Shown: positions 1 to 54,299 of the stretch, piece after piece
Layout of the letters: the number at the start of each line of letters is the position of its first letter
Numbering within the stretch: the stretch's first letter is position 1
Source: Isosphaeraceae bacterium
GTDB lineage: Bacteria; Planctomycetota; Planctomycetia; Isosphaerales; Isosphaeraceae
Direction of reading: 5' to 3'
DNA: 54,299 nt
Assembly (NCBI GenBank): GCA_025356475.1
Contig: JANXSX010000159.1
Span: 1 to 54,299, forward strand
Program-made: the position numbers and the translations under genes
The notes under the pieces: generated by a model
The model's input: only the letters and a program-made list of their open reading frames with translations
Told to the model about the DNA's origin: nothing
The model's database searches: none

Positions 1-658
1 CTACATCCGCCACATGCCTGGCGAACTCAACGGGAGATCGGGCGTAATACTCCGAGCCCTTGCCGTTGCCAAACGCGTGCGAGCCGGGATGGCCGAGCGT
101 TGCCTGAAGGATCACCGCGTGCTGACAGTCGGGGGGGAGGAACGGCAGGGGGCCGTAGGCGGCCAGATACTTCTCCCGATGCGAGAACCAAGCGGTCGCA
201 TCCCAGAGGCCGATCTGGTCGAGGATATGACGCAACGCATTGGTATCGAGGGGTGTTGTCTTGGCCGGGGGCAGGGATGGCTGAAGAGCCCCTCGATCGA
301 TCTGGTCACCGATTTCGATGGCGTAGGAACGGACCAGGGCATCAACATCGCTGGCCTCGGCGTAGGAGAGGGTCCGCCGCTTGAGGACCATGTTCGCCCC
401 CTCGCGGACCCGATCCATCGCCTGGGTCGTGGTATCGAGACCCTTGAGGTAATGGATACCTTCGATGAAGGCCCTCTGCCACCGGCCTTCCAGGTCGTAA
501 TGGACAATCGGGGCGTCGCCGAAGTAGATCGAGAAGGCACCGGCCTTGATGCCGACGAAAATGTCGTCACCGATCCCTGAGACGGGTTTGAAGCCCAGGC
601 GTCGCGTGTAAAGAGCACCCGTTTGGAGCAGGCAAGCGGCCTCGGAGGCATGAACCAT
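1..658 (-). CDS. Hypothetical protein, N-terminal part, cut by the window edge
   Basis: The minus strand is open without a stop from an ATG at 658 to base 1, so only the first 219 residues are visible. The ATG is preceded by AAGG about nine bases upstream. The visible part is a soluble, mixed alpha/beta sequence; it begins MVHASEAACLL and contains GIGDDIFVGIKAG and YFGDAPIVHYDLEGRW. No signal peptide or membrane segment is seen. The long overlapping frames on both strands here have unlikely, Arg/Pro-rich compositions, while this frame reads like a normal folded protein. I do not recognise the family. The divergent gene starting at 774 leaves 115 bases for promoters of both genes. Confidence 0.7.
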   Translation of the reverse strand, partial: MVHASEAACLLQTGALYTRRLGFKPVSGIGDDIFVGIKAGAFSIYFGDAPIVHYDLEGRWQRAFIEGIHYLKGLDTTTQAMDRVREGANMVLKRRTLSYAEASDVDALVRSYAIEIGDQIDRGALQPSLPPAKTTPLDTNALRHILDQIGLWDATAWFSHREKYLAAYGPLPFLPPDCQHAVILQATLGHPGSHAFGNGKGSEYYARSPVEFARHVADV

Positions 659-773
659 CGGAGCAGACCTTCGCAAGGATCACGGGAAATCGGCCTCAAC
701 GCAATTCGCTGATTTGATTATAGTCCGTTTCCCTCCGTAATCTGTAGCGGGAGGCACGTCTAAGGAGAGACCC

Positions 774-2480
774 GTGGCCTCATTTGCGACCGATAATCCC
801 GGCGATGCCGCCGCAGATTCGCTGAAAATACGACTCCGCCAGGGTTTGATCGTCTTTGGCATTGCCTTGGCGCTGAACCTCGCTGGCAACGGTCGAGTCA
901 GTCTGTGGGACCGCGATGAACCGCGGTACGCCACCTCGGTCCGCGAAATGAAGGCAAGCGGCGACTATATCGTCCCAACCTTCAACAGCGAACCCCGATA
1001 TCATAAGCCGGTATTGATCTACTGGTTAATGGCTCTGAGCACGAGCTTGTTGGGCGATAACCCGTTCGGGGCTCGGCTGGTCTCAAGCTTAGCCGGGGCC
1101 GTCACGTGTCTGATTTGCCTCAGCTTGGGCCGACGCTTGATCGGCCCGAAGGCGGGTTATCTCGGGGCGCTCGCACTGATGTGTGCCCCGATTATGGTCA
1201 TCGAGTCGAAGCTGGCGACGACCGACGCTACGCTGACCCTCTTCTTGGTCGGGTGCCAGTTCTGCCTTTGGGAACTCTCCCAACGCGAGTCCAAGCGGTT
1301 GGCGATCGGGTTCTGGGTATTGTTGGCCCTGGCGTTCTTGACGAAGGGACCGATCGGACCGGCGATTCTGCTAGTCGCGGGCCTGGGCTCGTGGCTCTGC
1401 GGGGGACCAACTGCCTACCTCAAACGGCTCCATTGGAAGCTCGGAACGGCGGTCGCGCTCGCGATTGCCGGGCCGTGGTTTCTCGCAGTAGGGATCCGAA
1501 CCGATTGGGAATTCTTTCGAGAAGCGATCGGTACACATATCCTCAAGCGAGCGGTCTCGACCCTGGAAGATCACGGCGGATTTCCTGGGTACTACCTGCT
1601 GGCGACTTTGGCCGCCTTTCACCCGTGGTCGTCGTTGCTTCCGGCGGGCATCCTCGCCGCGTGGTCGCGACGAAAGTCGAACCCGGCGTTGGGCTTCCTG
1701 ATCGGTTGGGTGGTCGGCCCCTTGATTCTCCTGGAACTGATCAAGACCAAGCTGATCCACTATTACCTGCCAAGCATTCCAGGCTGTGCCCTGCTCATCG
1801 CTTGGCTTCTGGTTCAGGTCGATCGGGATGTGGTGAATCTCCGTCGCTGGCCGCTTGGAAGGGTGGCGACCGGTCTCTTCGTCGGGGTCGGGCTGGCGTG
1901 TAGTGTCGGGACTCTGGCGGGCGCATTCACCGCTCCGCTGGCGGTCGGTTTACCATGCGCCCTGATCGCGGTTCTGATCGGCGTGGGGACGCTTTTCGGA
2001 TTCGATGCGATCCACCGAGGCGCGACACTCCGAGCCGCTCATGGTCTGGTTGTGGTCTGGTCGGTCGTCATGTTCGTGGTCGGTGTCTGGCTCGCGCCGG
2101 CTGCGGATCCTTACCGGATCTCCCAGCGAGCGGGCGAGCGGCTTCGCGATCTCGTCAAGCACGAGGGGGTCGTCCCAGTCCTGTTTGAGTACAAAGAGCC
2201 AGGGATGATCTATGCGATGGAGCAGTCGGCCCACCAGTACCGCGATATCACATCGGTTTATGACTTGATCCGTCGAGATGGGGCTGTCGCGACTCTTCTC
2301 ACCAAGAAAGAGTTGCTCCAATTCCGCAAGCACGGCAAGTTCGAGATGGAGAACCTGGAGACGATTCACGGATTTAACGTCAATAAAGGCGAGACGCAAG
2401 CCCTCAGCCTGACCTTACTGCGCGGCCCCAGGGTCGATGCCGACCTCGTCCGGGCGGGTCAAGAGACGCTCGTAAAGTAG
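774..2480 (+). CDS. ArnT/PMT-like membrane glycosyltransferase
   Basis: This 568-residue protein belongs to the GT-C fold group (PMT, ArnT, GT39/GT83). These enzymes move a sugar from a polyprenyl-phosphate donor to a lipid or protein on the outer side of the inner membrane. A hydrophobic helix near residues 24-40 is followed by the loop DRDEPRYA at 46-53, the acidic first-loop motif of this group (D46, D48, E49). About ten more hydrophobic segments follow. The start is GTG at 774, set by AAGGAGAG at 762-769. The last 66 bases overlap the 3' end of the convergent GT4 gene. Donor and acceptor cannot be told from sequence; lipid A modification is possible but unproven. Confidence 0.85.
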   Translation: MASFATDNPGDAAADSLKIRLRQGLIVFGIALALNLAGNGRVSLWDRDEPRYATSVREMKASGDYIVPTFNSEPRYHKPVLIYWLMALSTSLLGDNPFGARLVSSLAGAVTCLICLSLGRRLIGPKAGYLGALALMCAPIMVIESKLATTDATLTLFLVGCQFCLWELSQRESKRLAIGFWVLLALAFLTKGPIGPAILLVAGLGSWLCGGPTAYLKRLHWKLGTAVALAIAGPWFLAVGIRTDWEFFREAIGTHILKRAVSTLEDHGGFPGYYLLATLAAFHPWSSLLPAGILAAWSRRKSNPALGFLIGWVVGPLILLELIKTKLIHYYLPSIPGCALLIAWLLVQVDRDVVNLRRWPLGRVATGLFVGVGLACSVGTLAGAFTAPLAVGLPCALIAVLIGVGTLFGFDAIHRGATLRAAHGLVVVWSVVMFVVGVWLAPAADPYRISQRAGERLRDLVKHEGVVPVLFEYKEPGMIYAMEQSAHQYRDITSVYDLIRRDGAVATLLTKKELLQFRKHGKFEMENLETIHGFNVNKGETQALSLTLLRGPRVDADLVRAGQETLVK

Positions 2481-3605
2481 GTGCAACTCGTCCGCCATCG
2501 TCTCTTGGCGGAACTGGTGAGCAAAGCGGGCTCGACCCGCTTGGCCCATCGCGTCACGACCGACCGGGTTGTTTGCCAGGGACAAGATGGCAGCCTTAAG
2601 CTTGGGCAGGTCCTGGGCAGGTAGGAGAAACCCGGTCTCAGGAAGGACGACTTCCTTGGCCCCATCAATGTCGTAGCTAATGACCGGACGACCCACCAGC
2701 AATCCTTGAGGCAGGACACGCGCCAACCCTTCGCGAAGACTCGGATGGACTACCGCATCAACGGCACCGAGAAGCTCGGGGATGCGCGCTGGTGGAACCA
2801 GTCCGGTGAAGATAAATGCATGTCGAAGTCCGAGCTGTTCTGTCTGGCGGATCAGGGCGTCGCGAAGAATCCCGTCTCCAATAAAGACGAACCGAACCTT
2901 GGGATTCGCGCTCAGAATAGCCGGAGCTACCGCAAGGATGTCGTCATGCCCCTTACGCTCAAAGAGCCGAGCGACAGTCGCGAATGCAACCTCATCGTCG
3001 GCAAGTCCAAGCTCGCGGCGGACCTCTTCTCGGGGACGAGTCGGCCTCAAAAAAGCATCGACATCCATACCACTGTAGATGGTTGAATACTGCTCATGTC
3101 GACCGACTCCGGCGGCCAAGGCTTGTTCGCACATTGAGTCACAGACCCCGACGATCGCGTGACAACGCTTGGCTGCCCACCGCTCGCTGGCAATGTAGAG
3201 TTGATTCTTCCAAGGCTTCTCGGACGGGCCAAACGGTAGTCCGTGGATCGTGTGAACGACGGCGGGAACGTGCTCGTGCCAAGCTGCTGCTCGTCCCACG
3301 ATGCCAGCCTTTGAACTATGCGTATGGACGACGTCAGGCTTGAGTTGACGGATCAGATGGCGGAGGATCCGGTACGCCTTCCAATCGATGCCCGGGCGGA
3401 TCGCTCGGACCAGTTCGGGCATCACGATCAAGTCCTCGCCGAGCGCGGAGGCGCGGTCGAGCAAATCTCCTTCGGGACCTTCAGGCGGCCCTGTGATCAA
3501 GATCGCTTGATCCGAGTGCCGCGTGCGAAGTCCCTCAACCGACAGCAACGTGTTCTCCTGAGCACCGCCGATGATCAGACGAGTGATAATATGAATAACT
3601 CGCAT
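2415..3605 (-). CDS. Glycosyltransferase family 4 protein
   Basis: This 396-residue protein is a cytoplasmic GT-B fold retaining glycosyltransferase. The N-terminal domain begins MRVIHIITRLIIGGAQ, with the usual GGAQ donor-side loop. HTHSSKAGIVGR lies near residue 95. The C-terminal domain has the VARLFERKGHDD motif and SLREGLARVLPQGLL. In the EX7E position the second Glu is Gln; from memory this REGLARVLPQ form occurs in other planctomycete GT4 proteins. It is the last gene of a minus-strand run asd > dinB-like > truA > this gene, 42 bases after truA. Its final 66 bases overlap the convergent ArnT-like gene. Substrate is unknown. Confidence 0.88.
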   Translation of the reverse strand: MRVIHIITRLIIGGAQENTLLSVEGLRTRHSDQAILITGPPEGPEGDLLDRASALGEDLIVMPELVRAIRPGIDWKAYRILRHLIRQLKPDVVHTHSSKAGIVGRAAAWHEHVPAVVHTIHGLPFGPSEKPWKNQLYIASERWAAKRCHAIVGVCDSMCEQALAAGVGRHEQYSTIYSGMDVDAFLRPTRPREEVRRELGLADDEVAFATVARLFERKGHDDILAVAPAILSANPKVRFVFIGDGILRDALIRQTEQLGLRHAFIFTGLVPPARIPELLGAVDAVVHPSLREGLARVLPQGLLVGRPVISYDIDGAKEVVLPETGFLLPAQDLPKLKAAILSLANNPVGRDAMGQAGRARFAHQFRQETMADELHLLYERLLTRPDEVGIDPGAAQ

Positions 3606-3647
3606 GCAACGACAACCCCTTGCGGCTTGTGTACCTGGGAGTGCGAG

Positions 3648-4385
3648 TTACTCAAACCAAATGCGGATCAATGTCAGACCCTGCGGCGGTGCGGTTGGCC
3701 CGGCTTCGGACCGGCTCTGGGCCTTGAGGGCCGCAGCAACGAACGATTCGGGTTTGCGGCGCGTGCCGACGACAACGAGGGTTCCGGCGATCGCCCGGAC
3801 CATATTGTACAAGAAACCATCGGCCTCAACCTCAATGGAAACCGCATCACCCTCACGGGTGGTTTCCAGCCGAGAGATCGTTCGGACACTACTTGCCCGG
3901 TTCGGCCAATTGGTCTCAAACGACCGGAAGTCGTGCGTGCCGATCAACGCTTGCCCCGCCCGATTCATGGCATTGATGTCAAGCGGATGATAGACGTGCC
4001 AGGCATAGCGACGCAGGAAAGGGCTGGCGATCGCCGCATTATCAATCTTATAACAATACCGCTTACGTTGGGCGTCAAGGGTCGAGTGAAACGACTCCGT
4101 CATCTCCTCGGCCGACAAAACACGGAGGTCGTGCGGTAAAGTTGCGTTGAGTGCTTTGAGGAAGACATGGGTCGGATAGACCGCGTCGGTAAAGAAGTTG
4201 ATGACCTGTCCCTGAGCATGGACTCCGGCATCGGTCCGACTTGTGGCGTTGGCGTTGGGGCGGACTGTTGTGAGTTGCTCAATCGCGTCTTCCAGAACTT
4301 GTTGAACTGTACGAAGCCCGGGTTGTCGCTGCCAGCCGTGGAATTCGGTGCCATCGTAAGTGATAATTAGCTTGATATTTCGCAT
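3648..4385 (-). CDS. truA: tRNA pseudouridine synthase A
   Basis: TruA converts uridines 38-40 in the anticodon arm of many tRNAs to pseudouridine. The 245-residue length is normal for the family. The protein begins MRNIKLIITYDGTEFHGWQ, a typical TruA start, and carries the catalytic loop SRTDAGVHAQGQ with D52 as the nucleophile. The usual first Gly of GRTDAGVHA is Ser here, which should be tolerated. The C-terminal half has the conserved DGFLYNMVRAIAGTLV. The ATG at 4385 is the first good start. It follows the DinB-like gene by 120 bases that contain a strong hairpin. Confidence 0.96.
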   Translation of the reverse strand: MRNIKLIITYDGTEFHGWQRQPGLRTVQQVLEDAIEQLTTVRPNANATSRTDAGVHAQGQVINFFTDAVYPTHVFLKALNATLPHDLRVLSAEEMTESFHSTLDAQRKRYCYKIDNAAIASPFLRRYAWHVYHPLDINAMNRAGQALIGTHDFRSFETNWPNRASSVRTISRLETTREGDAVSIEVEADGFLYNMVRAIAGTLVVVGTRRKPESFVAAALKAQSRSEAGPTAPPQGLTLIRIWFE

Positions 4386-4441
4386 ACATCGATGCTTGTC
4401 CTGGGCTGGTTCGCTCTCACGTTGAGTTGTCCTGGAGGATT

Positions 4442-4481
4442 GGGGACAGCCACCGAGCGGGTACGCTCAGCGCCAGTCCCC
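4442..4481. other. Long imperfect hairpin between dinB-like gene and truA
   Basis: GGGGAC at 4442-4447 pairs with GTCCCC at 4476-4481, and an inner GAGCG/CGCTC stem closes the loop around GTAC, with one mismatch and wobbles in between. No T-run follows on either strand, so it is not a standard terminator. In the minus-strand transcript it would lie about 60-95 bases before the truA start. It may be a processing or attenuation element; this is inference. Confidence 0.4.
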
Positions 4482-4505
4482 AATTTGCAGTTCACTCAAG
4501 GTGAC

Positions 4506-5000
4506 TCAGACGCCGCTGAGGTCGGGCAGACCCATCGATTTACGTTTGTTGTGGATATGGACGATATGTTCTTGAACGTGGTCGGTCATGCGCTGGAGCA
4601 CGAACTCCAGAGTCAGTGGGGTGTCTACGCCCTCACGGTTGATGATCCCTTGTCGGGTGAGGACCGAATCATTCTTGGTCCTGAGGATCCGTGCTAGCTG
4701 CTTCCGCGTCGCTTCGATGAGGGTGAGTTCATCATCGAGCACTCGGTCCTGATACGCCAAGTTCTCGGCGAACGCCGTGTGGAATCCCCCGACCATTGTG
4801 GGGGATTCGGTCGCAATGATTCGCTTCATCCAATCGGCGAAGATCGTGTCGACATCGGCCAGGTGGGCGACAACCTCTATCGTGCTCCACTTCCCTTCAA
4901 CGGGCCGAGCCCAAAGTTGCTCGTGATCCATCCCAGAGACGGCTGCTCGAAGGGCGGCTGGGCTTTGAAGATACGCGTCGATCATCTTTGAAAGCGGCAT
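4506..5000 (-). CDS. DinB-family protein
   Basis: This 164-residue protein is a four-helix-bundle DinB/YfiT-type protein. The family often binds a divalent metal through three His residues and includes thiol transferases; many members have no known reaction. Seen here: KWSTIEVVAHLADVD (H46) and MTDHVQEHIVHIH (H141, H145), in the spacing expected for the metal triad. I chose ATG 5000 because GGAG lies just upstream; an in-frame TTG at 5024 would overlap the asd stop. It lies 20 bases after asd, so it is probably co-transcribed with it. Nothing links its role to lysine or methionine synthesis. Confidence 0.85.
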   Translation of the reverse strand: MPLSKMIDAYLQSPAALRAAVSGMDHEQLWARPVEGKWSTIEVVAHLADVDTIFADWMKRIIATESPTMVGGFHTAFAENLAYQDRVLDDELTLIEATRKQLARILRTKNDSVLTRQGIINREGVDTPLTLEFVLQRMTDHVQEHIVHIHNKRKSMGLPDLSGV

Positions 5001-5020
5001 ATTGGCTCCAGGTGAAATGT

Positions 5021-6037
5021 TCAAGCGTGAACAGGGCTCAGTTTGAGAAGTTCTTCGGCGATCTGGACTGCGTTGGTCGCTGCGCCTTTATGAAGGTTGT
5101 CGCTCACGCACCAGAAGAGCAGGGCGTTGGGGCGTGCGAGGTCCTGGCGAATCCGGCCCACGAAGACATCGTCCATTCCTCGTGCAGCGGCCGGGAGCGG
5201 GTAGGTCAAGGACTCGGGATCGTCAAGAATCGTGATCCCGGGAGCCTTGTTCCAGAGTTCACGGGCTTGGGCGGGTGTGATCGGTCGTTCGGTCTCGATC
5301 AGGATCGACTCGCTGTGTGAATAGAGTACCGGGACCCGCACGCATGTCGGACAGACATCAATGGTGTCATCCCCCATGATCTTGCGGGTCTCGTTGACCA
5401 TCTTCATTTCTTCTTTGGTGTAGCCATTGGGGGTAAAATCATCGATCTGGGGGACGCAATTGAACGCGATCGGGTGGGCAAACTTGTTCGGTTTGGGGCT
5501 CTCGTGACCTTTGACCGAGGCCTCAACCTGCGCCAGCAACTCGTGCATCCCCTTCTGACCTGCCCCTGACACCGACTGATAGGTACTGACCACCACACGC
5601 TTGATCTTGGCGAAGTCGTGCAAGGGTTTGAGCGCGACGACCATCTGGATTGTCGAACAATTCGGGTTGGCAATGATTCCCTTATGCTTGGCAACGTCCT
5701 GGGGATTCACCTCGGGCACGACCAATGGGACGTCGGGGTCCATCCGGAACGCGCTCGAGTTGTCGACCACGACCGCGCCTGCGGCCGCCGCGATTGGGCT
5801 GTACTGGCGAGAGATGCTCGCCGGGACGCTCGATAGAACGATGTCCACGCCCTGGAATGCTTCCGCCGAGATGGGCTCGACCGGGTAAAGTTTACCCTTG
5901 AACTCAACCGTCTTGCCCAGGGAGCGTTCAGAGGCCAGAAACTTGATCGACCCGATAGGAAAGGCCCGCTCCGCGAGCAGTCGGATCATGACTTCTCCGA
6001 CGGCCCCACTAGCCCCGACAACGGCGACGCTCTTCAC
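5021..6037 (-). CDS. asd: Aspartate-semialdehyde dehydrogenase
   Basis: Asd reduces aspartyl phosphate to aspartate semialdehyde with NADPH, feeding lysine/diaminopimelate, threonine and methionine synthesis. I place the start at GTG 6037, giving 338 residues, the normal length, with GGAG eight bases upstream. The frame is open to an ATG at 6184, but the extra 49 residues do not look like the family. The protein begins with the nucleotide loop VAVVGASGAVGE. The active-site Cys is C127 in NPNCSTIQM, and RVPVLYSHSES carries the catalytic His. It is the first gene of the run leading to truA and the GT4 gene. Confidence 0.95.
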   Translation of the reverse strand: MKSVAVVGASGAVGEVMIRLLAERAFPIGSIKFLASERSLGKTVEFKGKLYPVEPISAEAFQGVDIVLSSVPASISRQYSPIAAAAGAVVVDNSSAFRMDPDVPLVVPEVNPQDVAKHKGIIANPNCSTIQMVVALKPLHDFAKIKRVVVSTYQSVSGAGQKGMHELLAQVEASVKGHESPKPNKFAHPIAFNCVPQIDDFTPNGYTKEEMKMVNETRKIMGDDTIDVCPTCVRVPVLYSHSESILIETERPITPAQARELWNKAPGITILDDPESLTYPLPAAARGMDDVFVGRIRQDLARPNALLFWCVSDNLHKGAATNAVQIAEELLKLSPVHA

Positions 6038-6438
6038 GGCAAAGGCTCCACAATCGACAATACCGACGCTCTTGAGACACCCGAACACGACTGGCTGGAC
6101 GACGATCTCTTCATCGCTGGTCCCCATCAAAATAGCATCCGTGGAGTAGGAATGTCCAACGCGGCAGGCCTGTTTTGTACGCACTCTGGCCTGCCAATGG
6201 CGACGAATTGCGGGTCTGTTCGCCTTGATTCGGTCCCCTTGAGAAAGCCCAGGTTGCCTCAGAATTGAGGTCAGGCCATCAATTGGTAAACGTCGAGCTT
6301 GTCCCCGATACGCAGGCTTGCCGACCTCGAAATGGCCCTATCGTGCAGACGAGTGGGCTGGGCATCGCTGGTCTGATCCCGCTACAATGACCCACTTGGA
6401 CTTGGATGGGCAATGGTTTGAAGCCTGGGGGTAGCCTG
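6038..6438. other. Divergent intergenic region asd/purD with an inverted repeat
   Basis: These 401 bases separate the chosen starts of asd and purD. GGCAGGCC at 6163-6170 is an exact inverted match of GGCCTGCC at 6188-6195 (17-base spacer) and would fall in the asd leader or promoter. I see no riboswitch-like conserved core, no RNA gene and no convincing -35/-10 pair. If asd really starts at the ATG at 6184 the repeat would overlap its 5' end. Confidence 0.4.
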
Positions 6439-7929
6439 GTGAAAGTTCTCGTTGTGGGCAAGGGTGGTCGCGAGCATGCCCTTTGCTGGAAGCTGAAGCA
6501 ATCACCACGTGTGACCGGGGTCTACTGTGCGCCCGGAAATGCCGGAACCGCCCTCGAAGGGATCAACATCGCGATCGATACCGGCGACTTCCGGGCCCTG
6601 ACGCAGTTTGCCAAACGCGAAGGGATCGGTCTGACGGTGATTGGTCCTGAGGAGCCCTTGGCCAACGGGATCGTCGATGCGTTCCAGCGTGAGGGTCTTC
6701 GGGTCTTCGGGCCTCGGAAGGATGCTGCCGAACTCGAAGGGAGTAAAGTCTTTGCTAAGGATTTGATGCGTCAAGCGGGCATCCCCACCGCAGATTACCG
6801 AATCTTTCGGTCGGCCCCTGATGCCGAGCATTACATCTTGTCCCGCGAAGTCTCGCTGGTGATCCGATCCAAAGGCAAGTCGCTGATCCGCAACACGATC
6901 ATGTGCCGTACTGCGGTGGAGACGCTCGAACACATCGACCGGATCATGGATCCTCGCGAACAGACGGGTCCAGGCGTCCAGGTTGAGCTTGAAGAACGAG
7001 GCGAGAGACGGGTCTTCAACACGGCCGTGGAAGCGAAGGATTATGTCCTTGGTCGCCCGCTTGGCATGGTCCTGAAAGCCGATGGACTGGCAGCCGGCAA
7101 GGGAGTCTATGTTTGCGACAACCTCCGCCAGGCGCTCGACGCGATCGACCAGGTGATGGTCCAACGCATCTTCGGCAAGGCGGGAGACAAGCTGATTCTG
7201 GAAGAGCGGCTCGACGGCCAGGAGACGAGCATCCTCGCTCTGACGGATGGTAGGACGATCGTCGCGCTGGAGTCAAGCCAGGACCACAAAAGGGCTTATG
7301 ACCATGACGAAGGTCCAAACACCGGCGGAATGGGTGCCTACAGCCCTGCGCCCATCGTGACGCGTGAGTTGATGAATCAGGTGGAACGCGAGATTCTCGT
7401 ACCAATCGTCCACGCCCTCAAGCGAGCACGACGCCCGTTCCGTGGGGTCCTTTATGCAGGGCTGATGTTGACCAATCAGGGTCCCAAAGTCCTGGAGTTC
7501 AACGTCAGACTTGGCGACCCCGAGTGCCAAGCCGTTTTGATGAGGCTCCAGAGCGACTTGCTCGACGCCCTCGAAGCGGTGGTCGATGAACGGCTGGAAG
7601 AAGTCGAGCTGCGCTGGGATCCTCGGCCGGCGGTTACGGTTGTCATGGCTTCCGAGGGGTACCCAGGCCCGTACGAACGTGGTCGCGTGATTAATAACCT
7701 GGAAGCGGCAGCTCAGATGACCGATGTGAAGGTCTTCCACGCCGGCACGATGCTCCGCGATGATGGCCGAATTGTGACCGATGGCGGTCGTGTGCTTGGG
7801 GTTACGGCCTTGGGCGACACGTTTGAACTTGCTCAACAGCGAGCCTATGAGGCGGCTCGAACCATCCGCTTCGGTGGCGGCTGGTACCGCAACGACATCG
7901 CCCACCACGCCCTCAAGACGACAACCTAA
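6439..7929 (+). CDS. purD: Phosphoribosylamine-glycine ligase with large insertion
   Basis: PurD joins glycine to phosphoribosylamine using ATP in de novo purine synthesis. The start is taken as GTG 6439, because the family begins with KVLVVGKGGREHA; an upstream ATG at 6406 adds 11 residues of poor fit. Seen in order: the N-terminal GKGGREHA loop, GPEEPLANGI, the ATP-grasp part KADGLAAGKGVYVC, NTGGMGAYSP, and NVRLGDPECQAVL with metal/ATP ligands. The length of 496 exceeds the usual 420-430. The excess is mainly a hydrophilic stretch at about residues 134-207, just before the KADG strand, where other PurD proteins have about eight residues. Reading frame is intact across it. Confidence 0.95.
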   Translation: MKVLVVGKGGREHALCWKLKQSPRVTGVYCAPGNAGTALEGINIAIDTGDFRALTQFAKREGIGLTVIGPEEPLANGIVDAFQREGLRVFGPRKDAAELEGSKVFAKDLMRQAGIPTADYRIFRSAPDAEHYILSREVSLVIRSKGKSLIRNTIMCRTAVETLEHIDRIMDPREQTGPGVQVELEERGERRVFNTAVEAKDYVLGRPLGMVLKADGLAAGKGVYVCDNLRQALDAIDQVMVQRIFGKAGDKLILEERLDGQETSILALTDGRTIVALESSQDHKRAYDHDEGPNTGGMGAYSPAPIVTRELMNQVEREILVPIVHALKRARRPFRGVLYAGLMLTNQGPKVLEFNVRLGDPECQAVLMRLQSDLLDALEAVVDERLEEVELRWDPRPAVTVVMASEGYPGPYERGRVINNLEAAAQMTDVKVFHAGTMLRDDGRIVTDGGRVLGVTALGDTFELAQQRAYEAARTIRFGGGWYRNDIAHHALKTTT

Positions 7930-7955
7930 TCGGGAACCGGCAAGCTCAATGACTT

Positions 7956-8002
7956 CGGGGTCGCGTGAGCCTTCCTTGGTTCACGCGACCCCGAATTTTT
8001 TC
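7956..8002 (+). terminator. Rho-independent terminator after purD
   Basis: A 16-base stem (7956-7971 with 7978-7993, one G-T pair) has the loop TTCCTT and is followed by AATTTTTT. It lies 26 bases after the purD stop. The minus strand lacks a T-run after the stem, so it acts for the plus strand only. Confidence 0.9.
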
Positions 8003-8059
8003 GGTCTTGACACGAGATCGCGATGCAAGCACGATAGCTTGCACGCACGATCTGTCTTC

Positions 8060-9724
8060 TCATTTCTTTTTCATCACCTTGGGGATCGACGTATTGACCA
8101 CGGGGTTTGCCGAGGTCGAGGTGTTGGGAATGACGGAGTTGTCGAACGGGCGAGTGTTTTTGTGCTTGGTCGTTCTTGGAGTCTGGTAGAGCCCGCCGGC
8201 GTCGGGGATAGCGATGCCCGGGACGATCAAGGGTCGCCTTGTGTACGGGGCTTCGGGGTTATTGGGCGGAATGACTGGGCCCGAGGAGAACGAGACATTC
8301 TTGGCGAAGAAAGCCTTGGTCGGGGTATCGGGAGTCAGGGCGCTGTTGTCAATGGAACCTTCGACCTTTGCTGTAATGCTACCGTGCTCGAGCACGAGGT
8401 CATTGGGAGTGCCATACGTCAGGTTAATGTCAGGCTGCACCGAGGCGGCGAAGACGGAGTTCTTGACAGAGCCTGCAACACGCACCTGCATAGAGCCGCT
8501 TGTCTGAGCTGTCGGATTAGTTGTCACCGCTGTCTGAGTTGAGAACGCATTCGAGAGACCTTGGACATATCCAGAGAGGATCTCCGAATCGACCACGTCG
8601 CCACCGATCAGCACCCGTCCGATCTTTCCCGACGAAGTGACGTTGGCATTGATCGCCCCTCGGTTTGCGGAGAGCAACTCGATGCTTGCCGTGTTGATAA
8701 TCACGTTATCCATCCCGCGACCGAACGAGATGTTGCGCGATCCAATCGGGGTCAGCAGGAAGATGTTATTCGTCTCACCACCAATGAAGAAGTTCGCGAG
8801 CCGATCATTGGTAACCACGGAGAAGTTGGTGGCATTTCCACCGACACGGACGTTGCCGATCGCCCCCGTGATTCCGCTCGTGTCGGGGACCGACTCGACG
8901 ATCGTGCCGCCGGCGAATTGCGCGCTTGGGAACGAGCTGTTGCCAAGGATCGCGTTGGCCTGGAATAGGTCAAGACGACCGTTGACCGTAAAGATCACGC
9001 TATCTTGGGTGGGCGAGGTGGTTGTCGATGCTGCGGCCTGGCCGCTCGTGATCGACTGGTCGATGATCACGCGAGTCGAGCCGAATGCGGGCAGGCCCAG
9101 CCGGATCGCAAACGAGTCGTTGACCCCGTTCTGGTTCAGGCGCTGGCTGTTGGTCGTTCCGAAGAAGGCGGTTGTGTCGGCACCACCAAAGCGGAAGCTG
9201 TTCACACCGTCAGGGATACTGATCGAAGCCTTGGGGGTTCCCGCCGTCGACGGCGTCGCGGGCGCTGTGTCGCCGAGCCAGAAGTTAGGCATATCGATCG
9301 ACAGGAGCCCACTCCCGGTAAGCGGCTTATTGTTATTGATAAGCTCGGTGGTGTTTAGATTACCGGTCGTGCTGTTGGCCGTCGCGGCGGTGCGATTCGC
9401 TAGCTCGGTGAGGTTTCCGAAGAACACCTTGCCATCGCCGGTCGACGCCTTTTTGACGGTCGCGATGATCTTGGTCTGGAGCGGGTTCGTGCCTGCCACC
9501 TCGATGGACCTGATCAATGCCGGGGTTGTCAGTGGGGCTGGGCTTCCCGTCGAATCGTTTTGGTTGGTGACCCGAAGGGCACCAGGCCCAATGAGGCGGA
9601 TCGTCCACCGATCCCCGTCGATGTCTATCCCGGAGACAGTGCCGGACAACATTTGCCGACCTTCGAGGTCTTCGGCCACAGGTCGCGTGGCACGGTTCCG
9701 GCCTAATTCATTCCGCATCGCCAT
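8060..9724 (-). CDS. Surface/exported repeat protein with LEGRQMLSG signal
   Basis: This 554-residue protein has the N-terminal planctomycete motif DLEGRQMLSG at residues 19-28, a form of the LExRxLLS-type signal found at the start of many large planctomycete surface proteins. I chose ATG 9724 because GGAG lies eight bases upstream; a TTG at 9793 is an alternative. The rest is rich in Thr, Ser, Asn and Gly. Short strands such as NVRVGGNAT, NFFIGGETNN and GRVLIGGDVV recur in the middle, which suggests a beta-helix or beta-sandwich. The C-terminal end has no membrane anchor and ends in KVMKKK. No enzyme motif is seen. Function is unknown; a cell-surface role is inferred. Confidence 0.8.
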   Translation of the reverse strand: MAMRNELGRNRATRPVAEDLEGRQMLSGTVSGIDIDGDRWTIRLIGPGALRVTNQNDSTGSPAPLTTPALIRSIEVAGTNPLQTKIIATVKKASTGDGKVFFGNLTELANRTAATANSTTGNLNTTELINNNKPLTGSGLLSIDMPNFWLGDTAPATPSTAGTPKASISIPDGVNSFRFGGADTTAFFGTTNSQRLNQNGVNDSFAIRLGLPAFGSTRVIIDQSITSGQAAASTTTSPTQDSVIFTVNGRLDLFQANAILGNSSFPSAQFAGGTIVESVPDTSGITGAIGNVRVGGNATNFSVVTNDRLANFFIGGETNNIFLLTPIGSRNISFGRGMDNVIINTASIELLSANRGAINANVTSSGKIGRVLIGGDVVDSEILSGYVQGLSNAFSTQTAVTTNPTAQTSGSMQVRVAGSVKNSVFAASVQPDINLTYGTPNDLVLEHGSITAKVEGSIDNSALTPDTPTKAFFAKNVSFSSGPVIPPNNPEAPYTRRPLIVPGIAIPDAGGLYQTPRTTKHKNTRPFDNSVIPNTSTSANPVVNTSIPKVMKKK

Positions 9725-9898
9725 GGACCGAGCTCCCCATCCCTCGCGATTCTCGACTGCCGCCTTCAAGCGCGACTGGCCGAAACCTGGCAATCCACCG
9801 GGCCATTCTTCGTTATCGGTCGCTCAATCCGCCGACTTGAGAGAATCCGTGCGATTCCTGCAATCCGCATGATCGCACTCGACCGAGGAACTCGTCAC

Positions 9899-10267
9899 AT
9901 GCCATCATCCAAGCCACGCCGGCGGCCCTCGGTCAACATCACCCTTGGTCGCGCCAAGCGGCTCAATCGGCTCTTGATGATTCTCTCCGAAGGGCCGACC
10001 AGCCGAGAGCAGATTCTCGCCAGGTTGGTGGTCGGCCTACGCACCTATTACCGCGAACTCGAACTTCTTAAGCGTTTTGCGATCAAAATCACACTGACGG
10101 ACAAGGTCTATCGGCTAAAGACCCCAATTGACCAGGCCCAAGGGCTTCTCCCATTTCCGAACCCTCAGTTGAGTTTCGGCGAAGTCGCGGAACTCTCACG
10201 AGGCAAGGGCCCAGCGGCTCGGAGATTGGCAGAGCTGTTCGCGGCGGTCATTGAGGTTAAAGAGTAA
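9899..10267 (+). CDS. Small HTH DNA-binding protein
   Basis: This 122-residue protein begins with a basic stretch (KPRRRPS) followed at about residues 17-75 by a winged-HTH like that at the N-terminus of WYL-type regulators: RLNRLLMILSEGPTSREQI, then a recognition-helix region RTYYRELELLKRF and a wing ending in DKVYRLKTP. The WYL domain that usually follows is absent. ATG 9899 has GAGGAA eight bases upstream and is preferred over ATG 9869. It is divergent from the surface protein gene, with about 170 bases between starts, so it could regulate that gene; this is only inference from position. Confidence 0.7.
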   Translation: MPSSKPRRRPSVNITLGRAKRLNRLLMILSEGPTSREQILARLVVGLRTYYRELELLKRFAIKITLTDKVYRLKTPIDQAQGLLPFPNPQLSFGEVAELSRGKGPAARRLAELFAAVIEVKE

Positions 10268-10542
10268 CCGCGATCGAATTTGCTTCTGGCGAGTGCCAGT
10301 TGCGACACCCGGCTTCACTCGTTGAGGGCACCGAGTTTCGTGCGTTAACTGGCGAAGGCGGCGTGATCTCTGTTATATGTTGCAAGACGATGTCGCGCCT
10401 GCGCCTCCCCCAGCAGTTGCAGGCAATTTGCTCCTCCGACAAGTACAATTGCGCCCCAAATGGCTTTGGCGACCGTGTGGTATGTGGATTGCGTGCTGAC
10501 AGGGTCCGTAGAGATGGGGACGTGTGTTTTAGGGAGACTCGA

Positions 10543-11478
10543 ATGGTCAGACCGAAAGCGGTCGGTGGGTTGTTTAAGGAAACGTTCCAAGCCTGGTACG
10601 CGGATAACACGTTCCAGCTTGGGGCGGCCCTCGCCTACTACTCGGTCTTCTCGCTCGCTCCGATTCTGGTCATTGCGATCGCGGTCGCGAGCTTGTTCTT
10701 TGGTGAAGAGGCTGCACGCGGTGGCATTGCTGAAGCGATCACCGACACAGTGGGACCTCGCGTTGCTGACGCGATCCAAGAGACCCTGAAACAGACAGCC
10801 CAGACGCATTCGAGTGGATTCGCCACCATGATGAGTCTTGCCCTGCTCCTTTTTGGAGCCTCCGCGCTGTTTAGCCAGCTTCAGCAATCGTTAAACATTG
10901 TATGGGGGGTCAAGGCGCGACCAGGACGCGGCTGGCTGAACATGATCAAAGATCGTTTCTGGTCATTTGCGATCGTGCTCGGGGTCGGATTTCTGCTGCT
11001 TGTATCGTTGGTAATTGATACGAGTCTCTCGGTCGTCGCGACCTTATTGCACCCGTCCACTCTTCCTGGCGGTGTCTATCTCTGGGCCGGGCTCCATTGG
11101 ATGATCTCACTCGGTTTCGTTACCGTGCTCTTCGCTATGATTTATAAGCTGCTCCCCGATGTGAAGCTCACCTGGCGCGACGTTTGGGTCGGCTCAGTTG
11201 TGACGGCAATCTTTTTCGTGATCGGCGAGCATCTTATCGGATACTACTTAGCAAGCAGCAGTTGGATCTCGGCTTATGGAGCCGCCGGCTCGCTCGTGGT
11301 CCTTCTTCTCTGGGTCTTCTATTCCTCACAAGCGTTTCTCCTGGGAGCGGAGTTCACCCAGGTCTATGCCCGAAGGCTAGGTCGACCACTCGTTCCAGAA
11401 GACTGCGCCGAGCCTCTTACTGCGGATGACCGGGCTCGGCAAGGGATGCAGCCGATCCAGCGTTTTACCCCTAAATGA
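10543..11478 (+). CDS. YihY/BrkB-family inner-membrane protein
   Basis: This 311-residue protein has the YihY/virulence-factor BrkB family pattern: an amphipathic start, then FQLGAALAYYSVFSLAPILVIAI (family signature ALAYYxxFSLxP), a loop with two Gly-rich turns, and five more membrane segments. The signature GAxLxxQLQxSLNxxWxV is seen as GASALFSQLQQSLNIVWGV. The short tail is cytoplasmic and polar. ATG 10543 with AGGGAG ten bases upstream is preferred over the upstream start at 10300, whose 81 extra residues do not fit the family. The family was once annotated as RNase BN, which is wrong. Its transport role is unsettled. Bases 10268-10542 before it hold nothing I can assign. Confidence 0.9.
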   Translation: MVRPKAVGGLFKETFQAWYADNTFQLGAALAYYSVFSLAPILVIAIAVASLFFGEEAARGGIAEAITDTVGPRVADAIQETLKQTAQTHSSGFATMMSLALLLFGASALFSQLQQSLNIVWGVKARPGRGWLNMIKDRFWSFAIVLGVGFLLLVSLVIDTSLSVVATLLHPSTLPGGVYLWAGLHWMISLGFVTVLFAMIYKLLPDVKLTWRDVWVGSVVTAIFFVIGEHLIGYYLASSSWISAYGAAGSLVVLLLWVFYSSQAFLLGAEFTQVYARRLGRPLVPEDCAEPLTADDRARQGMQPIQRFTPK

Positions 11479-11567
11479 CCTGCCTCAGAGCCTAGGCTGG
11501 CTGGCCCGATTTTGACAGTAATCACGAGATGACCATTTGAGCAGAGCATTCTCCAGGAGATCGACCG

Positions 11568-11783
11568 ATGAGCGATAAGAAGAACAAACCGCATCACCGA
11601 GACCATCATGCCAACCCCCCGGAAGTGTCGCACGCAGGCTGGAGACAGGCCCACAAAGACTGGCGTCTCTGGGCAGCCGTGACCTTGATGCTCGTGGCCA
11701 TCATGACTTATGTGATGACGATGGATGAGTCGATCGCTCCCGGTGGCAAGCCACAGCCGGTCGTCCCTGCGGCTCCGGGTTAG
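11568..11783 (+). CDS. Small single-pass membrane protein
   Basis: This 71-residue protein has a His/Lys-rich soluble N-terminus (MSDKKNKPHHRDHH), one hydrophobic segment at about 35-52 (LWAAVTLMLVAIMTYVMT), and a short Pro-rich tail. AGGAG lies about ten bases upstream of the ATG. Many planctomycetes carry such small proteins. I do not recognise a family; the His-rich stretch could bind metal, which is inference. It follows the YihY gene by 89 bases and may be co-transcribed. Confidence 0.75.
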   Translation: MSDKKNKPHHRDHHANPPEVSHAGWRQAHKDWRLWAAVTLMLVAIMTYVMTMDESIAPGGKPQPVVPAAPG

Positions 11784-11823
11784 TCGGCAATCGCCAGGCT
11801 TGAATCGTCGGCTGGAATACGCC

Positions 11824-13443
11824 CTAGGGAAGGAGCCGAACCCCTAGGGTGGTATTCATGTCGAGCATGCTTCGACGATGGCGTATCAGAGCCTCGCGAT
11901 AGGCTTTCGCGGCATCGTCTTGCTCGTTGAGTCGATCGAAATAGTCGCTGAGTTGCAGCTTACCCGCCGCGAAATCAGCCAATGTTTTTATGCGTGCTTC
12001 CCGGGCGCGGGGGAGTATGGTCTGCTCGGCACGTCGCAAGGTTTGCTGCGAGCTGCGATACTCACGTTCAGCGACCCGGACCTCAGTCGTGATTCGGCGC
12101 TCGATTGCCGTGGTCTCAACCTGAGTCTGGGTCACATTGTGCTGCGCCCGAGCGATGTTGCCCTGATTTCGGTTATAGAGGGGCAGGGGGATCGTCAAGC
12201 CCGTCGACCAAGAACGTCCACTCGGCTGATGCGAGCTCCGATTGTCCTGGTAAGTGATCGGGTCATAGAACAGGAAGACGTCGTCGAATCGATTGGCCCT
12301 GGCCAGTTTCACTTCGAGCTGGGCGCGTCCGATGCCTCGGCGGCTGGCGACCAGATCAGGCCGGTTGGCCAGGGCGAGACGCGTCAAATCTTCAAGCGAG
12401 TTCGGCAGCGGTGCGACGTTCCGGAGGGTTCCCTTGGGTTGAAGTTTATCAACCTCAGGGGGAGTCATGTTCAGCAGGAGTCCCAACGAGTCGCGGACAT
12501 CTTCAAACGAATGTTCCGCGTCATCCAAGGCGTCTCGAGCTTTCTCGAGTTGGGCCTCCAGACGGGCAACTTCATCGCGGTCCTTCAGGCCGAGACGGGC
12601 ACGACTGACAACCTGCTCTTGGTTCCGAACCGCAGATTGTGCCGACATGACTTCGATGCGGGCCGACTGAAGATCAACGAACGTTCGATAGAGGTTCCCA
12701 ACTTGCCGACGAGCCGCGTCTCGAAATTGCGCCTCGATCGTGCTCTTAGCAGCCCGGGCGACATCGACTCGCGACTTCCGCTTATGCGAGAGGTCTAACG
12801 GATGCGTGATGCTAAAGTCGTACTCGGTGGGGCCAAGAGGGCGGGCCGAGTTGTAGGCCCCATAAGGGATGAACTGAGTATCGCCGTAGATTAACGGATT
12901 GGCTCGCAAGCCTGCTGTCAAGATATCGGCGTCCGCCTGATTGATCTCATACGTGAGGGCTAGGAGGTCAAGATTCGCCGTCAGCAGCCGAGCCAAAGCG
13001 GCATCCAAGGTCAAGCCATCAGCCGGCCCTTCGTCACTGACAAACGATTCCAGAGGAATTCCAAGCGACGTGTCCGAAGGAGGCTTGGTTGCAGAGTCGG
13101 GCAGAGCCGATGGGAGATCCAACGGGTTCATCGCATTCGCAGTGGCCGGCTTCGTGACTTGACCCGTCTTGAGGAGTTTCTTAGGGATGCGACCCGCTCC
13201 ACCTCGGGCTCTGCCACCGATAATCTGCGGGTCTTGGTTCGAGAATTCGCTAGGTGCAAGCGTCCCTGGCGAACTTCCGATGCTAGGCACGATCGACGGA
13301 GGGCTCAAGCTAACCGCATCCGGGAGACCTCCGCCGACTCCACGCGCGGTCGGCGACTGCCCCGAGACCATCACAGCCGGAGAAAAGGCCATCACCAAGA
13401 CGATGAGCTTGGATACCCAAGTCGCCGTTCGACCGCTGATCAT
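11824..13443 (-). CDS. TolC-family outer-membrane efflux protein
   Basis: This protein (539 residues from ATG 13443) is a TolC/CusC-type outer-membrane factor. It forms a trimeric channel through the outer membrane and periplasm. A signal peptide is seen at the start (WVSKLIVLVMAFSPAVMVSG), then a Pro/Ser-rich linker of about 120 residues, then two OEP repeats: LTLDAALARLLTANLDLLAL and, later, SLEDLTRLALANRPDLVASR. Long Ala/Gln/Glu-rich helices lie between them. A GTG at 13452 is another possible start; the frame is open to 13563. No inner-membrane pump or adaptor gene lies beside it, so the partner is elsewhere. Confidence 0.88.
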   Translation of the reverse strand: MISGRTATWVSKLIVLVMAFSPAVMVSGQSPTARGVGGGLPDAVSLSPPSIVPSIGSSPGTLAPSEFSNQDPQIIGGRARGGAGRIPKKLLKTGQVTKPATANAMNPLDLPSALPDSATKPPSDTSLGIPLESFVSDEGPADGLTLDAALARLLTANLDLLALTYEINQADADILTAGLRANPLIYGDTQFIPYGAYNSARPLGPTEYDFSITHPLDLSHKRKSRVDVARAAKSTIEAQFRDAARRQVGNLYRTFVDLQSARIEVMSAQSAVRNQEQVVSRARLGLKDRDEVARLEAQLEKARDALDDAEHSFEDVRDSLGLLLNMTPPEVDKLQPKGTLRNVAPLPNSLEDLTRLALANRPDLVASRRGIGRAQLEVKLARANRFDDVFLFYDPITYQDNRSSHQPSGRSWSTGLTIPLPLYNRNQGNIARAQHNVTQTQVETTAIERRITTEVRVAEREYRSSQQTLRRAEQTILPRAREARIKTLADFAAGKLQLSDYFDRLNEQDDAAKAYREALIRHRRSMLDMNTTLGVRLLP

Positions 13444-13825
13444 CCTGATCACACTATTGCTGACCTTCTGATTTCCGGGGCTCTTCTCTCGACTCTTCCC
13501 AACTATCGGTTCCCATGATCGTTGGATTGCAACGATTCTTCTAGCTGGCTCCCGTAACCCCAAGAGATTGGAAGTGCTGCCAGATCCTGAGTCGCTGCTC
13601 TTAAGATCGCCCAGAAAACCGAATAGGACGGAAGCAGGGGCTCGAGCCGAACCCGCCCGCTGTGGTGGAAACCTGACTGGCGCAGAAAGCTCGCCTCGTC
13701 ATTGAGGCTGAGTGAAATCGATTGGCTAGGCAATGATCGCCGGATATGAGCAAGTCAAAGAGCGAAAGGCCTTGCCGAGTAAGATCCTACCACCCGAGCG
13801 GTGGGGGAATTCTATGAAGGCCTAG
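13444..13825. other. Gap between tRNA-Ala and the TolC-type gene
   Basis: These 382 bases hold the leader of the TolC-type gene and the tail of the tRNA transcript. A small GCCTC/GAGGC hairpin lies near 13690-13706. Open frames here have no family features or good ribosome binding sites. I see no further RNA gene. Confidence 0.3.
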
Positions 13826-13898
13826 TGGAGCGAAAGGGGATCGAACCCTCAACCTCAGCATTGCGAACGCTGCGCTCTCCCAATTGAGCTACCGCCCC
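13826..13898 (-). tRNA. tRNA-Ala (anticodon CGC)
   Basis: The minus strand folds as a full 73-base cloverleaf. The acceptor stem GGGGCGG pairs with TCGCTCC (two G-T pairs) and A is the discriminator. The D-arm is GCTCAATTGGGAGAGC, the anticodon loop is TTCGCAA with anticodon CGC, and the T-arm is GAGGGTTCGATCCCCTT. CCA is not encoded. It reads GCG alanine codons. Confidence 0.95.
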
Positions 13899-14299
13899 GG
13901 CAGAGATGATATTACCTCTTGAGAAGCACAATTGCAAGTCGTTGAGAGGCATTTCAGTCAGTGCAGTGACAAGCCTGAATCGGATCATAAAATCTCGCGA
14001 CAAGCCTGCATCGACAATTCAAATGGGAGAAATGGGTGGATTGAGCAGATTATGGCAGGGGAGATTGGGTTCGTTTGGGTGGTCGTTGTGAGCGTGTCCT
14101 GTCAGAGACTCGACTTTTGAGCATTACTCAGTCTCGATTTTCTCTACAGGTGTACAGGAGGAATGGGTAAAATGAGACGGTTAGTCACAACATTCTGATC
14201 TTGAATCGCGACCCATCTTAGCTCGGGAACTGTGTCCGCTGGATTGCTACAGGGGAAAGCCCTAAGATCATGGACCTGCTTGCACATTGGAGACCCACC
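13899..14299. other. Intergenic region before the metallopeptidase gene
   Basis: These 401 bases carry the promoter region of the tRNA (minus strand) and of the metallopeptidase gene (plus strand). AGGAGG at 14156-14161 precedes a tiny frame (ATGGGTAAAATG...) of 11 codons that I do not call. No repeat, RNA gene or clear promoter was recognised. Confidence 0.3.
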
Positions 14300-15070
14300 A
14301 TGACGTTACGATTTCCCAAGCTACTGATCCTTGGCTTGGCCTGCTATCTGTGTCACTCAGTCATTGCCCAAGAAACGACCCATGAGGAGTCGACTTCTCG
14401 CCAGGAACCCACGAAGCGTGCGACTGCAAAATTCGACCCGACGGATCGCTACGAGACGCGTCAGATCGAAGGCTGGTCTGTTCTTATCAATAAAGGCTTT
14501 CTTGCCGATCATCCTGAGTTGGCCAAACAAACACTTGAGCTCTTGCGCGTTCAACTCTATCAAATTCTTCGCACGCTCCCGAAAAAGGTCGATGATCCTC
14601 TCAGGACGATCAAGATCTGGGTCGAGTTCAACGAGCCTCATCATCCGTGCATGGCCTATCACCCCGGAGCGGACTGGCTCCGTGAGAATGGGATGAACCC
14701 GGAGAAAGCGAAGTGTGTGGAAATTGCGAATGCCAAGAATTTCCTCGAATGGACGATAGCCCAGCCTTGGATGGTCCTCCACGAGCTCGCCCATGGGTAT
14801 CATGACCTGTTTCTCGAGCAGGGTTATCAGAACCCGGATCTTGACGCGGCTTTCGGTCACGCCAAGCAGGCCAAGATCTATGAGTCCGTCCTGCGGATCA
14901 ATGGACGCGACGACAAGGCCTACGCCCTGACAAACTCGATGGAATACTTCGCTGAAGCCACCGAGGCCTACTTCGGCACCAACGACTTCTACCCCTACGT
15001 CAGGTCCGAACTCGAGCGCCACGATCCCCAGCTCTTTACGCTCCTGAAGCGGCTCTGGAAGGTCGATTGA
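14300..15070 (+). CDS. Exported zinc metallopeptidase-like protein (HExxH)
   Basis: This 256-residue protein starts at ATG 14300 with GGAG seven bases upstream. It has a signal peptide (RFPKLLILGLACYLCHSVIA) and a short polar linker. The zinc motif HELAHGYHD lies at residues 161-169 (ligands H161 and H165, catalytic E162). A later Glu in NSMEYFAEATEAYFG is a good candidate for the third ligand, as in gluzincins of the anthrax lethal-factor-like group. It should act in the periplasm or outside. The next gene begins 29 bases later, so the two are probably one transcription unit. No substrate can be assigned. Confidence 0.82.
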   Translation: MTLRFPKLLILGLACYLCHSVIAQETTHEESTSRQEPTKRATAKFDPTDRYETRQIEGWSVLINKGFLADHPELAKQTLELLRVQLYQILRTLPKKVDDPLRTIKIWVEFNEPHHPCMAYHPGADWLRENGMNPEKAKCVEIANAKNFLEWTIAQPWMVLHELAHGYHDLFLEQGYQNPDLDAAFGHAKQAKIYESVLRINGRDDKAYALTNSMEYFAEATEAYFGTNDFYPYVRSELERHDPQLFTLLKRLWKVD

Positions 15071-15099
15071 TCGGGTAATCCCCCACTGGAGATCCCACC

Positions 15100-15990
15100 G
15101 TGCGACGAATCTTGCCGCTCTTACTTCTGGTGTTACTTGCCGCGAACACCCCCGATCAGGGATTTCCCAAGCAACTCGTAAACTGGAAACCCGTGCAAGC
15201 AGAGCCAGTTTTCACAGGAACCGGTGATGATGCCTCGTGGGATAAGAAGATTCGTGAGCGTGGCTTCATCCTCTTCGATCAGGGGATGTACCACCTCTGG
15301 TACACCGGTTATAACGATGCGAAGTCCCCCAACCGATTTCTGGGGCACGCGACTTCAGCCGATGGGCTGACCTGGAAACGCGACCCCGCCGGGCCATTTG
15401 TCACCGATTCCTGGGTTGAAGATATGTGCGTCATCAAGCAAGATGGTGTGTATTGGATGTTCGCGGAAGGCAAAAACGATATCGCCCATCTCTTGAAATC
15501 GACAAACGGACAGGACTGGACCGAACTTGGACCACTTGATGTTCGACTCAAAGATGGTCGACCCATTGAGGCGGGCCCCTACGGAACTCCTACGGCATGG
15601 TACGAGAACGGTCTCTGGTATCTGTTCTACGAACGACGAGATCAAGCCGTTTGGCTGGCGACTTCGCGTGACATGAAGATTTGGACAAATGTGCAGGATG
15701 AACCAGTCTTGACGATGGGTCCAGAAGCTTATGATTCGACAGCGGTGGCGATGAATCAGATCATCAAGGAGTCAGGCTGGTATTATACGTTTTACCATGC
15801 CAACGAGCATCGTCCCTGGAAGGACTGGACGACGAACATCGCCCGCTCGCGTGATTTGATCCACTGGGAAAAGTATGCAGGCAACCCATTGATCCGCAAC
15901 AATTGTTCAAGCCCGATCATTGTCGATGGACCAGGGGGTCGTAGGCTTTACACCATGCATCCCGACGTCCGTGTCTTCGAAACCAAGTAG
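15100..15990 (+). CDS. Exported five-bladed beta-propeller, glycosidase-like
   Basis: This 296-residue protein starts at GTG 15100 with GGAG upstream and a signal peptide (RRILPLLLLVLLAANT). The body has repeated GH32/GH43/GH130-type blades: GMYHLWYTGYNDA, HATSADGLTWKR, GVYWMFAEGKND, GLWYLFYERRD and SRDMKIWTN. These show the common sequence in which a Trp/Tyr strand is followed by S-x-D-x-x-x-W. Acidic residues in the blades could be catalytic, but I cannot name the family. It may hydrolyse or bind a glycan outside the cytoplasm. It pairs with the metallopeptidase gene before it. A perfect hairpin covers its stop codon. Confidence 0.82.
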   Translation: MRRILPLLLLVLLAANTPDQGFPKQLVNWKPVQAEPVFTGTGDDASWDKKIRERGFILFDQGMYHLWYTGYNDAKSPNRFLGHATSADGLTWKRDPAGPFVTDSWVEDMCVIKQDGVYWMFAEGKNDIAHLLKSTNGQDWTELGPLDVRLKDGRPIEAGPYGTPTAWYENGLWYLFYERRDQAVWLATSRDMKIWTNVQDEPVLTMGPEAYDSTAVAMNQIIKESGWYYTFYHANEHRPWKDWTTNIARSRDLIHWEKYAGNPLIRNNCSSPIIVDGPGGRRLYTMHPDVRVFETK

Positions 15991-16014
15991 GTGGGGACAG
16001 CCCCACCTACTTGG
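15983..16014. terminator. Perfect hairpin over the stop codon, between convergent genes
   Basis: Fourteen bases at 15983-15996 pair exactly with 16001-16014; the loop is ACAG. The left arm includes the TAG stop of the propeller gene at 15988-15990. There is no T-run on either side. It lies between two convergent genes and may act as a weak bidirectional terminator or mRNA end protector. Confidence 0.55.
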
Positions 16015-16034
16015 AGCGATCTCATGACAAGCGG

Positions 16035-17405
16035 TCAGAATTCGCGATCCTTCACGAGTCCCGGCTGTGGGTACGGGTAGTGACCCAGCGAGGGGTCGAT
16101 CTGCAGTGGTGCCTTGCTGTCGAAGGTCAGGTTGGCGACATCGGGGGCGAACTCGTGGGGGCAGTTGAGCATGTCATCAAAGGTGATGACCTGCCCGGTG
16201 TGCGCGGCCATGCGACCCATTGATGTGACCAAGCTGGCTTCGGCACCGCGCTGGACTTCGTTGTGAAGTTTGTCTTTGCGGATCGCTTCAATCAAGTGGT
16301 CCCACTCAACTTGGTAGGGGTTACTCTCGGGCTGGGGGTAAGACCAGACCAGATCCTGCTTACGGACCTGTTGCCCCTTGTAGATCCGGCACTTGGCCGG
16401 TGTGTGGGAGTTCGACGAGATCACCGCTGAGCCCTTGGTGCCGTGGACATAGCTGGCGAACTCCTGATGACAACCAGGGATATTCCGGCCTTCGAGGAAC
16501 ATCTTCGCACCGTCGTCGAACGTATATTCGACCGAGTAGGTATCGAAGTTCTGATCGATGTAATCGCCCCGATACGTGCGGGCACCCGCGCCCTGAGCCT
16601 TGACCGGCCAGGCATCTTTCATCCAGCAGCATTCGTCGATGTTGTGGATCATGAAGTCGCTATAACATCCACCGCTCGCCCAGAGGAATCCGTGGAATTT
16701 GCGGACCTGGTACATCAGTTCTGAAATGTTATCAGGCTTCGGCTCCGTCAATGCCGAGCCGACGGGGCTGGTCTGACGATAAGCCCGGAGCATGATCACA
16801 TCACCGATCTGTCCGTCCTTGATTCGCTTGTAGAGTTCTTCCCGAGCCTCGCAGTGCCGGCACATCAGGCCAACACCGACCTTGAGGTTCTTCTTCTTGG
16901 CCTCTTCGCCCAGGGCGATCATCTTGCGAGTGCTTGGCCCATCGACGGTGAGAGGCTTCTCCATGAAGACGTGAACACCCTTCTGGATCGCGGCCCCGAA
17001 GTGGACCCAGCGGAAGGCGGGCGGGGTTGTCATGATCGCAATGTCGCCCGGCTTCAGGCAATCGATCGCCTTCTGGTAGCCGTCGAAGCCGATGAACCTA
17101 CGGTCTTCCGGGACGTCAACTTGAGCACCCAGCTTCTTGAGGTCTTCGTAACTATCGTCGAGCTTGTCCTTGAAGACATCGGCCATGGCGACGAGCTTGA
17201 TTGGCCCCTTGCCCACAACCGACAACGCCTGGGTGGCTGCACCCGTGCCGCGACCACCGCAGCCGATCAGCGCGACATTGATCGTGTTGTCTTCGCCGGC
17301 GTGGACCATCGGGACAGCCATTCCCGCGAGAGCCGAGGTCGCGGCGACCTGGCCAGTGACCTTGAGAAAATCGCGCCGCGTTGTTGATGGCACTGGTTCG
17401 GTCAT
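16035..17405 (-). CDS. Tat-exported Gfo/Idh/MocA-family oxidoreductase
   Basis: This 456-residue protein begins with a twin-arginine signal (TTRRDFLKVTG, R10 R11) and a hydrophobic stretch ending in VHA. The NAD(P)-binding Rossmann loop VALIGCGGRGTG follows, then the conserved HVFMEKPLTVDG. The C-terminal alpha/beta domain contains FHGFLWASGGCYSDFMIHNID. Members of this group oxidise or reduce sugars and sugar derivatives. Tat-exported forms are very common in planctomycetes and fold with cofactor before export. GGAG lies eight bases before ATG 17405. The alpha/beta hydrolase gene lies upstream on the same strand, 165 bases away. Confidence 0.93.
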   Translation of the reverse strand: MTEPVPSTTRRDFLKVTGQVAATSALAGMAVPMVHAGEDNTINVALIGCGGRGTGAATQALSVVGKGPIKLVAMADVFKDKLDDSYEDLKKLGAQVDVPEDRRFIGFDGYQKAIDCLKPGDIAIMTTPPAFRWVHFGAAIQKGVHVFMEKPLTVDGPSTRKMIALGEEAKKKNLKVGVGLMCRHCEAREELYKRIKDGQIGDVIMLRAYRQTSPVGSALTEPKPDNISELMYQVRKFHGFLWASGGCYSDFMIHNIDECCWMKDAWPVKAQGAGARTYRGDYIDQNFDTYSVEYTFDDGAKMFLEGRNIPGCHQEFASYVHGTKGSAVISSNSHTPAKCRIYKGQQVRKQDLVWSYPQPESNPYQVEWDHLIEAIRKDKLHNEVQRGAEASLVTSMGRMAAHTGQVITFDDMLNCPHEFAPDVANLTFDSKAPLQIDPSLGHYPYPQPGLVKDREF

Positions 17406-17552
17406 CGATTCGACTCCGGGGAGGGCAAGAGAGCGGAGGCACGCCGGGTTTCGCGGAGACCGATCGTTGGAACGATCTCACACAATCATTCCACAATAAT
17501 CGCATTCACGAGACACAACAACAAGGAACTGGCTGGACTTGAAGGTCAGAAG

Positions 17553-17568
17553 TCTCCCAGACGGGAGA
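17553..17568 (-). terminator. Small hairpin after the alpha/beta hydrolase gene
   Basis: TCTCCC at 17553-17558 pairs with GGGAGA at 17563-17568, loop AGAC. In the minus strand it comes two bases after the stop of the hydrolase gene. The T-run lies on the plus-strand side only, so termination activity is doubtful. Confidence 0.25.
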
Positions 17569-17570
17569 TT

Positions 17571-18641
17571 TTAGCTGGCCGGTTTCAGCCAGGTGACCAG
17601 CCAGTCGAGCGCCATCTCCATCTGCGGTTTCGTCACTGCGTGACCAACTCCTTTGGCGACATCGATCTTGAGCATCTCGGGCTTGCCGATCGTCGCGAAG
17701 GCTTCCCGGGCCGATGCGAACGCAACCTCACTGCCACCGATCGGGCAGTTCGGATCGGTCTCCCCGTTCAAGATCAGCAATGGTCGGCCTGCGAACAGCT
17801 TGAGCATGTTCGGGCAGTCGTACTGGTCGAGCATCCCGGGAATCACCTTATTCCAGAGCTCTCGGCAGACGCGAGCGTTGACCTCGCTCTCGCCGAGATC
17901 TTTTGCGGCGGCTTCGTGGGCGAGGCTTACGGTCTTGGCGCGCCCTTGCCATTGATTGTTCTCCAAACTCCATTTGAAGCTCTGGACCGAGATGGCCGGG
18001 ATGGCCACCTTGACCCGTTCGTCGACCGAGGCTGCAAGCCAGGTCTCAATTCCACCCATGCTGAAGCCAACCATGCCAATCCGGTCAGGATCCACGTCGG
18101 GACGAGACTGCAAGTAATCAACCGTCCTCCAAAGGTCCCACACCGTGTCGTAGTAAAACGGGTGGGGTTGGGGTTCGCCAGGCTTGGTTCGCCAGGCTCT
18201 TGTGATCGCTTCGAGATAAGCTTTCGACCCACCCGTCCCTGCCGAGCGGTCCCCATGGTAGCGGGCGTCGATCGCGACTCCAATGATCCCCTTGCGGGCA
18301 AGCTCCTGCATGAATCCAGCCTGGGATTCTTTGGTCCCGCCCGTCCCATGAAGCACAATCACGGCGGGTCGCTTGCTCGTGGCGGACTTGGGCTTGATCA
18401 AGAGAATTGGCACTCGTTCTTCAGTCCCATCAGTGTCGCGTTCCGAGAGAAAGTCCCCCTTTTCCACGTCGAATTCACCCGGCTCCTGGGTCGGTTGGAC
18501 ATGGGGGAAAAGACCGAGCCTGGGCCGGTCGAGCATCTTCTGGAACCCCGCGCGAATCTCCTGCGCCGGGATGTCCTTGCCATACACCGGCGCGACGATG
18601 AACGCCAGCAGTGGTACAAACAGCATTCGACAGTAACTCAT
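17571..18641 (-). CDS. Exported alpha/beta hydrolase (dienelactone-hydrolase-like)
   Basis: This 356-residue protein has a short signal peptide (MLFVPLLAFIVAPVYG). The core shows AVIVLHGTGGTKE (oxyanion loop), RIGMVGFSMGGIE with the nucleophile S194, PLLILNGETDPNCPIGG with the likely acid residue, and GVGHAVT with the catalytic His. This is the order of the dienelactone hydrolase/acetyl xylan esterase type. It probably cleaves an ester outside the cytoplasm. It starts 18 bases after the stop of the GH-A-like gene, so the two form an operon. An esterase that removes acyl groups from a polysaccharide would fit, but this is inference. Confidence 0.9.
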   Translation of the reverse strand: MSYCRMLFVPLLAFIVAPVYGKDIPAQEIRAGFQKMLDRPRLGLFPHVQPTQEPGEFDVEKGDFLSERDTDGTEERVPILLIKPKSATSKRPAVIVLHGTGGTKESQAGFMQELARKGIIGVAIDARYHGDRSAGTGGSKAYLEAITRAWRTKPGEPQPHPFYYDTVWDLWRTVDYLQSRPDVDPDRIGMVGFSMGGIETWLAASVDERVKVAIPAISVQSFKWSLENNQWQGRAKTVSLAHEAAAKDLGESEVNARVCRELWNKVIPGMLDQYDCPNMLKLFAGRPLLILNGETDPNCPIGGSEVAFASAREAFATIGKPEMLKIDVAKGVGHAVTKPQMEMALDWLVTWLKPAS

Positions 18642-18659
18642 GAGAAAATTCCTCTGCGT

Positions 18660-21338
18660 TTATGGATGGATCAGGTAATAGAGCGTGGTTGGTTCGAGGG
18701 TGATCTCGCTTGCATTGCCCAGGTCGTGGAGGGGGTCGCCGTTAGGGTCGAGGGCTGTGACTTTCAATTTGGCCGCGTCAGGTCGGTGGAATTTGACGAT
18801 CCCGTCCAGGTTGCGAACGAGCCATGGGTCTTGACCGATGCTCGTGATCCGGCTTACCCCGGTCGAGTCGGGTTCGCTCTTGAATCCGCTCGCCTTCTCT
18901 TCCGACATGACCTGCAGCAAGATCTTTTGCGAGCTGGCCAGCGGCTTGCCGTCGAGGCTGATGGCGATAATATGTCCGAGATCAAGACTCGAAGAAATCG
19001 AGATATCACGAAGCCTGACGAGCTTCAGGTCGCGAAGGGTCCCACTTGCTCCCTGTGCGGAGGGAGCATTGATTGTGAGTGTCCCCCGCTGATAGTCCAG
19101 TTGGAGTTCGCCGGTGCTGCTCGTGACTTTCTGGTTTTTTCGATCGATCAAACGAGACAGATCCTTGAGCTGGGCAGGTGCCGATTTCGGCGCGAAGTTG
19201 ACATTGGTTCGACCCGCGAAGTGGACCAGTGGGTCAATCACCTGACCGGGCTGAATTGTGGTTCCTTTGGGGACGTCCTTCAGTCTGAGCTCATCAAACG
19301 CGGCATCCTGGGGCAGGGGGGTCCCTTGAAGGTCGAGGATGTCGTTCACGCCGAGCGTGAGGTTCACCAGTAGGTCACCGGGCGCGATCAGCCCTTTGCG
19401 ATAGACCATCGCGGCTGCTGGGAACTGCCCCATCATGGCTGGAGACATCAACGTCCAAGGTTGCATGAAGTAGCCGGGCTTGACCGACCAGTTGGCACCA
19501 TCGAGTGCGAAATGAACGATGGCGTCGCTATCCTGAAGTGCGCCATAGGCTGCGAAATAGAGAGGGGCTTCGGAGCGATACCGATTGGGACGGTTCCAAG
19601 TCGTCTCCGAGATCATCGATGGTTTATTGTCATAGCTAATGTCCATCATCGGATGGGTGAATATCTTAGGCTTGCCCGGCTCTTCGGGATCGAACTTGAG
19701 TGCGCTCCGGTCGACATAAGAGTGACCATCGCGAATCGACCACTCAGAACTCGCTCCCTGGTTCTTACACCCGAAGTAGCCGTGTCGGTCGATGAAGTCG
19801 CCGACCGTGTACGAATACTTCTCGATCGGCCCGAGGACCTGGGGGTTGGCAGTCGCCCAGTTCGAGGTTGTGATAACCCCCTTGAACCCAAGCTCGCGAA
19901 GGAACGCGATTGTCTCGGTATAGAATCGCCGCTGGCTTTCAAGTAGGAAACGGGCCGTATCCTTATCGCGAGCCGTCCTGTCATTGGCGATGCTGTAGAG
20001 AGGTCTGAAACCCAGCCGACCTTCTTGAAGGTTGTCCCGCTTATCGGCCAACCCATTCCACGATTTAAGGGTTTGTTCCACGGATCCATATTTGGCTTTG
20101 GCCCAGGTCCCAAATTGCGATTCGAGGATCCGCAACTCAGGGTCGGGGATGTTGTCGGGCGTGAAGGTCCAGAAGAAGTACGAGTCTTCGTTGATGATCT
20201 CTAGCCCGGCTACGGCGGGGTCATCGATTAGCCTCGCTCCCGTCTTGGGATGAGGTGTCAATAAGAGCGCCTTCCACCAGACCTGGTATTGTTTTTGAAA
20301 ATCCTTATTGAAGTATAAGGCTGCGAACGGATTCTTCTTGCCATCGTAGCCTGGGAGCCAGGTCGTTTCGGGCTTCGGGGTGAGCCAGAGCGGGAAGTAG
20401 ATCGAAAAATGACTATAAATGCCCTCGGCTTTCATGGTCTCCACGACATCAAAAGCGTGGTTGATCTCTTTGGGATCGACATCCCCGTTTTTGTCAAAAT
20501 AAGCGTGGTGGACTCGGACCATGTTCACACCTCGCTTGGCGAGCGTCTTCGCCTCAATAGCAAGGGCGTCGCGTTCTCGGCTTGAAGGTCCGTTCACTGC
20601 CCAAAATCGCAGGGGAAGACCGGTCTTCGAATGAATAAAAGATGAGCCTTTGGCAGCAATGAAGCCGCCGTCACCGGCATTCTTTTCGTTCAATAATCGC
20701 AGACTGATCCCGCTGGCGGGATGGAATGGGTCGGTCTTTGGTTCGAAAGCGAACCAGCCCTTCTCGGCCTTGGAAGGGGTACTCACTGCGTCCGGCTTAA
20801 GGATCCCCTTGGGACGGAATGGTTCGTTCGAGAAGACAAAGCTATCGAGCGATCCGTGATTATTGTTGGCACTCGCCATCTGGAATCGGATGCGATTCTG
20901 CCCTTTCACGAGCCCAACCTTACCGACGGGCGACCAGGCCAAGAAGCGAAGGTCGATCTTGCCGTCGACAGCAACATTGGTCGTCTCTTGCTGGCCCGAT
21001 TCGAGGTCGATGAGTGTCCAAGCTCCGCCGTTGAGCTGGTATGAGAGTTTGGTTTGAACGGGGTTTGCCCGGACCCAGAAGTCGTACGGACCAGCCGCCG
21101 GCGCGACAAAGTTGTAGGTTGCTTCGCCCGGCTTTTCGTTCCAATTGCTGATGAAGTCGCCGCCGGAGAGCTGATTGCGGATGACCTGGTCGTACCAGAA
21201 TGGGTGGCGGTGCATGGTCGTTTGGCTGGGCTTCTCACCTTCAACCCAAATCCAGGCCGCGTGAGAGACTGTCCCGACGAGTAGCAGGCTGACCCAGGAG
21301 GCCAAGCAACGACCGATGAGAGAACGCAGACTAGGCAT
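18660..21338 (-). CDS. Exported GH-A-like glycoside hydrolase with N-terminal binding domain
   Basis: This protein (892 residues from ATG 21338) starts with a signal peptide (LASWVSLLLVGTVSHA). Residues 30-190 look like a beta-sandwich carbohydrate-binding module (YDFWVRANPVQTKLSYQLNG). A (beta/alpha)8-barrel follows, with RGVNMVRVHHAYFD, the acid/base candidate E384 in LEIINEDSYFF, and the nucleophile candidate E578 in PSMISETTWNR. These two Glu residues at barrel strands 4 and 7 are the clan GH-A signature. The C-terminal 250 residues are beta-rich. Exact GH family is not assignable by eye. The frame is open upstream to 21470, but those 44 residues precede the signal peptide. It is first in an operon with the alpha/beta hydrolase. 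Confidence 0.88.
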   Translation of the reverse strand: MPSLRSLIGRCLASWVSLLLVGTVSHAAWIWVEGEKPSQTTMHRHPFWYDQVIRNQLSGGDFISNWNEKPGEATYNFVAPAAGPYDFWVRANPVQTKLSYQLNGGAWTLIDLESGQQETTNVAVDGKIDLRFLAWSPVGKVGLVKGQNRIRFQMASANNNHGSLDSFVFSNEPFRPKGILKPDAVSTPSKAEKGWFAFEPKTDPFHPASGISLRLLNEKNAGDGGFIAAKGSSFIHSKTGLPLRFWAVNGPSSRERDALAIEAKTLAKRGVNMVRVHHAYFDKNGDVDPKEINHAFDVVETMKAEGIYSHFSIYFPLWLTPKPETTWLPGYDGKKNPFAALYFNKDFQKQYQVWWKALLLTPHPKTGARLIDDPAVAGLEIINEDSYFFWTFTPDNIPDPELRILESQFGTWAKAKYGSVEQTLKSWNGLADKRDNLQEGRLGFRPLYSIANDRTARDKDTARFLLESQRRFYTETIAFLRELGFKGVITTSNWATANPQVLGPIEKYSYTVGDFIDRHGYFGCKNQGASSEWSIRDGHSYVDRSALKFDPEEPGKPKIFTHPMMDISYDNKPSMISETTWNRPNRYRSEAPLYFAAYGALQDSDAIVHFALDGANWSVKPGYFMQPWTLMSPAMMGQFPAAAMVYRKGLIAPGDLLVNLTLGVNDILDLQGTPLPQDAAFDELRLKDVPKGTTIQPGQVIDPLVHFAGRTNVNFAPKSAPAQLKDLSRLIDRKNQKVTSSTGELQLDYQRGTLTINAPSAQGASGTLRDLKLVRLRDISISSSLDLGHIIAISLDGKPLASSQKILLQVMSEEKASGFKSEPDSTGVSRITSIGQDPWLVRNLDGIVKFHRPDAAKLKVTALDPNGDPLHDLGNASEITLEPTTLYYLIHP

Positions 21339-21546
21339 CAGGATCGCGACCTCGTGAGGGAGAGTGGTCGGTGACCACAGAACCTGGCACCGCGATCGTA
21401 ACGCGCGGTGAGTCGAATGGAAGAGGGAAGCGTCCCCTCGAATTCCCTTCACAGGAACGATCCGGCTCAATTCGGTAGCCTACAATTGCGGAGCAACGAC
21501 GGTTCGCATGGTCGCTGAGGGCTTTGGCTTTTGGTCGAAATTCACC

Positions 21547-22671
21547 TTAAATCTCTTTCAGTCTGGCGACAATATCGAAGGCAGCACGAGGTCGGCCGAG
21601 CCTGATTGCATTCGACCTCATTTCCTCAAATTTGGTCGGGTCGTCGAGCAAACGATCGATCTTGAATGCGAGGGTCGGCGGGTTATTGCAACGGATCGCG
21701 ACCCCTTCCTCCAGCAGGTGATCGCTATTCCGTTCCTCTTGGCCAGGGATTGGGTTGACAATCACGAAGACGAGCCCCATTGCCAGGGCCTCTGACGTGG
21801 TCAGGCCTCCAGGCTTGCCGAGCAACAGGTCGGATGCCGCCATATAGTCATCCATTACAGTCGTAAATCCGATTGGGTGGATCTTCACGTTTGGATTTGG
21901 CGGTCCATCCTCAACGATCGCATCCAGGCGCGCTTTGAGCCCCTCGTTCCGACCACAGATCGCCACAACTTGGGCGGGATGCTTTAACTCTTGGAGCGTC
22001 TTCATCATCCCCTCGATCGGTCCAACGCCGAACCCTCCTGCGGAGACCAGGATCGTGGTAAGGTCGGGCTGGAGACCAAGCCGACAACGGATCGCGACCC
22101 GATCTTTCAGGGTGGAGAAGGCCGGGTCGATCGGTATCCCACTCACAGTGATTTTGGAAGGCGGAACGCCCAGTTTTTCGAGGTGGACTCGAGTCTCCTC
22201 GATTGGAACGAAGTACTGGTCATACTGTTCACAAAGCCACATCATATGGACATCAAAATCAGTGATGACAATGGCTTGTTTGGTCTTAATTTTTCCTTCG
22301 GACCGAAGCCATGAAATGATTTCCGCTGGTAAAGGGTGGGTACAGACGGCGATGTCGGGCTGATACTCCTTAAGCAGTTTTACAAACGGGCGCGTGTTCA
22401 GCTTCTCGAACTCAAGGCGTCGCCAGTCGTGACTTCCGCGTTTGTCGAGTTGATCGTAGAGCCAGCCCAGTAATTCGGGGGTTCGATTGACCATCTCGAT
22501 ATAGGTTTTCGAGTATAAGTTGCGGAAGACCGGATTCGTATAATTGAGAGTGTCGACATTCCGAACCTCCTGGCAGGCTTTTTGAGCTTGGAGAGCGTGT
22601 TCGATCGCCTCGGCCGCTCTCAAGTGGCCGGCCCCCGCCGATGCCGATAGGATCAGGACACGGCCAAGCAT
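21547..22671 (-). CDS. GT28-type lipid glycosyltransferase (MGDG synthase/UgtP-like)
   Basis: This 374-residue protein starts at ATG 22671 with GAGG eight bases upstream. The N-terminal domain begins VLILSASAGAGHLRAAEAIE; GAGH is the membrane-lipid acceptor loop of MGDG synthases and processive diacylglycerol glucosyltransferases. CTHPLPAEI and VITDFDVHMMW follow. The C-terminal domain has SAGGFGVGPIEGM and GKPGGLTTSEALAMGL, the donor-binding signature of GT28. It probably adds a sugar to diacylglycerol at the cytoplasmic membrane face. Sugar type is not known. It stands alone between two units on the same strand. Confidence 0.88.
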   Translation of the reverse strand: MLGRVLILSASAGAGHLRAAEAIEHALQAQKACQEVRNVDTLNYTNPVFRNLYSKTYIEMVNRTPELLGWLYDQLDKRGSHDWRRLEFEKLNTRPFVKLLKEYQPDIAVCTHPLPAEIISWLRSEGKIKTKQAIVITDFDVHMMWLCEQYDQYFVPIEETRVHLEKLGVPPSKITVSGIPIDPAFSTLKDRVAIRCRLGLQPDLTTILVSAGGFGVGPIEGMMKTLQELKHPAQVVAICGRNEGLKARLDAIVEDGPPNPNVKIHPIGFTTVMDDYMAASDLLLGKPGGLTTSEALAMGLVFVIVNPIPGQEERNSDHLLEEGVAIRCNNPPTLAFKIDRLLDDPTKFEEMRSNAIRLGRPRAAFDIVARLKEI

Positions 22672-22778
22672 CGGAAATACCTCGTTAGAATCATACGGCA
22701 ATCGCAATGACTGTTATTCGTCCGGAGATTCCGAACATTTGCCAGGACCCTATTTCACTTTAAGGATAACATTTGGAA

Positions 22779-24257
22779 TCAGGCAATTATCTCATGAATG
22801 ACATGTCCATGCACATCGGTCAGACGTCGGTCGATGCCATTGTGTCGAACCGTGAGCTGGGTGTGATCGATTCCTAGGAGATGAAGAATGGTGGCGTGGA
22901 TATCATAAACCTGGGTTGGGTGATCGCGGTCGAGGGGTTTGTAGCCGAACTCGTCGCTCAGACCGTGGGTGATCCCACCTTTGATGCCGCCGCCAGCGAG
23001 CCAGTTGGTAAAGACATAAGGGTTATGGTCGCGCCCTTTCCCTGCTTGGCTCGATGGCATCCGACCGAATTCCGTCGTCCATAGGATGATCGTATCGTCG
23101 AGCATCCCTCGCTGTTTGAGATCCTTGATCAATCCCGAGGCCCCGCGAGCCATTCCGCGAGCCAAGGGCCCGTGGTCGCGTTCGACATCCTCGTGCGAGT
23201 CCCAGTTCCGTCTCGGAAAGCCGTTGTCATTACCCGACCAGATCTGAACAAACCGTACGCCCCGTTCTAGCAAACGCCTGGCGACGAGGCACTTGCGTCC
23301 GAACGCATCCGTTTCTTCCAGGGTGTTAATCTCTTTATCGAACGAGGATCGACCGTGATCGAGTCCATACATCTTCAGAACCGATTGAGGTTCGCGGGAA
23401 AGGTCCAAGGCCTCCGGCGCGGCGAGTTGCATCCTGGCGGCGAGTTCATAGCTCTTGATCCGAGCCTCAAGCCGGGAATCGCCTGCTCGATCGCTGGCAT
23501 GATCGCGATTGAGCCTTCGAAGCAGCTCAAGTCCTGCGGAGTCACTTGACGAAGTGACGTAGTCGTTTCTAGCTGGGGTCAGGTCGGCGACCGGGTTGTC
23601 AGTACCCGGAAAGATCACCGTTCCCTGGTGTTGCGAGGGAAGGAACGCGGTGTCCCAGTTCTTGGGACCGTTGGAGGCATACCCGCGATGGTCGGGTAAG
23701 ACGACGAACGTCGGCAGGTTCTCATTGGCTGAGCCCAGGCCATAACTTATCCAGCAGCCTGCCCCTGGAAAGCCAGGTGTGAGAAAGCCGGTCGCTTGCA
23801 GGAGAGTTGCCGAACTATGAACACCGGTCTTTCCAACCATGTTGTGGATGAACGCGATATCATCGACACATTCGCCCAAGTCCGCGACCGCGTCGGAGAG
23901 TGGCTTGCCACTCTGCCCATACGGCTTAAAGTTCCAGATCGGCTTCAACCAAGGGCCGAGACCATCCTGAAAGGTCTCGACAGTCTCACCGAAGCTGGAA
24001 GGCTGACCATGTCGTTTGATCAGTTCGGGCTTATAGTCGAACAGGTCGATATGGCTTGCCGCACCCGCCATGAAGAGTTGAACAACCCGTTTCGCTTTGG
24101 CGGGATGATGTATCCCGGCCCGGCTTTGTTCGGAGGCCAGCATTGTGGCGAGTGCAACGCCACCCAGTCCCCCTCCCGCTTGCCAGAGGAATTCCCTGCG
24201 TGAAGTGGGGCGACTTGAGTTGCCGGATCGATGAAAAGGCGAGTTATTCCAGGCCAT
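22779..24257 (-). CDS. Tat-exported DUF1501 protein
   Basis: This protein (492 residues from ATG 24257) belongs to DUF1501, related to sulfatases/alkaline phosphatases. A twin-arginine signal SRREFLWQAGGG (R20 R21) is followed by a hydrophobic part. The body has VVQLFMAGAASHIDLFDYKP, GECVDDIAFIHNMVG, WTTEFGRMP and a His/Asp-rich end, as in the family. AAGGGG six bases before this ATG decides the start; an ATG at 24290 would overlap the upstream gene. The DUF1549/DUF1553 gene stops ten bases before it. This pair is a hallmark planctomycete operon. Biochemical role is not established; a part in polymer breakdown is often suggested. Confidence 0.95.
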   Translation of the reverse strand: MAWNNSPFHRSGNSSRPTSRREFLWQAGGGLGGVALATMLASEQSRAGIHHPAKAKRVVQLFMAGAASHIDLFDYKPELIKRHGQPSSFGETVETFQDGLGPWLKPIWNFKPYGQSGKPLSDAVADLGECVDDIAFIHNMVGKTGVHSSATLLQATGFLTPGFPGAGCWISYGLGSANENLPTFVVLPDHRGYASNGPKNWDTAFLPSQHQGTVIFPGTDNPVADLTPARNDYVTSSSDSAGLELLRRLNRDHASDRAGDSRLEARIKSYELAARMQLAAPEALDLSREPQSVLKMYGLDHGRSSFDKEINTLEETDAFGRKCLVARRLLERGVRFVQIWSGNDNGFPRRNWDSHEDVERDHGPLARGMARGASGLIKDLKQRGMLDDTIILWTTEFGRMPSSQAGKGRDHNPYVFTNWLAGGGIKGGITHGLSDEFGYKPLDRDHPTQVYDIHATILHLLGIDHTQLTVRHNGIDRRLTDVHGHVIHEIIA

Positions 24258-24267
24258 GGTACGCCCC

Positions 24268-27231
24268 TTAATCGACGAAGGCAAATTCATTCAAGTTGAA
24301 GATCACACGACACGTATTCGTGAGCCCGAATTGACGTGCGTAGGCGACTAATCCCACTTGCTCCGCAGTTGTGGGCGGTCGGGAAATCGCCAGCTCGAAC
24401 CCGAGCCTCACCTGGGCGGCGAGGTCGCCACTCGTCTTGCCGAGCCGTTCTGCAAGTCGCTGCGACATCTCGATCATCAGCCGACTATTGAGCAGCGTGA
24501 GAGCCTGAAGGGCTGTCAAACTTTCATTCCGCTTGTCAACACTCATCGACGGATCTGCGCAATCCAGAGTCGTCAAGAAGGGTTGAGGCTGAGACCTGAC
24601 GATCATCCGATAGATCGACCGCCGTTGAGATTTGGGATCGTTAGGGTCGAATAGCTTGTATTCGTAGTGGGGTGAATGCTCGGGTCGCTCGACCACAAAG
24701 TCCTCAAACCCGGGGCCCCCCATCGTCAAGTCAAGTTTGCCTGCGACAGCGAGGACCGAGTCGCGAAGGGCTTCTGCTTCAAGCTTGCGCCGATTCATTC
24801 TCCAGAGGTACTGGTTTCCTGAATCGATCAGGGCGTTGGCTGGATTAGTCGTCGAGACTTGCCGATAAGTTGAGCTAAGCACAATCCACTTGTGAAGCTG
24901 TTTGATCGATTGGCCACCATCCCGAAACTCGACGGCAAGCCAATCGAGCAACTCTGGGTCGGAGGGTAAGCCACCCATCCGACCGAAGTCGTTCGGTGTA
25001 TCCACGATCCCTCGGCCAAAGTGGTAGTGCCAAATTCGATTGACGATCGACCGCCAGGTCAACGGGTTTCGATCATCGCTGAGCCACACCGCTAACGCCA
25101 GTCTGCGCGCATCTTCAGGAGCATCGTCAGCGAGGGTAAACCGTGAACGAAGCCCGTCTACCAGGGGAATCGCTCCAGGCCCTACCACCTGTTTGGGAGT
25201 TCGAACGTCGCCCCGGTTCAAGAGGTGGATCACTCTCGGTTTGCCACCGTCAGGTCCGGTCCCGCGAAAAGCTCCGCCACCACTGTGGATCGTCCCGGCG
25301 AAGACTTTTGATTGGGCTGGAAGCTCACTAGTCGATTCATCAAGATGCTTGAGTTCGCTGGTCGCTTGATCGAAACGGTGGCGGGCCTGTTCATCAAGCG
25401 ATTCACGAATGATCGTTTGGCGATCAGCCTTCAGCTTGGCAAGCGACTCCCCGACTGCGGCGGGATAGTCGCCATCGACCAGGTTCTCCATACGCCAGCG
25501 AGGAGGAGACTCGATTGTGTCGAGAGCTGTCACCTTCGCCAATTTCGCCACGTTGTCACCGGAGGCGTCGAGGACTTCCAACTCCGCTAGGGCGAAGTTG
25601 TAATCGTTCAACCGAGGAGCGAGCTTGGTGGCTGAGACTCGTACATACCGTGCGTCCTGGCCTGAGATGGTAATTGTCAGGGCTTTGAGTTTCGGGTTGG
25701 CGGCATCCGTTCGGGTCTTGTCGAGAATGGTGCGAACACTCCGGCGGAACTCCGGATCATCAGCCGTCTCAACCTTGAATCGGGTTGGAAAGCCAAAGCC
25801 TTCGCCGATTCCGTTAAACCCATCGTCACAGGCGTGAAGAATCACTTTGTCGATCGGTATCGATCGACCAAGATCGACCTGGACCCACTTCGTCGTCTCG
25901 GCGTCGTCGGCGAGGGCGCTGTGGTAGCCGAACGCTGGTGAGCGAGTCGTCGGAGTAGCAACCTTCGACTTGATTTCGAGGTTGATCGCTGTCAGCCGAT
26001 CACCGTTCGCGAGTTGGGTCAACTCGGCGAGTTCGTGCTGAACCATGGATCGCTGGTGGGCAAGGTGGTCTCGCGAATGAGCCACACGTGGATCTAAGTC
26101 GTAAGACTTATCGGAGCGATCCAGAGCTGCAAAAACAGCCTGGAGGCTGTAGTAATCTTCCTGCGTCACCGGATCGAACTTGTGATCATGACAGCGTGCG
26201 CATTGGACCGTCGTGCTCATGAATGTATTCAGCGTGTTGGCGACCATGTCGTCTCGGTCGAGTGACCGGGCGATCTGGCCGTCGATCTTGGTTTCGGCGA
26301 CTTCCGCATGCCCGATGAAATCCCAGGGACCTGCGGCAATGAATCCAAGTCCTTCAATGCCGTCACGTGTATTTGCAAAGAGTGCGTCGCCGGCGACCTG
26401 TTCCTGAACGAAGCGCCGGTAGGGCTTATCTTCATTCAACGAACGAACCACGTAGTCGCGATACGGCCAAGCATTGGGCCTGGGCTTATCCTTGTCATAC
26501 CCATGCGTGTCGGCATAGCGAACCACGTCAAGCCAATGACGCCCCCAGCGCTCGCCGTAGCGTGGGCTCGCTAGCAACTGATCGACCAACGCTTCATAAG
26601 CATTCACATTTTGGTCATCAACGAAGGCCTTCACCTCTTCAGGCGACGGGGGTAGCCCGGTGAGGTCATAGGTAACTCGCCTGATCATGACGCGTCGATC
26701 GGCTTCCACAGAAGGCGTCAGACCCTTCGACCTGAGTTTGGAGAGAATGAATGCGTCGATCGGAGTTCTCACCCTCGCCTTATCTTCTCGAGTAAGCACG
26801 GGGATTGTGGGCTTTTCCAATTTGCGAAGCGACCACCAGATCTCGCGTTTGGGAGTACCCGTCGGAGTGTCGCGAGGGTCTGGAGCTCCGAGTTCGACCC
26901 AGCGTCGGAAGTCAGCGACCAAACTCTCGGGAAGCTTTCCCTGCGGTGGCATCGCCTTGACTTCGCCGCTCCGCGCGATTGCTTCGAGGAGAGGACTCTC
27001 CTCAACGTCGCCCGGAACGATTGCAGGGCCCGAGTGACCCCCAGTTCGAACCCCAGCACGGCTATCGAGGCTCAAGCCCCCCTTGGGTTTAGCCTGATCC
27101 GACGCATGACACCGGAGGCAGTGTTCAGCCAACGCGGGGGCAATCTTGGCGTGAAAGAGATTGAGCCCCTCATCCGCTGTTGAGGGTGCTACCAAGACAA
27201 TGCAGGGAATTAGCCAATGAGGGCGAAGCAT
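24268..27231 (-). CDS. Planctomycete cytochrome (PSCyt1), DUF1549, discoidin and DUF1553 protein
   Basis: This 987-residue exported protein has a signal peptide (LIPCIVLVAPSTA). A c-type heme motif CLRCH lies at residues 38-42 inside the PSCyt1 domain, with MPPQGKL as possible distal ligand region. DUF1549 (PSCyt2) covers about 150-360, with PIDAFILSKLRSKGL and CARCHDHKFDP, a second CxxCH. An F5/8-type C (discoidin-like) domain lies at about 420-540 (PIDKVILHACDDGFNG, DARYVRVSATKL). DUF1553 (PSD1) covers the C-terminal 400 residues (NRIWHYHFGRGIVDTPNDFG). It is followed directly by the DUF1501 gene. Heme binding is inferred from motifs. The middle discoidin domain may bind sugar. Confidence 0.95.
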   Translation of the reverse strand: MLRPHWLIPCIVLVAPSTADEGLNLFHAKIAPALAEHCLRCHASDQAKPKGGLSLDSRAGVRTGGHSGPAIVPGDVEESPLLEAIARSGEVKAMPPQGKLPESLVADFRRWVELGAPDPRDTPTGTPKREIWWSLRKLEKPTIPVLTREDKARVRTPIDAFILSKLRSKGLTPSVEADRRVMIRRVTYDLTGLPPSPEEVKAFVDDQNVNAYEALVDQLLASPRYGERWGRHWLDVVRYADTHGYDKDKPRPNAWPYRDYVVRSLNEDKPYRRFVQEQVAGDALFANTRDGIEGLGFIAAGPWDFIGHAEVAETKIDGQIARSLDRDDMVANTLNTFMSTTVQCARCHDHKFDPVTQEDYYSLQAVFAALDRSDKSYDLDPRVAHSRDHLAHQRSMVQHELAELTQLANGDRLTAINLEIKSKVATPTTRSPAFGYHSALADDAETTKWVQVDLGRSIPIDKVILHACDDGFNGIGEGFGFPTRFKVETADDPEFRRSVRTILDKTRTDAANPKLKALTITISGQDARYVRVSATKLAPRLNDYNFALAELEVLDASGDNVAKLAKVTALDTIESPPRWRMENLVDGDYPAAVGESLAKLKADRQTIIRESLDEQARHRFDQATSELKHLDESTSELPAQSKVFAGTIHSGGGAFRGTGPDGGKPRVIHLLNRGDVRTPKQVVGPGAIPLVDGLRSRFTLADDAPEDARRLALAVWLSDDRNPLTWRSIVNRIWHYHFGRGIVDTPNDFGRMGGLPSDPELLDWLAVEFRDGGQSIKQLHKWIVLSSTYRQVSTTNPANALIDSGNQYLWRMNRRKLEAEALRDSVLAVAGKLDLTMGGPGFEDFVVERPEHSPHYEYKLFDPNDPKSQRRSIYRMIVRSQPQPFLTTLDCADPSMSVDKRNESLTALQALTLLNSRLMIEMSQRLAERLGKTSGDLAAQVRLGFELAISRPPTTAEQVGLVAYARQFGLTNTCRVIFNLNEFAFVD

Positions 27232-27422
27232 TCAAGGCCTCCTGGCCAGTCATTTAGACCATTGTTTCATAATAATTCAATGCCGACTGAATGCATACAT
27301 CCGGTCACTCGGCCTTGATTGACAGAGGAGTCTGTTCTGGCGGAGAATCAAATGACCAAAAATGATATTCGGACCGAGCTCTCTCCCTGCTCCGAGATCG
27401 GCTATGCCGAGAAAGTACGAGG

Positions 27423-28730
27423 ATGGCAACACGCGACCATCGAACAGCCACGAGGCGAACCTTCTTGCAGACCGCCGCCGGAGTCGGGCTAGCGACTGGG
27501 TTTCCAACGATCATCCCGTCGAGTGCCCTGGGGCGAGACGGGGCCATCGCGCCTAGCGAGCGCGTCCGAATCGGCCAGATCGGGGTCGGCAACCAAGGCC
27601 GGGGCAACTTGAAAGCCCTGCTCAAAGAAACCGTCGCCGTCTGCGAGGTCGATAAGACAAGGCTTGACGAGGCCCAGAAGACGGTCGAGACCGCCAACGG
27701 CATCAGATGTCCGGCGTTCGGTGATTATCGCCGTATGCTCGATCGAAAGGACATCGACGCAGTGGTCATCACCGTGCCCGATCACTGGCACGCGCTTCTG
27801 ACCATCGATGCGTGTGCCGCCGGCAAGGACGTCTATTGCGAGAAACCGTTGAGCCTCACTGTGGTTGAAGGCCGGGCGATGGTTAACGCCGCCCGACACT
27901 TTGGTCGGATGGTCCAGACCGGCAGCCAGCAACGGTCCGACGACAAGTTCCGCATGGCCTGCGAGTTGGTGCGGAACGGCTACCTTGGCAAGATCAAAAC
28001 GATTAAGGTCGGCATTCCTGGCAACAATTTCAGGGGCCCCGCCGTCGCCGACAGCACAGCGCCCCCCGAGCTCGATTACGACTTCTGGCTCGGGCCGGCT
28101 CCCAAGAAGCCGTATAACGAGAAGCACGTCCACTACAACTTCCGATTCTTCTGGGACTATTCGGGGGGTCAGATGACCAACTTCGGGGCCCACCACCTCG
28201 ACATTGCCCAGTGGGCGCTCGGGCGTGATGATAGCGGCCCCATCAAAATCGAGGGGCGTGCCCGTTACAATTCAGGAGTCGACTACGAAGTACCCGATTG
28301 GTGCGAGGTTGACTACACCTACGACGATGGTGTCGTCATCCACTGTGGCCAGGATCATAAGGGGGGAGTGACCTTTGAGGGAGAGAAGGGGAGCTTGTTT
28401 GTCACGAGAGGGAAAATCGAATCCACCCCTGGTGACATCATCAAGCAGGTCCTGAAAGATTCAGATACGCATCTCATGGTCAGTAAGAATCATCATCAAA
28501 ACTGGCTTGAGTCGATCAAGACTCGCAAATTGCCAATCTGTGATGTTGCGATTGGTCACCGGTCGGCAACGGTCTGCCACCTCGGCAATATCGCACTTCG
28601 GATGGGTCGGACGCTGAACTGGGACCCTGTCCACGAGAAGTTCGTGGGCGATTCCGACGCCACCAAGCTCCTCTCCAAGCCCTATCGCGAGCCCTGGCAC
28701 TTGCCCGACGGCACCGGTGCCCATTCGTAA
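27423..28730 (+). CDS. Tat-exported Gfo/Idh/MocA-family oxidoreductase
   Basis: This 435-residue protein starts with a twin-arginine signal (TATRRTFLQTAAG, R11 R12). The Rossmann loop is IGQIGVGNQGRGN, the conserved DVYCEKPLSLTV follows, and the C-terminal domain has NFRFFWDYSGGQMTNFGAHHLDIAQWALG, with the usual His residues of the active site. It differs clearly from the other oxidoreductase at 16035-17405 and is a separate subfamily. It is divergent from the DUF1549/DUF1501 operon with about 190 bases between starts. Substrate is probably a sugar or cyclitol; this is inferred from family. Confidence 0.94.
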   Translation: MATRDHRTATRRTFLQTAAGVGLATGFPTIIPSSALGRDGAIAPSERVRIGQIGVGNQGRGNLKALLKETVAVCEVDKTRLDEAQKTVETANGIRCPAFGDYRRMLDRKDIDAVVITVPDHWHALLTIDACAAGKDVYCEKPLSLTVVEGRAMVNAARHFGRMVQTGSQQRSDDKFRMACELVRNGYLGKIKTIKVGIPGNNFRGPAVADSTAPPELDYDFWLGPAPKKPYNEKHVHYNFRFFWDYSGGQMTNFGAHHLDIAQWALGRDDSGPIKIEGRARYNSGVDYEVPDWCEVDYTYDDGVVIHCGQDHKGGVTFEGEKGSLFVTRGKIESTPGDIIKQVLKDSDTHLMVSKNHHQNWLESIKTRKLPICDVAIGHRSATVCHLGNIALRMGRTLNWDPVHEKFVGDSDATKLLSKPYREPWHLPDGTGAHS

Positions 28731-28912
28731 CACGGTTTCCAGCCCCTTCGGCCCCGGGACGAGATCCGGGGTGAGGGGTCTCCAAGGTTACCTGGATTGG
28801 TGGATCACACGACTTCGCCCGAATGGGGAGCGCACACAGAATTTTGGAAGGTTTCACTCCTCAGCAGGCATAACAACATAGAGCCGACCGTTGCTGAGGA
28901 GGTGCGAAGCAC

Positions 28913-30373
28913 GTGATCATCACACCATCGACCAATTCTAGGAAGGATCTCTCGACACTCTTCAGCATTGGGGCCATCGGCCTTCTCTCTGACGCCGAAT
29001 TGTTGGCTCGATTCACAGCGGGAGCAGGTGACGCCGGCTCCGAGGCGGCCTTTGAGGCGATCGTTGCCAGGCATGGCGCGATGGTTCTTGGGGTCTGTCG
29101 ACGGATCTTGCGTGATACCCATGCCGCGAATGATGCCTTCCAAGCCACCTTCTTGGTCTTGGCTCGCAAGGCTTCCGCAATCCGCGTCGAGGATTCCCTG
29201 GGGCGTTGGTTGTACGAAGTCACGATCCGGGTTGCCCGACGAGCCAGGTCGACTGCGATCGTGGAGCGTGCTCGGGTCCAACCACTGAGCAGACTCGACC
29301 CTGTCGCTCACGATAGGTCGTTCCAACGCCACGAGAACGACGATCTTCGGTTCGTGATCGATGAGGAGATTGCCCGCTTGCCCGACCGATATCGGTCGGC
29401 GGTCCTACTCTGCTACCTGGAAGGTCTCACCCAGGAGCAGGCTTCGATCCGGCTAGGCTGTCCGATCGGTACGGTCCAGAGCCGCCTGCATCGAGCTCGC
29501 GAGCGTTTGCGTTGTCGACTCACCAGACGCGGCCTGGCTCCGGCAATCTGGACTTCGGCGATGTTGGCAACAGCAACCTCCCGAGCGGAAGTGCCCTCGC
29601 CGCTGGTGGCTTCGACCAACGCAATGGCTGTCGCAATACTGCGCGGGGTGCTCGCCGGGATCGTCCCCGCGCCGGTATCCGCCTTAGTCGCATATACACT
29701 TCGAGGGATGATCATGACAAAGGGATTGTGGGCAGGGATAATACTCGTCGCGGTCGGCCTCTCCGCAACGGGAGCGGGAGTCCTGGCCGGTGGTAGTGGT
29801 AGTGGTAGTGGTGGTGGTGAGGAGCCCAAGAAGCCTCCCCTCAAGTCAACCTTGGCAGCGGAGCCTGAGTCCAAGTTGTCGATTGCTGAACAATTCGCCG
29901 TGATCCGGGCCGAATTCGACGCCAAAGAAGAGGCGATGTGGGCGGCTATGAAGAAGGTCGAAGACCAATCCCAGCAGAATACACTGTATGGAGAAATGGC
30001 TCCCGACAAGGTGGCATATTGTCGCCGGATGATCGACCTGGCCTTCTTACTTCCCACAGATCCTGGGTCACGTGATGCTCTGATCTGGGTTGTAAACAAC
30101 CCGGGGATGTCCGACGTGGGTCCCTATGGCGATGAGTTCGCACGGGCAGCATCAATGTTGGTTCGGCATCACGGCGACGACCCCGAGGCCATTCGTGTCG
30201 GGCTTGTGATGGACAACGATGCGACGTTCCATCGCGATGCCTTGCTCCAGGGTTTCTATGCCTCAGCGAAGAGCGTCGAGTCGAAGGGGTTGGCCAGGTT
30301 GGCTCTTGCCATGTATCTGAAGAGCAAACCCATGACGTCTTCTGGCTCGGGCAAGGACTTGGCGCGAAAATAG
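28913..30373 (+). CDS. ECF sigma factor fused to a membrane anchor and outer domain
   Basis: This 486-residue protein is a planctomycete ECF sigma factor of the type with a C-terminal membrane part (ECF01-Gob-like). Region 2 is at about 50-95 (VLGVCRRILRDTHAANDAFQATFL). Region 4 has LPDRYRSAVLLCYLEGLTQEQA and the HTH CPIGTVQSRLHRARERL. One hydrophobic helix (GLWAGIILVAVGLSATGAGV) near residue 275 is followed by a Gly/Ser run encoded by GGTAGT repeats. The last 180 residues would lie outside the cytoplasm. GTG 28913 has GGAGG ten bases upstream. The frame stops at TAG 30371-30373, but coding-like sequence continues in the same frame (next entry). The fused design suggests direct control by an envelope signal. 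Confidence 0.9.
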   Translation: MIITPSTNSRKDLSTLFSIGAIGLLSDAELLARFTAGAGDAGSEAAFEAIVARHGAMVLGVCRRILRDTHAANDAFQATFLVLARKASAIRVEDSLGRWLYEVTIRVARRARSTAIVERARVQPLSRLDPVAHDRSFQRHENDDLRFVIDEEIARLPDRYRSAVLLCYLEGLTQEQASIRLGCPIGTVQSRLHRARERLRCRLTRRGLAPAIWTSAMLATATSRAEVPSPLVASTNAMAVAILRGVLAGIVPAPVSALVAYTLRGMIMTKGLWAGIILVAVGLSATGAGVLAGGSGSGSGGGEEPKKPPLKSTLAAEPESKLSIAEQFAVIRAEFDAKEEAMWAAMKKVEDQSQQNTLYGEMAPDKVAYCRRMIDLAFLLPTDPGSRDALIWVVNNPGMSDVGPYGDEFARAASMLVRHHGDDPEAIRVGLVMDNDATFHRDALLQGFYASAKSVESKGLARLALAMYLKSKPMTSSGSGKDLARK

Positions 30374-30505
30374 AACATCTACCATGGTGTGATCAGCGAC
30401 GATGGCAAAGCGAACCTCCGAGGCCATCTTGTGATGGGCGCGAGCCTCGACAAGCTGGTGGATGAGCTGCTCGCAGAACTTGAGGTGCCCGATAAGGCCA
30501 AGTGA
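30374..30505 (+). pseudogene. In-frame continuation of the ECF sigma gene past its TAG
   Basis: After the TAG the same frame runs for 43 codons to TGA at 30503-30505: NIYHGVISDDGKANL, then GHLVMGASLDKLVDELLAEL. Codons and composition look like a real protein end with a C-terminal amphipathic helix. No start codon or ribosome binding site serves this part alone. The simplest reading is that the outer domain once ended here and the TAG is recent, or is a sequence error. Confidence 0.5.
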
Positions 30506-30641
30506 ATCGGGATGCGTCCAACAGTTTCGAGCGGGTCTCGAAATAGTCCCCCTTTCGCCGGCTGGAAGGCCTCTCAGCCTCCCACCGGCATCAATGGGTC
30601 ATCGACCAAAGGCAGAGGAGCCCTTTCGCAGACCTCAAAGA

Positions 30642-31346
30642 TTACTTTGATTCTTTGATCTTGATATTCTTAAAGCGCACTTCCATCGGCTCCGACTTAT
30701 CCTTAACCCCGTGCACTTGCAGCGCGATAAAGCCCTTTGGAGTCATGCTATCCTTCAGGTCTGCGGCGGGAACACCGTTCAGTGAGGTCTTGATCGAGTC
30801 GCCCTTGCACTCGATGCGGAGTGTGTTCCAATCGTTGTGTTTGAAAGCCTTGCGGGCGGCCTCGTTTGCCTTGAGGTCATTCAACCAACCTCGACGGCTC
30901 TCGTCGTAGATGCCGGCCGTCCAGGCTCGCTCCGAAGGGTCGATCTCGACCTGATATCCATGGACTCGACCAGCGGGGATCTTGATCGTCTTGCCATCAA
31001 CGTCGATGGTTTTCGCTTCGTCAAAGGCATGGCTGCGGATCTGGACACCCGAGTTCAAGCCATCGTGCACCTTGAATTCAAGTTCGAGAGTGAAGTCGCC
31101 GTAATCCTTGGAGGTGCAGAGAAACGAGTTCCCAGTGTTTGGGACTGAGCTTCCGACGATCACACCCTCTTCGATTCGATACTTAGCAGCGCCCCCCTTC
31201 TGGACCCAGCCATCAAGGTCCTTACCATTGAATAGTTTCAGCCACCCTTCTTCTTGGGCAGAGGATGAAGCAGGAAGGATGAGGAGGCTGAAGCCTAAGG
31301 TCAGTGCCAATGAGAGCAGTCGACGGCGAGGGGAGAGGTCATGCAT
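30642..31346 (-). CDS. Exported DUF1080 (3-keto-disaccharide hydrolase-like) protein
   Basis: This 234-residue protein starts at ATG 31346 with AAGGAG six bases upstream. Its signal peptide is RRRLLSLALTLGFSLLILPASSSAQ. The concanavalin-like DUF1080 domain follows, with WLKLFNGKDLDGWV near the start, GDFTLELEFKVHDGLNSGVQIRS and GYQVEIDPSERAWTAGIYDESRRGWL in the middle, and KTSLNGVPAADLKD near the end. Family members hydrolyse 3-keto-glycosides or bind glycans, and are very common in planctomycetes. It could act with the oxidoreductases in this window, which may make 3-keto sugars; that link is inference. Confidence 0.93.
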   Translation of the reverse strand: MHDLSPRRRLLSLALTLGFSLLILPASSSAQEEGWLKLFNGKDLDGWVQKGGAAKYRIEEGVIVGSSVPNTGNSFLCTSKDYGDFTLELEFKVHDGLNSGVQIRSHAFDEAKTIDVDGKTIKIPAGRVHGYQVEIDPSERAWTAGIYDESRRGWLNDLKANEAARKAFKHNDWNTLRIECKGDSIKTSLNGVPAADLKDSMTPKGFIALQVHGVKDKSEPMEVRFKNIKIKESK

Positions 31347-31422
31347 GAGTAGCTCCTTCACGATTGGGGTCAACGAAGTGATTGACCGCTCGGAACGAGT
31401 GTGACATGACTCAAACCTCTAC

Positions 31423-31983
31423 TCAAGCAACGGCTTCATGCTCGGAGCTAAGTTGTTGCGTGACGGGAGCGATCTCGCTCGTTCTATGGTCAGGCCGAAG
31501 GGCCAAAACCATGAGTAAGAGGGCCCCTGAGATGAGCATGTTGTCGGCGAAGTTGAAGATCGCGCACTCGAAATGGATCGGATCGATATGGAAATACGCG
31601 AAGTCGCGGACATAGCCGAGAGACAGCCGGTCGTAACAATTTCCCAAAGCCCCGGCCATGATCAAAGCGAGCGCGATCGTCAGCCAACGATCTGCTGCAG
31701 CCCCTTTGACAAACAGCCAGTAAAGGATTGCCAAGGCGGCAACGATCGACAGCCCGGCGAAGAGCTGGGCACTGTAAGGGTAGTCTCGACCGAACCCCCA
31801 GAGTGCCCCCTTGTTGTGGCTGGTCCGAAGTTCGAGGACGTTGCTGATCAGAACCTTAGCCGGCGAGCCGGGCTCGCCAACCGTCTCGAAAATCGCCTTC
31901 TTGGCGGAGAGATCAAACATCGCCCCACCCAGTGCGATCACCCAGAACAGGATCCAGCGGCTCACTGGCACGGGCGGCCTCAT
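31423..31983 (-). CDS. lspA: Lipoprotein signal peptidase II
   Basis: LspA removes the signal peptide of lipoproteins after lipid is attached to the Cys. The start ATG 31983 overlaps the stop of the preceding TraR/DksA-like gene as ATGA, giving 186 residues. Conserved residues are in place: D24 and K28 (FDLSAKKAIF), N57 and G59 (SHNKGALWGF), N115, D118 and R119 (GNCYDRLSLGYV), D127 in VRDF, and D147 in FNFADNML. D127 and D147 are the catalytic pair. Four membrane helices fit the family. It is an inner-membrane enzyme. Confidence 0.96.
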   Translation of the reverse strand: MRPPVPVSRWILFWVIALGGAMFDLSAKKAIFETVGEPGSPAKVLISNVLELRTSHNKGALWGFGRDYPYSAQLFAGLSIVAALAILYWLFVKGAAADRWLTIALALIMAGALGNCYDRLSLGYVRDFAYFHIDPIHFECAIFNFADNMLISGALLLMVLALRPDHRTSEIAPVTQQLSSEHEAVA

Positions 31984-32366
31984 GCGTGCTTCTCCATCTC
32001 GCGGGCACACTCGATACAGCACCGCGCGTAGGGGAGGGCCTGAAGCCTCGGCTTGGCGATCGGTCCCTTACATTCTTGGCACTGACCGTAAATTCCCGCG
32101 TCGATCCGGTGCATGGCTTCGCTGATTTGCGCCAGTGTCTCTTGCTCATTCTCGATCAGGCTGAGCATGAACTCTTGGTCATAATTCTCGGTTCCCACGT
32201 CGGCAACGGCTGCTGAGACGTTCGAGAGGTTGCTCGAACCTTCCTCTCCATCGCGCTGGAACGCCTCGTCCGTGAGCTGGTCGAGGTCGCCGCGGAGCCG
32301 GGCTCTGAGCCCCTCAAGTGTCTTCCGGTAATCCTCAATCTCGTCAGGCTTCATCGCACTGGCCAT
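31980..32366 (-). CDS. TraR/DksA-type zinc-finger protein
   Basis: This 128-residue protein has a helical coiled N-terminus (YRKTLEGLRARLRGDLDQL), an acidic stretch and a C-terminal C4 zinc finger: YGQCQECKGPIAKPRLQALPYARCCIEC. The conserved YGxCxxCxxxIxxxRLxAxPxAxxCxxC pattern matches the TraR/DksA family, which binds the RNA polymerase secondary channel; many planctomycete members are uncharacterised. The Asp pair at the tip of DksA is not evident, so strict DksA function is doubtful. Its stop overlaps the lspA start by four bases, so the two are translationally coupled. Confidence 0.9.
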   Translation of the reverse strand: MASAMKPDEIEDYRKTLEGLRARLRGDLDQLTDEAFQRDGEEGSSNLSNVSAAVADVGTENYDQEFMLSLIENEQETLAQISEAMHRIDAGIYGQCQECKGPIAKPRLQALPYARCCIECAREMEKHA

Positions 32367-32566
32367 GGTCGCACCCCGTTACCCACATCCGCCGACCGCG
32401 ATCGGTCGAAGACCTCCAGCGTACAATGGCTTGACCGGGCTGGCCACCCCGATCTTCCATGACGACCCCTCATTCCTTCGGTGAGGACGACGCAATTTGG
32501 CGGATCGGGGTTTCTCGGGTAAGTTTAGGGGATCAAATCGACCTAACTCCCAGGACCGCGACTCCC

Positions 32567-33568
32567 ATGTCCGACCAACCCAAGACGATCTTCCTGACTG
32601 GCGCGACTGGCCTCGTGGGGAGTCACGTCGTCGAAGCCGCCCTGAAGCGTGGTCATACCGTCCGAGCCCTCGTTCGGCCGAGCAGTGATACCAGATGGCT
32701 CGATCAGTGGGTCGTCACTAAGGTCCCCGGCGATCTTGAAGATGTCGAGGCCCTTCGCAAGGGGGTGGACGGGGCCGATTGGGTGCTCAACTGCGCGGCG
32801 AAAGTTGGGGATTGGGGGACCTTGGAAGAGTTTCGGAAACTCAATGTCAGTGCCCTCAAGCTCCTGCTGGATACGGCGAGCGACGCCAAGGTTGGTCGGT
32901 TTGTCCATGTCAGCTCGCTCGGTGTTTATGAAGCACGAGACCACTTTGGAACTGACGAGACGACTCCTCCTGCGGCGACTTCGCTCGATCCCTATACCCG
33001 GTCGAAGACTGAGGCCGAGGCTCTGGCCCTGAGCTACGTCAAGGATCGTGGGCTTCCCCTCTCGGTCGTCCGCCCTGGGTTTATCTATGGCGAGCGCGAT
33101 CGGACGGTCCTCCCCAAGCTGATCACGAACCTCAAAAACGGTCGTTTCACGTATTTCGGGTCGGGGGACCAAGCTCTGAACTGCATTTATGTCAAGAATC
33201 TCGTCTCGGCGATTTTCTTGGCCGCCGAAGTTCCCGAAGCGATCGGCGAAGTCTTCAACGTCACCGATGGCCAACGTGTCAGCAAACGCGAGTTTGTCGC
33301 GCAGGTCGCCAAGCTCGCGGGTGTGAAGCCTCCCACGAGAAGGATCCCGCTCTGGCTGGCCTGGACCATGGCGGTTCTGCTCGAACGTCGAGCCAAACGC
33401 CTCAAGTCGGATACCCCCCCCTTGGTGAACAAGGCTCGGTACAAATTCCTGGGCCTGAATCTCGATTACTCGATTGAGAAGGCCCGCAAGATCCTCGGTT
33501 ACGTTCCTCCATTCACGACCGAGCAGGGCCTGATCGCTGCAATGGCCGATCTCCAAACCAAGCCGTAG
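32567..33568 (+). CDS. SDR-family NAD(P)-dependent epimerase/dehydratase
   Basis: This 333-residue protein starts at ATG 32567; the frame extends upstream to 32459 with poor fit. The nucleotide loop is FLTGATGLVGSHVVEAAL. The catalytic Ser region is VHVSSLGVYE, and YTRSKTEAEAL carries the Tyr-Lys pair (YxxxK). VVRPGFIYGERD follows. The C-terminal domain, with FNVTDGQRVSKREF and RRIPLWLAWTMAVLLER, resembles 3-beta-hydroxysteroid dehydrogenase/dihydroflavonol-reductase-like extended SDRs. It acts in the cytoplasm. Substrate is unknown: a sugar nucleotide, hopanoid or isoprenoid is possible. Confidence 0.9.
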   Translation: MSDQPKTIFLTGATGLVGSHVVEAALKRGHTVRALVRPSSDTRWLDQWVVTKVPGDLEDVEALRKGVDGADWVLNCAAKVGDWGTLEEFRKLNVSALKLLLDTASDAKVGRFVHVSSLGVYEARDHFGTDETTPPAATSLDPYTRSKTEAEALALSYVKDRGLPLSVVRPGFIYGERDRTVLPKLITNLKNGRFTYFGSGDQALNCIYVKNLVSAIFLAAEVPEAIGEVFNVTDGQRVSKREFVAQVAKLAGVKPPTRRIPLWLAWTMAVLLERRAKRLKSDTPPLVNKARYKFLGLNLDYSIEKARKILGYVPPFTTEQGLIAAMADLQTKP

Positions 33569-33715
33569 GCAAGAGGATGTTCAGGGAAAATCAGCAAGGA
33601 GGCACGAGGAGCTCGATCGCTCGCTTGGGAGCAGGCTCTCGCCCTCCGCCGTGTGGCCGGGTACTGTGAAATGCACTCTCTCGATTCACAACTGCTCCGG
33701 TGAGACCGAAACCCC

Positions 33716-34237
33716 ATGTCCGAACCTTCCAAGAAGCGCGTCGCGGTCCTCGTTGAAAAAATGTACGAGGATCTCGAACTTTGGTATCCGGTGCTTCGGC
33801 TCCGCGAGGCGGGCTGTTTGGTCAAGATTGTCGGTCCCAAGGCGGGCGAGACCTACAGCTCGAAGCACGGCTATCCTTGCAAGGCAGACACCGCCGCTGC
33901 GGATGTGACTGCGGACGACTTCGACGCGATTATTATCCCAGGGGGTTACTCGCCCGACCATATGCGCAGGCACAAGGCGATGGTCGACCTGGTCACGACC
34001 GCTGCTCAAAAGGGCAAGGTTCTGGCCGCGATTTGTCATGGTCCATGGATGCTCTGCTCGGCCAAGTGTCTCAAGGGCAAGAAGGTCACCGGGTTCTTCG
34101 CGATCCGCGACGATGTTGAGAATGCCGGCGGAATCTGGGTCGACGCCGACTGCGTCGTCGATGGAAACCTGGTCACGAGCCGAACTCCTGACGATTTACC
34201 TGCGTTCATGCAAGGGATTCTTACTGCACTTGGATGA
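33716..34237 (+). CDS. DJ-1/PfpI-family protein
   Basis: This 173-residue protein has the flavodoxin-like DJ-1/PfpI fold. MYEDLELWYPVLRL carries the conserved Glu region, FDAIIIPGGYSPD follows, and the nucleophile elbow is AAICHGPWML with C107 and H108, as in PfpI/YhbO-like members. These proteins are described as glyoxalase/deglycase-like or proteases; function of this branch is disputed. It begins 147 bases after the SDR gene in the same direction. The catalytic residues look intact. Confidence 0.93.
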   Translation: MSEPSKKRVAVLVEKMYEDLELWYPVLRLREAGCLVKIVGPKAGETYSSKHGYPCKADTAAADVTADDFDAIIIPGGYSPDHMRRHKAMVDLVTTAAQKGKVLAAICHGPWMLCSAKCLKGKKVTGFFAIRDDVENAGGIWVDADCVVDGNLVTSRTPDDLPAFMQGILTALG

Positions 34238-34755
34238 TGACATCCACCAAAAGAGATCTCCAGGCTCGATCGACACGAACGCGTTGTTCCGGAGTTGACG
34301 AGTGTCTCGACCACGCGTCTTCCCCTGGGCGGCTTACCTGTTTGGGATGGCCACGACCACGCCCATCCTCGCGTAATTCGCCCTCAATTTGGCCGATCCA
34401 TCCTGGGGTCTGCGGTTCCCACTGGGGTGGATCGATCCGACGTTTGTTCGCTTTAGGGGTAACGAATACTCTTGATGTGCTCTACATCCAGTCCAGAGAG
34501 AAGTGAGCGACTCTGAGGCACCAGAAGTGGGGTGGAACACAAAATAAAGGGTCCCGGAAGGTTCTTGTTCACTAGCTGATCTAAATAGGATCTATAATTA
34601 TGGTGGCTGGCGAGATGACTGTCCGATTCGATTTCCCCACCGGAAGCAGGGCGATGAAGCTTGCGGTCATGGTCGATTTTCTCCGAGAGTTACGTCTACA
34701 CTAAGGGGCTCGCCCACTCGGGCGTGTGTTCCTCTGTCCGTCGAGGTCTCCGGCA
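34238..34755. other. 518-base gap with possible gene remnant and promoter
   Basis: The gap before the kinase gene holds a stretch at 34302-34547 in which one plus-strand frame reads like protein but is broken by TAA at 34374 and TGA at 34473. Readable parts are RVFPWAAYLFGMATTTPILA and then LNLADPSWGLRFPLGWIDPT. A perfect TATAAT lies further on. No RNA gene was recognised. Confidence 0.35.
34568..34598 (+). promoter_or_regulatory. Candidate promoter before the kinase gene
   Basis: TATAAT at 34593-34598 is an exact -10 consensus. TTCACT at 34568-34573 is a modest -35 candidate with a 19-base spacer. It lies about 155 bases before the kinase start. Assignment rests on consensus only. Confidence 0.3.
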
Positions 34756-37371
34756 ATGCAGATCCAATGTCCGCACTGCGGGCACACAGTTGCGGTCAAC
34801 CCATCGAAGCCGGGTCGGTTCGGTGCAAAATGCCTTCAATGTGCCGGGGAGTACATCGTCACACTTGAGCTGAAGGTCGAAGCACAGCCCCAAACAAGGG
34901 ATGAGACGAGCGCCCCGACAACGGAGGCTGCCACCGGTGTCTGGACCGGAGGAGCGACAGAAGCCGACGGCACGATCGCTCAATCCGGTCCAGTCGATGC
35001 CGACGCCACAACCCTCGGCGGTTCAAGTGGAGTGAGTGATGGGGGGACAATCCCATCCACGCTTGGGGGCTACCAGATCGTCAAGGAACTTGGTCACGGC
35101 GGGATGGGGTCGGTCTACCTGGCGAAGCAGATCTCGCTTGGCCGCAACGTCGCCCTCAAGACCATGCGGCCCGAGTGGTCGCGTGACGCCGAATTCGTAG
35201 CCAGGTTCACCCGCGAAGCCTATGCCGCCGCACAACTCGTCCACCACAACGTCGTCCAGATCTACGACTTCGGTGAGGACAAAGGGACGAACTTCTTCAG
35301 TATGGAGTTCGTCGATGGGTCGTCCCTCGCCGCGCTCGTGGCAGAACGGAAGCCGATCGACCCCGAAGTGGCGGTGGGCTACGTGCTTCAAGCGGCTCGT
35401 GGGTTGAAGGTGGCACACGACCAGTGCATGATCCATCGTGACATCAAGCCTGACAACTTGCTGCTGAACAAGCAGGGAATCGTCAAGGTCGCGAATCTGG
35501 GACTCGTCAAGACACCAAACTCACCTGAGCCGAACTCCGGGATTGCCCTGGCGGGAGGATCGGCGGGAACAACCCTCGTTGGTCAGACAATGGGGACCCC
35601 CGCTTATATGGCTCCCGAACAGGCAAAGGATGCCGCTTCGGTTGACGCCAGAGCCGACATTTACTCGCTTGGATGCACTCTCTACGTTCTGGTGACCGGT
35701 CGGCCTCCTTTTAGTGGTCGAACTGCGATCGAAGTGATCACGAAGCACGCGAATCAAGCGATTCCGCCTCCCGAAACAATCAGCAAACGCGTTCCCAAAG
35801 GGCTCTCGGAGATCATCCTCCGGATGGTCGCTAAGAAGCCTGAAGATCGCTTCAACAACATGAGCGAGGTCATTACAGCTCTCGAGCACTTCCTGGGAGT
35901 GTCGAGTTCAGGGCCATTCTCACCAAAAGAACTCCATGTCGAGGCACTTGAACAGGGTGTTGCCGACTACGAGTCGGCTCCAACGGCCAGGCTTTCGAAA
36001 CAAACCACCCTCGGACTTTCAGTCAGCCTTGGCCTCATTATTGCGGGTGCCCTGGTGTTCAGGCGGCCGATGCTCGTGGGAGCACTCACCTGGTTGGGGT
36101 TCGCAACGTGCCTTTCTCGGTTTGTGATCGAAGGAATGCGCGGGCGTTCGATTTTGTTCACAAAAGTTCGCGAGTGGCTTCTGGGTGCAAAACCGAGTGA
36201 GTGGGCGACTTGGTGCGTGGGAGGGGTCCTTTCTGCAGTCTTACTATGGTCGTTCGGTCTGGTCGGTTTGACGATTTCCTTTGGCTTGGCGGGTATGTTG
36301 CTCGCGGCTGGACTCTACTTGGGTTTTGACCGACGAGCGGAACACGAACGGGCCGAGCCAATCCATAGAATCGAGACCTTGCTGAAAAGTTTGCGCATTC
36401 AAGGTGTGGATGAGAACGCAATCCAGCAATTTGTCCGCAAGTACGCCGGAGAGAGGTGGAAATTGGTTTATGAGGAACTCTTTGGTTTCGCATCACTGAA
36501 CGCCGCGCGTGCCAGGATGAGCCCAACCGGTAAGCCATCGGTCGGTCGATTCGACTTGCGTTCGCCGATGCTCGGTTGGATTGAAGGTCAACTTCGTGAC
36601 CGACGCGAGAAAGCGGACCTGAGACTTTTACAGCGAATTGAGGAGAGGAGCCTTGAAGCCCAAGGCGTCAATCTTGTCGTTGCGCGGCGAAAATCACGAC
36701 GAGTTGCCGAGGCTATGGTCGCGACGGCCGCCGAGGCTCGCCAGACGGCATTGACTCAGAGGGGGGGCCTCCGAACTCAGAAATCGCTCTATCAGTCTAT
36801 GAATGAAGCTGCCGAACAGCCCGAACGCGTATTGGTCGGACGTCCCGACCGGGAGGGCTCTGCCGGCTTGGGCTGGTTGATTCAAGCGATGTTGAACATG
36901 ATCCTAGGCTCACGTATCCGCTTTCTTGCGGGGTTGGCTCTACTCGCGGCATGTGCGATGTGGATGGATCAGAATGGGCTAGCTTCGAGTCAGCAAGTCC
37001 TTGAGATCGTCAAGTCGGCGCGGGAGACACAGGATGTTGCGGTGCTCGAAGATTTGAAGAAGATCAAGATCGATTTTGATCCAAGTCAGCCCACTCGACC
37101 TCTGAAGCTCGCGATGATTCCGGAGCCGGTCCTCGGGCTGTTCAACAGTTATGCATCGGGTGCGGCCGGACTCATGCTGATCGCCTCTGCGTTCTTTCGA
37201 GGTTGGAAGATGAGCCTGTTCGCATTCCCAGGCGCGGTGTTCGCGATCGCAGGACCACACTTCGGTCTGCCGATTCCTAAAATTGGAACGAGTGACGTGA
37301 ATCAATTTTACATCACGATCGGAGCGGTTATTTCAGGCCTAGGTTTTTTTTTGGGCCGGACTCGGTTGTGA
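34756..37371 (+). CDS. Membrane Ser/Thr kinase with zinc ribbon and NLG in place of DFG
   Basis: This 871-residue protein starts at ATG 34756. Residues 1-35 are a zinc ribbon (CPHCGHTV and AKCLQCAG). A Hanks-type kinase domain spans about 106-380: Gly loop LGHGGMGSVYLAK, Lys K135 in VALKTM, HRDIKPDN at 227-234, MGTPAYMAPEQA, and DIYSLGCTLYVLVTGRPPF. The Mg-binding DFG Asp is replaced: the site reads VANLGLVK, with N247-L248-G249 (codon AAT at 35494). The C-terminal half has two membrane clusters (417-540 and about 720-870) separated by a soluble helical part. Loss of the DFG Asp suggests weak or no phosphotransfer. ATP binding may remain. Confidence 0.93.
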   Translation: MQIQCPHCGHTVAVNPSKPGRFGAKCLQCAGEYIVTLELKVEAQPQTRDETSAPTTEAATGVWTGGATEADGTIAQSGPVDADATTLGGSSGVSDGGTIPSTLGGYQIVKELGHGGMGSVYLAKQISLGRNVALKTMRPEWSRDAEFVARFTREAYAAAQLVHHNVVQIYDFGEDKGTNFFSMEFVDGSSLAALVAERKPIDPEVAVGYVLQAARGLKVAHDQCMIHRDIKPDNLLLNKQGIVKVANLGLVKTPNSPEPNSGIALAGGSAGTTLVGQTMGTPAYMAPEQAKDAASVDARADIYSLGCTLYVLVTGRPPFSGRTAIEVITKHANQAIPPPETISKRVPKGLSEIILRMVAKKPEDRFNNMSEVITALEHFLGVSSSGPFSPKELHVEALEQGVADYESAPTARLSKQTTLGLSVSLGLIIAGALVFRRPMLVGALTWLGFATCLSRFVIEGMRGRSILFTKVREWLLGAKPSEWATWCVGGVLSAVLLWSFGLVGLTISFGLAGMLLAAGLYLGFDRRAEHERAEPIHRIETLLKSLRIQGVDENAIQQFVRKYAGERWKLVYEELFGFASLNAARARMSPTGKPSVGRFDLRSPMLGWIEGQLRDRREKADLRLLQRIEERSLEAQGVNLVVARRKSRRVAEAMVATAAEARQTALTQRGGLRTQKSLYQSMNEAAEQPERVLVGRPDREGSAGLGWLIQAMLNMILGSRIRFLAGLALLAACAMWMDQNGLASSQQVLEIVKSARETQDVAVLEDLKKIKIDFDPSQPTRPLKLAMIPEPVLGLFNSYASGAAGLMLIASAFFRGWKMSLFAFPGAVFAIAGPHFGLPIPKIGTSDVNQFYITIGAVISGLGFFLGRTRL

Positions 37372-37529
37372 GCTAGGCTAATCATGGCTACTTGATGAGA
37401 CAGACTTGATAATTTTATCGGTCTGACCTTGTCGATCAGAGTTGCACTTCGTAATACTTAGCTCACAGTATCGTCTCGCAACCCCCCGTGCGGAGTTACG
37501 ATGTCTTCGCGAGCGGAGGAGAAGCATAG

Positions 37530-38060
37530 ATGACGAATACCAAAGAAAATCTCACGGTTGTGCTTGGCGACATAACGACTTTGTCGGTTGATGCGATTGT
37601 CACCCCGGCTGATCCCACGTTTCGAGTGGGCCAAGGGATTGATGCCGCAGTGCGTCGTGCTGCAGGAGCTGGACTGACCCAGGAGTGTGAAGCGTTGGGG
37701 GTATGCCCGCGTGGTCAAGCCCGACTAACCCAGGGGCATCGACTCCCTTGCCGCTTTGTGATTCACGCGGTTGGACCAGTCTATGTTGATGGCCTTTCAG
37801 GCGAGTCGGAAGTTCTTCACTCGGCAATCGTAGAGTCGCTGAAACTCGCTGCTAAGTTCGGGGTCCATTCGGTCGCGATTCCTCCATTCGGTAGCGTCTT
37901 TCGTGGATTTCCCAAAGAGGAAGCCGCCATCGTCACACTCGCCGCTGTTCGCGAGTGGATGAGCAAAAATGAGAGACCATCATCGGTGATCTTCTGCTGT
38001 CTTTCTGAGGATTCAGCTCAGGTCTTCCGCTCGATACTCGGCTCGACCGACGATTATTGA
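37530..38060 (+). CDS. Macro-domain protein with altered active-site loop
   Basis: This 176-residue protein is a single macro domain. It begins TVVLGDITTLSVDAIVTPAD and continues RVGQGIDAAVRRAAG, TQECEALGVCPRGQARLTQG, and FVIHAVGPVYVDG. These match the MacroD type, which binds ADP-ribose and removes it from proteins or O-acetyl-ADP-ribose. The usual NAAN is T25-P26-A27-D28, and the GGGG loop is VGQG. The catalytic Asn is therefore missing, while D38 of GIDAA is kept. It may bind ADP-ribose without cleaving it. GGAGGAGAAG lies just before ATG 37530. It follows the kinase gene by 158 bases in the same direction. Confidence 0.9.
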   Translation: MTNTKENLTVVLGDITTLSVDAIVTPADPTFRVGQGIDAAVRRAAGAGLTQECEALGVCPRGQARLTQGHRLPCRFVIHAVGPVYVDGLSGESEVLHSAIVESLKLAAKFGVHSVAIPPFGSVFRGFPKEEAAIVTLAAVREWMSKNERPSSVIFCCLSEDSAQVFRSILGSTDDY

Positions 38061-38134
38061 TTCTCTGCTTGCACTCCATTCCGGTCCCGCATGCCCATTT
38101 CCATTCGGGCATGCGGGATCGGTTTCAATCTCTC

Positions 38135-39448
38135 TCAGATGAACTCGTTGATCAAGTTCTCGAGCATCTCCTGACGACCGCTCTCGTTCGTTTTGATCTC
38201 GCCCTTGGGAACGATGTAGCTCTCAAGTTCAGTAAATCCAGCCTGGCCGGACTCAACACGGCGGCCAAACTCGCCATCCCAACTCCGGTAACGTTCCTTC
38301 ACAAACGAACAGAGGCGTCCGTCGCTGATGATCGCGTGGGCGATCTTCAAGCCTCGTGCGAACGCATCCATTCCTCCGATGTGGGCGTAGAAGAGGTCGA
38401 GGGGTTCAAAGCTTTCCCGCCTCACTTTGGCGTCGAAGTTCACACCGCCGGTCGTGAAACCACCCATCCCCAACATGCAGTACATGCATTTCGTGGTGAG
38501 ATAGATATCGGTTGGGAACTGGTCGGTATCCCAGCCGAGAAGCGGATCGCCCGTATTGGCGTCGATCGAGCCGAGGGCACCCGCACCGATTGCGACCTCC
38601 AACTCGTGCATCATCTCATGACCAGCCAGAGTGGCGTGATTCGTTTCGATGTTGAGCTTGAAGTGGGGGAGAAGCTCATAGGTTCGGAGGAAGTTCAAGC
38701 AGGCGGCGGCGTCGGAGTCGTACTGGTGCTTCGTCGGCTCTTTGGGCTTGGGTTCGATGTAGAACGTGCCTGTGAAACCAATTTGCTTCTTGTACTCGAC
38801 GGCATTGTGCAAGAACCGAGCGAGGTGATCGAGCTCTCGCTTCATGTCGGTATTGAGCAAGGTCTGGTATCCTTCTCGTCCTCCCCAGAAGGTATAACCC
38901 AACCCGCCGAGCCCGTGAGTGACTTCCATTGCCTTCTTAACCTGTGCGGAAGCGTAGGCAAAGACCTCGAGGTTCGGGCTCGTTGCCGCCCCATGCATAT
39001 ATCTGGGGTTGGAGAACAAGTTTGCCGTTCCCCAGAGTAGTTTGACACCAGTCCGGTCCTGTCCGTCCTTGAGAACCTTGACGACCTCGTCGAGATTCGC
39101 ATGCGACTCTGTGAGAGAGGCCCCTTCGGGAGCCACGTCACGGTCGTGGAAGGCATAGAACGGGGCGTTAATCTTCTCGAAGAACTCGAACGCGACCTTC
39201 GCTTTCGTCTGGGCGTTGGCCACACTTCCGGTCCCATCGTCCCAGGGGCGAACGGCGGTCCCGGAGCCGAACGGATCCGAGAGTGGGTTACTAAACGTGT
39301 GCCAATAGACAACTGAGAACCGTAAGTGATCACGCATCGTCTTATCCCCGACGACCTCGTCGGGGTTATAATGCTTGAACTCCAGTGGGTTGCGCGACTT
39401 CGGGCCGCCGAACTGGATCTTGGGGACACCTGGGAAGAATTCAGCCAT
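38135..39448 (-). CDS. xylA: Xylose isomerase
   Basis: XylA converts D-xylose to D-xylulose (and glucose to fructose) in the cytoplasm with two divalent metals. The 437-residue length fits class II enzymes. Motifs: [13 protein letters not shown] with the catalytic His, [33 protein letters not shown] with a metal Glu, [14 protein letters not shown], and [20 protein letters not shown] with metal Asp residues. The N-terminus ([13 protein letters not shown]) is typical. No xylulokinase or regulator lies beside it. It converges on the macro gene with about 75 bases between. Confidence 0.97.
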
Positions 39449-39668
39449 CGCTCGGTCCAGCCTCGCTTGCGGGCGTCATCGGCAGTAAAAAGAAAGGGTA
39501 GGGTAATAGTTTAGGGATACAAGCGAACCGGGGCAAGACCTCACCCGGAACGCTAATTCGCTCTGTGATCTATTTCGAGTCTCGGGATGCGTGGAACGGT
39601 CTGCCACGAGTTCACATGATCATGACGATCTGTAAAAGTTGCTCCCTCGATCGAACGACACAGCTCGC

Positions 39669-40697
39669 TCACTTCACCCGAGTCAGGCGAGAGTCACCTT
39701 CAATCCGCCAGGTTTGGGGATCTGCCGTCTTGGGGGTGATGGTCACCTCGACTTCGAAACCTTTCTCGGACACCAGAATTTTGGGATCGCTCAACCCCTC
39801 CTTCAGGGGGAAGCCGAGTTCCTCAAGTGTCTTGGCAAACGACTTTGTTTTGCCGATATGGGCGCGTTGGGCGTAGTAGGCTGCGTGAAGCCAGTCCTTC
39901 GCGGGCCAGGCCAGGTCCGGTTTGAAGCTGGTTTCTGATGCCTTCCCCTGTGTGAATTGCACATAGCCCCATGTTTCAGGGCGATGCATGTCGACTACAC
40001 CTTGAGGAGACCAGACCCAGTTGTCTTCCTTGGTGTTGGGCACCTTTTGATACTTGCCGTTGGCGCGGTTGATTTGCCACTCAACCCTCGAGAAGTTGAC
40101 CCGCCACTGATCGCCATCGCCGGGAGGACTCTTGACCTTGGTGAACTCGGCGAGCGCCTTCCAGGGGAACGCAATTTCGATGGACCAACCCTTATCCGTA
40201 TCCGTGGGGTCGTTGATCGTCCCTTCGATATGAACGCCGGTCTTGAGCCCTGGAATCTCCCACTCGTTAAGGGCAGGGCCGCCGTCCTTATACGCTTTAG
40301 GTAATCGAAGATCCCACCCCGTGTTGAGTGCGTTCATCTCGAATTCGTAATATTGATGATTGTCGCCATCGGGATCGATGAAGACTTCGAAATCAGGGTC
40401 ATGAAAGATGACGGAGTCGTGCTTGGTCAAGGTCCCCCAGACGTGTGGCTCGTCCATCTGGGCGGCGATGTAGAAATAGTTGTCATCCCAGAGCATCTTC
40501 GCCCTGGTCTTGAAGCGCGGCTTGGGCTTCTTATCACCCTCGATATCGACGAACTCGTCCGTCCAAGAAGCGTCGGCCCAGTCTTTGTCGTCGAGCTTTC
40601 CATCTATGACGATCGGCGAGCTTGCCCGACCGCAGACATAGCCCTTGGGCGGATCTGCACTCACGCCGACGACACAGACGAAGAGAAGGTAAAACAT
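39669..40697 (-). CDS. Exported CBM9-like carbohydrate-binding protein
   Basis: This 342-residue protein starts at ATG 40697; the open frame runs up to 40829 without a better start. A short signal peptide (MFYLLFVCVVGVSA) is followed by a CBM9/DOMON-like beta-sandwich: SPIVIDGKLDDKDWADASW, TRAKMLWDDNYFYIAAQMDEP, DPDFEVFIDPDGDNHQYYE and GWSIEIAFPWKAL. The second half is an extra region of about 100 residues ending in a mixed alpha/beta part. The family binds sugars outside the cell, often as part of cellulases or xylanases. It is downstream of the TlpA-like gene (139 bases). Confidence 0.88.
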   Translation of the reverse strand: MFYLLFVCVVGVSADPPKGYVCGRASSPIVIDGKLDDKDWADASWTDEFVDIEGDKKPKPRFKTRAKMLWDDNYFYIAAQMDEPHVWGTLTKHDSVIFHDPDFEVFIDPDGDNHQYYEFEMNALNTGWDLRLPKAYKDGGPALNEWEIPGLKTGVHIEGTINDPTDTDKGWSIEIAFPWKALAEFTKVKSPPGDGDQWRVNFSRVEWQINRANGKYQKVPNTKEDNWVWSPQGVVDMHRPETWGYVQFTQGKASETSFKPDLAWPAKDWLHAAYYAQRAHIGKTKSFAKTLEELGFPLKEGLSDPKILVSEKGFEVEVTITPKTADPQTWRIEGDSRLTRVK

Positions 40698-40835
40698 GGT
40701 GCGACCCTGTAAGAATGCGAGAACTCCTAACCGCAGTCCTACAGTGTCGCAGAGTTCTTCGAGAGAATCACCAAGCCGATGGGTGCTGACCTGATTTTTC
40801 AAGGAGAAGCTTGGAGCCAGCGTACGCACATTTTC

Positions 40836-41792
40836 TTATTTGATCAACTTGGCCAACGTCTCTTCTAGGGCTGGACCACGCAGCTCAAGTCGAATGATCT
40901 TGCCCTCAGGATCGATTAAAAAGGTCGCTGGGATGCTGCTGATGCCATAAAGTTCGACCAGATCGCCCCCACTCGACATGTTGTGGACCTGCTTCCAGGG
41001 GACTTTCCGGGCCTTCACGAAGTCGACGACAGCCTGCCGGTTCTCGTCGAGGCTCACGGCGACGATCTCGAGTCCCTTGGAGTGGTACTTGGTGTATGCA
41101 GATTGCTGGTTGGGGAGTTCGGCAATGCAAGGCGCGCACCAGGTCGCCCAGAAGTCCAACAACACATACTTGCCTTTGAAGTCCTCTAGCCGAATGGAAG
41201 CTCCATTCACATCCTTGACCGCCAGGCGTGGAGCGGGCTTGTCGACCTTATCCAGTTTTGCAAGGTCCTCATCAACCTTCTGCTTTAGGTTGGGGCTTTC
41301 GGCGTATTGTTTGAGAAGAGTCTGGTAGACCTGTTTGGCGATCGGGTACTCGCCGGCTGCGATGGCCGCGTGGGCGACGGAGTCGGCAAACTGGCCGGCG
41401 AACTCTTCTTGATCTGGACCCGAAAGGCTCGACATCAAGGTCTTGTAGACTGCGAACGCTTCAGGAAACTTGCCATCGCGTGCTCTGGCCATGACTGCGA
41501 TGATCTGTGCTAGCGGCCTCACAGCCCCTTCGGGACGATCCGCAAGGTAGTTCTTGGCGAGTCGCTCATGGTCAAGGAACCAGTCGTGCTCGATCACCTT
41601 ATCGAACAAGGCCATGTAGGCCTGGTCGATGTCGGTTGCTCGGGGATTCTTGATCACATAGTCGGCGAGTTCTTCGACCAACACCTTGTCATGTTTTAGC
41701 AGGATCGCAACGACCCCTGTGGGGGTTTTCTCGTCGGCCCCGAGCAGGACCGGTGCCAGGAGAATCAGGCTTGTCATCAATGCCACACGCAT
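40836..41792 (-). CDS. Exported TlpA-like thioredoxin-fold protein
   Basis: This 318-residue protein starts at ATG 41792 with GGAG six bases upstream. It has a signal peptide (MTSLILLAPVLLGA), a helical N-terminal part of about 150 residues that resembles TPR-like repeats, and a C-terminal thioredoxin domain: PRLAVKDVNGASIRLEDFKGKY, LLDFWATWCAPCIAELP (redox Cys pair WCAPC) and GISSIPATFLIDPEGKI with the cis-Pro. It belongs to the AhpC-TSA/Redoxin, TlpA/ResA group, which keeps periplasmic thiols reduced or aids heme attachment to c-type cytochromes. The CxxCH proteins in this window could be clients; that is inference. Confidence 0.92.
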   Translation of the reverse strand: MRVALMTSLILLAPVLLGADEKTPTGVVAILLKHDKVLVEELADYVIKNPRATDIDQAYMALFDKVIEHDWFLDHERLAKNYLADRPEGAVRPLAQIIAVMARARDGKFPEAFAVYKTLMSSLSGPDQEEFAGQFADSVAHAAIAAGEYPIAKQVYQTLLKQYAESPNLKQKVDEDLAKLDKVDKPAPRLAVKDVNGASIRLEDFKGKYVLLDFWATWCAPCIAELPNQQSAYTKYHSKGLEIVAVSLDENRQAVVDFVKARKVPWKQVHNMSSGGDLVELYGISSIPATFLIDPEGKIIRLELRGPALEETLAKLIK

Positions 41793-41860
41793 CTCTTGCT
41801 CCGTATTCACCTGGGCGTTGCTCTACGATCGACCGTGTTATGAGGTGTCAGAACCCAAGC

Positions 41861-43279
41861 TCAGAAGCCTTGAGCGACCGTCCGATTTGCAGCGATCGTC
41901 GCGGTTTTGTTCTCGGTTAGGAGCTGGGTCATCAAATGATCCCACCGACTGCAGCAGGTCTCGCGTTCGTGGTCAGCGAGGAAGGCGTCGCGACCTCGCT
42001 CGCCCATTGCTTTGGCGCGGAGAGGGTCGGCGGCTAGTGTCTCGATGGCCTCGACGAGGCCCGCTGCATCACCGAGTCGGACAGTGAGTCCGCAATCGGA
42101 TTCGCGGATTGTATCGGCTGTCTCGCAATGGTCTGGCCCGACGAAGATGGCTGGCCGACCTGCCGCCATGACTCCGTAGAGCTTGCCGGGCACAACGATT
42201 CCCGTCATTTCCTGGCGCATCGAGATCAGGTGAACATCGGCGAGAGATAAGGATGCGTGCAGTTGTTCACGAGGGAAATAGTCGAGGAGTTGGACGTTCT
42301 CGAGTCTCTCTAACGCCTTCGCAGCGCGGACCTCGGCCATCCGGGGACCGTCGCCGACGAAGAGGAAAACAATGTCGGACCGATCTTGGAGACGTCGGGC
42401 GGCTTCGAGGAACTCGTCCGTTGAGTGGGCCAGACCAAGATTTCCCGAGTACATTGCCACAAACGTGTCGGCCAAACCCATGGAGCGGCGTAAAGGATGA
42501 CCTTCGCGTTGGAGGGGATAGACCTCGTCGCTTCGACTCCATACCGGGATCGTCACAATGCGTTCTGGCCGTACCCCTTTCGAGGCGATTCGGTCTGCCA
42601 TGTAGGCACCCAGCACGACGACAGAGTCGGCCTGGCGATAGACGAAGTTGCTCAGCCAGATCAGGGCGGCGACAACTGGATTGGAATGCGACATTAGTCC
42701 AAGAGCCAGACTCGCGTCAGGGTGGAGGTCCATACTCCAATAGATATGGTGCGAGCCCTTTAACTGTCGGAGCAGTGTCCCGACCAACCCGATGATCGGC
42801 GGGGTAGTGAGGGTGGCAACCGCATCAAACCTGGGAAGTCGAACTGCCAAGACCAGAGCTCGCAGATAGAAGCTCAAGTAATCGATCATACGTCGCACGG
42901 TGGTCCTCCGCCCTAGAGCGGTTGCGGGGACACGATGGATCGTGACCCCGTTGCGAACCTCCTGCGATGCAGATCGACTCCGACTCGGCTTGTAGCCTCC
43001 CTGGCTACACAGCACATGGACCTCGTGTCCCGCTTCGGCCATGCTTTCGGCGAGGTCGGTCAAGTGCTGGGCGGTCGAGGCGTGGTCGGGCCAGTAATAC
43101 TGGTTGATGAAAAGAAGCTTCTTCTTCTTGCTCGCACCTGCCGGATTGGTCGCAAGGGCGAAAACTCGAGAGCGGGCGGGGGGGGTGAGTTCTGCGCGAT
43201 CGGCGCGCCAGCGTCGGTCTTGACTCTTGAGGTCGGGGGTGGGGCGCGTCGTTCGGAAGCGCCCCCAGGCCCTCACCAT
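41861..43279 (-). CDS. Glycosyltransferase family 4 protein (WcaI-like)
   Basis: This protein (472 residues from ATG 43279) is a GT-B fold enzyme of the WcaI/colanic-acid type. After a variable basic N-terminus the domain begins KKKKLLFINQYYWPDHAST, typical of the group. HEVHVLCSQGGY and FDAVATLTTPPIIGL follow. The donor domain has FVAMYSGNLGLAHSTDEF, IVFLFVGDGPRM and GIVVPGKLYGVMAAGRPAIF. The ATG overlaps the stop of the SDR gene by seven bases, which implies translational coupling; a start further down near residue 40 is possible. It may add a sugar to a lipid-linked polysaccharide precursor. Confidence 0.9.
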   Translation of the reverse strand: MVRAWGRFRTTRPTPDLKSQDRRWRADRAELTPPARSRVFALATNPAGASKKKKLLFINQYYWPDHASTAQHLTDLAESMAEAGHEVHVLCSQGGYKPSRSRSASQEVRNGVTIHRVPATALGRRTTVRRMIDYLSFYLRALVLAVRLPRFDAVATLTTPPIIGLVGTLLRQLKGSHHIYWSMDLHPDASLALGLMSHSNPVVAALIWLSNFVYRQADSVVVLGAYMADRIASKGVRPERIVTIPVWSRSDEVYPLQREGHPLRRSMGLADTFVAMYSGNLGLAHSTDEFLEAARRLQDRSDIVFLFVGDGPRMAEVRAAKALERLENVQLLDYFPREQLHASLSLADVHLISMRQEMTGIVVPGKLYGVMAAGRPAIFVGPDHCETADTIRESDCGLTVRLGDAAGLVEAIETLAADPLRAKAMGERGRDAFLADHERETCCSRWDHLMTQLLTENKTATIAANRTVAQGF

Positions 43280-44235
43280 TTGGTGTCGGCCATCGCCTTG
43301 TTGGCTCGATACCAGTCGATTGTCTTGTTGAGCCCCTCGCGGAGTGACGTGGGCGGGGTCCAGCCCCCGAGCGCCGCCGTCAAGCGAGTCGTGTCGAGCA
43401 CCTTCATCATCGCGCCGTCGGGTTTGTCGGTGTTCCACGTCATTTTACCCCGGTAACCACTGACGTCATGAACCGTCTCGGCCAGTTCACGGATGGTCGT
43501 CCCCACGCCTGTCCCGATGTTCAAGGGCGTGTTTACATCGTTATAGCTTTGGGCCGCCAGGATGATGGCGTCTGCACAATCCTCGACATAGATGAACTCA
43601 CGGACTGGCTTGCCAGTCCCCCAGACCTCAACACTCGGTGTGTTGGCCGCTTCGGCTTCGACCCACTTGCGAACAAGAGCGGCGACGACGTGCGAACGAT
43701 CGGGGTTATACGAGTCACCCGGTCCGTACAGGTTTGTCAGGATCAGATGAATCGAGTCGAGGCCGTATTGCTTCTTATAAGCAACCCCCTGGACGGCGAG
43801 CATCTTCTTGGTCAAGCCGTAGTTCACGACACTCGCGTGACACGGTCCGGCCCAGAGATCCTCTTCCTTCAGGTGGCCTTCAAGATATCCTGGGTAGCTG
43901 CACGCAGTGCCGATCGCCACGACCTTACCGACCTTTGCCAGCCTGGCAGCCTCGTAAATGTTCGCACCCATGACCAGGTTGCGATAATAGAGCGTGGCCG
44001 GCTGGGTGACATTGATGCCGATGCCACCATAGTAAGCGGCGGCGTGGATCAGGATTTCGGTCGGATGTTCAAGGAGGCAGGTGACACAAGCGTCAAGTGC
44101 CGTCAGGTTATAGTCACGCTGGCGAGGGACATAGACTTGCGCACCCATGCGTTCAAGTCGCTTGACCATGTGCTGGCCGAGAAACCCTGCTCCTCCGGTA
44201 ACCGTAACCTTCTTGTCGGCCCAGAATCCCTTCAT
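43273..44235 (-). CDS. GDP-L-fucose synthase-like SDR epimerase
   Basis: This 320-residue protein resembles GDP-L-fucose synthase (Fcl/WcaG). It shows KKVTVTGGAGFLGQHMVKRL for NADP binding, HAAAYYGGIG, the Ser motif GTACSYPGY and VNYGLTKKMLAVQGVAY with the Tyr-Lys pair. ILTNLYGPGDSYNP and SVEVWGTGKPVREFIYVEDC are the typical later motifs of the family. It would make GDP-L-fucose from GDP-4-keto-6-deoxymannose; a GDP-mannose dehydratase is not in the window. It is coupled to the WcaI-like glycosyltransferase and follows another epimerase by 129 bases, so it belongs to a polysaccharide unit. Confidence 0.9.
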   Translation of the reverse strand: MKGFWADKKVTVTGGAGFLGQHMVKRLERMGAQVYVPRQRDYNLTALDACVTCLLEHPTEILIHAAAYYGGIGINVTQPATLYYRNLVMGANIYEAARLAKVGKVVAIGTACSYPGYLEGHLKEEDLWAGPCHASVVNYGLTKKMLAVQGVAYKKQYGLDSIHLILTNLYGPGDSYNPDRSHVVAALVRKWVEAEAANTPSVEVWGTGKPVREFIYVEDCADAIILAAQSYNDVNTPLNIGTGVGTTIRELAETVHDVSGYRGKMTWNTDKPDGAMMKVLDTTRLTAALGGWTPPTSLREGLNKTIDWYRANKAMADTKW

Positions 44236-44299
44236 GATGGTTCTCCGTAGGGTGACCGGCGAACCGTGAGTCAGTCGCCGGGAGTGTGCTGTCCGGTTA

Positions 44300-44326
44300 C
44301 CACCGGTCGTCGATCACGACCGGTGG
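44300..44326. other. Hairpin between two epimerase genes
   Basis: CCACCGGTCGT at 44300-44310 pairs exactly with ACGACCGGTGG at 44316-44326. No T-run follows. It lies in the 129-base spacer of the polysaccharide unit and could be an RNA-processing or stability element. Confidence 0.4.
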
Positions 44327-44343
44327 CACTTCGATTCCGGTGA

Positions 44344-44368
44344 TTGATTGGCAGGCTTCGCCAATCAA
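44344..44368. other. Hairpin over the stop codon of the upstream epimerase
   Basis: TTGATTGGC at 44344-44352 pairs exactly with GCCAATCAA at 44360-44368, loop of seven bases. The TGA stop of the minus-strand gene at 44365-44367 is inside the stem. No T-run follows on the minus strand. Confidence 0.4.
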
Positions 44369-45294
44369 ACGTTTGCGAATGGATTCTGGAACTCGATGAG
44401 CTTCGCAGCTCGGACGAGTTCGGCGACGCCACGGTCGAGGTCCACCGTGGTTTCAAAGCCCTTGGAGCGGATCTTCTCGTAGCTGACCTCGTAGTTGCGC
44501 TGATCGGCGTCACTGCCGACCTCAGCGAAGTGGAGGTAGAAATCGACATGCTCAAGGATCTTACGGGCCACGTCTTCCTTGGTGAAGTTCATGGTCTCGT
44601 GGCCGACGTTATAGACATCGTCCTTCATGCTGTCCCATCGGTCGAGGGCAAACATGATCGAGCGAGCCATGTCGCGGACGTGGACGAAGGTTCGCTTGAA
44701 GCCCCCTTCGTACACAATCAGGTTGCGGTTCTTCACAGCCTGATAGGTGAAGTCGTTTGGCATCAGGTCGAGACGCATCCGATTGCTGACGCCGAAGGCG
44801 GTCGCATAGCGATAGGCCACGCTATTGCCAGCTTCAAGGATCATCTGCTCGGCTTGAGCCTTAGTTTCGCCGTAGAGCGTGATCGGCGCGGTCGGCGTAT
44901 TCTCGTTGCAGATGTAGTCAGGAACCGATCCGTAGATGCTACCGGTCGAGGCGAAGATCACTTTCTGATCGGGCTTCCGGAGGTTTAGTAGGTTGCGAGT
45001 TCCTTCGACGTTGGTCGCGTGGGCGACTTGCGGTTCTTTCTTGCAGGCAGGGTATCCCACGATGGCGGCGAGGTGAACAATGGCTTCGACCCCTTCGAGG
45101 GCGGCCTTCATGCCGACCGGGTCGGTCACATCGCCCTTGTGAAGTTCGAAGAATCGATTCTCGCAGCAGGGAAGCAGGCCGTGGCCGCCGAAGCGAAGCG
45201 AGTCATAGACCCGAACTTTGTGGCCTTGATCGAGCAACATGGGGACGAGAGTGGAACCCACATAGCCCGCGCCGCCGGTGACCAGAATACGCAT
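44365..45294 (-). CDS. NAD-dependent epimerase/dehydratase
   Basis: This 309-residue protein begins MRILVTGGAGYVGSTLVPML, the NAD loop of extended SDRs. VYDSLRFGG, HLAAIVGYPACKKEP, the Ser motif FASTGSIYG, and TLYGETKAQAEQMI (Tyr-Lys pair YGETK) follow, then RYATAFGVSNRMRLDLMPNDF. The pattern resembles UDP-glucose 4-epimerase relatives and the dTDP/CDP-sugar group often seen in O-antigen clusters. Exact substrate is unknown. It is probably the first gene of the unit leading to the fucose-synthase-like gene and the WcaI-like gene. Confidence 0.9.
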   Translation of the reverse strand: MRILVTGGAGYVGSTLVPMLLDQGHKVRVYDSLRFGGHGLLPCCENRFFELHKGDVTDPVGMKAALEGVEAIVHLAAIVGYPACKKEPQVAHATNVEGTRNLLNLRKPDQKVIFASTGSIYGSVPDYICNENTPTAPITLYGETKAQAEQMILEAGNSVAYRYATAFGVSNRMRLDLMPNDFTYQAVKNRNLIVYEGGFKRTFVHVRDMARSIMFALDRWDSMKDDVYNVGHETMNFTKEDVARKILEHVDFYLHFAEVGSDADQRNYEVSYEKIRSKGFETTVDLDRGVAELVRAAKLIEFQNPFANV

Positions 45295-45588
45295 GAGGAC
45301 CTTCCTTGGTGGCTCTGGGACGCGCCTGGGACGTCACGGTGTGAAACAGAGAGGGAGAGACCGCGACAGGTCCAAAGACGGGGAGGCACTAGCCAGGCAG
45401 GCCCCCGTCCGTGCGGGCCAATGTCGAAGTCGCGTCGTTCATCGCGTCGAGCGGCGAGAAATCCTTCTCGCGAGACGCACTATGAAAAACTTCCGCCTTC
45501 ATGTCAACCGCGGTTTTGACGGGAGAGCTTCCGGCTGCTACCGTCCGGTGAGCGTCCAACGCCCACCACAACTTGAGTCGAAATTCCC
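45295..45588. other. Divergent region epimerase/cupin
   Basis: These 294 bases must hold promoters for both genes. I see no clear -10/-35 pair, no operator-like palindrome and no RNA gene. A weak inverted repeat around CTTCTCGCGAGA near 45463-45476 is the only local symmetry. Confidence 0.25.
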
Positions 45589-45981
45589 ATGACATCGCCG
45601 ACCGAACCCAAACCGATTTTCCAACCCGATCACCAGGCCTACGTTGCGACCGAAGGGACCCGCACCGAAATGGCCTGGGGACACCTGCGAATCTTCACCG
45701 GTCGAGGTGCCCAACCGAGCGAAACCACTGTCGGGATCTGTCACATCAATCCAGGTTGCCATAACCCTCTGCACTATCACCCCAACTGCGAGGAGACGAT
45801 CTTCGTCCTGTCCGGCCGCTGTGCCCACCGTTACGGCGAAGGAGAGGTTATGCTCGAACCGGGTCAGACGATCCTCGTCCCCCGGTTCGTGGTTCACAAT
45901 GCCTCAGCCGTCGGTACTGAGCCTCTGGAACTCCTGATCATCTTCTCGAGCGGCGAGCGCGAGGCCGTCTTCCTCGAATGA
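45589..45981 (+). CDS. Cupin-domain protein
   Basis: This 130-residue protein is a single small cupin. The first motif is CHNPLHYHPNCEETIFVLSGRCAHRYG with the His-x-His and Glu metal ligands. The second is PGQTILVPRFVVHNAS with the third His. Such proteins bind a metal and act as sugar isomerases, dioxygenases or sensors. It is divergent from the epimerase gene with 294 bases between starts. A sugar-nucleotide link is possible but not shown. Its last 44 bases overlap the convergent gene that ends at 45938. Confidence 0.9.
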   Translation: MTSPTEPKPIFQPDHQAYVATEGTRTEMAWGHLRIFTGRGAQPSETTVGICHINPGCHNPLHYHPNCEETIFVLSGRCAHRYGEGEVMLEPGQTILVPRFVVHNASAVGTEPLELLIIFSSGEREAVFLE

Positions 45982-46777
45982 GGATGACCATACCCAGGCC
46001 GAGTCCTACGATCGTGTAGGACTCGGTGACTGCCAGAGGAACGAATTGATCGCTCCAGAGGACCACCTGGAAGTTCGACGCAGACCCATCACCGATCGCG
46101 TTCGCCAAGCTCACATACGTATTCGATCCGTCGTCGAAGAACCCGCTCGGGTCCTGGCTGGTGTCGAGTCCCCAACTGGAATTCAGACTCACAAGTTGGG
46201 TTCCGAATGCCGTTGGGGTGCTGGTCAATGTCCCCCAGCCGGTTGGCAGTACAAACTGCATTGCATTCGAACCCCCCAGATCGACCACGACCGGGTCAAG
46301 AGCCCGAATCTCCAGGCCGATCAATCGAGTAGTTGGGTCAACCACCAGACCAAGAAAACTCGCCGTAGGGTCGTTGGTCGGACTGGCGTTGGCTGCGTAG
46401 CTATACTCAATCGAGCCGGGGCTTGAATTGAGTAAGGTCCACACGAAGTTCAACGAGTTGGATCCACTCGCATAACTGGTGGCAACCGAAACGTTCAGCG
46501 AACTTGAGAAGCTCAGCCCCGACGCGAGCGTCACGACTCCGATAGTCCCAGCTCGTGTTGAGTTCCTACTACCGCTCACGCCAAGCTGGACGTCCGTGAG
46601 GAAGTTCGCGGTTGAGAAATCCGACGGGTTTGAGAACGTAACGATATTTACAGTCGTTTGTGAGTCGACTGCGAGCAAGCCTGCCTCCGCAGCTCGATAC
46701 TGGCCTAAGGAGATCGAAATCCCCAACAAGAGTAAGGTCGAATGCGCAACAGGGCTCGACACGGCAATCCTTAGCAT
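45938..46777 (-). CDS. Exported protein with PEP-CTERM-like C-terminal anchor lacking PEP
   Basis: This 279-residue protein has an N-terminal signal (VAHSTLLLLGISISLGQ), a Ser/Thr/Asn-rich beta-type body, and a C-terminal hydrophobic helix followed by Arg-rich residues (SYTIVGLGLGMVILIRGRRPRARR). This layout matches PEP-CTERM sorting tails, but the expected VPEP is absent; the site reads FVPLAVTES. The body has no known motif. The ATG 46777 has AGGTGG close upstream. Its 3' end overlaps the cupin gene by 44 bases. If it is a true anchor protein, it probably sits on the surface or in extracellular matrix. Confidence 0.75.
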   Translation of the reverse strand: MLRIAVSSPVAHSTLLLLGISISLGQYRAAEAGLLAVDSQTTVNIVTFSNPSDFSTANFLTDVQLGVSGSRNSTRAGTIGVVTLASGLSFSSSLNVSVATSYASGSNSLNFVWTLLNSSPGSIEYSYAANASPTNDPTASFLGLVVDPTTRLIGLEIRALDPVVVDLGGSNAMQFVLPTGWGTLTSTPTAFGTQLVSLNSSWGLDTSQDPSGFFDDGSNTYVSLANAIGDGSASNFQVVLWSDQFVPLAVTESYTIVGLGLGMVILIRGRRPRARRSRR

Positions 46778-46899
46778 CAACCACCTCGATTCGCCGAGGA
46801 ACGCCGGTCGCCTGACTCCGTTTGGAGTCGATCATCGAGACCGGCTGGCTAAACTTAGGACGCGAATCACGAGGTTGTGGGCGGATTTATCGACATCAC

Positions 46900-46939
46900 C
46901 AAAAAATCTCAACCTGTGAGGTGTCACAGGTTGAGATTT
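46900..46939 (-). terminator. Rho-independent terminator after the PVC-type gene
   Basis: A perfect 16-base stem (46904-46919 with 46924-46939) has the loop GGTG. In the minus strand it is followed by T-rich sequence (the A-run at 46901-46906 on the plus strand). It lies 21 bases after the stop of the 1109-residue protein and ends that transcript. Confidence 0.9.
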
Positions 46940-46960
46940 CGTGAGTGTCCCGCGATTTCC

Positions 46961-49900
46961 TTACTTGCCGTGAGCGTCGGCATCCTTGGCGGACTTCAAG
47001 GTCGAGAGCCACTCGACAACGTCACGGATCTCGCTCTTCGAGAGGCTCTTGAGGATGTCGGTCGGCATCGCCGAGTCCCCGCGCTTCTGTTCCTCAATCT
47101 CGCTCTTGGGGATCACGATCAGCTTCGCTTCGGCGGTCATCAGCCGGAGTTCCTTGTCGTTCTGGCCCTTGAGGACTCCAGTGATCACCTGACCGTCGAG
47201 CTTGGCCGCGACCACGGTTTCAAACCCTTCGGCGATCTTGGCGTTGGGCAGGACGATCGACTCCAACAGGTAGCGACGGTCGCCTCGGAGGGCAATTGCG
47301 TCGAGCACTGGACCAACTTCGCCCCCTCGACCTTCGGCCTTATGACATCGGAGACACTGGACAGCTCCCTTGTTGAAGAAGATGTCTCGCCCTTTGGTCG
47401 CGTCTCCGCCGCTAATGCACTCGCGCCAGGCAGAAAGAGGGTCGTTCTTCGCGCGAGTATTCTCGAAATCGGCGACCCTGGCTGAGAGCGACGGGTGCTT
47501 ACCCGCCGCTTCGAGAATATCCAGCTCGACTTCGGCGGATGTCTTGCCGCCGATCAGATCGTCGAGACTCTTGGTCAGCAGTGCATCGGCCTCGGGGGCC
47601 TTCACATCGCCGAGGATACTGAAGGCGGCTTGTTGATCGCGGGCTGTCCCCGACTCCAGCATTCCTCCCAGCAGGGGGAGTGCCTTGGCAGGTTCGAGCT
47701 TGGCGATCACGCGCAAGCCCTCGCTCCGGACGCGGGGCTTCGTGTCGGTGAGAACCAGCTTGGCGACATCGGCTAGTCGAGGATCCACTAACGTTTCGAG
47801 AGCCTTCAAGGCGGCGATCCGGTCTCGGTCACCGAGCTTGGTATCACCAACCAGCTTCACCAGGAGTGGGCCTGCGTCGCGAATCGCCAGCCGAGCCACA
47901 GCTTCCGTCGCGGCGATTTGAACAGATGAAGCGATCCCTTCAGCAGCAAGGACCTGGGGCAAGATTGCCTTCAGGGCAAGGGCTGCGTCATCAATGGGAC
48001 GCTCGGCGATCGGTCTCCAGAGGCCGGTGACCCGGTCGCGACCGCGTGGCTTGGCCCAATCGCCAAGGGCGACAAGAGCTTCGACCCGCATCGTGTCGGG
48101 GATCTTGCCTTGGATCGCGAGTGCAGCGAGTCGCTTTGCCGACTGGGATCCACCCATCCGCAAGTTGGCATTAATCACCCGGCGCAACAGGGGCTCGGGC
48201 AACTCCGATCGATCCGCCAGCTTCGCTAGCGAACCCGTGGCGTCGTTAATCTCGGCATCATTGATCGCTCGGGCAGCTTCCAAAACCACTGCGGGGTCAC
48301 TATCGGCGAGGAAGTCGGCGACTTCAGGACGCCCTAGCCGCCGCAAGGAGACGACCGAAGCCAGCCGGACCGATCGAGAGGTGTTGGTGGCGGCTCGTGC
48401 TAAGGTCGGCACGTCGGCCAGTGCGGTCAGGGCGACGATTCCACCGTGACGGATATAGAGACTCTGATCCTTGTTGTCCTGAACCATCGCCAGGATCGGG
48501 CCGACCGCCTCGGACTTCTTCAACTTGCTCAGCGCCACGGCGGCGGCCAAGCAGACCATCGGCTCCTCGTCTTTCAGTCGTGAGACCAATGCATCAAACG
48601 CAGGGAGATATGTATTGTTGCCAAGAACTGTTGCGGCGGCTTCCCGCAGATGAGCATCGGGCTGCGACAAGGCATCAACAACCGAGGGCAGACCTTTGAG
48701 ATCCTTTTTCCCGAGTTGGCCCAGACCCCAGATCGCGTGGAGCTTTGCCATCGGCGAACCTGAAGCGAGTGCTTTTGTGAACGTATAGACATCGCCTCGG
48801 TTGACGATCTCAAACTGAGCTTCCTGGCGGACACGTTGGTCGGCATGAGCCAGCAACTCTGCGAGTTCGGCAATCTTCAAATCTTTCGTGCCGGCCGCGA
48901 GTAAGTTCTTGACCTCCTTGACCTTTGCAGCGTTCTCAGTGGAAGTCCCGCCCACCTTCCAGAGTCGACCCTTGCCTGGCTTGGGCCAGCCTTCGACCCA
49001 GTCGGTAAGATACAGGTCGCCGTCAGGTCCGAAATCGACGTCTGTTGCCAGGACCGACCATATCGGCTGGGTGGAGTCAATAATCTCGTAGCCGAGTTTG
49101 CTCTGCTTCAAAGCCCACGAGCGAATGCCACTTTGCCCGCTCGCGCCCCGGAAATCGCATAAGAAGAAGTGATCCTTAAATGCGACCGGTAGGCTGGAGG
49201 TTCCAGGATCATACGTAAGCCCTGATGGGCCGTCGCCCAGGTTGGCGATGGGGGGCCAGATGTAAGCCGCTTGGCCGTCCCAGCGGGGATACCAGAGCTT
49301 CTCATCGTTCCAGGGTCCGCGACGATAGGGACCTTCCAGGTACTGATACCCAATTCGCCAGCCGCTGTCCGAACCCTCGACCAGGTGAACGAATCGAGCC
49401 CGATCACCACCGTCGGAGTTGTTGTCCCCGGTAAACAGGTGTCCGTACTGGTCAAAAACCAGTTCCTGCGGGTTCCGTAAGCCGGTGGCAAAGAGTTCGA
49501 GTTCCGAACCGTCCAGATTACACCGAAGAACCGCGCCTGTGTCGGGCGAGTAGATCGATCGACCATCCTGGGTGATGTTCAGACCTCGGTCGCCGATCGA
49601 GAAGTAGAGCTTACCATCGGGTCCGATCCGCAAGCCGTGAAGGTCATGGCCAATAAACGCCACGTGAACGCCGTACCCATGATGGAGCGCGGTCCGAACA
49701 TCGGCCACTCCGTCGCCATTGGTATCTCTGAGCTTCCAGAGCTTCGGAATACAAGTGAAGAAGACGTCGCCCTTGTAAGCCAGCAAGCCCGCGCCGATGC
49801 CGTCAGGAACCGCGTTGAATCCCTCAGCAAAGACGGTGGAAGTGTCGATCTTGCCATCGCCGTCTTTATCGACCAGGAGGCGGACACGGTCGGACTCTTT

Positions 49901-50290
49901 GGCGTAGTCGTCGAATTCCTTGCCCAGGTGCTTCTTATACATTGCCACCCGATCTTCCACGGTCCGGCAGGCGAGATCGTCGTCGAGCCAATACATGTGG
50001 CTGCGGGTGTCGGTTGTCCCTTCCGAGTGTCGGAAGGTTTCGGCGATGTAAAATTTGCCCTGATGGTCGGCGTAAAATGAGACCGGGTTGGCAAGCAGAG
50101 GCTCCGCTGCCACCAATTCCACGTGCAGCCCTTCGGCCAGCCGGATCGTTTTCTGTGCCTTTTGGGCCTCTTCTGAGGGGCCTGAGACCTTCGGCTCATA
50201 CGGTTTGGGTTTGTCGTCCTCTGCGGAGTTGACCGGCGGAGTGACGTAAAGCACGAGGGCGAGGGCCCATGAAGCAGACAAGCATCGCAT
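46961..50290 (-). CDS. PVC-type CxxCH protein: propeller, HEAT repeats and heme-binding domain
   Basis: This 1109-residue exported protein has a signal peptide (SASWALALVLYVTPPVNSA). Residues 40-460 form a beta-propeller of the glucose/sorbosone dehydrogenase-like type (GLHVELVAAEPLLANP, DKDGDGKIDTSTVFAEGF, TGLRNPQELVFDQYGHLFTGDN, YLTDWVEGWPKPGKGRLWK). Residues about 470-930 hold HEAT-like repeats (VDALSQPDAHLREAAATVLG). The C-terminal part has the heme motif CLRCHK (C979, C982, H983) followed by GRGGEVGPVLDAI and PNAKIAEGFETVV, the PVC heme-binding signature. It may oxidise a sugar and pass electrons to the heme; this is family inference. Confidence 0.95.
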   Translation of the reverse strand: MRCLSASWALALVLYVTPPVNSAEDDKPKPYEPKVSGPSEEAQKAQKTIRLAEGLHVELVAAEPLLANPVSFYADHQGKFYIAETFRHSEGTTDTRSHMYWLDDDLACRTVEDRVAMYKKHLGKEFDDYAKESDRVRLLVDKDGDGKIDTSTVFAEGFNAVPDGIGAGLLAYKGDVFFTCIPKLWKLRDTNGDGVADVRTALHHGYGVHVAFIGHDLHGLRIGPDGKLYFSIGDRGLNITQDGRSIYSPDTGAVLRCNLDGSELELFATGLRNPQELVFDQYGHLFTGDNNSDGGDRARFVHLVEGSDSGWRIGYQYLEGPYRRGPWNDEKLWYPRWDGQAAYIWPPIANLGDGPSGLTYDPGTSSLPVAFKDHFFLCDFRGASGQSGIRSWALKQSKLGYEIIDSTQPIWSVLATDVDFGPDGDLYLTDWVEGWPKPGKGRLWKVGGTSTENAAKVKEVKNLLAAGTKDLKIAELAELLAHADQRVRQEAQFEIVNRGDVYTFTKALASGSPMAKLHAIWGLGQLGKKDLKGLPSVVDALSQPDAHLREAAATVLGNNTYLPAFDALVSRLKDEEPMVCLAAAVALSKLKKSEAVGPILAMVQDNKDQSLYIRHGGIVALTALADVPTLARAATNTSRSVRLASVVSLRRLGRPEVADFLADSDPAVVLEAARAINDAEINDATGSLAKLADRSELPEPLLRRVINANLRMGGSQSAKRLAALAIQGKIPDTMRVEALVALGDWAKPRGRDRVTGLWRPIAERPIDDAALALKAILPQVLAAEGIASSVQIAATEAVARLAIRDAGPLLVKLVGDTKLGDRDRIAALKALETLVDPRLADVAKLVLTDTKPRVRSEGLRVIAKLEPAKALPLLGGMLESGTARDQQAAFSILGDVKAPEADALLTKSLDDLIGGKTSAEVELDILEAAGKHPSLSARVADFENTRAKNDPLSAWRECISGGDATKGRDIFFNKGAVQCLRCHKAEGRGGEVGPVLDAIALRGDRRYLLESIVLPNAKIAEGFETVVAAKLDGQVITGVLKGQNDKELRLMTAEAKLIVIPKSEIEEQKRGDSAMPTDILKSLSKSEIRDVVEWLSTLKSAKDADAHGK

Positions 50291-50622
50291 AGATTGACCC
50301 CGGCACGACCTGAAGGAATGCGACCGCTGGGCGAGCGGTCGAGGAATCCCTAATTTTAGTGGATTGAGGCACTATCGGCAATGTGGGCACGGATCGTTCG
50401 AGTCTGAGGTCCGGCGTTCGACCGAGCGAGTGGGCTGGTTCCAACTCGTGCCACTGAACCTGGTCGGTTTGGAGCCCTCTGAGCCCCAAGTCGCCTTCCA
50501 TCACGGATTTCAGTTGAGTCTCCAGAAAGTTCGTTGGGCGAGTGACGGGGAGGTTCACACGCCAGAAAACTTTATTATGATGGGCTAGAGGTCGCTGGGT
50601 CATGTGAAGTCGAGGATTGTCA
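50291..50622. other. Divergent region PVC-type gene/XPB-like gene
   Basis: These 332 bases carry the promoters of two divergent genes. CGACCGCT at 50321-50328 pairs exactly with AGCGGTCG at 50334-50341 and lies about 30-50 bases before the PVC-type start, where it could act as an operator or leader hairpin. No RNA gene was recognised. Confidence 0.3.
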
Positions 50623-52842
50623 ATGCCGCCACCTATCAAGCTTCTAGAAAGAGAAAAACCCTTCTTCGAGAAGGGCTTCGAGCGGAAGCTTCTCGCTCGC
50701 TGGGACGAGGCATGGGCGAAGCTTTCGCTGCCCGCACGTCGCTTGTTCTTGGATGAAATCCGCAGTCCAGTTCGGAGCGAGAAGGGCATTCTCGGTCAGC
50801 CGAGCATCGCCGTTGACAGCGTTCCTGCCGAACCGCTCGAAGAGTTGCGTAAAGCCCAATTCGTGGTGATGAACGAATTGGTCAAGGGCAAGGGGGTGCG
50901 CGTTTTCGCGAACCCCGATGTGTACGACTTTGCAGCACGAGCACGCTGCCTGCGTGCTTCTCGGCTGTTCAGCATCGCTGCCGAGACTGACGCACTCGAG
51001 CGATACGTGAAGTGGACCTGCTTCGAATCCCAGCTTCAGAATTGGATTGTGAAGATCCTCTACAACCGAGGGGCGGACGGTGTTCTGGGATCGGCCAGCT
51101 CGTATTTCGGCTTGATCAAGGGCTACCGCTGGCTGGATTGGGTCGTCGATGAGCTTGATTTGCCCCGGGCACGTCAATTGATGGATCATCTGATCGAAGC
51201 CAAAGCCCCGGTGCCGATTACGCGATTCTTGGCCGGGGTGACAGGTGCTGAGGGGACAAAGCGATCGACCCTTGACTCTCTCATAGGTCACCTAGCGATC
51301 TTCGAGGATTTTGATCCCGAGACGTTCGACATTGTGGTTGATCTCCTACCCTCGGTCAGGCAGGGAATGGCGGTAGCTCAGAAAGCGAAGGTGCTCCCGA
51401 ACCTCACCGTCATGGATGTGCTGAAGGAGCTTGGACCGACCGAAGGGATCTTCCTGTCCGACATGAGAGCTTTTCTGCTTGAACTCGCATCCGAACCGAT
51501 GCGGCTCAAACAGGATGAGTCGCCATTCGCCAAAGAACTCGAACGCTTTGTCACCGCATTCGATCCGCTTCCTGCGTGGCTCGATCGGCTTCTCCAATTC
51601 AAAGAGGGCATCATCGATCGTATCGATGTCACCTTCGGACTGGCGGAAGACCTTGAGCTGGCAAAGGTTCACACGGAGGGCAAGCTCATTCAGCTTCGCC
51701 TGACGCCCGAAGGGAAAAAGTGGCTTGGGTTGGACCCAGTCGCTCAACACAAGTTCGTTTGTAAACTCTACAGGGAAGAGCCTGATGAGACTGATCTTTA
51801 TTTGCGTGTCGGGGTATCACGTTTCGGTATTTACAATTATGACGGATACGAAGACCCGAGTGGAAGTGGGGATGGCATCTTTCTCGGTTCGGACATCTCA
51901 GCAGTCATCCGAGATAAGCCCAAAACGGTCCACTCTGTTCGCGAAGTGAAACTGAAAGATAGACTCTCCCTCCGGAGATCGATCGATCGCGTCTTCTCGA
52001 CCATCCCGGTCGGTGTTTACCATACCCTGAGCTCGATCATCGAACGTCTCTCTCATCCCGACATGAACCCTTTACACTTGGGCGTCAACCCTGAGAAAGT
52101 TGTCGTCTTTTTCGGATATCGCAAGCTTCCCATGCTCGAGGAAGAACGACGTGCCGTAACACGTGGATTTTTGACAATTATGATCATGTGTAGATTCGTG
52201 ACCCTTGGTGGCTATCAAGTCGCTGTGGGTAAGAACGACGAAGTCTGCGTCGCTCGGACGCCGTGGTATGACGCCTATTTCGGTCGCGACGTTGTGATCA
52301 AAGACCTCAATCATGCTCACGCGATCGCCGGGTCGAGTCGTGTGGTGGTCCAGCCTGACTTCAGCATTGTGGTCATCGGTCTCAACCCTCTCCCCCTTGC
52401 CGAACTTGCCCCATTCTGTGAGCGAATGACAAAAGGGGGCGGTCAGGGGGCGGTCATTCTCAAGCTGACGCGTGAATCCGTTCTCAAGGCGATCAGCCAT
52501 GGAATGACTTCCGAGGAAATCCTCGCCAGACTTGACAAGCACGCCGGCTCGGCCTTGCCCGCGAATGTGAGACGTGAGGCTGAGGAGTGGTCACGCTGGG
52601 CTCGCAAGGTCCAGCTTGAGACTCTAATCGTGCTGCGGTGCCCCGACAAGGCAACCGCAGACCGGGTCGTTTCTGCCTTCAAAGCCAAAGTTGAGCGGAT
52701 TAGCGATACCTTGGTTGGGGTTACGACCGACCAGGTCAGTTCGGCGAATCGGACCAAGCTCCAGATTCAAGGCTTGTTCATCGAAGGTCAACTTCCCGCG
52801 AAACCAAAACTGACCAAGGCCAAGCCGAGAGACTATTGGTGA
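50623..52842 (+). CDS. Large protein with XPB-like (Helicase_C_3) domain but no helicase motor
   Basis: This 739-residue protein starts at ATG 50623 with GAGGA nearby. The N-terminal 550 residues are mostly helical and unfamiliar. At about 570-680 lies a domain that resembles Helicase_C_3, the XPB/Rad25 N-terminal DNA-damage-recognition type: RVVVQPDFSIVVIG, KLTRESVLKAISHGMTSEEIL, and LPANVRREAEEWSRWARKVQ. Walker A and DEAH motifs are absent, so it is not a helicase by itself. It could guide a separate helicase or bind DNA. No signal peptide or membrane segment is seen. No nuclease or helicase gene lies beside it. Domain call is by eye and moderately sure. Confidence 0.8.
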   Translation: MPPPIKLLEREKPFFEKGFERKLLARWDEAWAKLSLPARRLFLDEIRSPVRSEKGILGQPSIAVDSVPAEPLEELRKAQFVVMNELVKGKGVRVFANPDVYDFAARARCLRASRLFSIAAETDALERYVKWTCFESQLQNWIVKILYNRGADGVLGSASSYFGLIKGYRWLDWVVDELDLPRARQLMDHLIEAKAPVPITRFLAGVTGAEGTKRSTLDSLIGHLAIFEDFDPETFDIVVDLLPSVRQGMAVAQKAKVLPNLTVMDVLKELGPTEGIFLSDMRAFLLELASEPMRLKQDESPFAKELERFVTAFDPLPAWLDRLLQFKEGIIDRIDVTFGLAEDLELAKVHTEGKLIQLRLTPEGKKWLGLDPVAQHKFVCKLYREEPDETDLYLRVGVSRFGIYNYDGYEDPSGSGDGIFLGSDISAVIRDKPKTVHSVREVKLKDRLSLRRSIDRVFSTIPVGVYHTLSSIIERLSHPDMNPLHLGVNPEKVVVFFGYRKLPMLEEERRAVTRGFLTIMIMCRFVTLGGYQVAVGKNDEVCVARTPWYDAYFGRDVVIKDLNHAHAIAGSSRVVVQPDFSIVVIGLNPLPLAELAPFCERMTKGGGQGAVILKLTRESVLKAISHGMTSEEILARLDKHAGSALPANVRREAEEWSRWARKVQLETLIVLRCPDKATADRVVSAFKAKVERISDTLVGVTTDQVSSANRTKLQIQGLFIEGQLPAKPKLTKAKPRDYW

Positions 52843-52965
52843 GCCATTCGGTTCGCCTCCGCCCAAACAAACGACCTCGCCTCTCGAAGATGGCACCTCT
52901 CCGCGAAGTGTGACGGCTACTACGACTCCGTCGTCGAGATCGATCGCAATCTCGTTGAGAATTTG

Positions 52966-52995
52966 TTGTGATGTGACCCTTAACTATGTTAAAAT
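52966..52995 (+). promoter_or_regulatory. Candidate promoter for the PEP-CTERM gene
   Basis: TTGTGA at 52966-52971 (four of six -35 bases) and TAAAAT at 52990-52995 (five of six -10 bases) are separated by 18 bases. They lie about 78 bases before the start codon in an A/T-rich stretch. Assignment rests on consensus only. Confidence 0.35.
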
Positions 52996-53072
52996 AAAGA
53001 GGTCGATTGGGCAGGATCAGGCTCAATTGCCTTTTGTAAAACATGAAGCAATGAGCATTTGAAGAGAAATCG

Positions 53073-53993
53073 ATGAAATTACTTCAACACATTCACCTCG
53101 TCTTCCCTGCGATCGCCATTGGGGCGTTGCTCTTGCCACAGCGCCCAGCATCTGCCGATATTCTCTATGCGACGGATCAGAATGGCGGTCGGATCGTGAG
53201 CGTCGACACAAATACAAATATTGTGACGACACTTGCGAATGTCCCTTCACCAGACAGCCTGGTGTTCGACAATCTCGGTCGGATCGTCTACACGTCCTTC
53301 AACAGCGGTCAGCTTCGTCGATATGATCTGCGCACATCAACCGACACGTTGATCGCGGCTGGGTTCGCTAACCCTGTCGATCTTACGCTTGAGCCGGGAC
53401 GCAACACCGTTCTGGTGGCTGAGCAGTCTGGGAACAAGATTGATCGTGTCGATCTTTCCACAGGTGTCGTGAGCATCTTCAAGACCACGACGGGACCAAC
53501 GAACGGCCTCACCTACGATAATCAGGGAAGGCTGTTTGCAACCACATCGTTGACGACCCTTTCCCAAATCGACCCAACCTCAGGGGTGATTCTGCAATCG
53601 ACGTCCCTCTCTCCGGACATTGACGGCGTCACTTTCGATAGTTTCACGGGGCGACTCTACGTAGCGACCCAGGGCGGGAGCGTAATTCTCTCGTATAACC
53701 CTAATTCGCTCTCCAGTGGAGGAGCATTCGTGACCTCCGTCCCCAATCCCGACGGTCTGGTTTCGGATGGAATCGGGAACCTCTACATCGCGTCTCGTGG
53801 TGATTTTCACATTTATCAGTACCACTTCGCGACATCAACGCTCACCCGAGGAGCGTTTGTCTCAGGTCTGGACGATCTCGCCCCCGCCTCGGGCCTGGGC
53901 GCGATCCCGGAGCCAAGTTCCCTGATCCTGATGGGCCTTGGAGTGGTGGGACTCCTTGCAACCCAGCACAAGCGGATGTGCTGGTTCCGTTAA
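53073..53993 (+). CDS. PEP-CTERM beta-propeller protein (NHL/SMP-30-like)
   Basis: This 306-residue protein has a signal peptide (LVFPAIAIGALLLPQRPASA) and a six- or seven-bladed propeller body: ILYATDQNGGRIVSVDTNT, PDSLVFDNLGRIVYTS, TNGLTYDNQGRLFATT and PDGLVSDGIGNLYIASRG. These are NHL/SMP-30-like blades. The C-terminal sorting signal is clear: IPEPSSLILMGLGVVGLLAT followed by QHKRMCWFR. PEP-CTERM proteins are cut and anchored or released by exosortase (EpsH/XrtA-type), which is not in the window. Function of the propeller is unknown; it may bind a ligand at the surface or in matrix. Confidence 0.9.
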   Translation: MKLLQHIHLVFPAIAIGALLLPQRPASADILYATDQNGGRIVSVDTNTNIVTTLANVPSPDSLVFDNLGRIVYTSFNSGQLRRYDLRTSTDTLIAAGFANPVDLTLEPGRNTVLVAEQSGNKIDRVDLSTGVVSIFKTTTGPTNGLTYDNQGRLFATTSLTTLSQIDPTSGVILQSTSLSPDIDGVTFDSFTGRLYVATQGGSVILSYNPNSLSSGGAFVTSVPNPDGLVSDGIGNLYIASRGDFHIYQYHFATSTLTRGAFVSGLDDLAPASGLGAIPEPSSLILMGLGVVGLLATQHKRMCWFR

Positions 53994-54118
53994 TTCCGAC
54001 TCGCTCACGCGGTTGGAGACGCCCTGTCGATCCGCTGGACCCGGGGCGCATCGTCGCCCGAGAACGGCCCCACACCGTCAACTATCTACCGAATTGTCAA
54101 AGAGCCTGCGGCCAAAAT

Positions 54119-54299
54119 CTACAAAAGCGGCGAGGCGACCGGGGCCTCTTCAGCGTCTGCGGAAACATTCGAGGCGGAGGAATCGCTCGGTTTCGTTTCA
54201 ACTTCAGGCTCTTCTTTCGTGGCCAGCAGCCGTTCCTTTTCTAGGACGCGAATGCGTCGCTCGCAGCTTGCGATCTCGCGTTCGGTCTTGCTTAGGAAC
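54119..54299 (-). CDS. C-terminal end of a gene cut by the window edge
   Basis: On the minus strand a frame is open from base 54298 to TAG at 54121-54119, giving the last 59 residues of a protein. It begins with a helical, charged stretch with coiled-coil character (FLSKTEREIASCERRIRVLE) and ends in an acidic, Ser/Ala-rich tail (EEPEVETKPSDSSAS, then VASPLL). The rest lies outside the window. The family cannot be named from this tail. It converges on the PEP-CTERM gene. Confidence 0.6.
   Translation of the reverse strand, partial: FLSKTEREIASCERRIRVLEKERLLATKEEPEVETKPSDSSASNVSADAEEAPVASPLL

Follow-up and report, generated by a model that had tools for sequence, protein, structure and literature searches.

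Probable in-frame loss of most of a C-terminal thioredoxin domain, with an additional nonsense codon, in an ECF sigma factor gene of an Isosphaeraceae bacterium

The ECF sigma factor gene examined here stops at an in-frame TAG behind which the frame continues, open and coding-like, and this raises the question of what the sequence behind the stop represents and whether it is still translated. The gene lies in the window, that is, the whole stretch of 54,299 nt that was analysed, which is one contig of a 232-contig draft genome of 5.9 Mb. Its reading frame starts with a GTG at 28913 and comprises 486 codons up to the TAG at 30371-30373, after which 43 further codons are open in the same frame before a TGA at 30503-30505. 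The initial annotation had described both the premature stop and the continuation, and had explained them by a recent nonsense change, a sequence error or stop readthrough in a membrane-anchored sigma factor. On the evidence given below, the early stop seems to be a case of ordinary gene erosion, i.e. the loss of a domain by an in-frame deletion combined with a nonsense codon. The features of the locus are collected in Table 1.

A fusion gene and its relatives

The gene encodes an ECF sigma factor, with regions 2 and 4 and without regions 1 and 3. That is, its product was matched by the Pfam models Sigma70_r2 (E 1.9e-7) and Sigma70_r4_2 (E 2.7e-17) and by the NCBIfam model TIGR02937 (76.2 bits, against a cut-off of 42.9), while none of the Pfam models of region 1 or region 3 matched at E up to 1. 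Residues 274-292 form a hydrophobic stretch, predicted from this hydrophobicity to be a probable membrane span, and a helical domain starts at about residue 315. Pfam regions 2 and 4 together with the hydrophobic stretch thus support the view that the sigma factor is membrane-anchored. Neither a terminator nor a promoter was found in the segment 30300-30700.

A pattern scan of genome contigs found no close relatives, and the analysis therefore rests on relatives at the family level, where 45 genomes were searched and 21 of them (the window's own included) gave matches. Domain content was read for 30 of the 33 matches in a first list and for 30 from a second, much longer list, using ECF, thioredoxin and helical profiles that were built from these same relatives, the helical profile including the window sequence; some loci stop before the gene end (L004), and for L028 and L031 the match to the ECF part is incomplete. 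The loci read contain 43 distinct ORFs with the helical domain, counting the window's, and a thioredoxin-domain match was present in the same frame in 39 of the 42 others; in 10 of these 39 the match covers the first ~40 residues only, and the frame then reaches a TGA at the active site. Twelve ORFs combine the ECF part with the helical domain. The window gene, which holds both in a single frame, is the one among them from whose frame the C-terminal thioredoxin domain is absent, and the 11 other ECF-fused relatives examined all run on past the position of the TAG into such a domain. Because the thioredoxin domain is missing here and was seen in each of the 11 other ECF-fused ORFs examined, the window gene is a truncated descendant of an ECF-membrane-helical-thioredoxin fusion. 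The initial annotation had left room for homologs that end at the same place and have no counterpart of the tail; instead, the relatives run on and the tail matches them, as described below.

The C-terminus of L003, L004, L005, L006 and L007 was matched by the Pfam models Redoxin (PF08534) and AhpC-TSA (PF00578), and the best NCBIfam match of the relatives' domain was ResA (PRK03147), with NCBIfam scores under the cut-offs. In these matches, and in an active-site motif that often reads WCGPC, the domain resembles those of ResA, TlpA and DsbE; unlike these proteins, the window retains the last 30 residues only and has no active site. In the window's own genome, a search with the window sequence (E up to 1) turned up the helical domain nowhere else, and the helical profile gave two weak matches (E 0.005 and 0.06). 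Two helical-thioredoxin genes, L007 and L023, lie near each other on contig G008:C10.

The three helical-domain ORFs without an in-frame thioredoxin match are L017, L070 and L030. L017 (G014:C270) is decayed: it carries an in-frame TAG, the start of its helical domain lies in one frame and the WCGPC part in another, and the frame of the helical start gives a weak match to the thioredoxin C-terminus further along. In L070 (G180:C202) an in-frame TAG interrupts the helical domain and the thioredoxin domain is intact beyond it, which could reflect a nonsense mutation or an error in the sequence. The ECF match L035 in the window's own genome is not put forward as a pseudogene here: it was listed with two internal stops, but in L120 it reads as an ORF of 313 codons.

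The window gene shares 55% identity with L003 of genome G020 over 485 aligned positions, and the neighbourhoods of the two genes were compared by tblastn. Counterparts of the DUF1501 gene (22779-24290; 61% identity) and of the PSCyt/PSD1 gene (24268-27231; 47% identity) lie within 10 kb of L003, and the divergent arrangement of this pair is common to the window and G020. PSCyt/PSD1 has 73 matches in G020, the copy beside L003 being the best by far (E 1.8e-274, the next one 1.2e-134). Since both neighbours are conserved, the window gene and L003 would descend from a common ancestor at the same chromosomal place, and on this neighbourhood they are very probably orthologs. The stretches taken around L118, L119 and L121 contain no conserved neighbours, the matches there being those of the redoxin gene to thioredoxin domains and, in L119, two weak matches of the window gene 34726-37371. 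In G020 and in G016 (L117), counterparts of another window gene (37530-38060, plus strand) adjoin the ECF gene, each at 44% identity; the window copy is 7 kb off, on the other side of the ECF gene, a local rearrangement.

Table 1. Features of the ECF sigma factor locus (window coordinates)
Feature	Position	Strand	Basis
ECF sigma factor ORF	28913-30370	+	Sigma70_r2, Sigma70_r4_2; 55% identity to L003; very probable ortholog of L003 by neighbours
Helical domain (upstream of the thioredoxin domain in relatives)	29855-30370	+	Sequence comparison with relatives
In-frame TAG, current stop	30371-30373	+	No stop at this place in L003 and other relatives
Putative linker remnant downstream of the helical domain, NIYHGVISDDGK	30374-30409	+	GVISDDGK resembles GIIGDDGK of L003 and L004
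Probable deletion joint, in the DDGKA codons	30398-30412	+	Inferred; linker motif resembles thioredoxin-domain motif
Putative thioredoxin-domain remnant, final 30 residues	30413-30502	+	BLAST and profile matches to relatives
TGA, probably the gene's original stop	30503-30505	+	Position relative to the C-termini of relatives

Origin of the sequence behind the stop

The length of the tail is not in itself remarkable. Of the 36 window ORFs that do not overlap and reach 150 aa, 10 (this gene among them) stay open for at least 43 codons past the stop, in some cases simply because the next gene is in the same frame; we therefore rejected tail length as an oddity. Its composition is a different matter, and here the coding-like character given to it in the initial annotation was confirmed. 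Codon usage in the tail scores 0.50 bits per codon, a value not exceeded by 97.6% of 340 window coding segments and reached by 1 of 156 stop-free off-frame segments, which is not chance-like; one reverse-strand frame of the tail is also high (0.37 bits per codon). The helical end ascribed to the tail was likewise borne out, and the tail is former coding sequence.

The two halves of the tail resemble two different places in the relatives. The alignment with L003 (56% identity, L003 residues 73-572) crosses the TAG and extends as far as 30412, and NIYHGVISDDGKA aligns with a linker of L003 that ends in GIIGDDGKP. With a profile of the relatives built without the window sequence, the tail matched positions 613-642 of 645 at 11.0 bits, whereas the best of 20,000 shuffles reached 8.6; among real stop-free segments of the window outside the gene, 11 of 5743 scored as high, and all of these lie in the minus-strand redoxin gene at 40836-41810, a further gene of the window with a redoxin-type domain. 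When the tail was compared by BLAST with a set of 17 relatives, it hit 11 of them at the C-terminus (E 3.6e-4 to 0.16 for a set of this size) and gave no match in L008, L009, L011 and L023; L004 ends at a contig edge upstream of its C-terminus. In L003, the closest complete relative, BLAST found the linker (8 residues, E 0.31) and not the C-terminus, but the tail and the L003 C-terminus do align when C-terminal peptides are compared. In that comparison, made with hand-picked peptides of 13 of the 17 relatives (L004, L011, L012 and L013 left out), the part of the tail behind the joint, a short match of 30 residues, shares a mean of 36% identity with the relatives, which share 32-47% among themselves. 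The tail alone matched no Pfam or NCBIfam model. Judging from these alignments, the tail is made up of ~12 codons of the linker with the thioredoxin domain's final 30 residues joined on.

In the relatives, the two places matched by the tail are 219 codons apart in L003, L004, L005, L006 and L007 (five of the nine measured, the closest included), 217 in L009 and L023, 230 in L025 and 188 in L026. Because the halves of the tail match places that are 219 codons apart in relatives, we infer an in-frame deletion of ~657 bases beside the nonsense codon, with the TAG ~12 codons upstream of the joint. Relative to the intact relatives, the frame of the window gene is thus disrupted twice, by a nonsense codon and by an internal deletion. 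At the joint both places read D-x-x-G or D-G-K, with codons that are partly alike in phase, and it is plausible that the deletion occurred between these short similar stretches, the in-phase similarity presumably having helped it. For the TAG itself, both of the initial suggestions, nonsense change and sequence error, are possible, but the in-frame deletion of ~219 codons had been overlooked.

We therefore consider it highly probable that an ancestral fusion lost ~219 codons in-frame and acquired the nonsense TAG in addition, leaving a 486-residue product without thioredoxin domain. The ancestor, as reconstructed from relatives at ~40-55% identity, would have begun with an ECF sigma factor and continued through a membrane span and a helical domain into a ResA/TlpA-like thioredoxin domain, ~750 residues in all (the 529 of the present open frame and the ~219 lost). 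The deletion would have taken what remained of the linker region together with almost the whole thioredoxin domain, whose last 30 residues were left fused to the linker, and the separate TAG at 30371 would now terminate translation of a protein that has kept its membrane span and helical domain. The loss was presumably recent.

Competing explanations and the fate of the truncated product

Some alternatives dispute the deletion or the stop itself. The tail's second half could come from a helix shortly past the linker instead of the thioredoxin-domain end, which would imply a smaller deletion, and BLAST did place the joined protein, up to residue 522, on a near-helix region in L026. The relatives' profile, when freely placed, nevertheless puts the tail at 613-642 of 645, and the position of the TGA coincides with the ends of the relatives' proteins, making this origin highly improbable. 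Sequencing or assembly errors might have produced the TAG, the deletion or both in a gene that is really intact; a head and tail free of decay and a draft in 232 contigs would be in keeping with this. Against it, two separate errors within ~40 bases would be required, and for assemblers a collapse of ~657 bases over so short a similarity would be unusual. Moreover, L003 residues 573-641, which represent the deleted part, are matched on no other contig, and we think an artefact unlikely. The same residues gave no match in the window's own genome at E up to 10. The thioredoxin domain itself matches several other genes there (the best, L038, with 44% identity, in a separate ORF of 415 codons), but residues 573-641 match none of these thioredoxin-like genes, and a relocation of the deleted middle was rejected. 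Readthrough or recoding of the TAG, one of the initial proposals, would yield a protein of ~530 residues from a frame that is indeed open and coding-like behind the stop. It would, however, restore no domain, since what it appends is a piece of linker and 30 terminal residues. The Rfam tRNA model, which an aberrant tRNA could escape, found 46 tRNA genes, not one of them with a CUA anticodon, and suppressor tRNA readthrough was rejected on this count; a homolog of release factor 1 is present (E 6.5e-126; 420.8 bits, slightly below the curated 423.25), and TAG ends 6 of the 36 window ORFs, this gene included. The apparent selenocysteine use in the family involves a TGA at the active site, whereas the window stop is a TAG in the linker. 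Readthrough is very unlikely, to the point of carrying almost no weight.

With deletion plus nonsense codon as the preferred reading, what is left to weigh is the fate of the product. In the sigma region, 4 of the 59 columns invariant in eight other members are altered in the window gene, against 2 to 10 when other members are tested likewise, and in the helical domain 0 of 16 are altered (0 to 11 in others). There is thus no visible decay before or after the joint, which means either that the two events happened recently or that selection still acts on the head. Since the sigma and helical parts are free of decay, the cell may still produce a functional sigma factor, truncated to 486 residues. 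The early stop, the internal loss and the residual coding signal resemble pseudogene formation, unlike which the head shows no decay and could remain functional; the window protein is either a regulator minus its sensor or one on its way out. That the TAG has settled, with the truncated sigma factor a working regulator and the tail former coding sequence that has yet to erode, is compatible with the preferred explanation and differs from it solely in the fate of the product. We regard this as a serious possibility, if somewhat short of probable. The conservation of the head speaks for it but fits a very recent loss equally well, and the domain has been kept in 11 of 11 other ECF-fused relatives. 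In its favour, redox chemistry has been lost elsewhere too, since the thioredoxin domains of L011, L013 and L015 (3 of the 10 ECF-fused relatives read) are devoid of active-site cysteines.

Intact fusions, possible redox sensing and probable selenoproteins

The truncated gene itself is a known kind of thing and of low novelty; the better lead is given by the intact sigma-membrane-thioredoxin fusions, and the natural truncation could serve to test the role of their thioredoxin domain. ECF factors with C-terminal extensions have been described: the extension of ECF41, ECF42 and ECF238 is held to control activity (PMC8103513), and ECF56 is a further group of this type (PMC7730460). The present family shares with ECF41, ECF42, ECF56 and ECF238 an extension behind sigma regions 2 and 4. 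It differs from them in the probable membrane span ahead of the extension and, in the relatives, in the thioredoxin domain at its end, the part that is gone in the window. No planctomycete fusion of an ECF factor with a thioredoxin or redoxin domain was found in the literature at the level of titles and abstract openings, a level at which some papers on ECF groups were not covered.

In the intact relatives, the sigma domain would presumably face the cytoplasm, with the helical and thioredoxin domains on the far side of the membrane; depending on redox state, this outer part might then retain the sigma factor or let it go. The idea derives from the domain order and from what is said of other ECF factors with C-terminal extensions (PMC8103513). 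Not every member has to use the domain as an enzyme, given that L011, L013 and L015 lack the active-site cysteines, and for such domains the sequences suggest a role in sensing or binding and not in catalysis. It is conceivable, if doubtful, that each intact relative unites redox sensor and sigma factor in one protein and that the window holds a working sensor-less allele, perhaps always on. If this were true, the intact/truncated pair would reveal what the outer thioredoxin domain does.

Selenocysteine seems to be one recoding used by the helical-thioredoxin family. A SelB homolog scored above the cut-off in the window's genome, NCBIfam includes models of selenocysteine-containing ResA-like proteins, and planctomycete selenoproteins are already in print (PMC4807772). 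Among 13 early-ending loci chosen for reading, 11 have a TGA at the first active-site position and intact sequence beyond it (L016, L018, L019, L020, L068, L069, L070, L071, L072, L080 and L081), with no sigma part in frame, and these 11 relatives are probable selenoproteins. Their predicted motifs read UGPC or UGAC, except in L068 and L071, where both active-site positions are TGA (UGFU, UGGU).
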